A program made the translations under genes and the position numbers. DNA of 64,000 bases from Alphaproteobacteria bacterium (GTDB lineage: Bacteria; Pseudomonadota; Alphaproteobacteria; Thalassobaculales; Thalassobaculaceae): the NCBI GenBank assembly GCA_013203465.1, contig JABMNR010000200.1, positions 1-64,000 of the forward strand. The letters are read 5' to 3'. Shown here piece by piece: positions 1 through 64,000 of the stretch (position 1 is its first letter; every line of letters begins with the position of its first letter). Below the pieces are notes generated by a model. The model was not told where the DNA came from and ran no database searches. It saw only the letters and a program-made list of their open reading frames with translations.

Positions 1-728
1 AACAGGTTGGAGCCGACCACCACGTCGAACCAGTCCGGATGCAGCACGAAATGCGCCGTCAGGATGTCGATATGGTACTTGTCGTTGTCCAGGTCCGGGT
101 ATTCGGCGGCGATGATCTCGAACCGCTCGTCCCAATACGGCATGGTGTGGATGATGCCGTTCGACTTGGTCGCCGAGGTCACTTTCTTCTTGCCGACCCG
201 GCGGCACAGCTCGAAGGCGTAGCGCATCACCCGGTCGGTGCCGAGCCGGGTCATCACCGTCTCCTGCACCGCCATCTCGTAGGGCGTGCCGGTGTGCAGG
301 CGGCCGCCGATCTCGGAGTATTCGCCTTCGTTATTCTCGCGCACCACCCAGAAGTCGATGTCCTCGGGACCACGATTGACCAGCGGACAGGCCATGCCCT
401 TCATCATCCGCACCGGGCGCAGGTTGATGTATTGCTGCATCGCCCGGCGGATCGGGATCAGCAGGCCCCACAGCGACACGTGATCCGGCACGCCGGGAAA
501 ACCAACCGCGCCGAGGAAGATCGAGTCGAACGCCTCAAGCTGCTCCAGCCCGTCCTCCGGCATCAACCGGCCGGTTTTGTGGAACCGCTCGCAGCCCCAG
601 TCGAACTCGGTGAAGGCGAAGTCGAGCCCGTGCTTGGCACCCACCGCCTCCAGCACCTTGATGCCCTCGGGCACCACCTCCCAGCCGATACCGTCACCGG
701 GAATCACCGCGATCTTCATGGCCGACAT
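1..728 (-). CDS. D-malate/tartrate dehydrogenase (isocitrate/isopropylmalate dehydrogenase family), 3' part missing
   Basis: Partial gene: about 242 residues are present and the C-terminus lies beyond base 1. The start at 728 follows GAGGTGA with 4-base spacing; a second ATG nine bases in (719) is too far from it. The N-terminus has the family motif IPGDGIG. Further on are RENNEGEYSEIGG and SATKSNGI, typical of the TtuC/DmlA branch, which oxidatively decarboxylates D-malate, tartrate or related 2-hydroxy acids with NAD and a divalent metal. The metal-binding aspartates of the C-terminal half are outside the window. LeuB and isocitrate dehydrogenase are less likely, because the sequence between the two motifs resembles DmlA/TtuC more closely. 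The true substrate cannot be told from sequence. Confidence 0.85.
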   Translation of the reverse strand, partial: MSAMKIAVIPGDGIGWEVVPEGIKVLEAVGAKHGLDFAFTEFDWGCERFHKTGRLMPEDGLEQLEAFDSIFLGAVGFPGVPDHVSLWGLLIPIRRAMQQYINLRPVRMMKGMACPLVNRGPEDIDFWVVRENNEGEYSEIGGRLHTGTPYEMAVQETVMTRLGTDRVMRYAFELCRRVGKKKVTSATKSNGIIHTMPYWDERFEIIAAEYPDLDNDKYHIDILTAHFVLHPDWFDVVVGSNL

Positions 729-875
729 GCGCTCACCTCGTTGCTTGTTCCGTCGCGTTTATAGAGGGCGCGGTGGGAGAACTGAAGCGAACCCGGCGGC
801 GCCAACGTATTTCCGATTTGCGATGGCTGACCTACGACGCTTGACACCCCCACCCGTCCACCGTTCGATAGCCCC

Positions 876-2252
876 ATGCTCTCCGTGCTCTCGGATCGAA
901 CCTACCGTCATCTGTTCGCCGCTCAGGTAACCAGCCTGGCCGGCACCGGGCTGACGACCGTGGCACTAGCGCTGTTGGCCTACGACATGGCGGGCGGCGA
1001 GGCCGGCATCGTGCTCGGCACCGCGTTTGCGATCAAGATGGTGGTCTACGTCATCCTGGCGCCGGCGATCGCCAGCGTCGCGCACCGGTTGCCCCGGCGC
1101 GGCATGTTGATCGTCCTCGACGTGCTGCGCGCCGGTATCGTGCTGTTCCTGCCGTTCGTGACCGAGGTTTGGGAAATCTATCTTCTGATCGCGTTGTTGC
1201 ATGCCTGCTCGGCCGGGTTCACGCCGGTGTTCCAGGCGACCATCCCGGATGTCCTGAAGGACGAGGCGCGCTACACCAAGGCGCTGTCGTTGGCGCGTCT
1301 GGCCTACGATCTGGAGAACCTGGCGAGCCCGGCGTTGGCGGCGGCGGCGCTGGTGTTCCTGTCCTATGACACGCTGTTCCTCGGCAACGCCGTCACCTTC
1401 CTGGCCTCCGCCGCTCTGGTGGCGATGGTGCGGCTGCCGGCCGTATCCCAGGCGATGCGGCCGACCGGCGCCTGGGCGAACCTGACCTATGGCGCGCGGG
1501 TTTATCTCATGACACCCCGGCTGCGCGGGTTGTTCGCCCTGTCGCTGGCGGTGGCGGCGGCGGGATCCATCGTCATCGTCGACACAGTGGTGCTGGCCCG
1601 CGCCCGGCTCGGCGGCAGCGAGGTCGACACCGCCCTGCTGTTGGCCGCCGTAGGCGGCGGCTCGATGGCCGCGGCGCTGGTTCTGCCTCGGGTGCTGGAG
1701 CGGGTGTCCGACCGGACGGTGATGCTGGCCGGTGGCGGGTTGCTGGTAGCGGCTCTGGCGGTGGGAGCAATGGCGAGCGGATTCCTGATGCTGGCCGTGC
1801 TGTGGATGGTGATCGGTGTTGGCTCCTCATTGGTCCAGATCCCGGCCGGACGCCTGCTACGCCGCTCGGCCCACGACGCCGACCGGCCGGCCGCCTTCGC
1901 GGCGCACTTCACCGGCTCGCATCTGTGTTGGCTGGTCGCCTATCCGTTGGCCGGCTGGTTGGGCGCGCAGCAGTCGGAGCCTTGGTTGGTGTTCGCCGTT
2001 CTTGCCGTCCTCGCCGGTCTTGGCGTCGGCATCGCCGCGCGTGTCTGGCCAACCGGCGACCCGGTGGTTCACGACCACGAGCACGCCTCGATAGACCACA
2101 CGCACCCACATGTTCACGACGACCACCACCAGCACGAACACGACGGTTGGGAAGGCCCCGAACCGCATAGCCATCCGCACCACCACCGGCCGGTGAAACA
2201 CCGCCACCCCTACGTGATCGACCTGCATCACCTGAGCTGGCCGTCGCGTTAG
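876..2252 (+). CDS. MFS exporter with histidine-rich C-terminal tail (NreB/NrsD-like metal efflux candidate)
   Basis: 458 residues. A 12-helix major facilitator core fills roughly residues 12-390, with short loops, a basic stretch (HRLPRRG) after helix 2 and no signal peptide. It resembles the EntS/MFS_3 branch. The last 62 residues (397-458) are a hydrophilic tail carrying 20 histidines alternating with Asp and Glu. Such tails are known on the nickel exporters NreB and NrsD, where they bind metal, so export of nickel, cobalt or a similar cation is inferred but not shown. No metal-sensing regulator is adjacent. The start follows a 147-base gap with no strong ribosome binding site. The gene converges on the broken PhzF gene. 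Confidence 0.85.
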   Translation: MLSVLSDRTYRHLFAAQVTSLAGTGLTTVALALLAYDMAGGEAGIVLGTAFAIKMVVYVILAPAIASVAHRLPRRGMLIVLDVLRAGIVLFLPFVTEVWEIYLLIALLHACSAGFTPVFQATIPDVLKDEARYTKALSLARLAYDLENLASPALAAAALVFLSYDTLFLGNAVTFLASAALVAMVRLPAVSQAMRPTGAWANLTYGARVYLMTPRLRGLFALSLAVAAAGSIVIVDTVVLARARLGGSEVDTALLLAAVGGGSMAAALVLPRVLERVSDRTVMLAGGGLLVAALAVGAMASGFLMLAVLWMVIGVGSSLVQIPAGRLLRRSAHDADRPAAFAAHFTGSHLCWLVAYPLAGWLGAQQSEPWLVFAVLAVLAGLGVGIAARVWPTGDPVVHDHEHASIDHTHPHVHDDHHQHEHDGWEGPEPHSHPHHHRPVKHRHPYVIDLHHLSWPSR

Positions 2253-2267
2253 CGCGCCTAGAGCCGA

Positions 2268-3181
2268 TCAGACTCCTGGAGCCACGATCTCGCCGCGCAT
2301 CATCGCCACACAGCGACCGCCGACGCGGATCGCGGTCGTGACACCGCCGGCGCGATCGGCCGCCGCCGCCAGCAAGGACGGACGGCCCATCTCCACCCCC
2401 TGGGCGATGCGCAACGCCATCGTGCCGTCGCCGGGGCCATCCAGCTCGGCCAACAACCCCATCAGGGCGGCGTTGGCGCTGCCGGTGGCCGGGTCTTCCG
2501 GAACGCCGTCCAAGGGGGCGACCATGCGGGCGCGGATGTCGACCGTATCGTTGCCGCCCGTGCGCACATAGCAATGGATGTCCGGCGCGGTTTTGCCGAC
2601 CAGAACCCGTTCCATCGCCGCGACGTCGCCCCGCACCGCCTGCAACGCGGCCCGGTCGACCAGCTCGGCCAGGACGAACGGCAACCCGACCGAGCCCTCG
2701 ACCGGCTGATGGTTGTCCAAGCGAATCTGGTCGGGCGACAGGCTGAGACAGGCGGCCACGTCTTCGGCCGGGACCAGGGAACCCCGGCTAAACGGCTGCG
2801 GCGCGGTCAGGGTGGCACCGACCGGTCGGCCCTCCTCGATCATCAGCGTAATCGGCACCAGACCGGCCTTTTCCTCGAACATCACGCGATCGCCAATCTC
2901 TCGCTCAAACACCGCCCGCGCCACGCCAGCACGGTGGCGGTGCCGACGTTCGGATGACCGGCGAACGGTACCTCCTGGGTCGGTGTGAAAATTCGCACCT
3001 GTGCCGTATGCGCCGGGTCCTTCGGCGGCAGCACGAAGGTGGTCTCCGAGTAGTTGAACTCCCGGGCCACCGCCTGCATCGCCTCGGTGCTCAATTTCTC
3101 CCCGCCGAACACCACCGCCAACGGGTTGCCGCCAAACGCGGCGTCGGTGAACACATCCACGGTTTCATAGGTCAGGGTCAT
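2268..3181 (-). pseudogene. PhzF-family isomerase, interrupted by a one-base frameshift
   Basis: Two overlapping reading frames together make one PhzF-type protein of about 304 residues, the normal family length. The N-terminal frame (from 3181) has [16 protein letters not shown], the catalytic Glu region (FNYSETTFV) and [14 protein letters not shown]. It then loses homology and stops at 2882. The C-terminal frame resumes with ARAVFERE and FEEKAGLVPI and keeps DPATGSANAAL near its end. Restoring one base near 2925 joins them exactly. PhzF proteins isomerise trans-2,3-dihydro-3-hydroxyanthranilate in phenazine synthesis, but most family members have unknown substrates. No slippery heptamer is visible, so this is a recent inactivation or a sequencing error. 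It is the last gene of a leftward run with alaX and the dehydratase. Confidence 0.75.
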
Positions 3182-3268
3182 GACATGGCTCTCCTGTTCG
3201 CGCCCGGAGGCACGGTGTCGGTCAATCCAAGGTCAGGGTCCCGGCCGTGCGAGCCGGGAAGCACCGGC

Positions 3269-3979
3269 TCAGTCGGCCAGCACGATGTTGATCCGGCGGT
3301 TCTGCTTGCCCTTGTTCTCGATCTTGGTGACCGCGAGCCGGCCAACCTCGCCGGTCGACTTCAAATGAGTGCCGCCGCAGGGTTGGTAGTCGACCGCGTC
3401 GCCGATGCGGATCATCCGCACCTTGCCCGCCCCGGTCGGCGGCTTCACCGACATGGTGCGCACCAGATCCGGATTGCTTTCCAGCTCGGCGTCGGTGATC
3501 CAGCCGATGCTGACCGGGTGATCGCCAGCAAGCACGGCGTTCAGCGTCTCGGTCAGCGCGTCCTTGTCCGGCACGTTCTCAGGCGCGAGATCGAAGTCGA
3601 GCCGGCCTTTGCCGTCGCCGACCTGGCCGCCGGTCACCCCGCCCTGCACCAGCGAGCAGAGGATGTGCATCGCGGTGTGGATGCGCATGTGGCGATAGCG
3701 GCGATCCCAGTCGAGAGTGGCGGTCACCGCATCGCCGACCGAGAGCGTCGGCGCGCCTTCCGCCGGAACATGGGCGATCCCGCCGTCGACCTTGCGGGTG
3801 TCGACGATCGCCACCTTTGTGCCGTCGGCGCGGATAAGCACACCACTATCCCCCGGCTGACCGCCGCCGGTCGGGTAGAACACCGTGCGATCGAGCACCA
3901 CACCGCTGTCACCCACGGCGGTCACCGTCGCCTCACAACTCTTCTGATACGCATCCTCGCGAAACAGCTCCTCGGTCAT
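3269..3979 (-). CDS. alaX: Alanyl-tRNA editing protein AlaX
   Basis: 236 residues. A free-standing homologue of the alanyl-tRNA synthetase editing domain, which hydrolyses Ser-tRNA(Ala) or Gly-tRNA(Ala) in the cytoplasm. The zinc ligands are complete: HTAMH (H101, H105) and CGGTH (C201, H205). The conserved YPTGGGQPGD stretch lies near residues 35-44. The length fits AlaX-M, which carries the extra N-terminal beta-barrel. The start codon overlaps the stop of the upstream dehydratase gene by four bases (ATGA), so the two are translationally coupled. Confidence 0.93.
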   Translation of the reverse strand: MTEELFREDAYQKSCEATVTAVGDSGVVLDRTVFYPTGGGQPGDSGVLIRADGTKVAIVDTRKVDGGIAHVPAEGAPTLSVGDAVTATLDWDRRYRHMRIHTAMHILCSLVQGGVTGGQVGDGKGRLDFDLAPENVPDKDALTETLNAVLAGDHPVSIGWITDAELESNPDLVRTMSVKPPTGAGKVRMIRIGDAVDYQPCGGTHLKSTGEVGRLAVTKIENKGKQNRRINIVLAD

Positions 3980-4965
3980 GCGGCATCCTTCTCGTTCAAC
4001 GCGGCCTCGGTCAGTGCCGCCTGGTAGACGGGCATATCCACATTACCACCGGTCAGGATCACGCCAACCTTGCGTCCGGCCCAGCTCGCGCGTTGTTGCA
4101 GCAGAGCGGCAAGCGGCGCGGCACCGGCGCCTTCGGCGAGGTTGTGGGTGTCGGTGTAGTAGTGGCGCATGGCGGCCTTGATCTCGGCCTCCGACACCCG
4201 GATGATACCGGCCGCACCCGCCAGGATCGGTTGCAACGCGCGGTCGATCGGCACCCGGCAGGCCACGCCGTCGGCCATGGTGTCGGCGCTGTTGGTCGAG
4301 ATCAGCTCACCGGCCTCGAAACTGAGGGCGTAGGCCGGCGCGTTCTCCGCCACCACGCCCCAGACCTCGGCCTTGGAGCCGACGGCATCGCGCGCCGCCA
4401 TCACCCCGCAAATGCCCGAGCCGAGACCGATCGGCACGAACACCGCCGCCAGATCGGGCACCGCGCGAAACAACTCCAGCCCATAGGTGCCGACGCCGGC
4501 GACCAGGATCGGATCGAAGCTGTCGACCATGTGGAGCTTCTTCTCCTCGGCCAGTTGCTTGGTGTATTCGAAACTCTCCTGGAAATCGTGACCGTGGACG
4601 ATCAGCTCCGCACCCCAGGCCCGCATGGCGGCGTTCTTCTCGACCGAATTGCCCTCGGGCACCACAACGGTCGAGGTCAACCCGGCCCTGGTCGCGGCGA
4701 AGGCGACCGACTGTCCATGATTGCCCCGGGTGGCGGCGATCACGCCCTTAACCGTGGGGTCGGTACGGCGCAGCTGATCCATGTAGACGATGCCGCCGCG
4801 AATCTTGAAGGCGCCGGCCGGGGTCTGGTTCTCGTGCTTGACCCACAGCTCGCAGCCCGCGCGTTCAGCCAGCAACGGCCAGCAGTATTGCGGCGTGGCG
4901 GGCATGACGGTGTGCACAAGCGCCGCCGCCCGTTCCAGTTCGTGCAAACCCACATGCTCGCTCAT
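3976..4965 (-). CDS. Threonine/serine dehydratase (PLP-dependent, fold type II)
   Basis: 329 residues. Deaminates threonine or serine to the 2-oxo acid and ammonia using PLP. The PLP lysine is K54 in GAFKIRGG, the asparagine loop is ATRGNHGQS, the phosphate loop is GLGSGICG, and the C-terminus has ILTGGN. There is no C-terminal ACT regulatory domain, so it is the short catabolic form rather than the biosynthetic IlvA. Some close relatives use threo-3-hydroxyaspartate, which cannot be excluded. GGAGAC precedes the start at a good distance. It sits between a SnoaL-like gene (11-base gap) and alaX (4-base overlap), suggesting one operon for handling serine or threonine. Confidence 0.9.
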   Translation of the reverse strand: MSEHVGLHELERAAALVHTVMPATPQYCWPLLAERAGCELWVKHENQTPAGAFKIRGGIVYMDQLRRTDPTVKGVIAATRGNHGQSVAFAATRAGLTSTVVVPEGNSVEKNAAMRAWGAELIVHGHDFQESFEYTKQLAEEKKLHMVDSFDPILVAGVGTYGLELFRAVPDLAAVFVPIGLGSGICGVMAARDAVGSKAEVWGVVAENAPAYALSFEAGELISTNSADTMADGVACRVPIDRALQPILAGAAGIIRVSEAEIKAAMRHYYTDTHNLAEGAGAAPLAALLQQRASWAGRKVGVILTGGNVDMPVYQAALTEAALNEKDAA

Positions 4966-4976
4966 CGCTCTGTCTC

Positions 4977-5396
4977 CTATCCGTCCAAACCCAGTTGCCG
5001 ACGCACCGCCACCAGATCGCCCAGGACCCAGATCGCGCCGATCTTGCCCGCCCCGTCGCCGGTGAAGAACGCGGCCCCGGCATAGTCGATCCGCCGTCCG
5101 GTCGGCGCCACCCCCCAGAACACCCCGCGATGGGTGCCATGAAAGCGCATCCGTGCCGCCGCCCGTCCACCGTCATCGGCGACCAGCGATTGGATCGCGC
5201 AGACGAAATCGGGGAACGCCGCCCGCACCTCGTCGCGATAGGCGAGAAAGCCGGCGCGCCCGGCGCGAATGTCGTCGAACGACCCACGAAAATCGAGGTT
5301 CTCCGCCAGCACCTCCTCGGCCGCTTCGGTGCTCCAGGCGTTCCAGACCTCGGCGTAGAAGCGTTCGACCAAGCGCGCCGTTGAACCAGTGGGCAT
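4977..5396 (-). CDS. SnoaL-like/ester cyclase family protein (NTF2-like fold)
   Basis: 139 residues. The pattern FYAEVWNAWS, FDDIRAGRAGFLAYRDEVRA, FPDF and FHGTHRGVFWGVAPTGR is typical of SnoaL-like polyketide cyclase relatives, small alpha+beta barrels that bind diverse hydrophobic ligands. Most bacterial members have no known substrate, and nothing here suggests a polyketide pathway. The ATG at 5396 is chosen because AGGAGG lies five bases upstream; the in-frame GTG at 5414 would place that site inside the gene. It is the first gene of a leftward run with the dehydratase and alaX, and it faces the MocR regulator across 97 bases. Confidence 0.8.
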   Translation of the reverse strand: MPTGSTARLVERFYAEVWNAWSTEAAEEVLAENLDFRGSFDDIRAGRAGFLAYRDEVRAAFPDFVCAIQSLVADDGGRAAARMRFHGTHRGVFWGVAPTGRRIDYAGAAFFTGDGAGKIGAIWVLGDLVAVRRQLGLDG

Positions 5397-5428
5397 GCCC
5401 GCCTCCTTTGTCACCCGAACAATTCAGC

Positions 5429-5461
5429 TATTGTGTCGATCTATTTCCGATTTATTGTATC
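5429..5461. promoter_or_regulatory. Direct repeat in the SnoaL/MocR divergent promoter region
   Basis: TATTGTGTC (5429-5437) recurs as TATTGTATC (5453-5461), eight of nine bases identical, with starts 24 bases apart, about two helical turns on the same face. MocR-type regulators commonly bind direct repeats near their own genes, so this is a candidate operator for the adjacent regulator. The pair could also be read as a promoter for the regulator: TTGTGT at 5431 and TATTGT at 5453, with 16-base spacing. A weaker copy, CATTGTCAC, begins at 5484. Confidence 0.45.
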
Positions 5462-5493
5462 CATTGACGTCGCGCAATCGAAACATTGTCACC

Positions 5494-6903
5494 ATGACAC
5501 AGTGGATACCCATCCTCGATGCCCATGCCGGACCCCGGTACCGGGCGATCGCCGACGCCATCGCCGAGGATATCGCAAGCGGCGCCCTTGTGCCCGGCGC
5601 CCGATTGCCGACCCACCGGGAGCTTGCCTGGCGGCTTGGCGTCACCGTCGGCACGGTGACCCGCGCTTATAAGGACGCGGCGGCCCGCGGTCTGATCGAT
5701 GGCGAGATCGGGCGCGGCAGCTTCGTGCGCGAGCGCCGGCCGAGCGGCTGGGGCGCGGTCACCGACACCACCAACAACCCGATCGATTTCGGCCTCAACT
5801 TCCCACCGGCGATGGATCAATCGGAGGCCGCCCTGCGCGCCACCCTGGCACAGATCGCGACCGACGATCATGGACCGTCCCTGGCCGCCTACGATCCCGC
5901 CGGCGGGCGCGAGGCGCATCGCGCCAGCCTGGCCCGCTGGCTGACGGCCAACGGAGTGGCCACCCGTGCCGACGACGTGGTCATCACCGCCGGTGCTCAG
6001 AACGCCATTACCGTGGCGCTGATGGCGTTGACCGAACCGGGGGACGCGGTGCTGTGCGAGGCGCTGACCCACCCCGGTTTCAAGACCATCGCCGCGCGCC
6101 TGCGCGTCCGAACCGTGCCGGTGGAGATCGACCGCGACGGCGTGGTGCCCGACGCCGTGGAATCGGCGATCCGGTTGAACCGCCCCAAGGCCATCTTTCT
6201 GATCCCGACGCTGCACAATCCGACCACCGCCACCTTGAGCGCGGAGCGCCGAGGAGCGATCGCCGAGATGGTGGCGCGCCATGGGGTGCCGTTGATCGAG
6301 GACGACATCTACCGCGCCTTTGCCGGCGACGACGCCGCGCCCGTGCCGCCACCGATCGCCAGCCTGGCGCCGGAGCACACGCTCTACCTCGCCAGCACGT
6401 CGAAACATCTGGCGCCAGGGCTGCGGGTCGGCGCGCTTCGGGTGCCGAAGCCGCTGCGCGCGCGGCTGGTCGCCGCCTTGCGCGACACCTTGTGGATGGC
6501 GCCGCCGCTGATGGTCGAGATACTGGTCCGGTGGCTGGCGGACGGCACCGCCGACCGATTGACCCAAGGCAAGCGGCGGGAGCAAGCCGCTCGAACCGCG
6601 CTCGCGCGCGCGCATCTGGGCGATTGGCTGACGCCCGCCCCGACCAGCGCGCCGCACCATTGGCTCACCCTGCCGCAACCGTGGACCGGCGCGGAAGCGG
6701 CCGACGCGTTGCGGCGGGACGGTATCACCGTGGCCGATGGGACGGTGTTCGCCGCCGCTTCCGGCGCTGGCCGCAATCATGTCCGGCTGGCGCTTGGCCG
6801 GCCCGAGGAACGCGAGGCGGTGGCGCGCGGGCTGCGAACGATCGCCGAAACCTTGGCGGAGAACCCCAACTTGGCCCCCAGCCTCGACCGCGAGGTGGTG
6901 TGA
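5494..6903 (+). CDS. MocR/PdxR-type transcriptional regulator (GntR winged helix plus class I aminotransferase domain)
   Basis: 469 residues from the ATG at 5494; earlier in-frame codons run back through the intergenic region and lack a site. Residues about 15-80 form a GntR winged helix (LPTHRELAWRLGVTVGTVTRAY). Residues about 105-460 form a fold-type I aminotransferase domain with the PLP lysine K304 in STSKHLAPGLR, plus the LIPTLHNPT and EDDIY motifs. In this family PLP or an amino-acid-PLP adduct is the effector. A direct repeat lies just upstream. The divergent neighbour run contains a PLP-dependent threonine dehydratase, a plausible target, and the cupin gene follows 20 bases downstream. 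Confidence 0.92.
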   Translation: MTQWIPILDAHAGPRYRAIADAIAEDIASGALVPGARLPTHRELAWRLGVTVGTVTRAYKDAAARGLIDGEIGRGSFVRERRPSGWGAVTDTTNNPIDFGLNFPPAMDQSEAALRATLAQIATDDHGPSLAAYDPAGGREAHRASLARWLTANGVATRADDVVITAGAQNAITVALMALTEPGDAVLCEALTHPGFKTIAARLRVRTVPVEIDRDGVVPDAVESAIRLNRPKAIFLIPTLHNPTTATLSAERRGAIAEMVARHGVPLIEDDIYRAFAGDDAAPVPPPIASLAPEHTLYLASTSKHLAPGLRVGALRVPKPLRARLVAALRDTLWMAPPLMVEILVRWLADGTADRLTQGKRREQAARTALARAHLGDWLTPAPTSAPHHWLTLPQPWTGAEAADALRRDGITVADGTVFAAASGAGRNHVRLALGRPEEREAVARGLRTIAETLAENPNLAPSLDREVV

Positions 6904-6923
6904 ACACATGGAGGAACACGATC

Positions 6924-7256
6924 ATGGACCATGACTGGCATGCCGGCCTGGAAGACGTCCTGGCCGGAATCCCCGACCCGGCGACCGGCAAGCGGTCGAG
7001 CTTTCCGATCCGGCACGGCACCATGCGAACCGGCCTGTACGCGCCGGTCGGCAGCGATGCGCAAGAGCCGCACGATCAGGACGAAATCTACATCGTTCTC
7101 TCGGGCACCGGCCGGTTCCGGCGGGGTGCGGAGAGCGTCGAATTCAAGCCCGGCGATGTTCTGTTCGTCCCGGCCCGCATGGATCATCGCTTCGAGGTTT
7201 TCAGTGACGATTTCCAAACCTGGGTGGTGTTCTGGGGACCGGCCGGTGGCGAGTGA
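6924..7256 (+). CDS. Small cupin-domain protein
   Basis: 110 residues, a single cupin_2 barrel. The first cupin motif contains EPHDQDEIYIVLSGTG and the second FKPGDVLFVPARMDHRFE, so His and Glu metal ligands are present in the usual places. Single-domain cupins of this size serve as enzymes, isomerases or ligand-binding proteins, and no substrate can be assigned. GGAGG lies nine bases before the start. The gene follows the MocR regulator closely and is probably cotranscribed with it. Confidence 0.85.
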   Translation: MDHDWHAGLEDVLAGIPDPATGKRSSFPIRHGTMRTGLYAPVGSDAQEPHDQDEIYIVLSGTGRFRRGAESVEFKPGDVLFVPARMDHRFEVFSDDFQTWVVFWGPAGGE

Positions 7257-7351
7257 CGCCTCACGGCGTTGTGGCCGAACAAACGCGTCGAACGCGGCAA
7301 AAATTGAGATGCATCAACGCCACGATCGCTCGGTGAGTTACCGTTGTTTGT

Positions 7352-7768
7352 ATGGTTTGCTCACCGGCTCGTTCCTCGGTCCTTGTGCCCACGCTGTTGG
7401 GGCGAGACTGCGTGCGACGGGCCTATCTGCTGGTAGCGGCCGATCACCATGGACTGACACTTGAGGATTGGCTGCTTGAAATGTCCAGCCTGCACGGCCC
7501 CACGATCCGAGAATCCTGCCGGCCGCTGTTCGATGGCGAGGCCCTCGAGACCGCGTTGGTCGGCTTGCCCGGATTGACTGGATGCTTGTTCGCGGTGTTC
7601 GACTACCGGGTGAGCACCACGCCCGAGCGGCGGCGGGTTCTTCGGGTCCGCGGCCCAAGCCTGGTGGACCTGCGGCGCGGTGGGCCAGTTTCCCACGCCG
7701 TCGACCGCACGATCGATCGTTTGACGTTAAATCTCGGCTGCGTTCACAGCCTGCGGGAAGGCTGGTAG
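7352..7768 (+). CDS. Hypothetical protein, 138 residues, no recognised family
   Basis: An open frame in the 533-base gap between the cupin gene and thiD. Codon third positions are mostly G or C, as in neighbouring genes, and the opposite-strand frames are shorter. The protein is soluble-looking, with four cysteines spread along it and an Arg-rich segment (ERRRVLRVRGP) around residue 92. I recognise no motif. There is no good ribosome binding site, and a start further in is possible. It may be a genuine lineage-specific gene or a chance frame. Confidence 0.4.
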   Translation: MVCSPARSSVLVPTLLGRDCVRRAYLLVAADHHGLTLEDWLLEMSSLHGPTIRESCRPLFDGEALETALVGLPGLTGCLFAVFDYRVSTTPERRRVLRVRGPSLVDLRRGGPVSHAVDRTIDRLTLNLGCVHSLREGW

Positions 7769-7789
7769 GAACGGCGATCGAAGGTCAGG

Positions 7790-8617
7790 TCAGGCGTTCA
7801 GGCGGACCGTGTGGCTGTGATTCAACGGGCCGTGCCCACCACCCAAGCCCGGCGCGGTTCTGATCGCCGTGGCGACATACCCCCGGGCGCGCCGCACCGC
7901 GTCGGCCAAGGCCATGCCCTGAGACAAGCCGCAGGCAATCGCCGACGCCAGGGTGCAGCCGGTGCCGTGGGTGTGTGGCGTGACGTAGCGCGGCCCCCGG
8001 AACGCCTCGATCCCATCGCCGGTCGCCAGCAGATCGACCAGGGCCTCGCCGCCCAGATGCCCACCCTTCAGCAGCACCGCGCGCGATCCCAGGGACAGCA
8101 GCGTCTCGGCGGCTTGGCGCATGCCGTCCTCGTCGCGGATCGTCATGCCGGTCAGCAGTTCCGCCTCCGGCAGGTTCGGGGTCAGGACATCGGCGAGAGG
8201 TATCAGGCGAGCCTTGAGGATGCCCATGGCCGACGGCTCCAACAGCGGGTGCCCACCCTTGGCCACCATCACCGGGTCGACCACCACCGGTACGCCCGCG
8301 AGCTTCAGCTCCAGCACGTCGCATACGGCGTCGATCACCACCGCCGAGTGCAGCATGCCGGTCTTCACCGCGTCGGCGCCAATGTCGTCGATCACCAACT
8401 CCATCTGCTGCCGGAGAAAGTCGATCGGCACCTCGTGGATGCCGAACACGCCCCGCGTGTTCTGAGCGGTCAGCGCGGTGATCGCGGTCATGGCGTAACC
8501 ACCCAACGCCGTCACCGCCTTGAGATCCGCCTGAATGCCCGCCCCGCCACCGGAATCCGATCCGGCGACGATCAACACCCGGCCGTGCTGTCGGCGGGGT
8601 TCCGCGTCCGGGCTCAT
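7790..8617 (-). CDS. thiD: Hydroxymethylpyrimidine/phosphomethylpyrimidine kinase
   Basis: 275 residues. Phosphorylates HMP and then HMP-phosphate in thiamine biosynthesis. A ribokinase-fold protein with the ThiD signature [18 protein letters not shown] at residues about 15-32, TALTAQNT in the substrate pocket, DPVMVAKGG, and the anion-hole/catalytic-base motif [13 protein letters not shown] near residue 220. The start overlaps the glmM stop by four bases, so it is coupled to the end of the long leftward block. It probably supplies HMP-PP to ThiE, encoded at 30.5 kb. Confidence 0.95.
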
Positions 8618-9972
8618 GCCGCCTCCGAGCCGGCGTCACGCACCGCCGTGACAACGCGGTCGACCACCGCTTCCACGATGGCGCTGTCCTCGCCCTCCGC
8701 CATCACGCGGATCACCGGCTCGGTGCCGGATTTCCGGATCAGCAGGCGGCCTTCGGCACCCAGTATCCGCTCACCCTCGGCGATGGCGCTCTTCACCGAC
8801 GACGCCTCCAACGGCGCGCCGCCACTAAACCGTACGTTCTTGAGGATTTGCGGCAATGGCTCGAACACCCGCGCCACCTCGGACAGCGGTTTGCCTTCCC
8901 GCACCAGCGCCGCCAGCACTTGCAGGGCGGCGATCAGCCCATCGCCGGTGGTGGCATGGTCGGAGACGATCATATGGCCCGACTGCTCACCACCGACGTT
9001 GAACCCGTCGGCCCGCATCCGTTCCAGCACGTAGCGGTCGCCGACCTTGGTGCGCACCAGCGCCAGGCCGCGTCTCGCCAGATAGTGTTCGAGGCCCAGG
9101 TTGGACATCACGGTCGCCACCACGCCGCCGCCCTTCAGGCGCCCGTCGGCAAGCCAGGAGCCGGCGATCAGCGCCAAGACCTGGTCGCCGTCGATCCGGT
9201 GCCCGGTTTCATCCGCGAGGATCAGCCGGTCGGCGTCACCGTCCAAGGCCAAGCCGAGATCGGCGCCCTCGGCGCGCACCCGTTCCTGCATCGCCTCGGG
9301 CGCGGTGGCGCCACAGCCATCGTTGATGTTGAACCCGTTCGGCTCGACCCCCATCGGGATCACCTCGGCACCCAGTTCGTAAAACACCCGCGGGGCGACC
9401 TTGTAGGCGGCACCGTGGGCGCAATCGACCACGATCCGCAAGCCGTCCAGCCGCATGCCGCGCGGGAACGTCGCTTTCACCGCCTCGATGTACCGCCCCT
9501 GCTCGTCGCCCAGACGCCGGGCGCGGCCAAGATCACGCGCCCCCGCCAGAGGCAAATCCTCGGGTGTCGCCATCAACGCTTCGATCCGATGCTCCACCGC
9601 GTCCGACAATTTGTAGCCGTCCGGCCCGAACAACTTGATGCCGTTGTCATGGAAGGGGTTGTGCGACGCCGAGATCATCACCCCCAGATCGGCGCGCAGC
9701 GACGGCACCAGCATGGCCACGGCCGGGGTCGGCATCGGGCCGACCAACACCACGTCCATGCCGATCGAGGTAAACCCGGAAACCAGCGCCGGCTCCAGGG
9801 TGTAGCCGGACAGCCGGGTGTCCTTGCCGATGACCGCCAGGTGCCGGCGGCCGTGATCGGTCTGAAAATGCGCGCCGGCCGCCATCGCCACCCGCATCAC
9901 GGTAGCCGGCGTCATCGGCTCGTCATTGGCGAGGCCGCGGATTCCATCGGTGCCGAACAGGGTGCGGGCCAT
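8614..9972 (-). CDS. glmM: Phosphoglucosamine mutase
   Basis: 452 residues from the ATG at 9972, which has GGAGA upstream; the ATG at 9990 has none. Interconverts glucosamine-6-phosphate and glucosamine-1-phosphate for UDP-GlcNAc, feeding peptidoglycan and lipopolysaccharide. It opens with LFGTDGIRG, has the phosphoserine loop [12 protein letters not shown] (catalytic Ser103), the metal loop LDGDADR, and the phosphate-binding IRKSGTEP near the C-terminus. The length matches GlmM. The glmM position downstream of ftsH-folP is a common bacterial arrangement. Confidence 0.96.
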
Positions 9973-10047
9973 GAGGCGGCGGGTCTCCATTGGTGAGTGG
10001 TTGTTTATACCTGATAGACCCCCCGCGATGCACGCGCGGCCGGATGG

Positions 10048-11163
10048 TTAAGCAACCGCGTCCAAGGCCGCTTGCACGGCCAGAGCCTGAGCCGTCGCCG
10101 CGACGTCGTGCACGCGCAGAATCTGGGCGCCACGCGCCACCGCCGCAAGCGCCAACGCGATCGACCCGGGGATTCGCTGTTTCGCCGTCTCGTTCCGGGA
10201 CAAAGCGCCGATCGCGCTCTTGCGCGAGGCGCCGAACAGAATCGGGCAACCGAGACCATGATACAGGGCAAACCAGGCGGTGATCTCCAGATTGTGCGTC
10301 ACCGTCTTGCCGAAGCCGAAGCCCGGATCGATCAGGATACGAGCGCGCGCGATACCCGCCGCTTCCGCCAGGGCCACCCGCTCGGCCAAGGTGTCGTAGA
10401 CGTCCAGCGGCGCGCACGCGTAGACCGGGTCATCCTGCATGGTCTTCGGCCGGCCGGCCATGTGCATCAACACGACTGGACAGCCACGCGCGGCCAGCAA
10501 CGGCGCCGCGTCCGCATCATGGCTCAGAGCCGAGACATCGTTGACGAGCGATGCTCCAGCGTCGAGGCCCGCCGCCATCACCGGCGCGTTGCGGCTGTCG
10601 ATCGACACCATGTGCCCGTCGCTGACCAAGGCCCGGATCACCGGTGCCGTGCGGCGAATCTCCTCCTCGATCGGCACCGGATCGGACCCAGGCCGCGTCG
10701 ATTCACCGCCGATGTCCAGGATCGCCGCGCCCTCGTCGGCCAGACTTCGGCCGTGCGCCACCGCCTCCGCCGTCTCAGGATGGTCGCCGCCATCGGAGAA
10801 GCTGTCTGGCGTGACGTTGACGATACCCATCAGGATCGGCCCGGTGGCGCGCTCCAGCGCTGGCAGCACCGGGCGACGTGGCGTGGTGAGCGCGGTAAGC
10901 CGCTCTTGCAGATCCGGGATGGCCAAACTGTCCAATGAGGCAACCGGAATCGATGCGGCGCGGATGGTCTCGTCCGTGCGGGCGATCACCTCAACCGCCC
11001 GGAAGACGATCGGCCCACCCGCCAAGGCCAAGCCATGACCACCGGCGAGGGCCGCCTCGGCCTCGGGGCCGGTGACGAGATCGATCGGCCGGAGATACAG
11101 GCGCGTGGCGGAACCGACGAGCCCGCGCGTCGGCGCGGGCTCGCGAACAAGCGGAAGACGCAC
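10048..11163 (-). CDS. folP: Dihydropteroate synthase
   Basis: 371 residues from a GTG at 11163, ten bases after the ftsH stop. Condenses 6-hydroxymethyl-dihydropterin diphosphate with p-aminobenzoate in folate synthesis. The TIM-barrel core begins around residue 108 with MGIVNVTPDSFSDGG and continues with DIGGESTRPGS, SIDSRNAPV, NDVSAL and DPGFGFGKT. The first 105 residues are an extension containing RLYLRPI, seen in many alphaproteobacterial homologues. The start is uncertain: no clear ribosome binding site is visible, and a strong hairpin (11119-11142) lies inside the extension. Confidence 0.93.
   Translation of the reverse strand: MRLPLVREPAPTRGLVGSATRLYLRPIDLVTGPEAEAALAGGHGLALAGGPIVFRAVEVIARTDETIRAASIPVASLDSLAIPDLQERLTALTTPRRPVLPALERATGPILMGIVNVTPDSFSDGGDHPETAEAVAHGRSLADEGAAILDIGGESTRPGSDPVPIEEEIRRTAPVIRALVSDGHMVSIDSRNAPVMAAGLDAGASLVNDVSALSHDADAAPLLAARGCPVVLMHMAGRPKTMQDDPVYACAPLDVYDTLAERVALAEAAGIARARILIDPGFGFGKTVTHNLEITAWFALYHGLGCPILFGASRKSAIGALSRNETAKQRIPGSIALALAAVARGAQILRVHDVAATAQALAVQAALDAVA
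11119..11142. repeat. Perfect hairpin at the ftsH-folP junction
   Basis: GAGCCCGCGC, a four-base loop, then GCGCGGGCTC: a perfect ten-base stem of almost pure GC. It lies 32 bases past the ftsH stop, within the proposed folP N-terminal codons. No T-run follows on either strand, so it is not a classical terminator. It could slow ribosomes, stabilise the ftsH message end or mark a later folP start. Confidence 0.6.
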
Positions 11164-11173
11164 GACAGGACGC

Positions 11174-13119
<1,946 letters not shown>

Positions 13120-13123
<4 letters not shown>

Positions 13124-14499
13124 GTCGCCAGCCTTCTGTTCGACGGCGGAAAGGGGGCGGGTATCCTACTGCATCCGCCAGATCGAGCGTCCTGAAATAC
13201 GTCCATGGATCGAAACCGCACCCGCACCCTGTCTCCGATCCAGGCCGTCGCATTGGCCGCCTGTTCCGTAAGGTGGGGGAGCGCGATACCGCCGTCAAGA
13301 TCGACGACCATCGGAAGAGCCAACCGCGCGGGGTGGGGAATCAGCATTCCCTCGCGAGTCCCGAGCCCGCTGGCACCGATCGATCGCCGCCAGCGCCGCC
13401 AACCTTCCGACCCGCAAGCCTCGACCCGGACCGGCGCCGTGCCCTCGTTGCGGATGCTGTACCGGCCGTCCCAGACGCGCGTGTGGCCGGGCGGCACGAG
13501 AAGCGGCGGCGCCGCCGCCTGCCATTCACGAAAAATAACGACGCGAGCGCCCGTCCGCCCGACGCAGCACCCGGCGAGAGTACGAGCACCGTCGTCCGTC
13601 GTCCGCGTAAGCCACCCGATCAACCGGTCTAGCCGATCTCCACGCGGTGGGTAGCCACCACCGCCAACCCACCGTAGCAGGCGTTCGATCACCCGGCCGC
13701 ACAGCGGTTTCGGGATTGTGTCCAGGGCGGTCACCTCAAACCCGATCCAGCCGGCCGCCATCACCTCGGCATGGACCGCGACCCAATCCCTGACCGCCAT
13801 GTCCAGATGCGCGCGTGCCGTCCCCATGGCGTCGGCCAATCGCCCAAGACGTTCGGCGGTGACGCCGGCCGCGTCCAGGCGCGGCATCAGCGCCCGCAGC
13901 CGGGGGCGAACATAGTGTTGGTCCCGATTGGTCGGATCGTCGACAAACACGAGACCGGCGATCTGACACGTGGCAATCAGACGGGCCTTGGGTACGTCGA
14001 GCAACGGCCGCAACAGACGCACGCCGTCGCGCTCAACCACCCGGCCCATGCCGGCAAGCCCGTCGGGACCGGTGTCGCGCTCGATACGATACAGAACGGT
14101 TTCCGCCTGATCGTCCAAATGATGAGCGAGCACCAGCGTCTCGATCCCGCCGGCGCGGCAGGCATCACCCAACAGCCGATAGCGCGCCTCCCGCGCCGCC
14201 TCGGACAAGCCGGTCACCGGTTTCGTACCGCGCCACGCGAGAATCCGATGCTCCCGACCACGGGCGGCAGCCAAGTGACCGACCGCCGCCGCCTCCGCCG
14301 CCGAATCGGACCGCAGTCCATGATCCACCGTCAGCGCAACCAGCGGCACGCCAATCCGGCGCGTCCAGGTATCCATCAGATGAAACAGCGCCACGCTGTC
14401 GGGTCCGCCCGAGACCGCGACCGCTAACGGTCTCGTGTCGGGGCTGAGCAGCGGCGCGAGCCGATCCGCCAGTTCCGCGACGGACAACGCGTGGTGCAT
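13120..14499 (-). CDS. tilS: tRNA(Ile)-lysidine synthetase
   Basis: 459 residues from the ATG at 14499; a GTG at 14550, directly after the cpoB stop, would add 17 residues and is the alternative start. Converts cytidine 34 of tRNA(Ile) CAU to lysidine, so it is essential for AUA decoding. The PP-loop motif SGGPDS is at residues 30-35, and [11 protein letters not shown] in the middle of the N-terminal domain is characteristic. The C-terminal region is less conserved but of normal length. It sits between cpoB and ftsH, a widespread order in Proteobacteria. Confidence 0.95.
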
Positions 14500-14551
14500 T
14501 GGTCCCCGTGGCTCCGGCCCGTCGCGCGGCTGTGTCGCCAACGGCGTCACC

Positions 14552-15682
14552 TCACCGGCCGCACTTCAGCCGTTCGCGCTCCTGAACCATCCGGCGCTTG
14601 ATGTTCGTCGGCGCCTTGGGAAAATCGGCTTGCAGCTTGTCGAAGGTGGCGCAGGCGTCGTCCCGACGGTCGATCTGGGCAAGCGCCATGCCGAGCTTCA
14701 ACAGATTGTCGACCGCCTTTGGGCTCTGAGGATAGGTCTGATAGCCCTCCAGGAACGTCACGGCGGCATCCTGATAGCGTTCCCGCACGTAGTAGGTTTC
14801 ACCCAGCCAGTACTGCGCGTTGCCCGCTAGCGGATCCTCGGGATGCGCCTGCACGAAGGTTTGAAATGCCACCTGAGCCTTATCGTAATCATGCTTGATC
14901 AGATAGTCGAAGGCCGCGCGGTATTGTTGCTCCGGCGTGCCCCCAGGCGGGATGCTCGCGGTTTCAGTCGAGGGAGCGGTCTGGATCGAGGCTGACGGCA
15001 CGGCTGCCGAAGACAACGCTGGCGCCGTGGTGGCCGGATCGGGCGTAGGCACAGCGGCTGCCGTTGGAGCCGACACGGCACCGCCACTTTGCAGGGCCGT
15101 GATGTCGCTGCCGGTGAGGGTTCCCAATGTGCCTGATTGGCGCGACGGCGGCGGAGACGTAGGATCCGCGGGCACCGGTGCCGCGACACTAGGGGTCGGC
15201 GCGGTGCTGGCCGCCGTCAGGCTCGGCTCGGGCTCCGGGACCGGCCGATCGGCGGCGTCAACCCCCGAGGCGGAGCCGGATGCCCCCGTTAACTCGCGAT
15301 ACCGCTGATCGGTGTCGACCTGCAGACGATCGAGACGGTCGTTGGTTCGGCCGAGTTGAAACCCCAACTCCTCGACCCGGCCGGTGAGCGCCCGCAAATC
15401 GGCCTCGAAGCGCTGGATCTTGATTTCGATGCGGGCGAGCGCGGTCGGTGCACCGCCGGACGCATCAAGGGTGGTTTGCTCGATCGCGGGAGCCGTGACT
15501 TTGCCCGCGTCGACCTGTGGCGCGGGGCTGCCGGCATAGACCGATCGCTGTACATCCGACAGCTCACGCTCAAGCCGGTTAATGCGGTTGATGAGGCTGG
15601 AGATGTCCTGCTGCGCCACTGTCGGCGACGCCGTCGCCACCAGCGCGAACAAGATCAACAATGCAATCACGGAGCGTTTCAT
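14552..15682 (-). CDS. cpoB: Tol-Pal system protein CpoB (YbgF)
   Basis: 376 residues, periplasmic. The signal peptide is cleaved after about A23 (TASPTVAQ). A coiled coil (about 27-55, and again about 90-140) drives trimerisation. A long Pro, Ala, Ser and Thr-rich linker follows (about 145-245), then C-terminal TPRs beginning QYRAAFDYLIKHDYDKAQ and ending near KRRMVQERERLKC. CpoB coordinates outer-membrane constriction by Tol-Pal with peptidoglycan synthesis. The linker is longer than in the E. coli protein, which is common in this class. Confidence 0.93.
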   Translation of the reverse strand: MKRSVIALLILFALVATASPTVAQQDISSLINRINRLERELSDVQRSVYAGSPAPQVDAGKVTAPAIEQTTLDASGGAPTALARIEIKIQRFEADLRALTGRVEELGFQLGRTNDRLDRLQVDTDQRYRELTGASGSASGVDAADRPVPEPEPSLTAASTAPTPSVAAPVPADPTSPPPSRQSGTLGTLTGSDITALQSGGAVSAPTAAAVPTPDPATTAPALSSAAVPSASIQTAPSTETASIPPGGTPEQQYRAAFDYLIKHDYDKAQVAFQTFVQAHPEDPLAGNAQYWLGETYYVRERYQDAAVTFLEGYQTYPQSPKAVDNLLKLGMALAQIDRRDDACATFDKLQADFPKAPTNIKRRMVQERERLKCGR

Positions 15683-15817
15683 ATCCGCACCTTGGCCCCG
15701 AACGGCGGCATGAATATGGCACCGGCGGCCGTGGCATCATCCACGCACCGCCGGGTCCAATTCCAGTCGACCCCGACGCCCGTTGGCGTCCGGCGTCAAT
15801 GGACGCCGTCTAAAGGA

Positions 15818-16324
15818 TCAGTTGACGACAGTCACTCCTCGACGATTCTGCGCCCACGCCTCCTCGTTGGAGCCGAGCACCGCTGGGCGTTCCTTGCCGT
15901 AGGAAATCGTGGTGAGCCGGCTCGTATCGATGCCGAGGGAAACCAGGTAGTCGCGGACCGCTGTCGCGCGCCGCTCGCCCAGAGCGAGGTTGTACTCGCG
16001 GGTGCCGCGCTCGTCGGCATGACCTTCGATCGACATGGTCAGGCTCGGATATTTGCGCATCCAGAAGGCCTGCCGCTCCAAGGTGGTGCGGGATTCATTG
16101 GTGAGGTCCGACTTGTCGAAGGCGAAGAACACCCGGTCGCCGACATTGACAACGAAATCCTCAGCTGTGCCGGGAGCCGGGCCGACCGGTGCCGCCGAAG
16201 CTGTCGATGACTGAGCGCCGGTAACGGCACCAGAACCGCCCGCGCTCGCCGAGCTATCGGGCGCCGTCTCGCAGGCGGCGAGAAGCGCGACGGCGGCGAA
16301 GACACTAAGAAACTTAATACGCAT
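15818..16324 (-). CDS. pal: Peptidoglycan-associated lipoprotein Pal
   Basis: 168 residues from the ATG at 16324, which has AAGGA about ten bases upstream; the longer frame upstream is not used. The lipoprotein signal is short, with the lipobox LLAAC and lipidated Cys18. A Ser, Ala and Thr-rich linker follows, then an OmpA-type domain with FDKSDLT, the peptidoglycan-binding IEGHADERGTREYN and LGERRA (Asp and Arg ligands kept), and GKERPAVLG. It anchors the outer membrane to the wall and is released by TolB/TolA cycling. Confidence 0.96.
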   Translation of the reverse strand: MRIKFLSVFAAVALLAACETAPDSSASAGGSGAVTGAQSSTASAAPVGPAPGTAEDFVVNVGDRVFFAFDKSDLTNESRTTLERQAFWMRKYPSLTMSIEGHADERGTREYNLALGERRATAVRDYLVSLGIDTSRLTTISYGKERPAVLGSNEEAWAQNRRGVTVVN

Positions 16325-16480
16325 GATCGGTTGTCCTTCCGGAGAAAACATGAAGCCGGGCACCCCGCCCCCCCTCGGTCCTGGTCCACCCGTATATTCA
16401 GGCGCCGGACTCGCTTCCATCAGCCGAATCGGACAATTCCGACCGCCGACCGCGAGCGCGTTGTTATACGGGGAAAACCT

Positions 16481-17869
16481 CTAGCGAATCAAGGGGCTCC
16501 ACGCAGGATCGGATGCATCCTCGGGAGTGACAAGCTCGCGATCGTTATACCCGGTAAGATCGATCGTGTGTAATCTGGTCGTCCCGCCCCGACCGCTGGA
16601 ATCCGTACGATCCTGCTTGAAATAGACCAGGACACGCCCGTTTGGCGCCCAACTCGGGGCTTCCACCAGATAGCCCTCCGACAGCAGCCGCTCGCCGGAG
16701 CCGTCGGTCCGCATCACCCCGATGTGAAAACGGCCGCCCGTCATCTTGGTGAATGCGATCAGGTCGCCGCGCGGCGACCAGACCGGCGTGGCGTATCGGC
16801 CGTTGCCGAAGCTGATCCGGGTGACCCCGCTGCCGTCGGCATTCATGACGTAGAGCTGTTGCGCGCCGCCACGGTCGGAGTTGAACGCCACCTGGCTACC
16901 ATCAGGACTGTAGCTCGGCGAGGTATCGATCGAGCTGCTGTCGGTCAGCCGCGCCACCCGGTGGGTGCGCAGATCCATGGTGTAGAGGTCGGTTATGCCG
17001 TCGCGCGCCAAGCTCATGATCACCCGGTTGCCATCGGGCGAAAACCGCGGCGCAAAGGTCATACCCGGGAAATCGCCCAACACCTCCTGCTGCGCCGACT
17101 CCAGGTTGAAGATATAAACCCTCGGCTTTTTGGCGTAATAGGCGAGGTAGGTGATCTCCTGCAGCGTCGGCGAGAACCGTGGGGTCAGGACCAGGGTGCG
17201 CCCATCGGTCAGGAACATGTGGCTGGCACCATCCTGATCCATGATAGCCAGTCGCTTCTCCCGTCGGTTTTGCGGGCCACGTTCCGAGATGTACACAATC
17301 CGGGTATCGAAATACCCTTCCTCGCCGGTGATCCGCTTATAGATCATATCGGAGATGATGTGCGCCGCCCGCCGCATCGACTCCTGGATCGCGGTCAACG
17401 CCGTGCCGGTCATGTACTGCTCGGCAAACACATCCCACAAACGATACTCGACCCGAAACTGGCCGCCGGCGAGCATGATGATCCGGCCGTGAACCAACGC
17501 CTGGGCGTTGATCTTGCGCCAGTCGTCGAAACGCGGGATCGCGTCGAACTGCAGATCGGATTGAATGAACGCCGCGTGGTCGATCGGCGCGAACAATCCG
17601 GAGCGTTCCAGATTCGCGCGGATGATCCCGCCAACCTCCCGGCCGATCCGGGTCGCCTCGATCCCATCCCCGCGAAAATCGACGACCGCCAAGGGCAAGG
17701 GATCGACCCGGCCACTGGTGATGTCGATGCGCAGTTCGGCCAGCGCCGGTCCAACCAAGCCCAACGCGGCTCCGCCGCCGAGCGTCAAGCGTCCAAACGC
17801 TCGGCGCGAGACCGGCGCCAACAGCGGACGGGGAGTAACAAGCGGTAAGGGAACAGCCCTGGTGTTCAT
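16481..17869 (-). CDS. tolB: Tol-Pal translocation protein TolB with a Tat-type signal
   Basis: 462 residues. The start at 17869 overlaps the tolA stop (ATGA). TolB is a periplasmic protein that shuttles between Pal and TolA. The N-terminal domain (about 45-180) precedes a six-bladed propeller with repeated motifs [21 protein letters not shown] and [10 protein letters not shown]. The leader is odd: residues 21-26 read SRRAFG, followed by a Gly and Ala-rich, weakly hydrophobic stretch and a cleavage site after about A44 (ALA-EL). This is a twin-arginine type signal rather than the usual Sec signal of E. coli TolB. Confidence 0.95.
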
Positions 17870-18975
17870 GACAGCATGTCCTTCGGGTCGAAGGTGATGG
17901 TGAAGCGATTCCATGTTTCGTACTTCTCCGGCGGCAACTTAAGCGGTGTGCAGGTGGGGCTGCGCAGCGCGCGCAACGCGGACTCCGCGGCAGCTCGGAA
18001 GAACGGATCGGTCGACATGCGGGCGCGGTCAATCACCGTGGCTGAACGCACCGTGCGGTCGGGGTTCATAACGACATCGATCTCGACGACCAGCGAACCC
18101 GCGTCCTTGGCGCCGGCCGGCACCAGCCAGCAGCCGGAAACCTGGCGCCGGATGGCGTCCATTTCCGAGACCGAAAGCGACTGGTTCGGGTCGAAACTGG
18201 CGCGCCGCGCGGTTGAATCCTCGGTCTTGAGGCTCGGCGTGTCAGTTGGCTCGGCCCGCTTCGGCGCGTCGTCCTTGAGTTTTTGAACCGTCTTCAGGAC
18301 ATTCAGGAAAGCGTCCTTCTTGTCCGGTTTCTTCGGCGTCTCCGGCACCACCGGTGCCTCGCGCGCGGCGACCTGTTTCGGCTCGGGCTTACGGCGCGGC
18401 GGTGGCGCCGGACGCGCGGTCGGGATCGGCGCCGTTGGCTCCGGCTCCGCCTTGACCGGTGTCGGTTTCGGCTCCGGCTCCGGCGGCGGCGCCTCGGCGG
18501 CAACCGCCAACGCGGGTTCCGGCACCGGCGCGGGTTCAGGTTCGATCGCTGGCGCCGGCTCCGGCTTCGGTTCGGGAACCGGCACCGCTTCGACCACCTC
18601 GGCGGGGGCGGGCGTTGGTTCGACCGCCGGGGATGGCGCCGGTTCGGGTTTCGGTTGGGGGACCGGCACCGCCTCGGTTAGCTGAGCCGCCGGCGCGAGT
18701 ATCGGTGGAAGCGGGGGCGCCACGGCGGCGGGCGGCGGGGGCGGTGTTCGCGCAGCCTCCGGTTTCGACGTGGCGACTGGCTCGGGTGGTGCGTCGACTG
18801 GCTTGGCTTCCTCGGAGGGTGGCGGAGCGTTGGTGACTTCCGCCACCGTAACCACGTCGACGACAACCAGCCGATCCACGACCGTCCGTTCGCGCGCAAG
18901 GTGCGGCAAACCAAGCACCGCCACCGCGATCAGCGCCGCGTGGAACAGGACCGACAACGTCAGGCCGCGGGTCAT
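17866..18975 (-). CDS. tolA: TolA, inner-membrane bridging protein of the Tol-Pal system
   Basis: 369 residues from the ATG at 18975 (GGAG eight bases before it). There is one N-terminal helix (about 5-22, [17 protein letters not shown]). A long Pro, Glu, Ala and Val-rich spacer (about 45-215) made of PEPKPEP-like units replaces the alanine-rich helix of E. coli TolA. The C-terminal domain (about 265-369, from [20 protein letters not shown]) is TonB/TolA-like and would bind TolB. It transmits energy from TolQR to the outer membrane. Its place between tolR and tolB fits. Confidence 0.9.
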
Positions 18976-18998
18976 CGTTGTCTCCTCAACGCCACCCC

Positions 18999-19448
18999 TC
19001 ACCGTCGCCGGGTCGCCTCATCGGGCAACTCGGCCAACAGCGCTACCCGGCTGAACCCAGCGGCGCTGATCTTGCCCATGACCGTCATCACGACGCCGTA
19101 GGCGATCGCCTTGTCACCGCGCACGAAGATTCGCGTGTCCGGCTTGACGCCGGTGATCGCCACCAGCTTTGGTACCAACTCCGCCATCGGGATCTTGGTC
19201 TCCTCGACATAAATTCCGCCGTCTGCGCGCACGCTTATGACCAACGGCTCGGCCTCGTCCGTGAGCTGGGCGGCCTCGGTCTTCGGCAGGTCGACCGGCA
19301 CACCGACGGTCAGCAGTGGCGCCGAGATCATGAACACGATCAACAACACCAGCATCACGTCGACGAACGGCGTGACGTTGATGTCGCTCAGCGGCGTATA
19401 CCGCCGCCGCAACCCGCCGCGCGCCCGCGACACCAGAGGTCCGGCCAC
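18999..19448 (-). CDS. tolR: TolR, proton-channel subunit
   Basis: 149 residues from a GTG start. One transmembrane helix (about 25-45) contains the conserved proton-carrying aspartate in INVTPFVDVMLVLLIVFM (Asp30). The periplasmic domain follows, with VDLPKTEA and VRADGGIYV typical of ExbD/TolR. It pairs with TolQ in an inner-membrane complex energising TolA. It follows tolQ by three bases and ends 23 bases before the tolA start. Confidence 0.95.
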   Translation of the reverse strand: MAGPLVSRARGGLRRRYTPLSDINVTPFVDVMLVLLIVFMISAPLLTVGVPVDLPKTEAAQLTDEAEPLVISVRADGGIYVEETKIPMAELVPKLVAITGVKPDTRIFVRGDKAIAYGVVMTVMGKISAAGFSRVALLAELPDEATRRR

Positions 19449-19451
19449 GGC

Positions 19452-20183
19452 TCAGCTCCCCTCATCGAGCTGGCGCGACAGGATCGAGCCGAACTCGGTG
19501 GCGAAGCCCTCCAGCCGCGCGCCGTAGCGGCCGAGATCGCTGGAAATCTTGTTGTAGGCGACCACCGCCGGAATCGCCGCGACCAGACCGAGCGCGGTGG
19601 CGAACAGCGCTTCCGCGATGCCCGGCGCCACCACGGCGAGCGACGTGTTCTTGGTCGCCGCGATCGATTGGAAACTGTTCATGATGCCCCACACCGTGCC
19701 GAACAATCCGACGAATGGCGCGGTCGAGCCGACCGAGGCGAGGAACGTCATGCGCTTCTCAAGGGTCTCCATCTCGCGCGAGATGGTCAGGTTCATTACC
19801 TGATCGATGCGTTGACGCAGGCTCGCACGCAACTCGTTGCCGCGGGTGTTCAACCCCTTGGCCGCCGAACGCCGCCATTCCCGCATGGCCGAGGCGAAGA
19901 TCGCCGCAAGCGGGTCGCTCGGGCTTCCGCCCATCCGATCGTACAAGTCCTCCAGCGAGCCGCCCGACCAGAAGGCATCCTCGAAGTCCCCGGCCCGCTT
20001 GCGCATCTGACGCATCTTCATGGTCTTCTCGAAGATGATCGCCCAGCACCAGATCGAGGCCAATATCAGCAGGATCATGACCGCCTTGACCACCGGATCG
20101 GCGGACAGGAACAACCCCCAGATGCTGAGATCGCTCGTGTACAGGGCGACCGCGTCGATCGTTGTTTGCGCGTTCTGCTCCAT
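19452..20183 (-). CDS. tolQ: TolQ, proton-channel subunit
   Basis: 243 residues. Three helices: about 33-53 (VVKAVMILLILASIWCW), about 142-165 and about 178-200. The conserved MotA/TolQ/ExbB signatures are ASVGSTAPFVGLFGTVWGI and GIAEALFATALGLVAAIPAVV. It forms the pentameric channel around TolR. RBS AGAGG precedes the ATG. A second, distant TolQ/MotA-like protein is encoded at 33.8 kb. Confidence 0.97.
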   Translation of the reverse strand: MEQNAQTTIDAVALYTSDLSIWGLFLSADPVVKAVMILLILASIWCWAIIFEKTMKMRQMRKRAGDFEDAFWSGGSLEDLYDRMGGSPSDPLAAIFASAMREWRRSAAKGLNTRGNELRASLRQRIDQVMNLTISREMETLEKRMTFLASVGSTAPFVGLFGTVWGIMNSFQSIAATKNTSLAVVAPGIAEALFATALGLVAAIPAVVAYNKISSDLGRYGARLEGFATEFGSILSRQLDEGS

Positions 20184-20201
20184 CGGTTTCCTCTTGGGTG
20201 G

Positions 20202-20684
20202 TTATGCCGTCACGGTTGCCGGCGAGCCGGTCGCACGTTCGAAGATGGCCCGCATGTCCGCCGGCAGGCGCGCCGGCCGGCCAGCCGGGTTCACCAGAGC
20301 GATCGTAAGATCAAGCGCTACCAACAAGGCGCCATCGGCGGCGTTGCAAACGACCTGCCTCGCCTCGACGGCGGCGCCGCGCAAGGCGGCGAACCACGTC
20401 CGCACCTCCAGGTGATCGTCGAGCCGCGCCGGTGCGTGGAACTCGATACCGCAGCGTCGAACCACGAAACTCAATCCATGTTCCGCCCGAAGCCGTCCTT
20501 GATCGATGCCGAGATATCGCAGCATTTCGGTGCGCGCGCGTTCGGCGAACCGTAAATAGTTCGCGTGATAAACGATGCCGCCGGCGTCGGTGTCCTCGTA
20601 ATAGACACGGATCGGAAAGCGGAATTCGCCCGCGACCAGCCGACCGCTTGCCGGCACCGCGTCACTCCACGCCGGATCAACCAT
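20202..20684 (-). CDS. ybgC: Tol-Pal associated acyl-CoA thioesterase YbgC
   Basis: 160 residues, hot-dog fold. The active-site motif [17 protein letters not shown] at about residues 28-44 contains the catalytic aspartate. Family members hydrolyse short- or medium-chain acyl-CoA, or acyl-ACP in lipid metabolism, and are encoded first in tol operons. The gene overlaps the end of ruvB by eight bases, so it is the link between the ruv and tol groups. GAGGG precedes the ATG. Confidence 0.93.
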
Positions 20685-21756
20685 CCGCGCCCTCTTCGGC
20701 GTCTTCGCCGAGCAGATTGAGTTGCGCCGCCAGTTCCTTTGGTGGGGTGCGATCGATGTACCGCCAACCCGCCGCCGACAGCATGCGGCCGCGCGGGGTG
20801 CGTTGCAGCAACCCCTGCTGCATCAGATAGGGCTCGATCACTTCCTCGATCACGTCCCGCTGCTCGCCCAGGGCCGCGCCCAGGGTCTCGGCGCCGACCG
20901 GGCCGCCGCCATAGTTATCGGCGATGCAGCCAAGATAGCGATGGTCCATGGCATCGAGCCCGCGACGGTCGACGTCGAGCCGGGTCAGGGCCGCGTCGGC
21001 GATCATCGCGTCCACCGTCTTGCGCCCGGCGACGGTGGCGAAATCGCGTACCCGCCGTAACAGCCGGCCGGCCACCCGGGGCGTACCGCGCGCACGGCGG
21101 GCGATCTCCTCGGCACCGTCACCCGTCAGGTCGAATCCCAGCAAGTCAGCTCCCCGTCGCACGATCCGTGTCAATTCCTCGGTGTCATAGAACTGGAGGC
21201 GCAGCGGTATCCCGAAACGTTCCCGCAGGGGCGTGGTGATCAACCCCGACCGCGTGGTCGCCGCCACCAGGGTGAACGGCGACAAATCGATGCGGATCGA
21301 CCGCGCGGCCGGACCCTCACCGATGATCAGGTCCAACTGGAAGTCCTCCATGGCGGGATAGAGCACTTCCTCTACGGCAGGATTAAGGCGATGTATCTCG
21401 TCGATGAACAGGACGTCGCGCGGTGCCAAGTTGGTCAGCAGGGCGGCCAGATCGCCGGCCTTGGTGATCACGGGGCCGGAGGTCGCGCGGAAGTTCACGC
21501 CAAGTTCGCGCGCCACGATCTGCGCCAATGTGGTTTTGCCCAGCCCCGGCGGGCCGAACAACAACACATGATCCAGCGCCTCGGCCCGGCCACGCGCCGC
21601 GTCGATGAATACCTTCAGGTTCTCACGCAGTTTTTTCTGCCCGACGAACTCATCCAGGATCTGCGGGCGCAGCGTCGTTTCCGCCAGATCCTCGCCGGCC
21701 CGCTCACCGTCGATCAACCGCTCCGCGGCGTCGTCGTCAAACCCGTCGGTCATCAC
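20677..21756 (-). CDS. ruvB: Holliday junction branch migration ATPase RuvB
   Basis: 359 residues. AAA+ motor that drives branch migration with RuvA. Walker A GPPGLGKT is at 68-75, Walker B is FIDEIHRLN, and sensor 1 is AATTRSG. The C-terminal winged helix includes [14 protein letters not shown] and [11 protein letters not shown]. The start overlaps the ruvA stop (ATGA). A few extra acidic residues at the N-terminus and a short acidic tail are unremarkable. Confidence 0.98.
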
Positions 21757-22379
21757 CCGGCCAGCTCCTTAAGACCGAGGGTGATCAGCTTGTCGAGCGC
21801 CGGGTCGTCACCCAACGTCACCTGCGCCGCCGTGACCGCGCCATACGCCTCGGCCCGGCCGTAGCCGAGATTGACCAGGGCCGATATCGCGTCGGCCATC
21901 TGTTCGCCACCCGGCGTGTTTCCTTTGGCCTTGGCGCCCGCCGACATCACCGCGGCGGCCCCGAGACCAAGGGCGGCGTTGACCGTCTTGTCCCTAAGCT
22001 CGTTGACGATGCGTTGCGCCAGCTTGGGGCCAACTCCATCGGCCCGTGTGAACATGGTCTTGTCCTGGGCGGCGATGGCGGTGAACACCTCGTCCGGCGA
22101 CAGCACCGACAGGATCGACAGCGCGTGTTTCGCCCCCACGCCCTGAACGGTCTGCAGCATCTTGAACGAGGCTTTCTCGGCTCCGGTGGCGAAGCCGTAA
22201 AGATGGATGTGATCCTCGCGCACATGGGTGTCGACCTCGACCGTCACCGCCGCCCCCGGCGCGCCAAGCGCCGACAGCGTCCGCGCCGAGGCAAAGATCA
22301 GGTAGCCGACGCCGCCGACATCGATCACCGCCGTGCCATCATCGAGCTGATCGAGGATACCCTTGAGCTTGGCGATCAC
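21753..22379 (-). CDS. ruvA: Holliday junction DNA-binding subunit RuvA
   Basis: 208 residues. An OB fold ([11 protein letters not shown], residues 1-64), then helix-hairpin-helix motifs ([13 protein letters not shown] and [13 protein letters not shown]) and a C-terminal three-helix domain that contacts RuvB ([16 protein letters not shown]). It binds the junction as a tetramer. The start overlaps the ruvC stop by four bases. There is a short Gly and Ala-rich linker between the domains. Confidence 0.97.
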
Positions 22380-22972
22380 GACACGGTGTCCTTCGCTTCC
22401 TTGGCCAGCGCCGCCGCCACCGCCCGTTGCAACCCCGGCGCCATACTGGTCATCGCGCCCGACCGCCGGGAATCCCGGCCCGCATCCGCGCCATAGGCAT
22501 CGCGCGCCTGCACGTAGTGGGCATGGCAGATCGCCACGGCAAGCGCGTCGGCCGCGTCCGGGCTGGCGATTACCGCCCCCGGCAGCAGCATGGCGATCAT
22601 GGCCTGAACCTGTTCCTTGGCGGCGTTGCCGGTGCCGACCACCGCCTTCTTGACCCGCTTCGGCGAATACTCGGCGACCGGCAGCCCGGCTTTGGCGGGA
22701 GCCAGCAGCACCACGCCACGGGCGTGACCGAGCTTGAGGGTCGATTCCGGATTGCGATTGACGAACGTCTCCTCGACCGCCGCCTCATCCGGCCCGAACC
22801 GCTCGATCAGCTCCAGCACCGCATCGTAGAGCTGGGTCAACCGCACGGCGATCGCGGCGTTGGGGTCGGAGCGGACGACGCCATCGGCCACATGGCGCAC
22901 GGACACGCCATCGGTCTCGATCACGCCCCATCCGGTGTTCCGCAGGCCGGGGTCGAGCCCGATCAGCCGCAT
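22376..22972 (-). CDS. ruvC: Crossover junction endodeoxyribonuclease RuvC
   Basis: 198 residues. RNase H-like resolvase. The first catalytic Asp is D7 in IGLDPGLRNTGWG, the Glu is in EAAVEETFVNRNP, and the C-terminal acidic pair lies in SPDAADALAVAICHAH. A C-terminal tail of about 30 residues extends past the E. coli end. It is first of ruvCAB, preceded by GGAGCGATC at the start and 22 bases after yebC. Confidence 0.97.
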   Translation of the reverse strand: MRLIGLDPGLRNTGWGVIETDGVSVRHVADGVVRSDPNAAIAVRLTQLYDAVLELIERFGPDEAAVEETFVNRNPESTLKLGHARGVVLLAPAKAGLPVAEYSPKRVKKAVVGTGNAAKEQVQAMIAMLLPGAVIASPDAADALAVAICHAHYVQARDAYGADAGRDSRRSGAMTSMAPGLQRAVAAALAKEAKDTVS

Positions 22973-22994
22973 GATCGCTCCTCCCGCGTCCAGC

Positions 22995-23744
22995 CTAGGC
23001 GGACAGTTTGCTCATGATCTCGTCGGAGATGTCGAAATTGGCCGAGACCTGCTGGACGTCGTCGTTGTCGTCCAAGGTGTCGAATAACTTCAACAGAGTC
23101 GCCGCCTGGTTCTCATCCACGGCCACGGTATTGCCCGGTTTCCAGGTCAATCCCGCCGATTGCGGCTCGCCCAGCCGCGCCTCCAACGCCTCGCGAACGG
23201 TGTTGAAATCCTCGACCGCACAGGTGATCTCGTGCTCGGATTCGCTGGACTCGGCGTTCTCGGCGCCGGCCTCGATCGCCGCCTCCAGCACATCGTCGGC
23301 GCTGCCGGCCTCGGCCGGATAAACGATCTGGCCGACCCGATTGAACATGAACGACACCGAGTTGGTCTCGCCCAGATTGCCACCGAACTTGGAGAACGCC
23401 GACCGCACCTCGGAGGCGGTACGGTTACGGTTGTCGGTCAACGCGTCGACGATCATCGCCACGCCACCGGGACCATAACCCTCGTACCGCACTTCCTCGT
23501 AGTTGGTGTCGTCACCGCCGCCCGCACCCTTCTTGATCGCCCGCTCGATGTTGTCCTTGGGCATGTTTTCCTTGCGCGCGGCCACGATCGCGGTCCGCAG
23601 CGCCGGGTTCGAATCCGGATCCTCGCCGCCGAGCTTGGCCGCGATCTGAATCTCGCGGGTCAGGCGGGTAAAGATCTTGGCGCGCTTCTTATCCTGCGCG
23701 CCCTTGCGGTACATGATGTTCTTGAACTGGGAATGACCCGCCAT
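22995..23744 (-). CDS. yebC: YebC/PmpR-family translation or transcription factor
   Basis: 249 residues from the ATG at 23744, nine bases after GGAG. The N-terminus [17 protein letters not shown] and the segment [16 protein letters not shown] are family signatures; three domains are expected. Members were described as transcriptional regulators (PmpR) and more recently as ribosome-associated factors helping translation of difficult stretches such as polyprolines, a role that would complement EF-P (31.3 kb). yebC upstream of ruvC is a conserved order. Confidence 0.95.
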
Positions 23745-23911
23745 ATCCAAACGCTCCTAATCGCGACCGGTCGTGCCGCGAGTCCTGTCTCTATACCAGA
23801 TGTAGGGGTCGGGTGCATCAACCCGCATCGCGAAAATGCGACCCGGCGCGGTGCCGCGCGGCGCGCTTTCTAGCATGCGGTACCACCGCGCGTCTTGGGT
23901 GATTCCACGCT

Positions 23912-24724
23912 TCAGGTCGGCATCGTTTCGCTCAGCACACCGCCGACCCGCAGCGGCTCGATGCGGATCGCCAAACCGGTCTTGTCGTCCGTCTCGACCA
24001 GCACGCCGCAGACCGTCGCCTCGCCGTCGGCGGCTTCCAGACGCGGGGTCGGCAGCTTGCGGGTAAAGCGGTCGATCGGATGTTCCTTCTTCATGCCGAT
24101 CACGCTGTCATAGTCGCCGCACATGCCGGCATCGGTCTGATAGGCGGTGCCGTTGGCCAGCACCATGGTGTCGGCGGTCGGCACATGGGTGTGGGTGCCA
24201 ACCACCAGCGACACCCGGCCGTCAAAGGCGTGACCGAACGCCATTTTCTCGCTGGTTGCCTCGCCATGCAGGTCGACGATCACGGCATCCACGTCGTGGC
24301 CAAGCGCCAGCCCGTCGATCGCCTGCTCGACGGCGGCGAACGGATCGTCCAGCGCGTCCATAAACAGCCGGCACATGACGTTGATCACCATGACCCGGCG
24401 GCCGTCGTGGCTTTCGAACACCCCCGCTCCACGGCCGGGCGTACCGACGGGAAAGTTGATCGGCCGGATCAGGCTCACATCGTCGTCGATGTAGCCGAGG
24501 ATTTCGCGCTGATCCCAGACGTGGTTGCCGGTGGTGATCACGTCGACACCGACATCGTACAATTCCTCGCAGATCTTGGCGGTGATGCCGAAACCGCCGG
24601 CCGCGTTCTCGCCATTGGCGACAACGAAATCCGCGCGCAGATCACGAATGAGATCCGGCAACCGCTCGACCACGGCCTGCCGGCCGGAGCGGCCAACGAT
24701 GTCGCCCAGGAACAGCAGCCGCAT
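23912..24724 (-). CDS. YmdB-family metallophosphoesterase (2',3'-cyclic nucleotide phosphodiesterase candidate)
   Basis: 270 residues from the ATG at 24724, just after the cyclo-ligase gene. Dinuclear metal motifs are complete: LFLGDIVG (Asp8), VANGENAAGG, ITTGNHVWDQ, VDLHGEATSEK and VGTHTHVPTAD. Homologous B. subtilis YmdB hydrolyses cyclic mononucleotides and affects biofilm formation; the role in Proteobacteria is unclear. The four-base gap behind the 5-FTHF cyclo-ligase gene makes cotranscription likely. 161 non-coding bases separate it from yebC, with no clear promoter or terminator seen. Confidence 0.9.
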   Translation of the reverse strand: MRLLFLGDIVGRSGRQAVVERLPDLIRDLRADFVVANGENAAGGFGITAKICEELYDVGVDVITTGNHVWDQREILGYIDDDVSLIRPINFPVGTPGRGAGVFESHDGRRVMVINVMCRLFMDALDDPFAAVEQAIDGLALGHDVDAVIVDLHGEATSEKMAFGHAFDGRVSLVVGTHTHVPTADTMVLANGTAYQTDAGMCGDYDSVIGMKKEHPIDRFTRKLPTPRLEAADGEATVCGVLVETDDKTGLAIRIEPLRVGGVLSETMPT

Positions 24725-24728
24725 GTGT

Positions 24729-25343
24729 TTAGCTCCCCAAATCCAGAAATTCGTTCTCGGTGACGATACCGTCCAGCGGCATGTCGTGGGGACCAGCGGG
24801 AACGTTCTCGACTTCCTGATCGGCGAACGCGATGCCGATCGCCTGCACCGCGTAGCGACCGCGCAGAGCCGACAGGGTTCGGTCGTAGTACCCGCCGCCA
24901 TAACCCAGCCGCCGGCCGGCGCGATCGAAGGCCAGCATCGGCACCAGCAGCAAGGTCGGTTCCACCACGTCCGCGTCCTCGGCGGGTTCGGATGTTCCGA
25001 AGGGGCCCGGCACCAGATCCTCTTCGGTCTCCCAGGCGCGAAACAGCAACGGCGCATTCTCGCCCTGGACCACCGGCAAGGCGATACGGCAACCGCGCGA
25101 CCACAGCATGGCGAGTGTGGGGCGCACATCCACCTCATCACGCATCGGCCAATAGCCCGAGACCACGGTGCCGCTCGACGGCGCCAACGTATCGGCGACA
25201 CGCGCGGCGATCCGCGTCGCCGCTTCGACGTTGGTCTTGGCGACGGTGGCCCGGCGCGCCGTCATCACGCGCCGCAGGTCGGCCTTGATGGATTGCAGCG
25301 CCTCGAAGTCGATCGGGGCGTCGGGATCGGTCAGATCAGTCAT
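24729..25343 (-). CDS. 5-formyltetrahydrofolate cyclo-ligase
   Basis: 204 residues from the ATG at 25343; the longer upstream frame would run into the 6S RNA region. Converts 5-formyl-THF to 5,10-methenyl-THF with ATP. The motifs are RRVMTARRA near the N-terminus, the substrate loop WPMRDEVDVRP and the ATP-binding stretch AFDRAGRRLGYGGGYYDRTL. Genes of this family often follow zapA and the 6S RNA gene in Proteobacteria, as here. Confidence 0.95.
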   Translation of the reverse strand: MTDLTDPDAPIDFEALQSIKADLRRVMTARRATVAKTNVEAATRIAARVADTLAPSSGTVVSGYWPMRDEVDVRPTLAMLWSRGCRIALPVVQGENAPLLFRAWETEEDLVPGPFGTSEPAEDADVVEPTLLLVPMLAFDRAGRRLGYGGGYYDRTLSALRGRYAVQAIGIAFADQEVENVPAGPHDMPLDGIVTENEFLDLGS

Positions 25344-25452
25344 GGAAATCCGATAGGTCGGTGATGCCGCGCCGCGGAACCATATTCCGGCGACACCATG
25401 CAAATCGCGGCCGCCGCGCCCCATGGTACGGGCGATGACGGACGCGAACGAA

Positions 25453-25620
25453 TGCGACGGAGCCGCCTCGGCCGTCGGCGTATGCATACCCTCTGCGGCC
25501 TGCCAAGCAGGTGGGCGCCGCGAATAACGAGGCCAAGACCTCGTCAGAGACAGCTCCCTCAGAGGATGGATATCGCCCCAGGGGTAAGTGCTGCCTAACG
25601 CACCGTGCAGCCCCGTCGCA
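25453..25620 (-). ncRNA. ssrS: 6S RNA (global regulator of RNA polymerase)
   Basis: The 285-base gap between zapA and the 5-FTHF cyclo-ligase gene is the classic 6S position. The DNA folds as one long, nearly symmetric rod of about 168 bases. TGCGACGG and CCGTCGCA (25613-25620 with 25453-25460) close it perfectly. CCTCTG/CAGAGG (25490-25495 with 25560-25565) pairs inside, and ACGAGG/CCTCGT (25527-25544) forms the apical hairpin with a six-base loop. The apical loop sits at the exact centre of the closing stems, leaving the large central bulge that mimics an open promoter. Exact ends are inferred from the stem. A promoter was not identified; it may be read from the zapA transcript. Confidence 0.8.
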
Positions 25621-25628
25621 CCCCCAAT

Positions 25629-25967
25629 CTAGGGGCCATCGAGCCTTCCGGCAATACGTTCGATCCGCTCGGCCAACCCTTCGATGGCGATTGTCAGGTC
25701 CTCGACCTCGTTCGGGCTGAACTCCTCGTCGACCTCGTCGACCTCCTCGACCTCGTTCGCGGCGTCACGCAGATCGATCAGCTCATCGGCGATCAGCAGG
25801 CTCGCCATCACCAAAAGCCGCGTGTCGCCGACCTGACCAACCTGATCGACCAGATCCTTCACATGGGCATCGACCATGGCCGCCAACTCGGTGAGCCGCT
25901 TCTCCTGACCATCCTCGCAGGCAATCCGGTAAGTCTTACCGTTCACCGTGATATCGACTTGCGCCAT
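25629..25967 (-). CDS. zapA: Cell division protein ZapA
   Basis: 112 residues. The N-terminal domain starts VDITVNGKTYRIACEDGQE, with LTELAAMVDAHV next, and the C-terminal helix forms a coiled coil. Acidic residues are concentrated around 73-90 (EVEEVDEVDEE). ZapA cross-links FtsZ filaments at the division ring. The small coiled-coil gene lies three bases upstream and the 6S RNA just downstream. Confidence 0.92.
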   Translation of the reverse strand: MAQVDITVNGKTYRIACEDGQEKRLTELAAMVDAHVKDLVDQVGQVGDTRLLVMASLLIADELIDLRDAANEVEEVDEVDEEFSPNEVEDLTIAIEGLAERIERIAGRLDGP

Positions 25968-25970
25968 CGC

Positions 25971-26195
25971 TCAGCTCTCCAACACCATCGACAACCGGCC
26001 GATGGTGCGATCGAGCCGCGCGTCGACCTGCTCAGCCACCGCCGCCAACTTGGCGTGATCGCGTTTAACCGCCGCCAGCTCGCGACGCAGGAGCGCCGGA
26101 TCACCGCCTTCGGACGAGTCGAGGCCGTCCATGGCCGCTTCTAGGCGTGTGACCGCCTTGACCAACTTTTCGCGCGCGGCGGCAAGTCGCGACAT
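25971..26195 (-). CDS. Small coiled-coil protein (DUF4164-like) upstream of zapA
   Basis: 74 residues, almost entirely one predicted helix with heptad spacing (LAAAREKLVKAVTRLEAAM, then LRRELAAVKRDHAKLAAVAEQ). The ATG at 26195 follows AGGGGA by six bases; the ATG at 26201 is directly against that site and is not used. Such small coiled coils precede zapA in many alphaproteobacteria. By position and shape it could act with ZapA at the FtsZ ring, but no function is established from sequence. Confidence 0.75.
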   Translation of the reverse strand: MSRLAAAREKLVKAVTRLEAAMDGLDSSEGGDPALLRRELAAVKRDHAKLAAVAEQVDARLDRTIGRLSMVLES

Positions 26196-26443
26196 GCCCA
26201 TCCCCTTTCAACCCATTACCGTCATCCGGCCGGCGCCCCAGAATTTCAACGGCTAAGCCAGCGTCGTTCAAGTACCGTATGATACGGCTCACGGGCACTT
26301 GCCGTCAACGCGTCCGCGCCACAACCACGCCGAACGCTCCGTAGTGGCGCGGGTGGCTTGACGTGGGCGGACCGTCTCGGCATGTTCCGCGCGACCGAGG
26401 TACCGGCCCGCTCGGTCGGCCCCTCACATCGCGCGACACCACC

Positions 26444-28465
26444 ATGACATCCACGACCGCGCCACAGGGCGCCGCTCTCTCCGAAGCCGAGCACAAGGGA
26501 TTGGCGGACGCGGTGCGTGTCCTCGCCATGGATGCGGTGGAGCAGGCCAAATCCGGCCACCCCGGCATGCCGATGGGCATGGCCGACGCGGCGGTGGTGT
26601 TGTTTTCCCGCTTTCTGCGCTTCGACGCGAGCAATCCCACCTGGCCCGACCGCGACCGCTTCGTGCTGTCGGCCGGTCACGGCTCGATGCTGCTCTACGC
26701 GCTGCTGCATCTGACCGGCTATCCCGGCATGCCGATGGAAGAGCTGAGGCGGTTTCGCCAGATCGGCTCGAAAACCGCCGGTCACCCGGAACGGGGTCTG
26801 GCGCCCGGCATCGAGACCACCACCGGTCCCCTGGGACAGGGGCTCGCCAACGCCGTCGGCATGGCGATCGCCGAACGCCACCTGAACGCCCGTTTCGGCG
26901 ATGATCTGATCGACCACCGGACCTGGGTGATCGCCGGCGATGGCTGCCTGATGGAGGGTATCAGCCACGAGGCCGCGTCGCTCGCCGGGCATCTCGGTCT
27001 CGGTCGCATGAACGTGCTGTGGGACGACAACAGCATCTCGATCGATGGCGCCACCGATCTGTCGATCTCCGACGATGTCGCCGCCCGGTTCCGAGCCTAT
27101 GGCTGGCATGTGGCGGCGGCTGGTGGCCACGATCCGGCCGCCCTGGCCACGGCGATGGCGGCGGCGATAGCCGACCCACGCCCGTCCCTGATCGCCTGCA
27201 AGACGATCATCGGCTATGGCGCGCCCACCAAGGGCGGCACCGCCGGCTCCCACGGCGCGCCGCTGGGCGCCGACGAGATCGCCGCCGCCCGCAAGGCCCT
27301 GGGCTGGGCCCTGCCGCCGTTCGTGTTACCCGAGGTGGTGGTCGAAACCGGCAAGGCGCTTGGCCGTCGCGGCGCCGATGCCCGCGCCGCGTGGGCCGGC
27401 CGCTATAACGCGTCGGCCGCGCGGGCGGAGTTCGACCGGGTGATGGCCGGGGAGTTGCCGGCGTCGCTGGCCGGAGCGATCGGTGCGCTGAAGAGCCAGC
27501 TTGTGGCGGATCAGCCGACGCTCGCGACCCGCGTGTCCTCGCAACGGGCGATCGAGGTGATCGCCCCGCTGATGCCGGAATTGATCGGCGGATCGGCCGA
27601 CCTCACCGGGTCCAACAACACCAAGGTCAAGACCCAGAGCGTGTTTACCCGCGACGATCGCGCCGGCACCTATATTCATTACGGTGTGCGTGAGCATGCC
27701 ATGGCCGCCGCGATGAACGGCATGGCGCTGCATGGCGGGGCGGTGCCCTATGGCGGGACCTTCCTGGTGTTCACCGACTATTGTCGGCCGTCGATCCGTC
27801 TCGCCGCGCTGATGGGCCTCCGGGCGGTGTTCGTGATGACCCATGATAGTATCGGACTGGGCGAGGACGGCCCGACCCACCAGCCGGTCGAGCACTTGGC
27901 GGCGCTACGCGCGATCCCCAATGTTCACATCTGGCGCCCGGCCGACGCGGTCGAAACGGCGGAAGCGTGGCAGCTGGCGCTGGAACGGACGGACGGACCG
28001 TCGATCCTGGCGCTGACCCGCCAAGGCCTGCCGGCGGTTCGGACCGAGGCCTCGGCGGGCAATCGCTCGGCGCGCGGCGGTTACGTTCTCGCCGCGGCGT
28101 CTGGTGCGCATACGGTGACGCTGATCGCCACCGGCTCCGAGATCGAGATCGCGCTGGCCGCCAAGGGATTGCTCGACGCCGACGGGATCGGGACGACCGT
28201 GGTATCGATGCCGTGCATGGAACGCTTCGCCGCCCAGGACGCCGCCTATCGCGCCGAGGTGCTGGGCGTCGGCACGGTGCGGGTCGCGGTCGAGGCCGGC
28301 GTGCGGATGCCTTGGGAATGGCTGATCGGCCCCCAAGGGGCGTTTGTCGGCATGACCGGGTTCGGCGCGTCGGCTCCTTATGAGGAGTTGTACGCGCATT
28401 TTGGTATCACCGCCGACGCGGTCGCCCAGGCGGCCCGCGACCGGCTGGCCGCTCGGAACGCCTGA
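26444..28465 (+). CDS. tkt: Transketolase
   Basis: 673 residues from the ATG at 26444. TPP-dependent transfer of two-carbon units in the pentose phosphate pathway. Key motifs are SGHPGMPMG (His39), [11 protein letters not shown] with NSISIDG for TPP and metal, [20 protein letters not shown] (the Glu that activates TPP), [15 protein letters not shown] and [14 protein letters not shown]. It is the first gene of a rightward carbohydrate run with gap and aldolase. 242 bases separate it from the leftward zapA group, and the divergent promoters must lie there. Confidence 0.97.
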
Positions 28466-28552
28466 TCCGGCGGACGCGGGCCAGCATCCATACGCGCCCC
28501 GGGGAATCGCCCCGCCGGCGCCGGACGACGATTTGAGCTGAGGAGGACAACA

Positions 28553-29563
28553 ATGGCCACGAAGGTTGCGATCAACGGGTTTGGACGCATCGGCCGTCTG
28601 GTGCTGCGCGCGCTGTGGGAGAGTAAGCGCGACGACATCGACGTGGTGCTGATCAACGATCTGGGGCCGGTCGACAGCAACGCCCATCTGTTCCGCTACG
28701 ACACCGTGCACGGCCGGTTCCCCGGCACGGTGACGACCGGCGAGAATTGGATGGACATCGGTCTCGGCAAGATCACCGTCACCGCCGAGCGCGATCCCGC
28801 CGCGCTGCCCCATGGTAAGTTGGGCGTCGACATCGTGCTGGACTGCACCGGCATCTTCACCAAGCGCGAACAGGCCGCCAAGCACATCGAGGCGGGTGCG
28901 AAGAAAGTGATCATCTCGGCCCCCGCCACCGGCGCCGACCTGACGGTGGTCTATGGCGTCAACCACGACAAGCTGAGCGCCGAGCATCAGGTGATCTCGA
29001 ACGCGTCGTGCACCACCAACTGCCTGGCGCCGGTTGCCTATGTCCTGAACGAAGCGGTCGGCATCGAGCGCGGCTACATGACCACGATCCACGCCTACAC
29101 CAGCGATCAGCCGACCCAGGACACCCTGCACAAGGACCTGCACCGCGCCCGCGCGGCGGCGTCCTCGATGATCCCGACCTCGACCGGTGCCGCCAAGGCG
29201 GTCGGTCTGGTGCTGCCGGAGCTGGCCGGCAAGCTCGACGGCACCGCCATCCGGGTGCCGACCGCCAATGTCAGCCTGATCGATTTCAAATTCGTGCCGA
29301 AGAAGGATACCTCGGTCGAGGAGATCAACGCCGCCGTGGTCAAGGCCGCCAACGGCAACCGGCTCAAGGGCATCCTCGGCACCAACGACGCCCCGCTGGT
29401 CTCGATCGACTTCAACCACGACAGCCACAGCTCGACCTTCGACCTGAACCAGACCCAGGTGATCGACGGCAAGCTGGTGCGGGTGCTGTCCTGGTACGAC
29501 AACGAATGGGGCTTCTCGAACCGCATGCTGGACACCGCCGCGGCGCTGGCCAAGACCATCTGA
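28553..29563 (+). CDS. gap: Glyceraldehyde-3-phosphate dehydrogenase
   Basis: 336 residues. The dinucleotide motif GFGRIGR is at 9-15. An Asp (Asp36, LINDLG) at the end of the second strand favours NAD over NADP. The catalytic Cys153 is in [12 protein letters not shown], and [12 protein letters not shown] and STGAAKAVG are present. A strong AGGAGG site precedes the start. It is 87 bases after tkt and 40 before the aldolase, consistent with a glycolysis/Calvin-type operon. Confidence 0.98.
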
Positions 29564-29603
29564 TCGGGTCAGTGAGCGAACCTGGGCAAGGGAGACGACG
29601 ACG

Positions 29604-30530
29604 ATGAAGATCACCCAGAAGGTGAAAAAAATCCTGGATGGTTACGAGAGCGACAACCCGGGAACCAAGGGCAAGCTCGCGGGCATCCTGATGAACGGCA
29701 AGCTGGGCGGCACCGGCAAGCTGGTGATCCTGCCGGTCGACCAGGGCTTCGAGCATGGTCCGGCCCGCAGCTTCGCGCCGAACCCGGCCGCCTACGACCC
29801 GCATTATCACTACAAACTGGCGATCGACGCCGGGTTGTCGGCCTACGCCGCGCCGCTTGGCATGCTGGAAGCCGGCGCCGATAGCTTCGCGGGCGCCATT
29901 CCGACCATCCTGAAGGTCAATTCCTCGAACAGTCTGGCTCGCGACAAGGACGCGCCGTCGCAGGCGATCACCGGCTCGGTCGGCGATGCGTTGCGCCTCG
30001 GCTGCTCGGCGATCGGCTTCACGATCTATCCGGGCTCCGACGCGGCGTTCGACATGATGGGCGAGATCCGCGAGCTGGCCGAGGAGGCCAAGGCCGTCGG
30101 CCTGGCCGTGGTGATGTGGTCCTACCCGCGCGGCGGCGATCTGTCCAAGGAAGGCGAGACGGCGGTCGACATCGCCGCCTATGCCGCCCACATGGCGGCG
30201 CTGATGGGAGCGCACATCATCAAGGTGAAGCCGCCGAAGCCGAACCTCGAGCTGGCGGCGGCCAAGAAAGTCTACGAGGACCGCAAGATCCCGATCGCCA
30301 CCCTGGCCGAGCGGGTGTCCCATGTCATGCAGGCGGCGTTCGACGGCCGGCGGATCGTGGTGTTTTCCGGCGGCGAGGCCAAGGATTTGGACGGCATCCT
30401 GGGTGAAATTCGCGGGCTGTATCAGGGCGGCGCCAACGGCTCGATCATCGGCCGCAACACCTTCCAGCGGCCGCGCGCCGAGGCCCTGGCGATGCTCGAC
30501 CGGATCATCGACATCTACAAGGGCAAGTGA
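29604..30530 (+). CDS. fbaB: Fructose-bisphosphate aldolase, class I (DhnA/FbaB type)
   Basis: 308 residues. Metal-independent aldolase of the archaeal-type class I family: [19 protein letters not shown] near residue 40, [21 protein letters not shown] in the middle, MWSYPRG, and [10 protein letters not shown], where Lys207 is the likely Schiff-base residue. FSGGEAKD and IIGRNTFQR bind phosphate near the C-terminus. It differs from the class II zinc aldolase common in this class. It lies between gap and thiE in one transcript. Confidence 0.93.
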
Positions 30531-30540
30531 CGGAGCGCGC

Positions 30541-31164
30541 GTGTCCGGCACCGAACTTTATCTGATCACGCCGCCGCGTCTCGACGATGTGGCGGCGTTT
30601 TCGACCCGGCTGGCCGAGGCGTTGGACGCCGGGCCGGTCGCGTGCCTGCAGCTGCGCCTGAAAGACGTCGACGACGACGCCATCAAGCGCGCGGCCGAGG
30701 CCCTGATCCCGATCGCCCACCAGTACGGCGTGCCGGTGCTGATGAACGACCGCCCGGATCTGGCGGTCGCCACTGGCTGCGACGGCGTCCATGTCGGCCA
30801 GGACGACGCGCCCTACGCCGAGGCCCGCCGGATCATGGGGCCGGACGCGATGATCGGCGTGACCTGCAAGGCCAGCCGTCACCGCGCCATTGACGCGGCC
30901 GAGGCCGGAGCCGATTACGTCGCCTTCGGCGCATTTTTTCCCAGCGGCAGCAAGGACAACACCACCACGGCGCCGATCGACATCGTCGCGTGGTGGTCCG
31001 AGGTGATGACCGTGCCCTGCGTCGCCATCGGCGGCATCACGCCGGACAACTGCCGGCCGCTGGTCGAGGCCGGAGCCGATTTCCTGGCGGTGATCGGCGC
31101 CGTGTGGAGCCATCCGGACGGTCCCGGCGCCGGGGTGAAGGCGTTCGAGGCGGTGATCGGGTAA
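30541..31164 (+). CDS. thiE: Thiamine-phosphate synthase
   Basis: 207 residues from a GTG at 30541, with GGAG six bases upstream and ten bases after the aldolase stop. Joins HMP-PP and thiazole phosphate. The fold is a TIM barrel with [48 protein letters not shown] and [11 protein letters not shown]. Canonical ThiE has a Gly-Ser context at some of these loops, and the match is good rather than perfect, so a TenI-like role is the alternative. No TPP riboswitch is visible upstream. Transketolase, which needs thiamine, is in the same run. Confidence 0.85.
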
Positions 31165-31276
31165 CGAACACCCTCCTCCGGTAGACTCGCCCCGGCCCGC
31201 CTGATACAAGCCGCGCGGCCTCGGCGCGTGCCGACGCCAGATCATTTTGCCTATCTCCCAAGCGACGGACGACGTC

Positions 31277-31843
31277 ATGAAGATCAACGGAAACGCGGTG
31301 CGCATCGGCAATGTGGTCGAGCATCAGAACCGGCTTTGGGTGGTGACCAAGACCCAAGCGGTGAAGCCCGGCAAGGGCGGAGCGTTCAATCAGGTCGAGA
31401 TGAAGGACATCCGCTCGGGCACCAAGCTGAACGAGCGGTTCCGTGCCGACGAGCAGGTCGAGCGCGTGCGCCTGGAACAGCGGGAGGCGACATTCCTGTT
31501 CGCCGACGGCGACCTGCTGACCTTCATGGACAGCGAGACCTACGAGCAGATCACCGTCAACGCCGAGATGATCGGCGAGAAGGTGGCGTTCCTGCAGGAT
31601 GGCATGGTCGTGCAGATCGAAAGCCACGAGGACGAGCCGCTGTCGGTGACGTTGCCCGAGACCGTGGTGATGACGATCGTCGAGGCCGACGCGGTGGTTA
31701 AAGGTCAAACCGCGTCGTCGTCCTACAAACCGGCGGTGTTGGAGAACGGCGTCCGGGTCCTGGTGCCGCCGCACATCGAGGCCGGCACTCGCATCGTGGT
31801 CAAACCCGAAGATAATTCCTACGTCGAACGCGCCAAGGACTAA
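31277..31843 (+). CDS. efp: Elongation factor P
   Basis: 188 residues from the ATG at 31277. Relieves ribosome stalling at polyproline. The KOW-like domain I carries the modifiable loop KPGKGGAF, with Lys33 at the tip; the following OB domains end with [25 protein letters not shown]. No EpmA or EpmB modification gene is in the window. TolA, CpoB and the OmpA-like protein encoded nearby are proline-rich and plausible clients. Confidence 0.97.
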
Positions 31844-31891
31844 AGCCCGCATATGACGGTCCACGCTGTAGCAACCCCATAAGGACACCCC

Positions 31892-32710
31892 ATGGCCCTC
31901 CGTTCGGCCCTCTACAACGTCGTGTTCAAGGCCTGCCAGAAGGCCTCGCGCGGGTTAAAGCGCGACTTCGGCGAGGTGGAGAACCTGCAGGTCTCGAAGA
32001 AGGGTCCCGCCGATTTCGTCTCGACCGCCGATCTCCAGGCCGAGAAGGTGCTCAGGGACGAGCTGGGCCGGGCGCGCCCGGAATTCGGCTTCCTGATGGA
32101 GGAGTCGGGCGTTGTCGAGACCGACGACCCACTCGGCCGCCGCTGGATTATCGATCCGCTGGACGGCACGCTCAACTTCCTGCACGGCATTCCGCATTTC
32201 GCCATCTCGGTCGCCGCCGAGGAACGCGGCGAGATCGTGTTCGGCGCGGTATACCAGCCGCTGACCGACGAGTTTTTCTGGGCCGAGCGCGGTCAGGGCG
32301 CCTATCTCAACGAACGCCGCCTCCGGGTCTCCGCCCGCCAGCACATGAACGAGGCGGTGATCGCCACCGGCATTCCGGTCAAGGGGTTGGGTTGCGACCA
32401 CGAGACATTCATGGCGCAGCAGCAGGCGGTGATGAACAACGTCGCCGGGGTGCGCCGCTTCGGCGCGGCGGCACTCGATCTCGCCTGGGTGGCGGCCGGG
32501 CGGGTCGACGGCATGTGGGAAAACCAACTCAACGCCTGGGATATCGCCGCCGGTATTCTCCTTGTCAAAGAGGCGGGCGGCTATGTCACCGATCTGAACA
32601 ACCGTCAGGGCATGCTCGAATCGGGTGACGTGATCGCCGCCAACGATCGACTGCACACGCCGCTTTGGAAGATACTCAGCGCGGCGAAAGCTCCGGTCGG
32701 CGTAGGGTGA
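31892..32710 (+). CDS. suhB: Inositol monophosphatase family protein SuhB
   Basis: 272 residues. Metal-dependent phosphatase with MEESG (Glu70/71), the signature WIIDPLDGTLNFLHG (Asp88, Asp91) and NAWDIAAGILLVKEAGG. Acts on inositol-1-phosphate, or in some bacteria assists ribosome maturation and transcription antitermination. AAGGACA precedes the start. efp-suhB adjacency is seen in other alphaproteobacteria. Confidence 0.94.
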   Translation: MALRSALYNVVFKACQKASRGLKRDFGEVENLQVSKKGPADFVSTADLQAEKVLRDELGRARPEFGFLMEESGVVETDDPLGRRWIIDPLDGTLNFLHGIPHFAISVAAEERGEIVFGAVYQPLTDEFFWAERGQGAYLNERRLRVSARQHMNEAVIATGIPVKGLGCDHETFMAQQQAVMNNVAGVRRFGAAALDLAWVAAGRVDGMWENQLNAWDIAAGILLVKEAGGYVTDLNNRQGMLESGDVIAANDRLHTPLWKILSAAKAPVGVG

Positions 32711-32804
32711 TCGGCCTTAGTGTCAGGGTAAATAGCTCCACGCTGTTGTGACGCACGATGCCTCTGCTATAACCGACATCGTGACTTTTGCACTGGGAGG
32801 AACG

Positions 32805-33755
32805 ATGAGGGGACCACGCGCGCTCGTCGGCATACCGTTGATCCTGGCGGCGGGCTTCGCCGCCGTTTCGGCCACCTCTCCGTCCTGGGCTCAGGTGCCC
32901 TATCGTATCGGTGACGGTAATCCGAACGTGACCGTCGATCTCAGTGTGCTTGATGCGCTGGGAACGGTACCGACCATTCCGCAGATGCTGCACCCCGGGC
33001 TGTCCTCGAACGTTCTCACGCCGAGCCGAAGCGGCGCTCCCGTCGCCATGGGCGCTCCGACCAACGCCGCGCCGGCGTGGCTGCGGCGGCCGGATGCACC
33101 GGTCTACGCCGCGCCGCCGGCTGCCTTGATGACGCGCGCCGCCCCGGCACCCGCCGCGCCCAAGACGATGACCTTGGCGCCGCCGAAGCCGATGGTCGCG
33201 AAACCGGCGGCTCCGCAAGTGGTCACCGCCACGCCCGTGGCACCAAAACCAACAACGATGAAACCCGCGGCTCCGCCGCCGCCGCCCGTCATACCCAAGG
33301 CGCCGGAACCGCCAAAACTGCCACCCCCTGCCATTGCGGCGCCAAAGCGGGCAACCGACACCCAGGTAGCGGCCGTACCACCCGCACCCGCGAAAGCGAC
33401 CTCGGCGCCGGCGGCTCCCACCGCCTCCACCCAGGGCGTTTCCGGCGATCAGCTTCGGCTGGTCTTTCCTGCCGAGCAGTCGCAACTGCCCGATGACGCC
33501 AAGTCGGGCTTGAATGAAATCATCGCTCGCCTGCAGAAGAACGAGGCGTTGCGCGTGCAACTTCTAGCCTACGCCGACGGCGACCAGGGCACCGCCAACA
33601 AGGCGCGCCGGTTGTCGTTGTCCCGTGCCTTGGCGGTACGTGCCTATCTGATCGACGCGAAGATTCAGAGCACGCGCATGGATGTGCGCGCACTCGGCAA
33701 TCGCGCCCAGGAAGCACCAAAAGACCGTGTCGACGTGGTGCTCGTGAGCAGGTGA
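32805..33755 (+). CDS. Secreted proline-rich protein with C-terminal OmpA-like domain
   Basis: 316 residues from the ATG at 32805, preceded by GGGAGG. The signal peptide is cleaved near residue 30 (SPSWAQ). Residues about 70-210 are a Pro, Ala and Lys-rich low-complexity spacer. The last 100 residues match the OmpA/Pal fold: LVFPAEQSQLPDDA, then AYADGDQG in place of GHTDxxG, then LSLSRALAVRAYL, keeping one Asp and the Arg that bind peptidoglycan peptides. It is probably periplasmic and wall-bound. It lies 46 bases ahead of a TolQ/MotA-like gene and then a MotB-like gene, suggesting a three-part envelope complex. Function unknown. Confidence 0.85.
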   Translation: MRGPRALVGIPLILAAGFAAVSATSPSWAQVPYRIGDGNPNVTVDLSVLDALGTVPTIPQMLHPGLSSNVLTPSRSGAPVAMGAPTNAAPAWLRRPDAPVYAAPPAALMTRAAPAPAAPKTMTLAPPKPMVAKPAAPQVVTATPVAPKPTTMKPAAPPPPPVIPKAPEPPKLPPPAIAAPKRATDTQVAAVPPAPAKATSAPAAPTASTQGVSGDQLRLVFPAEQSQLPDDAKSGLNEIIARLQKNEALRVQLLAYADGDQGTANKARRLSLSRALAVRAYLIDAKIQSTRMDVRALGNRAQEAPKDRVDVVLVSR

Positions 33756-33801
33756 GCCGGCGCACCGTTTCCGAACCCGCCGGGAAGTGGGGAGATCAGC
33801 G

Positions 33802-34938
33802 GTGACCGATCCGCGCCGCTATCTTTTACGGATGTTTTTATTCCTGGTCGCCGTGGCTGTGGTCGCCGGTGTGTTATCGGCACCGTTGATGGACGCCTTT
33901 CTGGCCAACGCGGCGCTGAATGGTGTCATCCTGGGCGTGCTGGTCATCGGCATCGGGTTCATGCTGCGCCATGTGCTGCGGCTGGGCCCGGAAGTGCACT
34001 GGATCGAAACCTACCGCACTCAGTCGGTCGGCGTGTCGGTCCAGACACCGCCGACACTGCTGGCCCCGGTTGCCACCCTTCTCGGTGATCGGCAGGAGGG
34101 CGCGCGGCAAAGCCTCTCGGCGTTGTCGCTGCGCTCGCTGCTCGACAGCATCAGCGTGCGGCTGGAAGAGTCCCGCGACATCTCGCGCTATCTGATCGGT
34201 CTGCTGATCTTCCTCGGCCTGCTCGGCACGTTCTGGGGTCTGCTGCTGACGATCGGCGCCGTGGGCGACGTCATCGGCGGCCTGAGCATCGAAAGCGGCG
34301 ATCTCGGCGCCGTATTCGCGGATTTGAAGGCCGGGCTTGAATCCCCGCTCGACGGTATGGGCACGGCGTTCTCTTCATCGCTGTTCGGGCTCGCTGGCTC
34401 TCTTGTTCTTGGGTTTCTCGACTTGCAGCTCGGCCAGGCCCAGAACCGGTTCTACAACGAGCTTGAGGAATGGTTGGCCGGGTTGACCCGCCTGAGCGGC
34501 GGAGGCCTGGCCTTCGAAGGTGAACACTCCGCCACCGCGTTTCAGCAGGCGTTAATGGAACAAACGGCGGAATCCCTCGACAAATTGCAACGCATCATGG
34601 CCCATGGCGAAGATGATCGGCGCGCCGCCAAAAACGCCCTGTTCACGCTGGTCGACAAGCTCAACGATCTGACCGACAAACTCGATGGCGACCGCGACTT
34701 CATGCTGCGGCTCGCGAGAGCGCAGGATGAGTTGCGTCCAGTGCTTGGCCGGTTGGCCGATGCCGCCGGAGGCGGGCGCGACGAGATCGTCCGCAGCCAT
34801 CTGCGCAACATCGAGGCCTACATGGCCCGGCTGCTGGAGGACGGGGCGGCCGGACGGGCTCAAATGACCGAGGAGTTGCGAGGCGAAGTACGGTTGGTGG
34901 CACGAACAATCGCGGCCCTCGCTGAAGACGAGCGCTGA
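33802..34938 (+). CDS. MotA/TolQ/ExbB-family proton channel protein
   Basis: 378 residues from a GTG at 33802 (GGAG eight bases upstream). Four helices are seen at about 10-32, 38-58, 130-152 and 185-210. The third and fourth carry the family core: GLLIFLGLLGTFWGLLLTIG and MGTAFSSSLFGLAGSLVLG. The C-terminal 165 residues are cytoplasmic and mostly helical (QQALMEQTAESLDKLQR, LFTLVDKLNDLTDKLDGD), probably a coiled coil. It pairs with the downstream MotB-like protein, as MotA with MotB or ZorA with ZorB. It is unlike the true TolQ at 19.5 kb, and no flagellar or TonB genes are near. Its role is unknown. Confidence 0.85.
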   Translation: MTDPRRYLLRMFLFLVAVAVVAGVLSAPLMDAFLANAALNGVILGVLVIGIGFMLRHVLRLGPEVHWIETYRTQSVGVSVQTPPTLLAPVATLLGDRQEGARQSLSALSLRSLLDSISVRLEESRDISRYLIGLLIFLGLLGTFWGLLLTIGAVGDVIGGLSIESGDLGAVFADLKAGLESPLDGMGTAFSSSLFGLAGSLVLGFLDLQLGQAQNRFYNELEEWLAGLTRLSGGGLAFEGEHSATAFQQALMEQTAESLDKLQRIMAHGEDDRRAAKNALFTLVDKLNDLTDKLDGDRDFMLRLARAQDELRPVLGRLADAAGGGRDEIVRSHLRNIEAYMARLLEDGAAGRAQMTEELRGEVRLVARTIAALAEDER

Positions 34939-34976
34939 GACCACCGGTCCGATAGAGCGAGACCAGAGAGCAACCA

Positions 34977-36788
34977 ATGTCCACCCTGGCCCGCCGACGC
35001 AATCACGACACCAATATCTGGCCCGGGTTTGTCGACGCGCTGGCCACGTTGTTGATGGTGATCATCTTCGTGCTGATGATCTTCATCGTGGCGCAGTTCT
35101 ATTTGACCCAGATCCTGTCCGGTAAGGACGAGACCTTGGCGCGGTTGTCGCAGCAGGTCGCCGAGCTTAGCGACCTGCTGTCGCTGGAGCGCGAAGCCAG
35201 CGCCGAGCTGCGGCTGACCGTCGCCCAGTTATCGGCCGAGCTGCAGGGGTCGATTACCGAGCGGGATTCTCTCGCTGGGCAGGTCGGCCGGCTGTCGACG
35301 GTGCGAGACAGCTTGGAAGCACGGCTCGCCGCGCTGGTTGCCGAACGCGCGGTCCTGCAGCAACACTTGGACGAAGCGGCGGCCGATCGCCAGGGGCTGG
35401 ACGCCCGACTGTTGGAGGTGCTGAAAGAGCGTGACGCCCTCATCGGCAAGCTCGCCAAGGTCGAGGACGAGGTCCGCGTCGCCGTCGCCGAGCGAACCGA
35501 ATTGGCGGCAAACTTCGAGAACGCCCTGACCGTCATCGCGGCCAACCGCGAGACCATCGAGCTGCAATTGCGCGATTTGGAGCGCCTGCGCCGCGATATC
35601 GGCGCGTTGCGCGAGGTACGGGACGATCTGGAGTCCGATATCGCGCGCCTGATCGAGGCTCGCAACGCGCTGCGGGGGACGCTCACGGAAGTCGAAACCG
35701 AGCGTGAGGCCCTGCGTAACACCTTGAGCGAGGCTGAAACCGAGCGCGAGGCCCTGCGCGGTACCCTGAGAGAGACCGAAACCGAGCGCGAGGCCCTGCG
35801 CGGCACCCTGAGAGAGACCGAAACCGAACGCGATGCGGCGGGACAACGCATCACGATCCTGATCGGGCGGCTGGATGATGCGGCGAGCGCGATCACCCGC
35901 CTGGAGGATATGAACGCCGAAACGAGAGCGGAGATCGCCGACCTTCTCCAGAAGTTAGAGGCCGCCGGTACACGCATCGTGGATCTGAATGCCGCTCTTA
36001 GTGCCGAGCGCGACACCACCAAGAAGCTTGAAGCCTCGTTGGCCGAACAGACCGAACGCACCAGTCTGAAGCAAGTCGAGCTGGAACAACGCGACATCCG
36101 CCTGGAGGAACTGTTCAGCGAATACGAGGCGGTTCGGAGTTCACTCGACGACGAGAAGCAGGTTTCCAGCGACGCAAAACAACAGGTCGAGCTGTTGAAT
36201 GCTCAACTCACGGCCCTACGTGATCAATTGGCGCGGATCGAGGCGGCTCTGGCGACGTCGGAAGCGTTAAACGCGGAGCAGAACACCCGGATTGTCGATC
36301 TGGGCCGGCGCCTGAATGCCGCGCTGGCCACCAAGGTGCAGGAACTGGCTCGCTTCCGTAGCGAGTTCTTCGGCCGCCTGCGCGAAGTGCTGTCCGACCG
36401 CGACGATATCCGCATTGTCGGCGACCGGTTCGTGTTCCAGTCCGAGGTGCTGTTCGCTTCCGGCTCGGCTGAGATCGGTACCGAGGGCCAGTTCAAACTC
36501 GCCCAGTTCGCTCATACCCTGACCGAAATCGCCGGCCGAATTCCGGGGAATATTGGCTGGATTCTCCAGGTCGAAGGGCATACCGACACGGTGCCCATCT
36601 TCAACGAGCAGTTCGCCAACAACTGGGAACTCTCCACCGGCCGAGCGATCTCGGTGGTTCAGTTCCTCATCACCCAAGGCATTCCGCCCGAACGATTGGC
36701 TGCCGCCGGCTACGGCGAACATCAGCCGATCGCGCCGGGCGCGCTGGAACGCAATCGTCGGATTGAGATGAAACTGACCCAGCGTTGA
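34977..36788 (+). CDS. MotB-like protein: TM helix, very long coiled coil, C-terminal OmpA domain
   Basis: 603 residues. One N-terminal helix (about 16-40) includes an aspartate in WPGFVDALATLLMVIIF, placed like the proton-binding Asp of MotB, TolR and ZorB. Residues about 45-460 are an unbroken coiled coil rich in Glu, Leu, Arg and Thr, including four tandem 14-residue repeats. The last 140 residues are an OmpA/MotB peptidoglycan-binding domain: LFASGSAEIG, VEGHTDTVPI, NWELSTGRA and RNRRIEMKL. This makes a stator-like protein with an unusually long rod between membrane and wall. It follows the MotA/TolQ-like gene by 38 bases. No substrate or partner beyond that pair is evident. Confidence 0.85.
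   Translation: MSTLARRRNHDTNIWPGFVDALATLLMVIIFVLMIFIVAQFYLTQILSGKDETLARLSQQVAELSDLLSLEREASAELRLTVAQLSAELQGSITERDSLAGQVGRLSTVRDSLEARLAALVAERAVLQQHLDEAAADRQGLDARLLEVLKERDALIGKLAKVEDEVRVAVAERTELAANFENALTVIAANRETIELQLRDLERLRRDIGALREVRDDLESDIARLIEARNALRGTLTEVETEREALRNTLSEAETEREALRGTLRETETEREALRGTLRETETERDAAGQRITILIGRLDDAASAITRLEDMNAETRAEIADLLQKLEAAGTRIVDLNAALSAERDTTKKLEASLAEQTERTSLKQVELEQRDIRLEELFSEYEAVRSSLDDEKQVSSDAKQQVELLNAQLTALRDQLARIEAALATSEALNAEQNTRIVDLGRRLNAALATKVQELARFRSEFFGRLREVLSDRDDIRIVGDRFVFQSEVLFASGSAEIGTEGQFKLAQFAHTLTEIAGRIPGNIGWILQVEGHTDTVPIFNEQFANNWELSTGRAISVVQFLITQGIPPERLAAAGYGEHQPIAPGALERNRRIEMKLTQR
35670..35837 (+). repeat. Four tandem 42-bp repeats inside the MotB-like coiled-coil gene
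   Basis: Units begin at 35670, 35712, 35754 and 35796. Each encodes 14 residues of the form LRGTLxExETEREA. Units 3 and 4 are almost identical in DNA; unit 1 is the most diverged. Fourteen residues are two heptads, so copy-number change would lengthen the rod by whole turns without breaking register. Confidence 0.9.
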
Positions 36789-36903
36789 GCGGATCACCGT
36801 CGGCTGGTAACGCTTGCCTTACGGGCGGTGTTCCGCTATCCACTCGCTTTCTAAATTTAAGAGGTGCGCCGGCTCCGGCAACGGCGCCAATCGGAGAAAC
36901 GCG

Positions 36904-37122
36904 ATGAAGGCCGATATCCATCCCGACTATCACGAAATCAAGATCGTGATGACCGATGGGACCGAATACATGACCCGTTCCTGCTACGGCAAGGAAGGCG
37001 ACGTGATCAAGCTTGAGATCGACCCGAAGTCGCACCCTGCCTGGACCGGTCAGCACCGCATCATGGATACCGGCGGTCAGGTGGCGCGGTTCAACAAGCG
37101 TTTCGGCGGCCTGGGAATCTAA
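36904..37122 (+). CDS. rpmE: Ribosomal protein bL31, zinc-free form
   Basis: 72 residues. Opens [19 protein letters not shown] and ends [13 protein letters not shown], both typical of L31. The CxC and CxxC zinc ligands of the C+ form are absent (one lone Cys in SCYGKEG), so it is the C- form despite lying at a standalone locus. GGAGAAACGCG precedes the start. It converges with rcdA, with 19 bases between stops. Confidence 0.95.
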
Positions 37123-37141
37123 ACCCGGCTTCCTGGCTTAT

Positions 37142-37654
37142 TTAGCGAGAAACTGACGGCGGTTCCGGGGCAAACCGGGGTCGCCGTTTTGTATTGCCCT
37201 CCGGCGCTTGCCGAACCTGGTGAACCGCGTCCAACCCAGCGTCGAGCCGCTTGACCTGGGCATAAATTCGGCGGCTACGCTCGAGCAGATCGCGCAATCC
37301 TTCGGGCGTGGCGGGGTCAGTCTCCCCTCCCTCCTGCTCGCAAACGACCACGCCATCGAGCCGGTTTTCCGGCCGTAGCGCCGCTTCCGGCGGCAATTCA
37401 CCATGCTGGATTGCCTTCTGGAGCAGCAGCCACGCCAAGCACTGCGACAACCGGGTGGTAACCCGAAGCGCCTCGCAAGGGACCCGCAGGCCCTCGACCG
37501 AAATTAGGTGCCCGGACCCGTTGGCTGATGTCGGCGGCACCGGCCGCTTGGTCCGGTGTTTGGCGTAATCACGCGCCTGTTCAAGGAGACTGAGAACCTC
37601 CCGATAAGGCCCCTCGAAGGGCGTAACCGAAGCGTGGTTAATTTGTTCCGGCAT
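37142..37654 (-). CDS. rcdA: RcdA-family protein (DUF1465)
   Basis: 170 residues from the ATG at 37654; a TTG at 37690 with a G-rich stretch upstream is an alternative start. Mainly helical, with FEGPYREVLSLLEQARDYA near the N-terminus and LRVTTRLSQCLAWLLLQKAI in the middle, matching DUF1465. The Caulobacter member RcdA is an adaptor that helps ClpXP degrade CtrA and other cell-cycle proteins. The C-terminal 25 residues are basic and disordered-looking. Its neighbours do not test the assignment, but TrcR, another cell-cycle family, is encoded 4 kb away. Confidence 0.8.
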   Translation of the reverse strand: MPEQINHASVTPFEGPYREVLSLLEQARDYAKHRTKRPVPPTSANGSGHLISVEGLRVPCEALRVTTRLSQCLAWLLLQKAIQHGELPPEAALRPENRLDGVVVCEQEGGETDPATPEGLRDLLERSRRIYAQVKRLDAGLDAVHQVRQAPEGNTKRRPRFAPEPPSVSR

Positions 37655-37724
37655 CGCAATAAGTATGGGTGAGGAATCGGCAATTGCCAACCCCCAGGAG
37701 TGATTTTTCCTCCAGCACCTCCCC

Positions 37725-37753
37725 CTTGAACCGCCGGATACAGATAACTATCT
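37725..37753 (+). promoter_or_regulatory. Sigma-32 (RpoH)-type heat-shock promoter
   Basis: CTTGAA at 37725-37730, then 16 bases, then ACTATCT at 37747-37753 followed by GG. This fits the alphaproteobacterial RpoH pattern (CTTG, 17-18 bases, CyTATnT) except for A in place of the first C. Transcription would begin near 37760, leaving a leader of about 95 bases ahead of the small heat-shock gene. Confidence 0.65.
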
Positions 37754-37828
37754 GGAAAGTCGTCGGGATGCCCAGAGCGGGTTCCGGCAGTGACAAGCCC
37801 GGCCAAACGTGGCGGGTAAACCTAGAAA

Positions 37829-37854
37829 CCACTTCGCTTCGAAGGAGGATGTGG
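37829..37854 (+). promoter_or_regulatory. ROSE-like RNA thermometer hairpin
   Basis: The ribosome binding site GGAGGA of the heat-shock gene is paired inside a hairpin. CCAC (37829-37832) pairs with GTGG (37851-37854), TC (37834-37835) with GA (37848-37849), and CTTC (37837-37840) with GGAG (37844-37847, one GU pair), with a small GAA loop. G37836 is left bulged opposite the site. The UCGCU segment is the conserved ROSE motif UYGCU. ROSE elements melt on heating and control small heat-shock genes in alphaproteobacteria. Weaker upstream hairpins in the leader were not resolved. Confidence 0.75.
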
Positions 37855-37855
37855 C

Positions 37856-38338
37856 ATGCGTACGGTCGACTACACTCCCATGTTCCGTTCCACCGTTGGC
37901 TTCGACCGGATGGCCCGTTTATTGGACCACGCGTTACGCGCGTCCGAAACCGGTAGCCAGCCGACATTCCCGCCTTACGACATCGAGAAACTGGGTGAGG
38001 ACGACTACCGGATCACCATGGCGGTCGCCGGTTTCTCGGAGAGCGACATCGACATCACCGTCGAGAACGGCACGCTCACCCTTTCCGGCCGGATCGAAAA
38101 GCCGGGGGCTGAAGGACAGGCTAAGGCCGAGCGCGCCTTCCTGCATCGCGGTATCGCGACCCGCGCGTTCGAACGGCGTTTCGACTTGGCGGATCACATT
38201 CGGGTCGGTGGCGCGTCGTTGGAGAACGGCCTGCTCCATGTCGACTTGGTCCGCGAAGTGCCGGAAGCGATGAAGCCGCGCAAGATCGCCATTGGCGGCG
38301 CGGAAGCCAAGGCTCTCGAGGCCAAGAAGGCCGCTTAA
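37856..38338 (+). CDS. Small heat-shock protein (Hsp20/IbpA family)
   Basis: 160 residues. The alpha-crystallin domain spans about 38-135: PPYDIEKLGEDDYRITMAV, FSESDIDITVENGTLTLSG and AFERRFDLADHI. The IxI motif needed for oligomer contacts is IAI at 144-146. ATP-independent holdase for unfolding proteins in the cytoplasm. It has its own heat-shock promoter, a ROSE-like leader and a strong terminator, so it is a self-contained heat-regulated unit. Confidence 0.95.
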   Translation: MRTVDYTPMFRSTVGFDRMARLLDHALRASETGSQPTFPPYDIEKLGEDDYRITMAVAGFSESDIDITVENGTLTLSGRIEKPGAEGQAKAERAFLHRGIATRAFERRFDLADHIRVGGASLENGLLHVDLVREVPEAMKPRKIAIGGAEAKALEAKKAA

Positions 38339-38367
38339 CGCCCGACTGCCATACGGTAGTGGAACGG

Positions 38368-38393
38368 AGGCCGGTCCCAAACGGGGCCGGCCT
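38368..38393. terminator. Bidirectional rho-independent terminator
   Basis: AGGCCGGTCCC, loop AAAC, GGGGCCGGCCT: eleven pairs with one GU. On the + strand a short T-containing tail (TCTTACATTTT) follows, ending the heat-shock transcript. It lies three bases after the stop of the leftward thioesterase gene, so it can serve both converging genes. Confidence 0.8.
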
Positions 38394-38395
38394 TC

Positions 38396-38851
38396 TTACA
38401 TTTTAATCGCTTCCATCGCCGCCCGCGCCCGCTCCGGGATAGGCACCGGCTTGCCGGACGCCTTGTCGACATAGACATGAACGAAGTGACCGAAGGCGCG
38501 GATCGCCTCGTGGCCGTCGATGAACAAACCCACCTCGTAGGTCACCGACGACGTGCCGATGCGCGCCACCCGGATGCCGGCCTCCACCACGTCGGGAAAG
38601 GCGATCGGGCGTTTGTAGGAACACCGGGTCTCGACCACGAACCCCACGGTCTCGCCGTTCCGGTAATCCAAGCCGCCATGGACCATCATGTAATGGTTCA
38701 CGACGGTATCGAAATACGAGTAGTACTCGACGTTGTTCACATGGCCATAGACGTCGTTGTCCATCCACCGGGTCGGAATCGACAGGAAATGGCGGTAGTC
38801 GGCTCGGGTTAACTCAACGGCTTCCGGCTCGGCCGTCCCGCGCGCGCTCAT
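38396..38851 (-). CDS. Acyl-CoA thioesterase (4HBT hot-dog family)
   Basis: 151 residues. TRWMDNDVYGHVNNVEYYSYF at about residues 27-47 is the active-site helix region with the catalytic Asp (WMDNDVYGHVNN). The SYKRPIAFPD segment is also typical. Hydrolyses acyl-CoA, substrate unknown. The stop of the hydrolase gene's upstream partner overlaps: its own start (38851) lies within the end of the alpha/beta hydrolase gene by four bases, so the two are coupled. Confidence 0.88.
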   Translation of the reverse strand: MSARGTAEPEAVELTRADYRHFLSIPTRWMDNDVYGHVNNVEYYSYFDTVVNHYMMVHGGLDYRNGETVGFVVETRCSYKRPIAFPDVVEAGIRVARIGTSSVTYEVGLFIDGHEAIRAFGHFVHVYVDKASGKPVPIPERARAAMEAIKM

Positions 38852-39651
38852 ACGGCCTTGCCTCTCAGGAAATCACGCATCGCATCCAGCGTCTCATCCG
38901 GGCGTTCCAGCGACATCATGTGACCGGTCGCCGGCAACACCGTCAGACGGGCGTCGACCAGCGCCTCGATCAGTGGGCCGACACCCTTGGATGGGGTCAT
39001 GCGATCATCGTCGCCGGCGATCACAAGTGCCGGGCAGCGCACGCCCGCCGCCGCTTCAAGCGCCCGGCCGTAGCCGTTCGAGGCCCGCAGATCGATGCCC
39101 AGCGGACCGCGCAGACCGCGCTCCAGCACCCGTAATCCCGCGCCCGACACCCACGATCCCGGCGCCCGGTTGCCGCCGATCTGCGCCGGCCGGCCGAAGC
39201 CCCAACCGATCATGGTTTCAACCGCGCGGTGATCACCGGCATCCGCCGCCGCTTGCAGATCCGGGTGCACCCCCATGACCGGCACCACACCCAGCATGAT
39301 CAGCGCCAGCGCCGCCTCACCGGCCAAGGCGGCGGCTTCCAGGGCCACCAATGCTCCCATGGAATGCCCGACGAAGGCCGCCCGCGTGCCCGCCACCGCC
39401 GCAAGCGCCCGGCTGCTCCAGGCGGCCATGTCCAGCACCGTCTGCAGCGCCGGGCCGGCGCTCTCGCCATGGCCCGGCAGGTCGAGCGCCAGCACCGACC
39501 AGCCATGGTGGGCGAAGTAGCGGGTCTGCAGTGTCCAGACCGTGTGATCCATCCCCGCGCCATGGATGAAGACCATCGCCGGTCGCGCCGGATCGAAGGG
39601 CCGCCCACCGGTCGCGGCGAACGCGGCCTTGCCGTCGACGTCGAACCGCAT
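38848..39651 (-). CDS. Alpha/beta-fold hydrolase
   Basis: 267 residues. The nucleophile elbow is GHSMG (FVGHSMGALVALEAA), the oxyanion strand FIHGAGMDHTVW, the acid lies in VIAGDDDRMTPS, and the catalytic His in LPATGHMMSLERPD. The triad is complete. Substrate unknown; esterase or lactonase activity is likely. It follows the O-acetylhomoserine sulfhydrylase gene by three bases and overlaps the thioesterase gene. Confidence 0.88.
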   Translation of the reverse strand: MRFDVDGKAAFAATGGRPFDPARPAMVFIHGAGMDHTVWTLQTRYFAHHGWSVLALDLPGHGESAGPALQTVLDMAAWSSRALAAVAGTRAAFVGHSMGALVALEAAALAGEAALALIMLGVVPVMGVHPDLQAAADAGDHRAVETMIGWGFGRPAQIGGNRAPGSWVSGAGLRVLERGLRGPLGIDLRASNGYGRALEAAAGVRCPALVIAGDDDRMTPSKGVGPLIEALVDARLTVLPATGHMMSLERPDETLDAMRDFLRGKAV

Positions 39652-39654
39652 GGA

Positions 39655-40995
39655 TTAGTCGTCCCCGCCCGCCGCCGACCCGACAGCACCGATCCGGGTG
39701 GTGCGGGTGGCCGCCCGCAACGCCTGCTTCAAGTCCTCGATCAGATCCTTCGGGTCTTCCAGACCAACCGACAGCCGCACCAGATCCTCGGTCAAACCGG
39801 CCGCCTCCATGGTTTTGGCGTCCAGTTGCTGGTGGGTCGTGCTGGCCGGATGCAGGACCAGGGATTTGGCGTCACCGACATTGGCCAGATGCGACCACAG
39901 CCGCAGCCCCTCGATGAACACGCGGCCGGCCTCGCGCCCACCCTTGATCCCGAAGGCGATCATCGAGCCGGCTCCCTTCGGCAACAGCCGGTCGGCGATC
40001 GCCTTATCGGGGTGATCCTCCAGCTCGGGATAGGCGACCCACGCGACCTCCTCGGCGCCGCGCAGGAAATCGACCACCGCCCGAGCGTTCGCCACGTGCC
40101 GGTCCATGCGCAGCGGCAAGGTTTCGATCCCCTGAAGAATGTAGAATGCGTTGGCCGGGCTCATGCTGGCGCCAAAGTCGCGCAAGCCCTCGGCCCGCGC
40201 GCGCATCAGAAAGGCCTGGGGGCCATACTCCTCGGCGAAATCGAGGCCGTGATAGCCGGCGTAGGGTTCGGTCAGGGTTGGAAACTTGCCCGAGGCTTCC
40301 CAATCGAAGGTACCGCCGTCAACCATCACACCGCCCAGCGCCACACCGTGCCCGCCCAGCCATTTGGTGGCCGAATGCATGACCAGATCGGCACCGTGAT
40401 CGATCGGCCGGCAGAGATGCGGGGTGGCGAAGGTGCTGTCGACCATCAGCGGCACGCCGGCCTGGTGGGCGATTTCGGCCATGGCGGGAATGTCCATCAC
40501 CTCCAAGCCGGGATTGCCGATGGTTTCGCCGAAGAGCATCCGGGTGTCCGGCCGGATCGCCCTGCGGAAGCCGTCCAGGTCGCGCGGATGAACCTTGGTG
40601 GTCTCGATCCCGAACCGCGGCAGGGTATGGCTGAACAGGTTGTGGCTGCCGCCATACAGCGCCGAGGAAGATACAATGTGTCCGCCCTGGCCCATCAGGG
40701 TCGCGATTCCGAGGAACAGCGCCGCGTGCCCACTGGCCGTGGCGATCGCACCGACCCCGCCTTCCAGCGCCGCCACCCGCTCTTCCAGGACGGCGACGGT
40801 CGGGTTGGAAATCCGCGAGTAGATGTGGCCCGCGCGTTCCAGGTTGAACAGCGAGGCGGCGTGTTCCACATCACGAAACACATAGGAGGTGGTCTGGTAG
40901 ATCGGCACCGCGCGCGCCCCCGTGGCGGGGTCCGGTTGCTGGCCGGCATGCAGGCTTAGGGTGTCGAAGCCGAAGACGTTCCCATCCGAGCTCAT
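39655..40995 (-). CDS. O-acetylhomoserine sulfhydrylase (Cys/Met metabolism PLP enzyme)
   Basis: 446 residues from the ATG at 40995, with GGAGGATC upstream; earlier in-frame codons lie in the leader. Makes homocysteine from O-acetylhomoserine and sulfide. The family motifs are FDTLSLHAGQQPDPATGARAV, YSRISNPTVAVLE, the PLP lysine K211 in HSATKWLGGHG, and LVLHPASTTHQQL near the C-terminus. The ending SVGLEDPKDLIEDL is standard. It heads a three-gene leftward unit and is preceded by a 305-base leader region with a candidate promoter. Confidence 0.92.
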   Translation of the reverse strand: MSSDGNVFGFDTLSLHAGQQPDPATGARAVPIYQTTSYVFRDVEHAASLFNLERAGHIYSRISNPTVAVLEERVAALEGGVGAIATASGHAALFLGIATLMGQGGHIVSSSALYGGSHNLFSHTLPRFGIETTKVHPRDLDGFRRAIRPDTRMLFGETIGNPGLEVMDIPAMAEIAHQAGVPLMVDSTFATPHLCRPIDHGADLVMHSATKWLGGHGVALGGVMVDGGTFDWEASGKFPTLTEPYAGYHGLDFAEEYGPQAFLMRARAEGLRDFGASMSPANAFYILQGIETLPLRMDRHVANARAVVDFLRGAEEVAWVAYPELEDHPDKAIADRLLPKGAGSMIAFGIKGGREAGRVFIEGLRLWSHLANVGDAKSLVLHPASTTHQQLDAKTMEAAGLTEDLVRLSVGLEDPKDLIEDLKQALRAATRTTRIGAVGSAAGGDD

Positions 40996-41140
40996 GGCGA
41001 CGATCCTCCGAAGTGAACGAAATTGTCCCGACGCGACATAAACATTCCTGATCGGGTCGATGGTCGTCAGTGTAGTCGATCCAACCTGGACACGTCGCGG
41101 CAAACCGGGAGGGTTATTTTTCTGAAAATTCAAACGGTTA

Positions 41141-41166
41141 CGGGGCCACGCATTACCGCGACCCCG
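41141..41166. repeat. GC-rich hairpin in the sulfhydrylase leader
   Basis: On the minus strand CGGGGTCGCG, a six-base loop, then CGTGGCCCCG: ten pairs including two GU. A loose T-containing tail follows (GTTTGAATTTT). It could end the DUF1192 transcript from the right or act as an attenuator ahead of the sulfhydrylase gene. No SAM riboswitch consensus was recognised around it. Confidence 0.5.
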
Positions 41167-41211
41167 TCCGTTCTTGCGCGTGAGGCTCCCTGCCCAACTT
41201 GCTTTGGGCGG

Positions 41212-41240
41212 ACGCTAGCGAGGCCTACCGGGGTCGTCAA
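41212..41240 (-). promoter_or_regulatory. Candidate housekeeping promoter for the sulfhydrylase unit
   Basis: On the minus strand TTGACG (41240-41235), 17 bases, then TAGCGT (41217-41212). It points at the sulfhydrylase gene and would give a leader of roughly 205-210 bases. The rest of the 305-base gap (40996-41300) holds the hairpin at 41141 and an A/T-rich stretch at 41110-41135; no open frame there looks coding. Confidence 0.45.
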
Positions 41241-41300
41241 GCGGAGTCATGCGGCCAATTCATCACATTTGCCGGATGTTCAAAATTCGACATCGCGACT

Positions 41301-41483
41301 CTATTTCTTGAACAATGCGTCCGCCGCCGACGCGACACCGCGCTTCTGTTCAATCATCGCGCGGGCGCGGCCGATCTCGGCCTCCATCGCCGTGATATAG
41401 AGCTCCAGGTCCTCGACGTTCCACGTTGACAGATCCTTGGGTTTTTTCGGCTTCTTACCAGGCTCCAGCTCCTCCAGGTCCAT
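41301..41483 (-). CDS. Small DUF1192-family protein
   Basis: 60 residues. A basic, Lys and Pro-rich start (PGKKPKKPKDLS), then WNVEDLELYITAMEAEIGRARAMIEQK as an amphipathic helix, then SAADALFKK at the end. This matches DUF1192, a short coiled-coil family almost confined to alphaproteobacteria and of unknown role. GGAGACGATCG precedes the ATG. It stands alone, transcribed leftward, divergent from trcR across 208 bases. Confidence 0.85.
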   Translation of the reverse strand: MDLEELEPGKKPKKPKDLSTWNVEDLELYITAMEAEIGRARAMIEQKRGVASAADALFKK

Positions 41484-41691
41484 CGATCGTCTCCCAGATA
41501 GTCGTCATCGCGCTACGATACGAAAACCGCCCGACCGGATCGAGACCCATGATCGAGACCCATGTACGTGCTGGCCGAGTTTCACGTTGCCGACGAACCG
41601 CTTCTGACTATATATGACCTGAATTCCTTCTTTAGGGTCCGAGTTTGATACGCGGCCATGCGCATGGCGACATGGCCGAAGGGAGAAAGTA

Positions 41692-42279
41692 ATGGCGCAC
41701 CCATTGATGCCAAAGGCCACCGCTGTTTGGCTGATCGACAACACCGCGCTCACCTTCGAGCAGATCGCCGATTTTTGCGAACTCCATGTGCTGGAGATTC
41801 AGGCCATCGCCGACGGCGAGGTGAACGGCGGGATTCAAGGTTTCGACCCGATACTCAACGGTCAGATCACCCGCGAGGAACTGGAGCGCTGCCAGAAAGA
41901 TTCGTCGGCCCGGCTCGAAATGGCCACGAACAATCTGCCGAAACCGGCCTCGAAGACCAAGGGACCGCGGTACATCCCAGTCGCCAAGCGCGGGGACAAG
42001 CCGGACGCCATCGCCTGGTTGTTGAAGCACCATCATGAGCTCAAGGATGTGCAGATCGCGCGGCTGATCGGCACCACCAAGGACACCATCAACAAGGTGC
42101 GCGACCGCAGCCATTGGAACAGCCCGCAAATTCAGGCGCGCCATCCGGTGATCCTGGGGCTGTGCTCGCAGAAGGATCTGGACGCAGCGGTCGAGAAATC
42201 GGGCGGCACCCAGGTGGCGGTCGAAGCGCAGATCCAGTCGGTGGACGAGTTGCCGGACCGGATTCGCACGAATTTCTAG
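41692..42279 (+). CDS. trcR: TrcR-type cell-cycle regulator (DUF1013)
   Basis: 195 residues. Highly conserved DUF1013: MPKATAVWLIDNTALTFEQIADFC at the start, IQGFDPILNGQIT, YIPVAKRGDKPDAIAWLL, and a probable helix-turn-helix in DVQIARLIGTTKDTINKVRDRSHWN (about 117-141). Family members in alphaproteobacteria are reported as promoter-bound regulators of cell-cycle genes. GGGAGAAAGTA precedes the ATG. Its TAG stop lies in one arm-end of a long palindrome. Confidence 0.88.
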   Translation: MAHPLMPKATAVWLIDNTALTFEQIADFCELHVLEIQAIADGEVNGGIQGFDPILNGQITREELERCQKDSSARLEMATNNLPKPASKTKGPRYIPVAKRGDKPDAIAWLLKHHHELKDVQIARLIGTTKDTINKVRDRSHWNSPQIQARHPVILGLCSQKDLDAAVEKSGGTQVAVEAQIQSVDELPDRIRTNF

Positions 42280-42341
42280 CGCACGATCAACGTAATCTGA
42301 ATCACATCATGATCCAGATTACGTTGTGAATCCGGCTCTAG
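42276..42341. repeat. 66-bp palindromic element between trcR and a GNAT gene
   Basis: Bounded by CTAG at both ends (42276-42279 and 42338-42341). The core arms are CAACGTAATCTG (42288-42299) and CAGATTACGTTG (42315-42326), a perfect 12-base inverted repeat with a 15-base loop. Outside the core the arms match only partly. The TAG stop of trcR and the TAG stop of the opposing GNAT gene are each inside a terminal CTAG. It may be a dispersed REP-like element captured between converging genes, or a bidirectional terminator without a T-run. Confidence 0.8.
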
Positions 42342-43072
42342 GCGCCCGGTTGCACCAGCGCCGCGCGGGTAAGCTCGGACAGGCTTATCCGCTGCCGCCC
42401 CTCGGCATCGAAGTTGGCGGAGTCGAGCCAGGTCTCGAACGCCGTCTTCAGCGCCGGCCACTCGGTATCGAGAATCGAATACCACGCTGTGTCGCGGTTG
42501 CGGCCCTTATAGATCGTGGCTTGGCGGAACAATCCCTCGTAGGAAAACCCCAAACGTTTCGCCGCCGCGTTCGACGGCGCGTTCAGGTTGTCGCATTTCC
42601 ACTCGTAGCGGCGATAGCCAAGCGCGTCGAACACCCGCGCCATCATCAGGAACATGGTCTCGGTCGCCATCACCGTGCGCTGTAGCGCTGGTGAGAAAGT
42701 AATGAACCCCACCTCGATCACGCCCACCTTGGGCTCGATCCGCAGGTAGCTGGCGACGCCCAACGCCGTGCCGTTCGTCTGATCGATCGCCGTGAAGAAC
42801 AGCGGATCGGCGCTGGCTTCGCACCCTTTGAGCCAAGCATCAAAACCCGGCCGGTCGTCGTTGAACGGCCCGGCCGGCAGATAGGTCCACAGCCGGCCCT
42901 CGGCATCGGCGCCATACGCCGCGAACAGATCACCGCCATGCGCCGCTGCGTCGAGTGGCTCCAAGCGCACCGTCCGCCCCTGCATCGGGGTGCGCGCCGG
43001 CGGAGTGGCGCCGGTCCAACCCGGCACCGGGAAGCCGATCGGCTGATCAAGGTGGTTGGTTCGGACGGTCAT
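42338..43072 (-). CDS. GNAT-family N-acetyltransferase (RimJ/RimL type)
   Basis: 244 residues. VRLEPLDAAAHGGDLFAA opens the domain, EVGFITFSPALQRTVMATE forms the central strand and acetyl-CoA region, and YRRYEWKCDNLNAPSNAAAKRLGFSYEG closes it, the RimL/Acetyltransf_3 pattern. Target unknown: ribosomal protein N-terminus, amino acid or antibiotic are all possible. It stands alone, converging on trcR across the palindrome. Confidence 0.87.
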   Translation of the reverse strand: MTVRTNHLDQPIGFPVPGWTGATPPARTPMQGRTVRLEPLDAAAHGGDLFAAYGADAEGRLWTYLPAGPFNDDRPGFDAWLKGCEASADPLFFTAIDQTNGTALGVASYLRIEPKVGVIEVGFITFSPALQRTVMATETMFLMMARVFDALGYRRYEWKCDNLNAPSNAAAKRLGFSYEGLFRQATIYKGRNRDTAWYSILDTEWPALKTAFETWLDSANFDAEGRQRISLSELTRAALVQPGA

Positions 43073-43167
43073 GCGCGGTCTCCAAGCAGCAAAGTTTGGT
43101 CCTACTGATTATTCAGCCGCGCGCAATACCCGTAGAGCCAACGCCCCCTGTGCAAGCCGGACCAAGT

Positions 43168-43950
43168 TTAGCCACCGGTCTTCGGCACCACCTGGCTGAG
43201 CGCCAGACGGCCGCCGTCGGGATAGATGGTCTGGCCGGTCATGTAGCTGGCGTCGTCGGAGGCGAGGAACAGCGCGCAGGCGGCGATCTCCGCCGGTTCG
43301 GCCGGACGGCCAAGCGGCGTGCGCGCCTTGACCCGATCCATCGCCCCGGGGTCGGTCAGGATGGCGGAGCGGAACATGTCCGTCGCCACGCTGCCGGGGC
43401 CGATGGCGTTGACCCGGATGCCGTGCGGCGCGAGTTCGATCGCCATGGTCTTGGTCAGTTGGCCCACCCCGCCCTTGGAGGCGTTATAGGCGGCGAGTCC
43501 GTAGGGCACGATCACCGCGTTGACCGAGGCGGTGTTGACGATCACCCCCGGGATGCCACGCTCGACCATGCGCCGGGCCGCCTCTTGCCCGGTCAGGAAC
43601 ACACCTTTCAAGTTGACCGCGATCACCCGGTCGAAGGTGGCGTCGTCCAGCTCCAGGAACGGGGTGTTGTGAATGATCCCGGCGTTGGCGGCGACAATGT
43701 CGAGCGAGCCGTAGGACTCCAGCGCCCGATCCATCAATGCCGTGACCTGGGACCGGTCGGTCACATCACAGGCGACGAACCGTGCCTCGCCACCCGCGGT
43801 CTTGATCCGGCCGACCGTTTCATCGCCCGCCATCGGATCGGTATCGGCGACCACCACCTTCGCACCCTCGGCGGCGAACCGCTCAGCCATGGCGGCACCG
43901 ATCCCGCGCGCCGCCCCGGTGATGACGGCGACCTTGCCTTGCAAGCGCAT
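43168..43950 (-). CDS. Short-chain dehydrogenase/reductase
   Basis: 260 residues from the ATG at 43950. The Rossmann motif TGAARGIG is at 11-18. Asp36 after the second strand indicates NAD. The triad is Ser142, Tyr155 and Lys159 (YNASKGG). The C-terminus has the classical SYMTGQTIYPDGG. Substrate unknown. It starts four bases after the propionyl-CoA synthetase stop and is probably cotranscribed with it, so an acyl-CoA or hydroxy-acid substrate is plausible. Confidence 0.9.
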   Translation of the reverse strand: MRLQGKVAVITGAARGIGAAMAERFAAEGAKVVVADTDPMAGDETVGRIKTAGGEARFVACDVTDRSQVTALMDRALESYGSLDIVAANAGIIHNTPFLELDDATFDRVIAVNLKGVFLTGQEAARRMVERGIPGVIVNTASVNAVIVPYGLAAYNASKGGVGQLTKTMAIELAPHGIRVNAIGPGSVATDMFRSAILTDPGAMDRVKARTPLGRPAEPAEIAACALFLASDDASYMTGQTIYPDGGRLALSQVVPKTGG

Positions 43951-43954
43951 GAGT

Positions 43955-45853
43955 TCAGCCTTTCTTCGCGTAGCCGATGGCCAGGAGCGACTCTCTGATC
44001 TCGTCCAGGATCGCGGGATCGTCGATCGTCGCCGGCATGTTGAAGCTCTCGCCGTCGGCGATCTTCTGCATGGTCGCGCGCAGAATCTTGCCGGACCGGG
44101 TTTTCGGCAGGCGGGGCACCACGGTCGCCTGTTTGAAGGCGGCCACAGGGCCGATCCGGTCGCGGACCATTTGCACCACATCCTTGATGATCGCGTCGTG
44201 CGCGCGGGTGACCCCGTCCTTCAGGATCAAAAACCCGAGCGGCACCTGACCCTTCAGGTCGTCGGCCACGCCGATGACGGCGCATTCCGCCACATCCTGG
44301 TGGTTGGCCAGCACCTCCTCCATGCCGCCCGTGGACAGCCGGTGGCCGGCCACGTTGATGATGTCGTCGGTGCGCGACATCACGTGGATGTAGCCGTCGG
44401 AGTCGACGATCCCGGCGTCGCCGGTCTGGTAGTAGCCGGGATATTCCGCCATGTAGCTGTCGACGAAACGCTGATCGTTGTGCCACAGGGTCGGCAGCGC
44501 GGCCGGCGCCATCGGCAGCTTGATCGCCAACGCGCCGATCTCGCCCGGCGGCATCTCGGCCCCCTCCGGCGACAGGGCGTGAACCTCGTAACCCGGCACC
44601 GGCCGCGTCGGCGAGCCCGGCTTGAACGGCAGCAGCTCGATCCCCAGACAGTTCGACGCGATGGGCGAGCCGGTCTCGGTCTGCCACCAATTGTCGATCA
44701 CCGGCACCTTCAACATGTTCTGCGCCCAGGCCAGGGTGTCCGGGTCGCAGCGCTCGCCCGCCAGGAATTGCGCCTTGAAGTGGGACATGTCGTATTGCGC
44801 CAGCAGCTTGCCCTCGGGGTCTTCCTTCTTGATCGCGCGCAGGGCGGTGGGGGCGGTGAACATGCCCTTGACCTTGTGCTGGCTGATCACACGCCAGAAC
44901 GCGCCGGCATCCGGCGTGCCGACCGGCTTGCCCTCGTACAGCACGGTGGTGCAGCCGTGGAACAGCGGCGCGTAGACGATGTAGGAATGGCCGACCACCC
45001 AACCAACGTCGGAGGCCGCCCAGTACACATCCCCCGGCTGCATGCCGTAGATGTTCGGCATCGTCCATTTCAGGGTCACCAGATGGCCGCCGGTCGCCCG
45101 CACCACGCCTTTTGGAATCCCCGTCGTGCCGGAGGTGTAGAGGATATAGGCCGGGTCGGTCGCCTTGACCGGCACGCACTCGGCCGGCTCAACGGTGGCC
45201 TCGGCGTCCTCCCACAGCAGGTCGCGGCCCGCGACCATCGTCGCCTCGGCCTGCGGCCGCTGCTTGATGATGCAGCGGTCCGGCTTGTGGGTCGCCAGCC
45301 CGATCGCCGAGTCCAACAGCGATTTGTACGGGATCACCCGCTGACCCTCGATACCGCAGGAGGCGGAGACGATGACCTTGGGTGTGGCGTCGTCGATCCG
45401 GGTCGCCAGCTCCTTGGCCGCGAAACCGCCGAACACCACCGAATGAACCGCCCCGATCCGGGTACACGCCAGCATCGCCACCACCGCCTCGGGGATCATC
45501 GGCATGTACAGGATCACCCGGTCGCCATAGCCGACGCCCTGCGCCGCCAACGCCCCGGCGAACCGCGCAACCCGGTCCTTCAACTCGGCGTAGGTAATCG
45601 TGGCGACGGTTTCGGTGACCGGGCTGTCGTAGATGATCGCCGGCCGCTCGCCATGCCCCTCGTCCACGTGCCGATCGACCGCGTTGTAGCAGGTGTTGAT
45701 CTCGCCGCCCTCGAACCAGCGGTAGAACGGCGGGGTGTCGTCGTTCAGCACCCGGTCCCAGCGTTTGGTCCAGACCACGTCCTCCGCCGCCTCGGCCCAG
45801 AACGCGTGCGGGTCCGCCTGCCAGCGGCCGTAGACCTCGTCGAACCGGCCCAT
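43955..45853 (-). CDS. prpE: Propionyl-CoA synthetase (acetyl-CoA synthetase family)
   Basis: 632 residues. Adenylates propionate (or acetate) and transfers it to CoA. The N-terminus FDEVYGRWQADPHAFW is the ACAS_N domain, YTSGTTGIPKGVVR is the ATP loop, WWQTETGSPI and YYQTGDAG are the A5 and A7 motifs, and PKTRSGKILR carries the C-terminal catalytic, acetylatable lysine. The overall pattern, including YNAVDRHV and SVVFGGFAAKELATRI, favours PrpE over Acs. GAGGGAGGATG precedes the ATG. No methylcitrate genes are in the window. Confidence 0.92.
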   Translation of the reverse strand: MGRFDEVYGRWQADPHAFWAEAAEDVVWTKRWDRVLNDDTPPFYRWFEGGEINTCYNAVDRHVDEGHGERPAIIYDSPVTETVATITYAELKDRVARFAGALAAQGVGYGDRVILYMPMIPEAVVAMLACTRIGAVHSVVFGGFAAKELATRIDDATPKVIVSASCGIEGQRVIPYKSLLDSAIGLATHKPDRCIIKQRPQAEATMVAGRDLLWEDAEATVEPAECVPVKATDPAYILYTSGTTGIPKGVVRATGGHLVTLKWTMPNIYGMQPGDVYWAASDVGWVVGHSYIVYAPLFHGCTTVLYEGKPVGTPDAGAFWRVISQHKVKGMFTAPTALRAIKKEDPEGKLLAQYDMSHFKAQFLAGERCDPDTLAWAQNMLKVPVIDNWWQTETGSPIASNCLGIELLPFKPGSPTRPVPGYEVHALSPEGAEMPPGEIGALAIKLPMAPAALPTLWHNDQRFVDSYMAEYPGYYQTGDAGIVDSDGYIHVMSRTDDIINVAGHRLSTGGMEEVLANHQDVAECAVIGVADDLKGQVPLGFLILKDGVTRAHDAIIKDVVQMVRDRIGPVAAFKQATVVPRLPKTRSGKILRATMQKIADGESFNMPATIDDPAILDEIRESLLAIGYAKKG

Positions 45854-46033
45854 CGATCATCCTCCCTCTTGGCGGCCCGTTCTACGCGAGCCCGCGTACA
45901 GTGGTCGTTGAGGACTCTAGGGGTTTGCGGGATGCTTTGTTAAGCCTTCAATACGCGGCATGACCAAGCTTGCGCGCGTTGCCCTTCCGGTCCGCCGTCG
46001 TTAGGTTTCGCCGGTGGGAGGGACAAGCGCGTG

Positions 46034-47659
46034 ATGACGACCAATCCGTTCGAGACCGATCTGGACAAATCCGCCGGCAACTACGTGCCGCTGACGCCGT
46101 TGAGCTTTCTCGACCGCACGGCGGCGGTGTTCCCTTCCCGGTTGGCGGTGGCGCACGGCAAGCGGCGCTACACCTGGGCCGAGACGGCGGAACGCTCGCG
46201 ACGGCTGGGCTCGGCGTTGGCGGCGCGGGGCATCGGCAAGGGTGACACGGTGGCCGCGTTGCTGGCCAACACGCCGGAGGGGGTGGAAGCCGCCCACGGC
46301 GTGCCGATGACCGGCGGCGTGTTGAACATGCTGAACACCCGGCTGGATGCCGAAGCCATCGCCTTCATGCTTGAGCATGGCGAGGCCAAGGTGTTGCTGG
46401 CCGACACCGAGTTCGCGCCGACCGTCAAGGCCGCCCTGGCGTTGACCAACGTCACGCCGATCATGATCGATGTCGATGACAGCGAGGGGCCGGGCGGCGA
46501 GCGGTTGGGCGCCATGGATTACGAGAGCTTCCTCGCCGCCGGCGATCCGAGCTATCGCGGGGTGCGGCCGGATGACGAGTGGGATGCGATTTCGCTGAAC
46601 TACACCTCGGGCACCACCGGCGATCCCAAGGGCGTGGTCTACCATCACCGGGGTGCGTATCTGAACGCGCTGGGCAACATCCTGGTCTGGGGCATGAAGA
46701 TGCATCCGGTCTATCTCTGGACGTTGCCGATGTTCCACTGCAACGGCTGGTGCTTTCCGTGGACCATCACCGCGCAGGCGGGCACCCATGTCTGTCTGCG
46801 CAAGGTGGAGGCCGGCGCGATCTACGACGCCTTCGCCGACGAGGGGGTCGACCATCTGTGCGGCGCGCCGATCATCATGTCGATGCTGTTGAACGCGCCG
46901 GACGATCAGAAGCGCGATTTCCCCCAGCGGGTGCGGATGATGACCGCTGCCTCACCGCCGCCGGCCACGGTGCTTGCGGGGATGGAACGCTTGGGCATCG
47001 ACGTCACCCATGTCTACGGCCTGACCGAGGTGTATGGCCCGGCCGTGGTCTGCGCCTGGCACGACGACTGGTCGATCAAGCCGGTCGACGAGCAGGCGGT
47101 GCTGAAATCCCGGCAGGGGGTGCGTTATCCCTCGTTGGAGGGGCTGATGGTGGCCGACGCCGAGACGCTGGAGCCGGTGCCGGCGGACGCCGAAACCCTG
47201 GGCGAGGTGTTCATGCGCGGCAACGTGGTGATGAAGGGCTACCTGAAGAACAAGACCGCGACCGACAAGGCATTGGTCGGTGGTTGGTTCCATACCGGCG
47301 ACCTTGGGGTGATGCACCCGGACGGCTACATCGAGCTGAAGGACCGATCGAAGGACATCATCATCTCCGGCGGCGAGAACATCTCGACCATCGAAGTCGA
47401 GGGTGTGCTGTACAAGCACCCAGCCGTGCTGGAAGCCGCCGTGGTCGCGCGTCCGGACGAGACATGGGGCGAGACGCCCTGCGCCTTCATCACCCTGCGC
47501 CCGGGGACAGCGGCAACCGACACCGAGATCATCGCCTTCTGCCGCGACAACCTGGCCCATTACAAATGCCCGAAGACCGTGGTGTTCGGCGAGCTGCCCA
47601 AGACCTCCACCGGCAAGGTACAGAAGTTCATCTTGCGGGATCGGGCCAGGGCGCTCTGA
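46034..47659 (+). CDS. Acyl-CoA synthetase (AMP-dependent, FadD/DmdB-like)
   Basis: 541 residues from the ATG at 46034; an adjacent GTG at 46031 is equally possible. The motifs are LNYTSGTTGDPKGVVYHHRG, LPMFHCNGWCFPW (typical of the medium-chain and methylmercaptopropionate-CoA ligase branch), VYGLTEVYGP, WFHTGDLGVMHPDGYIELKDRSKD and the catalytic lysine in PKTSTGKVQKF. Substrate unknown. It is divergent from prpE across 180 bases, which carry no obvious shared operator. Confidence 0.9.
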   Translation: MTTNPFETDLDKSAGNYVPLTPLSFLDRTAAVFPSRLAVAHGKRRYTWAETAERSRRLGSALAARGIGKGDTVAALLANTPEGVEAAHGVPMTGGVLNMLNTRLDAEAIAFMLEHGEAKVLLADTEFAPTVKAALALTNVTPIMIDVDDSEGPGGERLGAMDYESFLAAGDPSYRGVRPDDEWDAISLNYTSGTTGDPKGVVYHHRGAYLNALGNILVWGMKMHPVYLWTLPMFHCNGWCFPWTITAQAGTHVCLRKVEAGAIYDAFADEGVDHLCGAPIIMSMLLNAPDDQKRDFPQRVRMMTAASPPPATVLAGMERLGIDVTHVYGLTEVYGPAVVCAWHDDWSIKPVDEQAVLKSRQGVRYPSLEGLMVADAETLEPVPADAETLGEVFMRGNVVMKGYLKNKTATDKALVGGWFHTGDLGVMHPDGYIELKDRSKDIIISGGENISTIEVEGVLYKHPAVLEAAVVARPDETWGETPCAFITLRPGTAATDTEIIAFCRDNLAHYKCPKTVVFGELPKTSTGKVQKFILRDRARAL

Positions 47660-47695
47660 CGGCCGTCGCGTCATCCGCGTCACCGGCATAACAAA

Positions 47696-47723
47696 GCCCG
47701 CCTTTCAGCGCGGAAAGGCGGGC
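47696..47723 (-). terminator. Rho-independent terminator for leftward transcripts
   Basis: GCCCGCCTTTC, six-base loop, GAAAGGCGGGC: a perfect eleven-base stem. Read on the minus strand it is followed by TTTGTTAT, so it would end leftward transcription from the DUF465 gene. On the + strand there is no T-run after it. The 117 bases between it and the DUF465 stop hold more hairpins and no coding frame. Confidence 0.7.
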
Positions 47724-47840
47724 GTCGGAGCCGGCTCGGACGGGGTGCCCCGGTACGGGGTCACACTCCCGCGGGGCCAGTGATCCGGGGATTGCCCCGG
47801 CGTACGAACCGGCGAACTTGGCCGGGTGGTTTGGCCTCTA

Positions 47841-48008
47841 CTATACGCGCTCCAGGCGCGCAATCTCGTCCTTGATCGCCAGTTTCTGGCGTTTCAACTC
47901 GTGCAAAGTGGCTTCGTCCGGCAGCGGTCTGTTGACCTCTTGATCAAGTTTGCTATCCAGATTTGCATGCCGATCACGCAGGGTATCTATTCTATCGGTG
48001 GCTGTCAT
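47841..48008 (-). CDS. Small DUF465 (YdcH)-family protein
   Basis: 55 residues from the ATG at 48008 (AAGGAGGTGCCT before it). Helical throughout: IDTLRDRHANLDSKLDQEVNRPLPDE, then LHELKRQKLAIKDEIARLE, which is the DUF465 consensus. Common small coiled-coil protein of Proteobacteria, function unknown. It stands alone with its own terminator downstream. Confidence 0.88.
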   Translation of the reverse strand: MTATDRIDTLRDRHANLDSKLDQEVNRPLPDEATLHELKRQKLAIKDEIARLERV

Positions 48009-48129
48009 AGGCACCTCCTTTTCCGTCCTGGAATCGCGAAAATCCACGGACCTAAATGGTACAATTCTAAGCGGCAGGCGCAAAGCCTTTTGCGCAAATC
48101 CCATGAAAACAGAAACTTAATTACCCCAT

Positions 48130-49491
48130 TTAATCGGCGCGAAACAGCGACTCAGCCCCCGCCGCGATGTCCAGAACCGCGTCGTCGGCCATCGTCTCAC
48201 CCATGATCATCAGCCCCACCGGGGCCTCGCCCGGTGCCTGAATCGGAATCGTCGCGGCACACCGGTCAAGGAAGTTTCCAACCGAACAATTTCGCAACAT
48301 CAACAGGTTGGCGGCGCCGTACGCCCCATCATCAGCCTCAAGTTCGGCGATCGGTGGGGCGACGCGGGCGGTGGTCGGCATCAGGACCGCGTCGAACGCC
48401 AGGGTGACGGCGCGGCACGCCGCCTCGATCTCGGCCCGCCGTGCCAGCAAGGTGACGTAATTCGAGCCATTTTGTTCGCCCGCGCGTTTGATTCGCGACA
48501 GCACGCGGGGGTCGAACGCCTCGGGGTTGCCGTCCACATGGCGCCGGTGAACCGCATAGCACTCAACCGCCGCGAACCCGCCCTTGGCGTTCGCTTCGGG
48601 GATCGCCAGAAGCTCGGGCATCGGGCGCTGAACGATATGGGCGCCCGCCTCCGACAAACGGCTCAACGCCGCCTCGAAGGCCGTGGCCGTTGGCACGTCG
48701 AGGTCGTCGAGCACGATGGTCTCCGGCACCAGGAAGCGTAGACCGGCAACCGGGCGCGGAGAAACCGGCCGCACCGCCTCGCCGGCCAGCACATGGTGCA
48801 CACGGGCACAGCAATCGATGGTCGGCGCCAGCGGGCCGATCGAATCCAGCGAGGTCGCCAGCGCCACCGCCCCGTCGATCGGTACCCGCCGCTGGGTCGG
48901 CTTAAACCCGGCAAGACCGCACAACCCGCTCGGAATCCGCACCGACCCCCCAGTGTCGGTCCCAAGCCCGACCACCGCCATGCCGTCGGTCACGCTGACG
49001 GCGGCTCCCGCGGACGACCCGCCGGGAACCCGCCGCGTGGTCCGATCCCAGGGATTAGCCGGGGTGCCGTAATGCGGGTTGATGCCCAAGCCGGAATAGG
49101 CGAATTCGGTCATGTTGGTGCGCCCGACCAGTACCGCCCCGGCGGCCCGCAGCCGCGCGATTACCGGCGCGTCGGCCGTGGCTGGCGGCTCGCCCGCCAG
49201 CACCTTCGAGCCCGCCGTCGTCACCTGCCCCTTGACGTCGAACAAGTCCTTGATCGAGATCGGCAGGCCCTCCAACGGCCGGGACGGCACCCCAGCGGCC
49301 CGCAACCGATCGCTTGCCTCGGCCTCGGCCCCGGCCGTGTCGGCCATCGAGCGTAGAAACACCCGGCGGCCCTCGCCGGATGGATCGGAGGCCCGCTCCA
49401 GCGCGGTTGCCAACAAGGCGGAGGCGGAGGTGGTTCCCGCTTCCAGGTTGGCCAAAATATCGGCGATCGGGGTTTTCGGCGCGAAGGTCAT
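48130..49491 (-). CDS. Amidase-signature family hydrolase
   Basis: 453 residues. The Ser-cisSer-Lys triad is present: Lys81 in PISIKDLFDVKG, the cis-Ser in PGGSSAGAA (159-160) and nucleophile Ser183 in GTDTGGSVRIPSG. Hydrolyses a small amide, such as a carbamoyl compound; GatA is unlikely because gatB and gatC are absent and the C-terminus is short. It follows a DUF2848 gene by four bases, with an EamA transporter divergent nearby, suggesting uptake and breakdown of one compound. Confidence 0.9.
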   Translation of the reverse strand: MTFAPKTPIADILANLEAGTTSASALLATALERASDPSGEGRRVFLRSMADTAGAEAEASDRLRAAGVPSRPLEGLPISIKDLFDVKGQVTTAGSKVLAGEPPATADAPVIARLRAAGAVLVGRTNMTEFAYSGLGINPHYGTPANPWDRTTRRVPGGSSAGAAVSVTDGMAVVGLGTDTGGSVRIPSGLCGLAGFKPTQRRVPIDGAVALATSLDSIGPLAPTIDCCARVHHVLAGEAVRPVSPRPVAGLRFLVPETIVLDDLDVPTATAFEAALSRLSEAGAHIVQRPMPELLAIPEANAKGGFAAVECYAVHRRHVDGNPEAFDPRVLSRIKRAGEQNGSNYVTLLARRAEIEAACRAVTLAFDAVLMPTTARVAPPIAELEADDGAYGAANLLMLRNCSVGNFLDRCAATIPIQAPGEAPVGLMIMGETMADDAVLDIAAGAESLFRAD

Positions 49492-49495
49492 GGGC

Positions 49496-50164
49496 TCAAT
49501 TCACCACCGGGAGGGTTTCGATGTCGTAGGCATGGGCGATCGCGCGCCCGGTCGATGGATCGGTCAAACGCATGGCGAAGCGATCGGCCGGGCGGATGCC
49601 ACCCTCGACCGGCACGGTGCCGCACAGCATCACCGTGCCGGGTTTCAAGCCGCCATAGGTCGCGACCAGCTCCTTCAGCGGCCGGATCAGCGCCAGGGTC
49701 GCGGCCTGATAGACCACCTCGGTTCCGTCGATCACCGCACGGCTTTCCAGCGTCAAAGCGTCAAGATCATCGTCCAACGACACCGACCAGGCGTGACGGC
49801 CGAGGATTTTCGGGCACATCTGCTTGGAGACCGCGATCGAATAGCTTTCCACCTTCCGGTCGGTGTGATCCGAGCCGACGGTTAGCAGAAAGCCGTTCTC
49901 GGTCGCGATCAGCACCGGTTCGACCTCGCCGGAGCTGTCGCCGCCCAGCACTTGGACATGGCTCGCCTGAGTCACCATGTCGATGCCGCAGCGGTAGTAC
50001 AACGGCACGGTGCTCGGGCCGGGAATGCCCAACTCGGCCAGCTCGTCGATATGATGCTGAAGCCCCGCCGCGTCGCGTCCGGTCCAGCCGGCGATCACGC
50101 AGTTGGCCACCGGCACGTCGACGGTGCCGCCGGGTGTCTCGAAGCTCAGGATGATCTCGGTCAT
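49496..50164 (-). CDS. DUF2848 family protein (fumarylacetoacetase-like fold)
   Basis: 222 residues from the ATG at 50164, with GAGGAG upstream. The conserved segments are VPLYYRCGIDMVTQ, LGGDSSGEVEPVL, TVGSDHTDRKVESYSIAVSKQMCPKI and GTVPVEGGIRPADRF. The DHTDR and SKQMCPK region carries probable metal and acid-base residues. DUF2848 genes commonly sit beside amidases in Proteobacteria, as here. Reaction unknown. Confidence 0.85.
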   Translation of the reverse strand: MTEIILSFETPGGTVDVPVANCVIAGWTGRDAAGLQHHIDELAELGIPGPSTVPLYYRCGIDMVTQASHVQVLGGDSSGEVEPVLIATENGFLLTVGSDHTDRKVESYSIAVSKQMCPKILGRHAWSVSLDDDLDALTLESRAVIDGTEVVYQAATLALIRPLKELVATYGGLKPGTVMLCGTVPVEGGIRPADRFAMRLTDPSTGRAIAHAYDIETLPVVN

Positions 50165-50290
50165 GTTCACTCCTCGGATTGCCACGCGACAGTAACGCCC
50201 CGGATCGCGCCGGCATAGGGTGGCCGAGCCTGCCATGCCCGCTACCGGGAATGGTTTTCAATTCGCCGCGATCGGCACTAGGCTCGAACC

Positions 50291-51226
50291 ATGCCCACCG
50301 AACCGGCCGTCTCCACCGCGGCGTCCCGACAATCCCAAGACACCCTCCGCGCCATCCTGTTCATGGCGCTGGCGATTAATCTGTTTCCGTTCATGAACGT
50401 GGCCGCGAAATTTCTGTCAGCCGACTATCCAACCGTCCAAATCGTTTGGGCGCGTTACGCCGGGCACTTGGTGTTCGTGCTGCTGATGTTCATGCCCCGG
50501 CGCGGCCTCGCGCTGCTCAGGGCCAGCCGGCCCGGCGTGCACATCGGCCGGTCGCTGCTGATGTTCGTATCGACGGTATGTTTTTTCTCGGCCCTGCGCT
50601 GGATCGAGGTGCCGACGGCGAGCGCCATCAACTTCACCTCGCCGCTGATCGTGACGGCCCTGGCGGCGCCGCTGTTGGGCGAGGTGGTCGGCATCCGCCG
50701 TTGGGGCGCAGTGATGGTCGGCTTCGTCGGTGCGCTGGTCATCATCCGGCCCGGCGGCGGCGAAACCCATTGGGCGATGTTCCTGATACTAGGCACGGCG
50801 CTCTCCTACGCCGGCTATCAGATCGCAACCCGCAAATTCGCCACCGCCGATCCGCCGGAAACCTCGATCACCTACATCTCGTTTGTCGGTGCCGCCCTGG
50901 CGTCGCTGGCCCTGCCGTTCGAGTGGGTGACGCCGCACTCGATCCGTGATGCGCTGCTGTTCGCCCTGTTGGGGGTGATCGGCGGGCTCGGTCACTACTT
51001 CGTCATTCGCGCCTTCCAGCTTGGCGAGGCGTCGATGCTGTCACCGTTCAACTACGGCCAGCTGATCATGGCGACCGTACTGAGCCTGTTCGTGTTCGGC
51101 ACTTTTCCCGACACCTGGACCCTGATTGGCGCCAGCGTGATCGTGGCCAGCGGACTTTACATCACCTATCGGGAAAGCCGCCGCGACGTGGCACTCACCC
51201 GGGATCAGACCGCCTCCGACACCTGA
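50291..51226 (+). CDS. EamA/DMT-family transporter
   Basis: 311 residues, ten predicted helices in two EamA repeats of about 130 residues each. The first repeat starts near residue 20 (ILFMALAINLFPFMNVAAKFL), and SAINFTSPLIVTALAAPLLGE is the typical end of one. Likely exporter or importer of small metabolites. It is divergent from the DUF2848-amidase pair (127-base gap), so it may carry their substrate. A strong hairpin follows its stop. Confidence 0.88.
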   Translation: MPTEPAVSTAASRQSQDTLRAILFMALAINLFPFMNVAAKFLSADYPTVQIVWARYAGHLVFVLLMFMPRRGLALLRASRPGVHIGRSLLMFVSTVCFFSALRWIEVPTASAINFTSPLIVTALAAPLLGEVVGIRRWGAVMVGFVGALVIIRPGGGETHWAMFLILGTALSYAGYQIATRKFATADPPETSITYISFVGAALASLALPFEWVTPHSIRDALLFALLGVIGGLGHYFVIRAFQLGEASMLSPFNYGQLIMATVLSLFVFGTFPDTWTLIGASVIVASGLYITYRESRRDVALTRDQTASDT

Positions 51227-51239
51227 TGCCAAGGTTCAC

Positions 51240-51278
51240 GGATAGAGACCCATGGTATGATGCCATCGGTCTCTATCC
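51240..51278. terminator. Palindrome at the convergent EamA/TPR gene ends
   Basis: GGATAGAGACC (51240-51250) and GGTCTCTATCC (51268-51278), a perfect 11-base stem, with an inner ATGG/CCAT pairing. It starts 14 bases after the EamA stop, and its right arm contains the TAG stop (51273-51275) of the opposing TPR gene. There is no T-run, so it may act as a two-way transcript end or a factor-dependent stop. Confidence 0.7.
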
Positions 51279-53111
51279 ATGCGCCTTGGTATCAGCGATC
51301 CACTCGGTGAGCGCCGCCTTCACCTGCTCCAACAGAGGTGCCCAAGGTTCGGTCTGGTTCTTGGCGAAACCGCGTACGGTTGGGAATCCGGGAAACCGGT
51401 TGGTGCCAAGTTCAAGATAGGTCGGTGCGTTGTGCGGCTCCCAGACCGTCGCCCCAATCGATGCCGCGAGCCAGACCAGCGTGCTGGACGGACAGATCAC
51501 CAGATCGAGGGCGGCGATCAACGCCAACACCCCATCAAGATCGTTGGTCGTGTCGAGGTCATCGATGATAGCGACCGGCATCTCCGCTAGCTCATCGCGC
51601 CAGCCATCGCCGTACTGCAACGAGACGAAATGAGCACCCTCGACCGCGAGCACCGGCGCCATCGCCGCAAGCCCGGGGTAGTGAATTCCGCGAAATCCGC
51701 GAACGTTCAGGCTGCGCCAGGAGATGCCAATCTTCGGGCCAGAGCCGAGCGCGGCGATGCGTTCTCGCATCTCGACCACCCGCCCGGGGTCGGGAGCCAG
51801 CCAGGTTCGCTCGGCCGCGTCGCACGCCGCAAGCGTGCGCCGGAAACGCGGCATCAAGGCGTTACCCTCAAGCCAACAATCCGGCTGACGATCGGCCGGT
51901 ATCCAATCGTAGTGATGCACGGCTCGGCCGCCGTCGAACCGCCGATCGAAGCCATGGATCAATGCCTTCGGCCAGCGCCGCGCCAGCGGGGCGACAAGGC
52001 GCGGGTCGCACTCCACGATCAGATCGCCGCTGGCATCGTTCACGGCATCCACCAGCTCCGGCAGACAGCTCGAAAACAGAACCTCGTCACCCACACCCTG
52101 CTCGGCCAAGACCAATAGCCGGCTGCCATCGAGCGGCCCATCATGCCAACGCCGCGCCGGGTCGAGCCCATCGCGGCGTATTCCGTCCGGCATGCACCAC
52201 AAGCAGTCATGCAGATACCACCCGCGCTCCAGCCGGCCGGCGGCCAGCACATACAGGCTGACGCGGAAGCGCAGCGCCATATCACCGGGCGCGTGCGACA
52301 GCGCCCGTTCGCCATGTTCGATCGCACGATCAAGCTCGCCGGCGATGAACGCCGCCTCGGCCCGCCCACGGTGCGCCGAGGCGAGATCGGATCGTACGAC
52401 CAGGGCGCGGCGGAACAACCGATCCGCGGCGCTGAGATCCAGATCGCCCAACGCGAGAAACCCAAGATGGTTCAACGGCTCCGCTTTACCGGGCGTAAGC
52501 GCCATCACACGGCGCAGAGCGGGCGCGGCTTGGTCAAACGTTCCCATGTCCAGCAACACCGAGGCGAGCCCACTCCAGCGCTCCGTGTCGCTCGGCGTCA
52601 CCGCCAGCGCACGACGATACCAGCCAATCGCCGTCATCCGGTCGTCATGCCGCATTGCTTGAGACGCGCGCGCCGCCAGGGCATCGGCGAGTGCCGGAGC
52701 AACGACCATGGCGCGGCGCACAAGAGAGTCGCCTTCATTCGCCCGTGCCGGTGGCAGGCTGGTTGCCAAGTTCACCAGGGCGTCGACCGCCATGGGATCA
52801 ATGCGCAGAGCCGCTTCGAAACACTTCAGCGCGTCCGCCGTCTTGCCGAGCGCGCGCTTGGCCAAGCCCAAGATGTTGAGGATGTCGGGGTCGGCACGCT
52901 TGAGCGAGGCCGCGATGGTCGCCAACTGCTCGGCCCGCTCGAAGGCGCCAAATCGAAAGCACGCCAGCCCCATGAGATACAGCACATCGGGATCACGCGG
53001 CGCATGCTCCAACGCCTGTCCAAACCGACGAACCGCCTGCTGGAACTGGCCGAGGTCCATCAGCTCCAGGCCACGTTTGACGAAGCTCGCCGCCTTCGGT
53101 GTCCAGGTCAC
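51273..53111 (-). CDS. TPR protein with C-terminal glycosyltransferase-like (GT-B type) domain
   Basis: 612 residues from a GTG overlapping the pseI stop (GTGA). Residues about 1-290 are eight or so TPRs (FVKRGLELMDLGQFQQAVR, FQ, EHAPRDPDVLYLMGLACF and so on). Residues about 300-612 look like a GT-B transferase: LVLAEQGVGDEVLFSSCLPEL, KIGISWRSLNVRGFR, FVSLQYGDG and LDLVICPSSTLVWLAASIGATVW, the last resembling the C-terminal nucleotide-sugar pocket of heptosyltransferases and O-GlcNAc transferases. Coupling to pseI makes it a candidate pseudaminyltransferase for flagellin or another surface protein. That role is inference. Confidence 0.82.
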   Translation of the reverse strand: MTWTPKAASFVKRGLELMDLGQFQQAVRRFGQALEHAPRDPDVLYLMGLACFRFGAFERAEQLATIAASLKRADPDILNILGLAKRALGKTADALKCFEAALRIDPMAVDALVNLATSLPPARANEGDSLVRRAMVVAPALADALAARASQAMRHDDRMTAIGWYRRALAVTPSDTERWSGLASVLLDMGTFDQAAPALRRVMALTPGKAEPLNHLGFLALGDLDLSAADRLFRRALVVRSDLASAHRGRAEAAFIAGELDRAIEHGERALSHAPGDMALRFRVSLYVLAAGRLERGWYLHDCLWCMPDGIRRDGLDPARRWHDGPLDGSRLLVLAEQGVGDEVLFSSCLPELVDAVNDASGDLIVECDPRLVAPLARRWPKALIHGFDRRFDGGRAVHHYDWIPADRQPDCWLEGNALMPRFRRTLAACDAAERTWLAPDPGRVVEMRERIAALGSGPKIGISWRSLNVRGFRGIHYPGLAAMAPVLAVEGAHFVSLQYGDGWRDELAEMPVAIIDDLDTTNDLDGVLALIAALDLVICPSSTLVWLAASIGATVWEPHNAPTYLELGTNRFPGFPTVRGFAKNQTEPWAPLLEQVKAALTEWIADTKAHG

Positions 53112-54172
53112 GAAGCCAGACCGCCCTCGATCATGTCGACCGCCAACGGTTCGCCGCGTTTCAGCGGCCGTGACGCGCGGCGCCCAAGCACCCGGTCGAG
53201 ATACTTCGGCGGCAACCCGTTCGACGGCCGGATCGACCGCACGTTGCTTTCGGTCAGCGGCTCGCCCGCCGCCACATCCGCGATCACGTACAGCGACCGG
53301 CGGAACGGCAGCCCCGCCGCCTCCGACGGCGTCGGACGGTACGCGGGCGACCCCAGCGCCGCGCGCGCCATTCGAGTATCGCGCACCAGCCGCGCCAACT
53401 CGTCGGGCTCCAGCGAGAAGGCACTGTCGACACCGCCGTCGGCCCGCGCCAGGGTGAAATGCTTTTCAATCACCGACGCACCGAGCCCGACCGCCACGGT
53501 GGCCACGCCGGTATCCATCGTATGATCGGATAACCCGACCACGGTGCCGAGTCGCGCCGCCAGATCGGGAATCGTCGAGAGATTGGCCTCCTCCGGCGGA
53601 GTCGGATAGGCGCTCACGCAATGCAGGACGACGATTTCGGTGGCGCCATTGTCCCGCGCGGCGGACACCGCCTCGTCGATTTCCTCGAACGAGGCCATGC
53701 CGGTGGAGATGATCATCGGCTTGCCGGTGCGCGCCACCCGCCGCACCAGAGGGATGTCGACGATCTCGGGCGAGGCGATCTTGTAGGCCGGCGCGTCAAG
53801 CGCCTCCAGCAGCTCGACCGCCGTCGGATCGAACGGCGCCGAGAACACCGTGATGCCAAGCGCCCGGGCCTTGGCGAAGATCGGGCCGTGCCATTCCCAC
53901 GGGGTGTGCGCCTCGTCATACAGCTCGTAGAGCCGGCGGCCATCCCACAACCCGCCCTTGACCAGGAACTCCGGGCCGTCATGGTCGATGGTGATGGTGT
54001 CGGCGCGGTAGGTCTGCAGCTTGACGGCGTCGGCACCGGCTTCCTTCGCCATCTCCAGGATGCGGAACGCCCGTTCGATGTCGCCATTGTGGTTGCCCGA
54101 CATCTCCGCGATCACATAGGGCGGATGATCCGGGCCGATTTTCCGACCGTCAATCGTTATACTAGGCGTCAT
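53108..54172 (-). CDS. pseI: Pseudaminic acid synthase (NeuB family)
   Basis: 354 residues. Condenses phosphoenolpyruvate with 2,4-diacetamido-2,4,6-trideoxy-altropyranose to pseudaminic acid. The barrel has VIAEMSGNHNGD, ADAVKLQTYRADTIT, YELYDEAHTPWEWHG (PseI-like rather than NeuB), FSAPFDPTAVELLE, KIASPEIVDIPLV and GLSDHT. The C-terminal SAF antifreeze-like domain (about 290-350) has RSLYVIADVAAGEPLTE. It is divergent from pseG with only 26 bases between starts, so promoters overlap coding DNA. Confidence 0.92.
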   Translation of the reverse strand: MTPSITIDGRKIGPDHPPYVIAEMSGNHNGDIERAFRILEMAKEAGADAVKLQTYRADTITIDHDGPEFLVKGGLWDGRRLYELYDEAHTPWEWHGPIFAKARALGITVFSAPFDPTAVELLEALDAPAYKIASPEIVDIPLVRRVARTGKPMIISTGMASFEEIDEAVSAARDNGATEIVVLHCVSAYPTPPEEANLSTIPDLAARLGTVVGLSDHTMDTGVATVAVGLGASVIEKHFTLARADGGVDSAFSLEPDELARLVRDTRMARAALGSPAYRPTPSEAAGLPFRRSLYVIADVAAGEPLTESNVRSIRPSNGLPPKYLDRVLGRRASRPLKRGEPLAVDMIEGGLAS

Positions 54173-54198
54173 GATGTCGTCTCACCCGGGGTCGTTCG

Positions 54199-55278
54199 AT
54201 GCCCCAAAATAGCACCGCCCCCAGCATACCGCACCTGCATGGTCGCCGCTTGACGATCCGCGCCGATGCCGGGCCGACGATCGGCACCGGCCATGTCATG
54301 CGCTGCCTCGCCCTGGCCGAAGGGTGGCGAGAGGCGGGTGGCGCGGTGACGTTGGCCAGCCGCGACCTCCCCGGCGGCCTGATCACGCGCGCCGAAAACC
54401 TGGGCGTCACGCTGGAACCAGCCGGCGACGACAGCGATGGGGCCTGGGCCGAGGGGGCGGATCTCGCGGTGATCGACGGCTGGGCGTTCACGGCCGGGCA
54501 CCTCGCCGCCGCCAAAGCGCGCGCGCCGTTGTTGGTGATCGACGATACCGCCGAACGATCGTCGATCCCCGCTGATCTGCTGCTGAACCCGAACGTCTAC
54601 GCCGAGGCCGGCGCCTATGTCGGTCGCACCGAGGGGCGCCTGCTGATCGGCCCGGCCTTCGCCCTGCTGCGCGGCGAGTTTACCGAACCACCGCCCGAAC
54701 GCGCCTATCCCCCGGTCGCCCGGCACCTGCTGTTGCTGCTAGGTGGCGCCGACCCGATCGGGGCGTCGACAGCCGCCCTGGCGGCCGCCCGTGCCGCGCG
54801 AGCAACGGAACCGGGGATCCAGCGAATCACTCTGGTGGTCGGGGCCGCCAATCCGGCGCGCGCGCAACTCACCACCCAGACCGCCGATGATCCGGCAGCC
54901 GACGATCCGGCCGTCGACGATCCGGCCATCGTGGTCCGGTATGACGTGACCGCTATGGCGCCGCTGATGGACACCGCCGACCTTGTGGTATCGGCCGGTG
55001 GATCGACCGTGCTGGAGTTGGCGGCACGCGGGGTGCCGATGCTGTTGGGCGCCTTGATCGCCGAGGAGGAACCGGTGATCACCACCATGCAGGCGCTGGG
55101 CGCCGCCCGGGCGCTCGGTCGGTTCGACAGCTTTGACGCAACACGCATGAGCGACGCCATCCTCGCCTTGGCCCGCGATCGGGCGGCGCGCCGTGCCTTG
55201 TCCGAGGTGGCACGGACCATCGTCGACGGTCGCGGCGTAGAACGGGTGATCGCCGCCTGCGTGGAGACGCCGCCATGA
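54199..55278 (+). CDS. pseG: UDP-2,4-diacetamido-trideoxy-altropyranose hydrolase PseG
   Basis: 359 residues. Removes UDP to release the sugar that PseI uses. A GT-B type fold: IRADAGPTIGTGHVMRCLALAE holds the conserved Gly and His, VIDDTAER and LNPN follow, LLLLGGADP is in the linker region, and VVSAGGSTVLELAARG binds UDP in the C-terminal domain. A short direct-repeat-like run of DDPA units (about 234-247) is a small insertion. The gene overlaps the cytidylyltransferase gene by four bases. Confidence 0.92.
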   Translation: MPQNSTAPSIPHLHGRRLTIRADAGPTIGTGHVMRCLALAEGWREAGGAVTLASRDLPGGLITRAENLGVTLEPAGDDSDGAWAEGADLAVIDGWAFTAGHLAAAKARAPLLVIDDTAERSSIPADLLLNPNVYAEAGAYVGRTEGRLLIGPAFALLRGEFTEPPPERAYPPVARHLLLLLGGADPIGASTAALAAARAARATEPGIQRITLVVGAANPARAQLTTQTADDPAADDPAVDDPAIVVRYDVTAMAPLMDTADLVVSAGGSTVLELAARGVPMLLGALIAEEEPVITTMQALGAARALGRFDSFDATRMSDAILALARDRAARRALSEVARTIVDGRGVERVIAACVETPP

Positions 55279-56027
55279 GCCCTCCGCGCACGGTCGCCGT
55301 GATCCAAGCGCGCATGACCTCACGCCGGTTGCCGGGCAAGGTCTTGCTGGAGGTGCTGGGCCGCCCCCTGCTCGGCCATCAGATCGACCGGGTGGGCCGG
55401 GCCACGCGGGTCGACGCGGTGGTCATCGCCACCACCGCCAACCCGACCGACGATCCGATCGCCGCCCTGGCTAAGACCCTCGGCATCGGCTGTCATCGTG
55501 GTTCGGAAACCGATGTCCTGGGCCGGGTGACCGACGCGGCGGAACAAGTCGGCGCCACGGTGATGGTGCGCCTGACCGGCGATTGCCCGCTAATCGACCC
55601 GGACCTATTGGACGCGGCGCTCGGATGCTTGATCGAGAGCGATCCGCCGCTCGACTACGTCACCAACGACCCGCCGCGCACCTGGCCGATCGGGCTCGAT
55701 GTCGAAGTGATGCGCATGACGGCCCTGCGCGCCGCCGCGGCCGAGGCGACCGACCCCTACGACCGGGAACATGTCACCCCGTTCCTCTATACCCGGCCGG
55801 AGCGGTTCCGGCTCGACAGCATCCGCTGTCCCGAGGATTTGTCGCACCATCGCTGGACCCTGGACGAGCCGGCGGATTTCGAGCTGATCAAGCGCATTCT
55901 CGAAGCGCTGTTGCCCGTGAAACCCGATTTCGGCTGGCGCGACGTTCTGGCGCTGGTCGAGGCGCATCCGGAGTGGCGCGCCTTGAACCGGGATGTGCAA
56001 CAGACGGCGCGGCCGGGAATCGATTGA
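55275..56027 (+). CDS. SpsF/NeuA-type cytidylyltransferase, likely PseF role
   Basis: 250 residues. A nucleotidyltransferase with IQARMTSRRLPGKVLLEVLG near the N-terminus, RGSETDVLGRV, VRLTGDCPLIDPDLL, and HHRWTLDEPADFELIKRI near the C-terminus. This is the SpsF branch rather than classical NeuA/PseF. By position after pseG it probably activates pseudaminic acid as CMP-Pse. Whether CTP is the donor is inferred. Confidence 0.82.
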   Translation: MSPPRTVAVIQARMTSRRLPGKVLLEVLGRPLLGHQIDRVGRATRVDAVVIATTANPTDDPIAALAKTLGIGCHRGSETDVLGRVTDAAEQVGATVMVRLTGDCPLIDPDLLDAALGCLIESDPPLDYVTNDPPRTWPIGLDVEVMRMTALRAAAAEATDPYDREHVTPFLYTRPERFRLDSIRCPEDLSHHRWTLDEPADFELIKRILEALLPVKPDFGWRDVLALVEAHPEWRALNRDVQQTARPGID

Positions 56028-56042
56028 AGTCGACTCAAGCCG

Positions 56043-56681
56043 TCACGGTTTGCGGAACAGCCACCAGGTGGCGTCGTCGAACCCGGTGGTCTGGCTCCAG
56101 AAGAAGCCGACGTCGACGGTAATCAGCCCGGGGTGGCGCTCCAGCATCGCCTTGCCGAAATCCCGTTTCCACAACAGATCGTCGCGCCCGCGATAGGGGA
56201 TGGTCTCCGGCTTCTGGCTGAAATACTCGATCATCATCAGGTATTTCGAGCTGACCCGGTGCATCTCGTCGAGTGCCGTGGGCAGATTGTCGGGATGGAC
56301 GTGGATCAGCACGCCCGAGGTGAAGACGAACTCCATGGCGCCGGCATCGAACGGCAGGGCGCCAAGGGTCGCCTCCTTCAAATGCTCGGTGTCCAGCACG
56401 CCCTGGGACAGCACGATCTCCCGCGCCTTGGCGTTGGGTTCGATCGCGAACAGCTCGGCGCCCAGGAACCGTCGGAACGCGCGGGTGTTGAGACCGATGT
56501 TGCAGCCACACTCCAGAATGGTCTTTGGCGGATCGCCATCCAGACAGCGGAAGATTTCGGTCAACGCCCGCATGCGGATGCGGATCTGATCCTCGGTCGC
56601 GGCGTTGCGATCGACATATTCGTTGCCGAACTCGCTGGTCCACTGCTCCAGCTGGGGGGTGTCAGCCGCCATCGTCGTCAT
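56043..56681 (-). CDS. Pseudaminic acid biosynthesis-associated methylase
   Basis: 212 residues. A class I SAM methyltransferase: ILECGCNIGLNTRAFRRFL is motif I, LFAIEPNAKA motif II, and FTSGVLIHVHPDNL follows. The N-terminal WTSEFGNEYVDRNA and the closing FFWSQTTGFDDATWWLFRK are characteristic of the Pse-linked methylase family. Substrate unknown, perhaps the nonulosonate or its carrier. Its start lies inside the end of the WbqC gene by 20 bases, with a second ATG at 56672. Confidence 0.88.
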   Translation of the reverse strand: MTTMAADTPQLEQWTSEFGNEYVDRNAATEDQIRIRMRALTEIFRCLDGDPPKTILECGCNIGLNTRAFRRFLGAELFAIEPNAKAREIVLSQGVLDTEHLKEATLGALPFDAGAMEFVFTSGVLIHVHPDNLPTALDEMHRVSSKYLMMIEYFSQKPETIPYRGRDDLLWKRDFGKAMLERHPGLITVDVGFFWSQTTGFDDATWWLFRKP

Positions 56682-57420
56682 CCGTCAAAGTGGCAAGAAA
56701 CGCGCTCGCGGGGATCGCCGCCCGCCGGCCGGAGCGCAGGATCGATCCCGCCGCCGACCCGGTGTTGAGCAGCAAATCTATCACGCTGGCATGGGATTGA
56801 AACGCACCGTGGCCTTGGGGGTAGGTCGGATGCTCGTAGGCTTGGAACATCAACGCCACACCGGCGGCGCGAAACGCCGCCACGCCGTCACGCAGGTAGT
56901 TGGCCGCGCCCGGCGGCGACAGGTAGGTATCGGCGTCTAACTCCCGGCACAGCGCCACCAACCGCTCGATCCGATCATCGGCATCGCCCAGCGCGGAGGC
57001 GCGAACACGCGGCGTGTCGATGCCGAGGCGTTCGCACGCCCGTTCGATGAAATCGATGTTGGTCGCGGCCAAGGAGCGGCCCGGTTCGAGATCGGCGAGC
57101 CAGGTGTCGATCCAGCCCAACTCCAGCTCGACGGCCGCGGCCTTGGCATAAGCCTGAGCCAGGGTCGCGCGCCATTTCCGCACCGCATCGACCGGGCCAA
57201 CCGTGGCATCGGCGACGGTCGTGTGCTCGGTTTTCGAGGCTTGGACCGGCAGGCTCAACCACATCGGGCCGTTGGCGGTCTTGATGCGGTTGCGCTGCTG
57301 CCAGCTTTGCTTGGAGAACTCGACGGTATCCAGATAGACGAAGCGGTCGACCCGGTCGATCAGGTCGAAATAACCGATCCACGGCAGGAAGGTCGGCTGC
57401 ATGACGGCAATCGTGGTCAT
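56662..57420 (-). CDS. WbqC-family protein
   Basis: 252 residues. Opens IAVMQPTFLPWIGYFDLI, continues FVYLDTVEFSKQSWQQRNRIK, and ends with the YEHPTYPQGHGAFQSHASVIDLLLNTG block typical of WbqC proteins. They occur in O-antigen and surface-sugar clusters and resemble aminoacyl- or peptidyl-transferring enzymes, but activity is unproven. The start overlaps the methyltransferase stop by four bases. Confidence 0.88.
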   Translation of the reverse strand: MTTIAVMQPTFLPWIGYFDLIDRVDRFVYLDTVEFSKQSWQQRNRIKTANGPMWLSLPVQASKTEHTTVADATVGPVDAVRKWRATLAQAYAKAAAVELELGWIDTWLADLEPGRSLAATNIDFIERACERLGIDTPRVRASALGDADDRIERLVALCRELDADTYLSPPGAANYLRDGVAAFRAAGVALMFQAYEHPTYPQGHGAFQSHASVIDLLLNTGSAAGSILRSGRRAAIPASAFLATLTDDDDGG

Positions 57421-58319
57421 CCGTCCCCTGTTTTCGCGGCGACCACGAACAAGCAGCGACCCATCCCGGCCTGAGCGAACGCCTGATACAGCCGCCGCCG
57501 GGTCGCCACCGGCAACGCCCGCTCGAACGCCACCCGGCGGTGGTGGCAGTCACCACCCAGGCTCTTGTCGGTGATGTAGTCGGAGCCGAGCAGCAGGAAC
57601 AACTCCATCGGAAAGTCCGACTGCCGGTAGCGGGGCGACAGCCCGACCGACCGCATCATCGCCTCGACCGCGTCGTAGGACAGATAGTGAATATGCTCCG
57701 GCGCCGATATCCACCAACGCGGCATGCCCAGCGCGTCCACCGCCGCCGTCTGCAGCGGGTTGAAGTCGTTGCCGGATCGGACGATCACCACACCGCCGGG
57801 CGCCAGGGCCTTGGCCGCCGCCGCCAAATTCGCCGCCGGATCGAAGGTCTGCTCCAGCACGTTGACGAACAGCACCGCATCCACACTGCCCGGCACGATG
57901 GTCCCGGCGGACACCAATTCATCGAACGCGCCGGCGTGGGCGGTGAAGCCGCGTTCCCGCACCGCTTCGACGGCGGCGGTGGCGAGGTCGACGCCGAGCG
58001 GCTCGAACCCCCGATCCGCCAGATCGGCCAGCAACCCGCCAAGGCCGCACCCGACCTCCAGCACCCGCTTGCCGCCATTGCCGTGCTCTTGGATGGCGTC
58101 GGTGATGTCGCGGTGCAGGGTCTCGGACAACCAGCGCGCCTGATCGTCGGCCTCCTCCCCGCCGCGCCGGGAACGGGCGATGTCGGCGGCGCGGCGTCCC
58201 TCGTCGATCAGCGTGTAGTAGGTGTCACGATAGAACGCCTCCAACTCCTCCTGGGTCGGCATCGGGTCGAGGACACGATGGCCGAAGCGCGCATCCAGCC
58301 GTGTCGAATGCTCCGTCAC
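57417..58319 (-). CDS. SAM-dependent class I methyltransferase
   Basis: 300 residues from a GTG at 58319, one base after the FAD-protein stop. Motif I is VLEVGCGLGGLLADLADRG at about residue 86. LFVNVLEQTFDPAANLAAAAK and PGGVVIVRSGNDFNPLQ follow, which is the general Methyltransf_23 pattern. HIHYLSYDAVEAMMRSVG closes the domain. Substrate unknown; location suggests a surface sugar. Confidence 0.85.
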   Translation of the reverse strand: MTEHSTRLDARFGHRVLDPMPTQEELEAFYRDTYYTLIDEGRRAADIARSRRGGEEADDQARWLSETLHRDITDAIQEHGNGGKRVLEVGCGLGGLLADLADRGFEPLGVDLATAAVEAVRERGFTAHAGAFDELVSAGTIVPGSVDAVLFVNVLEQTFDPAANLAAAAKALAPGGVVIVRSGNDFNPLQTAAVDALGMPRWWISAPEHIHYLSYDAVEAMMRSVGLSPRYRQSDFPMELFLLLGSDYITDKSLGGDCHHRRVAFERALPVATRRRLYQAFAQAGMGRCLFVVAAKTGDG

Positions 58320-58320
58320 G

Positions 58321-59697
58321 TCACCCCTCCCATCCCGCGAGCCGCTGGTCGATCTCGCGCACGCTGCCGGATTTGCCGAAGTTGAACTCATCGGCGACCA
58401 GAAGCCCCGGCATCGCCGCGGCGCGGGTCCGGACCGGCGCGACGGCGGTCTCGAAATCGCGCGCCGGAAACCGGTATGAGGCCGGTGTGGTCAGGGTCTT
58501 CACCCGCTCGGGCAGCGGCCCCGTCGCCACCCCAAGCGCGGTCACCTCGGCCCAGATCGCCTCGGCTTGTGCGGCCGGATCGGTGAACATCGCGCTGTCC
58601 ATCGCTGTCGGAACTTCAGCGCAAACATAGTGGCGGCCGTCAGGGGCGGTGTCCGGGCCGAACAGGCTGGGCACCGAGGCGCGGAACACCCGGTGGTCGT
58701 TGTCGAAATCATGCACCCAGTGATAGGTCCCCGCCGCTCCGGCCGGGATGTCGAAATAGAACAATGCCATGGGCACCGGCCGGATCGCGGCGGATACGGA
58801 AGCCGCATCCTCCCCCAGCGCCGAGGCCAGCGGCGTCCAGCCCGAGGTCCAGACCAGCACGTCCGCGTCGAACGTACGACCGTCGGCCAGCGTCAACCGC
58901 GTGGTCTGGCCATGCAGCGCCAGCGACGCGATCTCGGCCTCAAGCGTCAATTCGACTCCCACCTCCATGAGACGCGCGGTCGCCGTCGCGGCGAACCCGC
59001 CCATGCCGCCGGTCGTGGGATAGAGCGCCCGGGCCTCGAACCCGCTCGCACGGTCGCGTAGGAACCGCATCGGATCGTCGGCGTTGGATCGCAGGATCAC
59101 CGCGTCGAAGGCCGGTACCTGCTTCAGCAGTGCCGCCGTCGCGTCGTCGGTCACCTTGAGGCGACGGGCCGGCAGGGCGGAATACGCGGCGGCGGACAAC
59201 TCTCCGGGCGGCGCCTGCAGCATCTTGGCGAACACCTCGCCCAGCACATCGGCCGCCGACGCTCCGAACAGATCGACCAAATGCGCGGCCAAACTCCGGG
59301 TCGGATCGATGCCCGGCACCGGCGCGTCGCCGCGTTCGGCGGCCCGTTCCAACACGCCGGCGAGAACGGCTCCCCGCCGATCATCCGGCAGCCGTGTCAG
59401 GTCCGGGTATTCGATGCCGTCGGTGCGAACGCCCGCCAGTACCGAGGCGACGGCGGGGGTGATCGGCCGTGCCTCACCCCCCATCAGGTCGAGCAGCAAC
59501 GCCGTCGTCGCATCGTCCTCGTTGCCGAACAGGTGGCAACCGATGTCGAGGCTGAAGCCATCCCAGGGGATTGAGCTGTGAACGCCGCCCAACCGCTTCG
59601 CCCGGTCGACCAAAGTCACGCGGCAGCCACGGTCGACCAACCGTCGGGCGGCGACGATTCCCTTCAGCCCGGCTCCGACGACGACCGCGTGTTGCAT
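58321..59697 (-). CDS. FAD-dependent amino-oxidase-like protein
   Basis: 458 residues from the ATG at 59697, just before the FAD motif; a GTG at 59727 is possible. Residues 5-40 hold VVVGAGLKGIVAARRLVDRGCRV and then AKRLGGVHSS, the dinucleotide fold of protoporphyrinogen-oxidase and amine-oxidase relatives. WTSGWTP and the closing LVADEFNFGKSGSVREIDQRL fit FAD binding. It may oxidise a sugar or, like UDP-galactopyranose mutase, use FAD non-oxidatively. Function unknown; it heads the leftward glycan run. Confidence 0.8.
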   Translation of the reverse strand: MQHAVVVGAGLKGIVAARRLVDRGCRVTLVDRAKRLGGVHSSIPWDGFSLDIGCHLFGNEDDATTALLLDLMGGEARPITPAVASVLAGVRTDGIEYPDLTRLPDDRRGAVLAGVLERAAERGDAPVPGIDPTRSLAAHLVDLFGASAADVLGEVFAKMLQAPPGELSAAAYSALPARRLKVTDDATAALLKQVPAFDAVILRSNADDPMRFLRDRASGFEARALYPTTGGMGGFAATATARLMEVGVELTLEAEIASLALHGQTTRLTLADGRTFDADVLVWTSGWTPLASALGEDAASVSAAIRPVPMALFYFDIPAGAAGTYHWVHDFDNDHRVFRASVPSLFGPDTAPDGRHYVCAEVPTAMDSAMFTDPAAQAEAIWAEVTALGVATGPLPERVKTLTTPASYRFPARDFETAVAPVRTRAAAMPGLLVADEFNFGKSGSVREIDQRLAGWEG

Positions 59698-59750
59698 TCT
59701 GGGTGGCACATATCTTGTGATCGGCACACCACCTTACCACAAGATGCCGC

Positions 59751-61124
59751 TCAAATGATCTCGAAGTAACGCGCCATCTGCCAGTCGGTAATTGCCTTCC
59801 GATGTTCGCGCTCCTCCCACTCGCGGGTGGTGACGAAATGCTCGACGAACCCGTCGCCGAACAGCGCCCGCGCCGCTTTCGAGCGCCGCAGCCGACCAGC
59901 TGCCTCTCCCAGGGTGCGCGGCAAGGCGAGGCGGGCAGGGAACCGCTTGTCGTAGGCGTTGCCCTCGACCGCCGGCGCCGGCTCGATCCGGTTCTCGATC
60001 CCCCACAGGCCGGAGCCCAGGGCCGCCGCCATGGTCAGGTAGGGGTTGGCGTCGGCCGCGGCGACACGATACTCGACCCGTTGCGCCTTGGGCGAGCCGA
60101 CGATGACACGCAACGCCGTGGTCCGGTTCTCCACCCCCCAGGTCGAGTCGGTCGGCGCCCAGAAGCCGGGGATCAGCCGGGTGTAGGAATTCACCGTCGA
60201 CGCCGTCATCGCCAGCAACTCGGGCATCAGCTTCTGCTGGCCGCCGACAAACCAGCGCATGACGTCGGCCATGCCGTGCTCTTTCGCCGCGTCGTGGAAC
60301 ACCGGCGTGCCGGCGCTATCGGTCAACGACAGATGGATGTGGCCCGACTGACCGGGATAGTCTTTCGACCATTTCGCCATGAACGTCGCCATCAGGTCAT
60401 GACGCTGGAAGAACACCTTGGCGAAGGTCTTGAACAGCGCCGCCCGGTCGGCCGCCATCAGCGCGTCGGACACGGTGATCGCCGCCTCCATCACCCCGGG
60501 GCCGGTCTCGGTGTGCAGACCCTCGATCGGAATGTCCATCGCCTCCATGGTCTCGATGAACATCAGGTGCAGGTCGGCATGCACCGTCGAGCGCAAGGTG
60601 GAGTACCCGAAGAACCCGGGGGTCAGGGTCACCAAATCGCGGTAGTTCTTGGCCCGCGCACTGTCCGGGGTCTCGTTGAACAGGAAGAACTCATACTCCG
60701 CCGCCGCCTTCACGCCGAAGCCCATGGCCGCCGCCTTGTCGATCATCCGGCGCAAGGCCGCACGCGGGCACACGTCCTCCCACTTGCCGGCGAACTCGCC
60801 CAGCACGAACACCATGTCCGGCTCGAATGGCATCTCCCGGCAGGTCTCGGGCAACAACCGCACCGCCGCGTCGGGATAGGCGGTATGCCAGCCGGTGACG
60901 TCCACGCCGGGGTCCTCGTAGAGCCGGTCATGCAGATCCCAGCCAAGCACCACGTCGCAGAAGCCGAAACCGCCGTCCAAAGCGCTTGCCAGCTTGTCAC
61001 GCGCCATCCACTTGCCGCGCAGCACGCCATCGATGTCGACCACCCCCACCTTGACGTGGCTCAATCGCCGCTCGTCGACCAGCGTCAGAAGATCCCCAGC
61101 TGTTTTGACCTCGTTCGCGTCCAT
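59751..61124 (-). CDS. Glutamine synthetase-like ligase (gamma-glutamylamine synthetase type)
   Basis: 457 residues. The GS catalytic domain has AAAEYEFFLFNE, QSGHIHLSLTDS (the HIHLS metal motif), STVNSYTRLIPGFWAPT and GVENRTTALRV, then EYRVAAADANPYLTMAAALGSG. The short N-terminal beta-grasp domain is of the PuuA/GlnA-like class, not GlnA itself. Likely joins glutamate to an amine, perhaps a polyamine or ethanolamine. It is divergent from the RraA-like gene across 99 bases; no nearby oxidase or transporter confirms the substrate. Confidence 0.88.
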   Translation of the reverse strand: MDANEVKTAGDLLTLVDERRLSHVKVGVVDIDGVLRGKWMARDKLASALDGGFGFCDVVLGWDLHDRLYEDPGVDVTGWHTAYPDAAVRLLPETCREMPFEPDMVFVLGEFAGKWEDVCPRAALRRMIDKAAAMGFGVKAAAEYEFFLFNETPDSARAKNYRDLVTLTPGFFGYSTLRSTVHADLHLMFIETMEAMDIPIEGLHTETGPGVMEAAITVSDALMAADRAALFKTFAKVFFQRHDLMATFMAKWSKDYPGQSGHIHLSLTDSAGTPVFHDAAKEHGMADVMRWFVGGQQKLMPELLAMTASTVNSYTRLIPGFWAPTDSTWGVENRTTALRVIVGSPKAQRVEYRVAAADANPYLTMAAALGSGLWGIENRIEPAPAVEGNAYDKRFPARLALPRTLGEAAGRLRRSKAARALFGDGFVEHFVTTREWEEREHRKAITDWQMARYFEII

Positions 61125-61223
61125 GCGTCACACTCCCCAATCCGACCGGCTGCGGCCCCCCGCGACCGGCGTCACTCTAACGACAACGACGGCGCTGTCG
61201 AAGTACCTGCAACGGAGACATTC

Positions 61224-61871
61224 ATGGCCACCCTCGCCGACCGTCTAGAAGCCTGTTACGCCAGTGCCGTGCACGATGTGCTGCGCGCCATGGGATACGG
61301 CAACCAGGTGCTGCCGCCCAGCATCCGCGCGCTCGACCCGACCAAGAAGATCGCCGGCGAGATCTATACGATTTCCGGCCACATCGACCAGACCCTCTCG
61401 CGGCATGAGACCCTGCTGCGCTGGAGCCAGGTGCTGTCCCGGGTGCCCGGCGGCAAGGTGCTGGTCTGTCAGCCGAACACCAAGGCGATCGCGCTGATGG
61501 GCGAGCTGTCGGCCCAGGCGTTGCGGGTCAAGAACACGCGCGGCTACGTGGTCGACGGTCATTGCCGCGACACCGACTTCATCCTGGACATGGGGTTTCC
61601 GGTGTTCTGCGAGGCCAACACCCCGGCCGACATCGTCGAGCGTTGGACCTACGACGCCTTGGGTGAGCCGATCACCATCGGCACCGTCACCATCCGCTCC
61701 GGCGACTGGCTGTTGGCCGATCGCGACGGCGTGGTGATCATCCCCCAGGAGATCGCCGAGGAAGCGACCACCGAGACCGAGAAGGTGGTGTCCACCGAGG
61801 GCGACATGCGCAAGGCGATCCTCGACGGCATGGACGCGGAGCAGGCGTACCTCAAGTTCGGGAAGTTCTGA
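61224..61871 (+). CDS. RraA-family protein (aldolase/decarboxylase-like)
   Basis: 215 residues from the ATG at 61224 (GGAGACATTC before it). The conserved parts are ACYASAVHDVLRAMGYG, KIAGEIYTISG, AIALMGELSAQALRVKNTRGYVVDGHCRDTDFI (the Gly-Glu-Leu and Asp-His region) and DRDGVVIIPQEIAEE. These resemble HMG/CHA-type aldolases more than the RNase E inhibitor RraA. Substrate unknown. It converges on the LysR gene with ten bases between stops. Confidence 0.87.
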   Translation: MATLADRLEACYASAVHDVLRAMGYGNQVLPPSIRALDPTKKIAGEIYTISGHIDQTLSRHETLLRWSQVLSRVPGGKVLVCQPNTKAIALMGELSAQALRVKNTRGYVVDGHCRDTDFILDMGFPVFCEANTPADIVERWTYDALGEPITIGTVTIRSGDWLLADRDGVVIIPQEIAEEATTETEKVVSTEGDMRKAILDGMDAEQAYLKFGKF

Positions 61872-61881
61872 AACGAGACCG

Positions 61882-62790
61882 TCACGCAGCCGCCAATCGG
61901 GCGGCATCGGCGCGCAGACGGATCGCGGCGAAGTCAAGGAACGTCCGGGTCTTGGCCGGCGCGCGGCGGCCATCCGCGTGCACCAGTTGGACCGGCATCT
62001 CCCGGTCGTCGCAACCGCGCAGCACCTCGACCAACCGGCCGTCGGCAAGGGCGTCGGCGACTTGGTAGGACAGCACGCGGGTCACGCCCCAGCCGGCAAC
62101 CGCGGCGTCGATGGCGGCGGTCAGGGAATTGGTGGTCAATCGGGGCATGATACGCGCCGTCCGCACACTGCCCCGCGCGTGGTAGGGCCAGCCCTGAGGC
62201 CCGTTCAGGTCACTCGGGTTGATGATCCGATGATCGGCGAGATCCATGGGCGTTCGCGGTGTTCCGCGCGCCTCCAGATAACGCGGCGCCGCCACGGTCA
62301 CCCGACGCACCGTGCCGACCCGCACGGCGGACAAGGACGAGTCGGGCAGCGCGCCAATCCGCAACGCCACGTCGATGCCTTCATCGACCAGATGCACGAC
62401 CCGATCGACGAACAGCGTCACCGCCGTCACCTCGGGATGGGTGTCGAGAAAATCCCTGAGAATCGGCATGACGTAGCGCTGGCCGAACAGCACCGGTGCC
62501 GTCACCCGGAGCAACCCGCGCGGTATTTGATGCGTGCCGGCGGTGACCGCCTCGGCGGCCTCCAGATCACTCAGGATGTGGCCGGCGTGCTCCAGCAGCC
62601 GCGCACCCGCCTCGGTCAACACCACACTGCGCGTCGTGCGGGTGAACAACCGCGCGCCAATTCGCTGCTCCAGGCCGTTCACCAGCCGTGTCACCACCGA
62701 GGGCGAGAGGGTCAACCGCCGTGCCGCCGCGTTGAAGGCGCCCGCCTCGGCAACAGCGACGAAGGTGGAGAGTTCGCGGAACCGATCCAT
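61882..62790 (-). CDS. LysR-family transcriptional regulator
   Basis: 302 residues. The N-terminal winged helix (about 1-60) has FVAVAEAGAFNAAARRLTLSPSVVTRLVNGLE, followed by the linker helix. The C-terminal substrate-binding domain is of the PBP2_CrgA-like group (LLRVTAPVLFGQRYVMPIL, VDRVVHLVDEGIDVALRIG). It is divergent from a PNPOx-like gene, with a palindromic T-N11-A box directly ahead of its own start. It most likely regulates that neighbour and itself. Confidence 0.93.
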   Translation of the reverse strand: MDRFRELSTFVAVAEAGAFNAAARRLTLSPSVVTRLVNGLEQRIGARLFTRTTRSVVLTEAGARLLEHAGHILSDLEAAEAVTAGTHQIPRGLLRVTAPVLFGQRYVMPILRDFLDTHPEVTAVTLFVDRVVHLVDEGIDVALRIGALPDSSLSAVRVGTVRRVTVAAPRYLEARGTPRTPMDLADHRIINPSDLNGPQGWPYHARGSVRTARIMPRLTTNSLTAAIDAAVAGWGVTRVLSYQVADALADGRLVEVLRGCDDREMPVQLVHADGRRAPAKTRTFLDFAAIRLRADAARLAAA

Positions 62791-62792
62791 TC

Positions 62793-62809
62793 ATTGTGAA
62801 AATCACAAT
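62793..62809. promoter_or_regulatory. Palindromic LysR-type operator (T-N11-A)
   Basis: ATTGTG-AAAAT-CACAAT, a perfect six-base palindrome with a five-base centre, containing the T-N11-A pattern of LysR regulators. It begins three bases from the lysR start and is in the 113-base divergent gap. The adjacent sequence is A/T-rich (AATAATATATT), unlike the GC-rich surroundings, and could hold the -10 of the rightward promoter. Confidence 0.75.
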
Positions 62810-62903
62810 AATATATTCCAGTAAAGGAAGATTGTTGTTTTAACCCAAAGCATTCATCTCAAGGGCACGGGCCGCCGAGCCCCCCGCCGCACCGGAGGAT
62901 CCC

Positions 62904-63560
62904 ATGACCAAGGCCTTTGCCGAGATCGCGTTCACCCCCGCCGTCCGCGCGATGCAGACCAAACAAGGCTCCGCCCAAGGTTACGAGAAATTCTTAGCGG
63001 CGGAGGCGGAGCGCAGTGATCGCCTGAGCGAGCAGGAAGCCGCGTTCATTGCCGCGCGCGACGGCTTCTACCAAGCCACGGTCTCGGAAACCGGCTGGCC
63101 CTATGTCCAGTTTCGTGGCGGGCCGGTCGGTTTTCTCAAGGTCCTGGATGCCAAAACCATCGCCTTCGCCGATTTTCGCGGTAACCGGCAATACATCAGC
63201 GCCGGCAACCTGACGACGAACGATCGGATCGCGCTGATCCTGATGGATTATCCCAACCGGCGCCGGCTCAAACTCTGGGGCCGGGTTCGGCTGATTGACG
63301 CCAAGCAAGACCCGGCGCTGATCGGCGCGCTGCGTGAGGAAGGCTACCGCGCCCTGCCGGAACGCGCCATGGTCATCACCGTCGAGGCGTTAGACTGGAA
63401 CTGCCCGCAGCACATCCCGCAGCGCTTCACGATCGAGGAAATCGGTGAAAGCCTTGAGTTGCTGCGGGCGGAAAACGCCCAACTTCACCGCGAGGCCACC
63501 CGCCTTCGCGAGGAGGTCGCACGCCTGCGGACGGCGCCGGCCAGTGACGGGGTTTCCTGA
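62904..63560 (+). CDS. Pyridoxamine-phosphate-oxidase-fold flavin protein
   Basis: 218 residues; GGAGGATCCC precedes the ATG. The split-barrel core lies at about 50-170: FYQATVSETGWPYVQFRGGP, IAFADFRGNRQYISAGNLTTNDRIAL and LKLWGRVRLID. The C-terminal part (about 165-215) contains CPQHIPQRFT and a coiled coil with LLRAENAQLHREATRLREEV. Such proteins bind FMN or F420 and act as reductases or oxidases. Probably controlled by the divergent LysR protein. Substrate unknown. Confidence 0.88.
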   Translation: MTKAFAEIAFTPAVRAMQTKQGSAQGYEKFLAAEAERSDRLSEQEAAFIAARDGFYQATVSETGWPYVQFRGGPVGFLKVLDAKTIAFADFRGNRQYISAGNLTTNDRIALILMDYPNRRRLKLWGRVRLIDAKQDPALIGALREEGYRALPERAMVITVEALDWNCPQHIPQRFTIEEIGESLELLRAENAQLHREATRLREEVARLRTAPASDGVS

Positions 63561-63571
63561 CTCGCGATGGG

Positions 63572-64000
63572 TTAGGGTTGCGTGCCGAAGATCCGGTCGC
63601 CGGCATCGCCGAGGCCCGGAACGATATAGGCCTTCTCATTCAAATGATCATCCAGGGCGGCGGTGTAGATCGGCACCAGTGGATGGTCCCGGTGAAACCG
63701 GCGCACACCCTCCGGCGCGGCGACCAGCACCATGAAGCGGATACGCTCGTCCGGCACGCCGTGCTTGTTCAACACATCGGCGGCGTGGGACGCCGAGTTC
63801 CCCGTCGCCAGCATCGGATCGACCAGCACGAACATCCGTTCCTCGGCCGCCGGCAACTTCACCAGATACTCCACCGGCTCCTTGGTCACCGGATCGCGAT
63901 AGAGGCCGATATGCCCCTCGTAAGCGGTCGGCAGCAGCTCGCGCAGGCCATCGACCATGCCCAGCCCAGCGCGCAGGATACCGACGATCACCAGACGCAC
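63572..64000 (-). CDS. upp: Uracil phosphoribosyltransferase, N-terminal part missing
   Basis: The last 142 residues are present; the start lies beyond base 64000. Converts uracil and PRPP to UMP. The PRPP motif [11 protein letters not shown] and the C-terminal uracil-binding [12 protein letters not shown] are complete. [13 protein letters not shown] and [19 protein letters not shown] also match Upp. It converges with the PNPOx-like gene, with 11 bases between. Confidence 0.95.

Follow-up and report, generated by a model that had tools for sequence, protein, structure and literature searches.

A conserved motor cassette of Alphaproteobacteria, neither flagellar nor Tol, with a probable kinship to the Zorya motor

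A real, conserved motor cassette of Alphaproteobacteria, neither flagellar nor Tol, occupies positions 32805-36788 (+) of the window, that is, of the whole stretch of 64,000 nucleotides that was analysed. It consists of three co-directional genes, in the order orf1, A and B. Its gene set, its conservation and its independence from flagella come directly out of the computation, as do the conserved residues of the ion path and the wall-binding fold. The initial annotation had ascribed to A and B the logic of a proton-driven stator, and this is supported, the pair being neither a flagellar stator nor a Tol system. Nevertheless, judging from profiles, phylogeny and residue signature, the closest affinity of the A subunit is probably to ZorA, from the anti-phage motor Zorya, rather than to TolQ or MotA. 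While the architecture of the cassette is well supported, what the motor does in the cell is suggested here mainly by its wall-binding subunit and by work on a probable orthologous pair.

The locus and its distribution

The cassette is flanked by fba-thiE-efp-suhB upstream and by rpmE downstream; the three genes and the efp-suhB and rpmE neighbours that had been reported are all present (Table 1). This arrangement is not a product of chance, as it recurs across Alphaproteobacteria. The same gene order was found in the 20 loci fetched first, which span many families of the class. In a set of 102 loci enriched for Rhodospirillales-like genomes, B lies directly downstream of A in 95, and an orf1-type gene precedes A in 78 of the 92 loci with enough upstream DNA. 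The proposed survey of the gene neighbourhood thus revealed a strong co-occurrence. A scan for promoters and terminators gave a yield within chance expectation.

Table 1. Coordinates, in the window, of the cassette, its conserved neighbours and the features within its genes
Feature	Position	Strand	Description and basis
efp	31247..31843	+	Conserved neighbour outside the motor; near A in 66/80 loci (those of the 102 with sufficient flank)
suhB-like inositol phosphatase	31892..32710	+	Conserved neighbour outside the motor; near A in 73/82 loci (counted likewise)
orf1	32805..33755	+	316 aa; secreted, Pro-rich, with an OmpA-like domain at the C-terminus; third cassette member
OmpA-like domain of orf1	33465..33707	+	Pfam OmpA and residue conservation
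A subunit	33787..34938	+	383 aa; four-helix, predicted channel-forming; probably ZorA-side within the superfamily
T148 codon, GTFxG motif in TM3	34228..34230	+	Predicted ion path; invariant in alignment
S198 codon, AFxxS of TM4	34378..34380	+	Invariant; ZorA also has Ser here, MotA/PomA/TolQ/ExbB have Thr
Cytoplasmic helical tail of A, residues 251-382	34537..34932	+	Two AF2 helices (251-326, 332-382); pLDDT per block mostly 58-79
B subunit	34977..36788	+	603 aa; MotB/ZorB-type; NCBIfam PRK09039 family
D20 codon, invariant membrane Asp of B (WPGFVD20)	35034..35036	+	Two alignments of relatives
Long periplasmic coiled coil of B, residues 46-440	35112..36296	+	AF2 and periodicity; helix break near 279-287
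42-bp tandem repeat inside B	35693..35833	+	3.4 copies, 87% match; adds 14-residue, two-heptad units to the coil
C-terminal OmpA-family peptidoglycan-binding domain of B	36450..36752	+	Pfam OmpA E 1.4e-14

Of 61 sampled relatives, 44 have A, and a profile search detected it in about two thirds of the alphaproteobacterial genomes with a completeness of at least 90% (198 of 289). As it was not found in about a third of the sampled genomes of the class, the cassette is not universally essential. FliG, present in 180 of the same 289 genomes, is distributed independently of A: both were found in 126 genomes, A only in 72, FliG only in 54 and neither in 37 (Fisher p 0.51, to be taken as a guide only, since the genomes are phylogenetically non-independent). 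Consequently, a stronger argument than the p value is provided by the 72 genomes that have A but lack FliG. Outside the class, A-B pairs were observed without efp or suhB nearby in three genomes of other classes of Pseudomonadota; their A proteins nest inside the alphaproteobacterial clade in the tree, and these pairs were likely acquired by horizontal transfer.

The genome carries Tol and flagellar systems apart from the cassette. A true TolQR lies in the window at 18999-20183, with TolQ at 280.7 bits (cut-off 221) and TolR at 129.1 bits (cut-off 127.3). The separate TolQRA set that had been annotated was thus borne out for TolQ and TolR, while the gene in the TolA position has no NCBIfam match and is backed solely by its position and architecture. 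The sole match over the TIGR03818 cut-off in the genome, which also encodes FliG, is the flagellar MotA of a different contig (C157). Additionally, a PomA-like MotA/MotB pair was observed on contig C68, near 28166-28525. Within the window, a PADLOC scan of nine other genes, from fba to a hydrolase at 39.6 kb (29.6-39.6 kb), gave no match and hence no ZorC, ZorD or ZorE.

The three proteins

The A subunit probably starts at the GTG at 33802 rather than at 33787, because its relatives begin at the position of this codon (coding VTDPRRYL). In its AF2 model (pLDDT 80), four long helices of membrane type are followed by a helical tail at the C-terminus (residues 251-382), as had been described. By contrast, the “TolQ/MotA-type” label given to this protein was not upheld, as the Pfam MotA_ExbB profile reaches 19.6 bits, below its cut-off of 22.9, and the nearest named profiles are those of ZorA. 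MotA models did not match A at an E-value of 0.01, and neither did the TolQ model. PADLOC ZorA1/ZorA3 match the 20 aligned A proteins (best E 1.7e-17), and NCBIfam ZorA_4 matches 15 of them, but the scores of A are far below the curated ZorA cut-offs (18.8 bits vs 500 for ZorA_4, and 16.4 vs 100). The tail is short or absent in several subclades in which A has about 300 aa, and the pair is nevertheless kept.

The residues of the predicted ion path point in the same direction as the profiles. At the position of T148, Thr is found in 20/20 alphaproteobacterial A proteins, 6/6 ZorA, 9/9 TolQ and 8/8 ExbB, while 9/9 MotA have Ala. GTFxG in TM3 together with a Ser in TM4 is common to A, ZorA and the giant ZorA-like proteins (see below), whereas MotA, PomA, TolQ and ExbB have Thr in TM4. 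In a tree of 71 proteins, the A proteins are grouped in a single clade (100/99); a split (100/98) separates MotA, PomA, TolQ and ExbB from the ZorA side, where this clade falls, and the branches are long. With the same caveat on branch length, approximately unbiased (AU) tests gave p values of 0.055 for grouping A with MotA and PomA and of 0.091 for grouping it with TolQ and ExbB, so that neither alternative is firmly rejected; a single clade of A, ZorA and the giant ZorA-like proteins was not rejected (p 0.377). Foldseek placed ExbB, TolQ and ZorA chains at a probability of 1.00 for the A model, ExbB ranking first, with weak E-values (best 2.3e-3). A search of PDB sequences with the A profile yielded no convincing motor-subunit match, just coiled-coil-like chance matches to the tail. 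The fold indicated by Foldseek, the T148/S198 pair and D20 of B together place the cassette in the 5:2 motor superfamily.

Two further kinds of loci were seen. In eight loci of other Pseudomonadota, ZorA-side A-type proteins of about 330-390 aa are monophyletic in the tree (100/100); in the two loci where the partner was read (L219 and L220), it is a 260-aa B-type protein, and the pair adjoins a gene that resembles gpmI by sequence. In three other loci, giant ZorA-like proteins of 1270-1610 aa are accompanied by a MotB-like protein (about 310 aa).

The B subunit conforms to its description as a MotB-type protein with a membrane aspartate, a long coil and a wall-binding domain. In the WPGFVD motif of its membrane helix, W15, V19 and D20 are invariant in alignments, as is the motif of the OmpA domain, and D20 corresponds by inspection to the aspartate of ZorB and MotB. 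The best PDB sequence matches of the OmpA domain are solved MotB/MotS domains. B is a member of PRK09039 (NF006543, 435 bits vs a cut-off of 305; NF006544, 382.7 vs 362) and is also matched by PADLOC ZorB3 (E 3.1e-22). TolR does not appear among the 25 NCBIfam families listed for B, and ExbD/TolR is absent from its Pfam matches.

Between the membrane and the wall-binding domain, AF2 predicts helices at residues 20-278 and 288-435, with a weakly predicted break between them (pLDDT <50 at 277-290). The coil has a hydrophobic periodicity of 3.5 residues and zero proline between residues 45 and 440. Some 390 residues at 0.149 nm each would extend for about 58 nm if straight, while the periplasm is some 20-30 nm wide. 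The coil must therefore fold back, lie flat or otherwise not form a straight radial rod. Additionally, B varies from 302 to 728 aa across relatives (three shorter values, from cut or misjoined frames or uninspected, were set aside) and cannot be a conserved ruler; its length does not correlate with that of A (Spearman 0.06, p 0.55). On these two grounds, B as a straight-rod ruler across the periplasm was rejected, and with it the suggestion of a periplasm-spanning device in that form.

The product of orf1 answers to the secreted, proline-rich OmpA-domain protein that had been annotated: an N-terminal signal sequence, which ends in ...SPSWAQ and in which no lipobox was seen, precedes a Pro-rich middle and a Pfam OmpA match (E 2e-10). 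Its OmpA-like domain keeps an RRLSLxRA segment, and the Arg of the wall-binding motif (R274) is found in 86/87 members of its family; the usual wall-binding Asp (D258) is found in only 5/87. Wall binding by orf1 is, on this sequence evidence, plausible.

Relation to known motors

Part of this system had already been named. NCBIfam PRK09039, “peptidoglycan -binding protein” (NF006542-NF006546), includes B, but the family is defined on B alone, without an assigned mechanism, and its best model has 350 aa as opposed to the 603 of B, which is longer because of its coil. A literature search on PRK09039 gave nothing on point. Flagellar MotA-MotB belongs to the same motor superfamily, and the wall-binding domain of B is closest by sequence to MotS/MotB structures; however, the cassette is unlinked to flagella, A falls in another clade and the channel residues differ. 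With TolQ-TolR and ExbB-ExbD, A shares the channel architecture and the Foldseek similarity, but it has four TM helices instead of the three of TolQ/ExbB, B has an OmpA rather than an ExbD/TolR domain, and the genome has its own TolQR.

The closest likeness is to ZorA-ZorB of Zorya (types I and III), as it comprises the cytoplasmic helical tail and the GTFxG and AFxxS motifs on the A side, the membrane Asp and the OmpA-type wall-binding domain on the B side, and the closest named profiles for A. Cryo-EM of ZorAB has revealed a 5:2 motor in which ZorB binds peptidoglycan and the ZorA tail is needed (PMC11890865). Unlike Zorya, the cassette lacks ZorC, ZorD and ZorE, sits at a conserved efp-suhB locus without defence-island context and has orf1 as an extra member; the A tail is shorter than in type I, the coil of B is far longer and scores fall far below the ZorA cut-offs. 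Additionally, a survey of such motors named the non-flagellar members GIT and described their B subunits as devoid of OmpA-type domains (PMC12505986), a generalisation that the present family does not fit, as its B carries one. Three identities were thus discarded: a flagellar stator, by independence from FliG, profiles and tree; a Tol paralogue, by profiles; and a true Zorya, by absent effectors and scores below cut-offs. The pair is, consequently, neither a known stator or Tol paralogue nor a combination scattered without co-occurrence.

The one experimental lead on function that was found comes from the non-flagellated Komagataeibacter hansenii ATCC 23769. This acetic acid bacterium has adjacent motA and motB genes coding for proteins of 348 and 321 aa, the former with 4 TM and a large cytoplasmic loop and the latter with 1 TM and an OmpA-like end (PMC6570709). 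The GFP fusions gave a polar signal, and overexpression led to elongated, chained cells, faster spreading on soft agar and looser cellulose (PMC6570709). The pair, whose BLAST kin are proteins from R. centenum, Magnetospirillum and Rhizobium, was interpreted as a relative of flagellar stators and was studied by overexpression and GFP fusion only (PMC6570709). Although both proteins are shorter than A and B here, the architecture and the BLAST kin, as the paper describes them, make orthology with A-B probable; the overexpression phenotypes are indirect as to function. Consequently, the earlier term “undescribed” does not hold, given that B falls in a named NCBIfam equivalog and that a probable orthologous pair has been studied. 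An orphan motA2 in Phaeobacter inhibens DSM 17395 is upregulated >12-fold when ctrA or cckA is mutated (PMC12363192). A literature search for transposon phenotypes gave nothing on point.

A possible mechanism and its alternatives

We propose that the cassette encodes a class-wide, housekeeping, ZorAB-like and ion-driven 5:2 motor of the inner membrane that acts on peptidoglycan at poles or division sites, a reading that we hold to be reasonably probable. By analogy with its family, two B helices would be surrounded by a channel of five A subunits. Ions would pass by D20 of B and a ring of T148/S198 hydroxyls of A, and this would produce relative rotation. B might then reach the peptidoglycan through a folded or flat-lying coil and grip it with its OmpA domain. 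The A tails would bundle in the cytoplasm and probably relay motion to, or take a signal from, a partner, and orf1 would be a secreted, probably wall-associated accessory protein. The likeliest task would be a PMF-dependent handling of the wall or envelope at poles and division sites, i.e., cell separation or length control; such a role is favoured by the K. hansenii phenotypes together with the wall-binding B.

Other explanations can account for part of these observations. Three genes that include a secreted OmpA-domain protein recall TolQ-TolR-Pal and, as ExbB and TolQ chains also rank high in Foldseek, the cassette might be a Tol-Pal- or TonB-like PMF force transducer that pulls on an outer-membrane partner, perhaps through orf1, instead of acting on the wall. 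We consider this unlikely, as the genome has its own TolQR, the cassette showed no TolA/TonB-like transducer, orf1 shows no lipobox and belongs to a family that has mostly lost the usual wall-binding Asp, and MotA_ExbB stays below its cut-off for A. An improbable reading, too, is that of a sensor of wall damage or tension, in which ion flow would be gated by the engagement of B with peptidoglycan and the A tail would carry the signal inward, little mechanical work being done. It would agree with the Zorya model, where wall engagement is proposed to open the channel (PMC11890865), and the widely varying lengths of the A tail and the B coil suit a tether better than a ruler; however, the operon includes no cytoplasmic effector, and several subclades keep the pair with almost no A tail.

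The shared motifs and the ZorA and ZorB profiles, the closest named for A and the latter also matching B, might suggest an anti-phage motor, a relative of Zorya without the known effectors. Such a role seems very unlikely in view of the empty PADLOC scan around the cassette, the distance of A from the ZorA_4 cut-off and a broad distribution at a conserved efp-suhB locus, unlike that of mobile defence systems. As to an auxiliary flagellar stator whose genes lie apart from the flagellar cluster, B is indeed MotB-type and public records annotate such pairs as flagellar MotA/MotB (PMC6570709 Table 1), but this is scarcely credible for a pair that is uncorrelated with FliG, whose A lies outside MotA/PomA in the tree and whose genome encodes a true MotA elsewhere.

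Beyond the proposed wall-acting motor itself, we suggest, more tentatively, that it may be a core, vertically kept housekeeping 5:2 motor of Alphaproteobacteria, on the same branch as Zorya and with a third, secreted and wall-associated subunit, working on the wall at cell poles and sites of division. If so, Zorya would be a defence offshoot of, or a sister to, such an envelope motor. Tasks have been assigned to several 5:2 motors, namely those of flagella, Tol, Ton, gliding and Zorya. Confirmation of our proposal would add, for an entire bacterial class, a machine that is powered by the PMF and acts on the wall, would caution against naming such pairs, often annotated as flagellar, as flagellar stators or as Zorya, and would provide a non-defence relative with which to ask how the Zorya motor arose.
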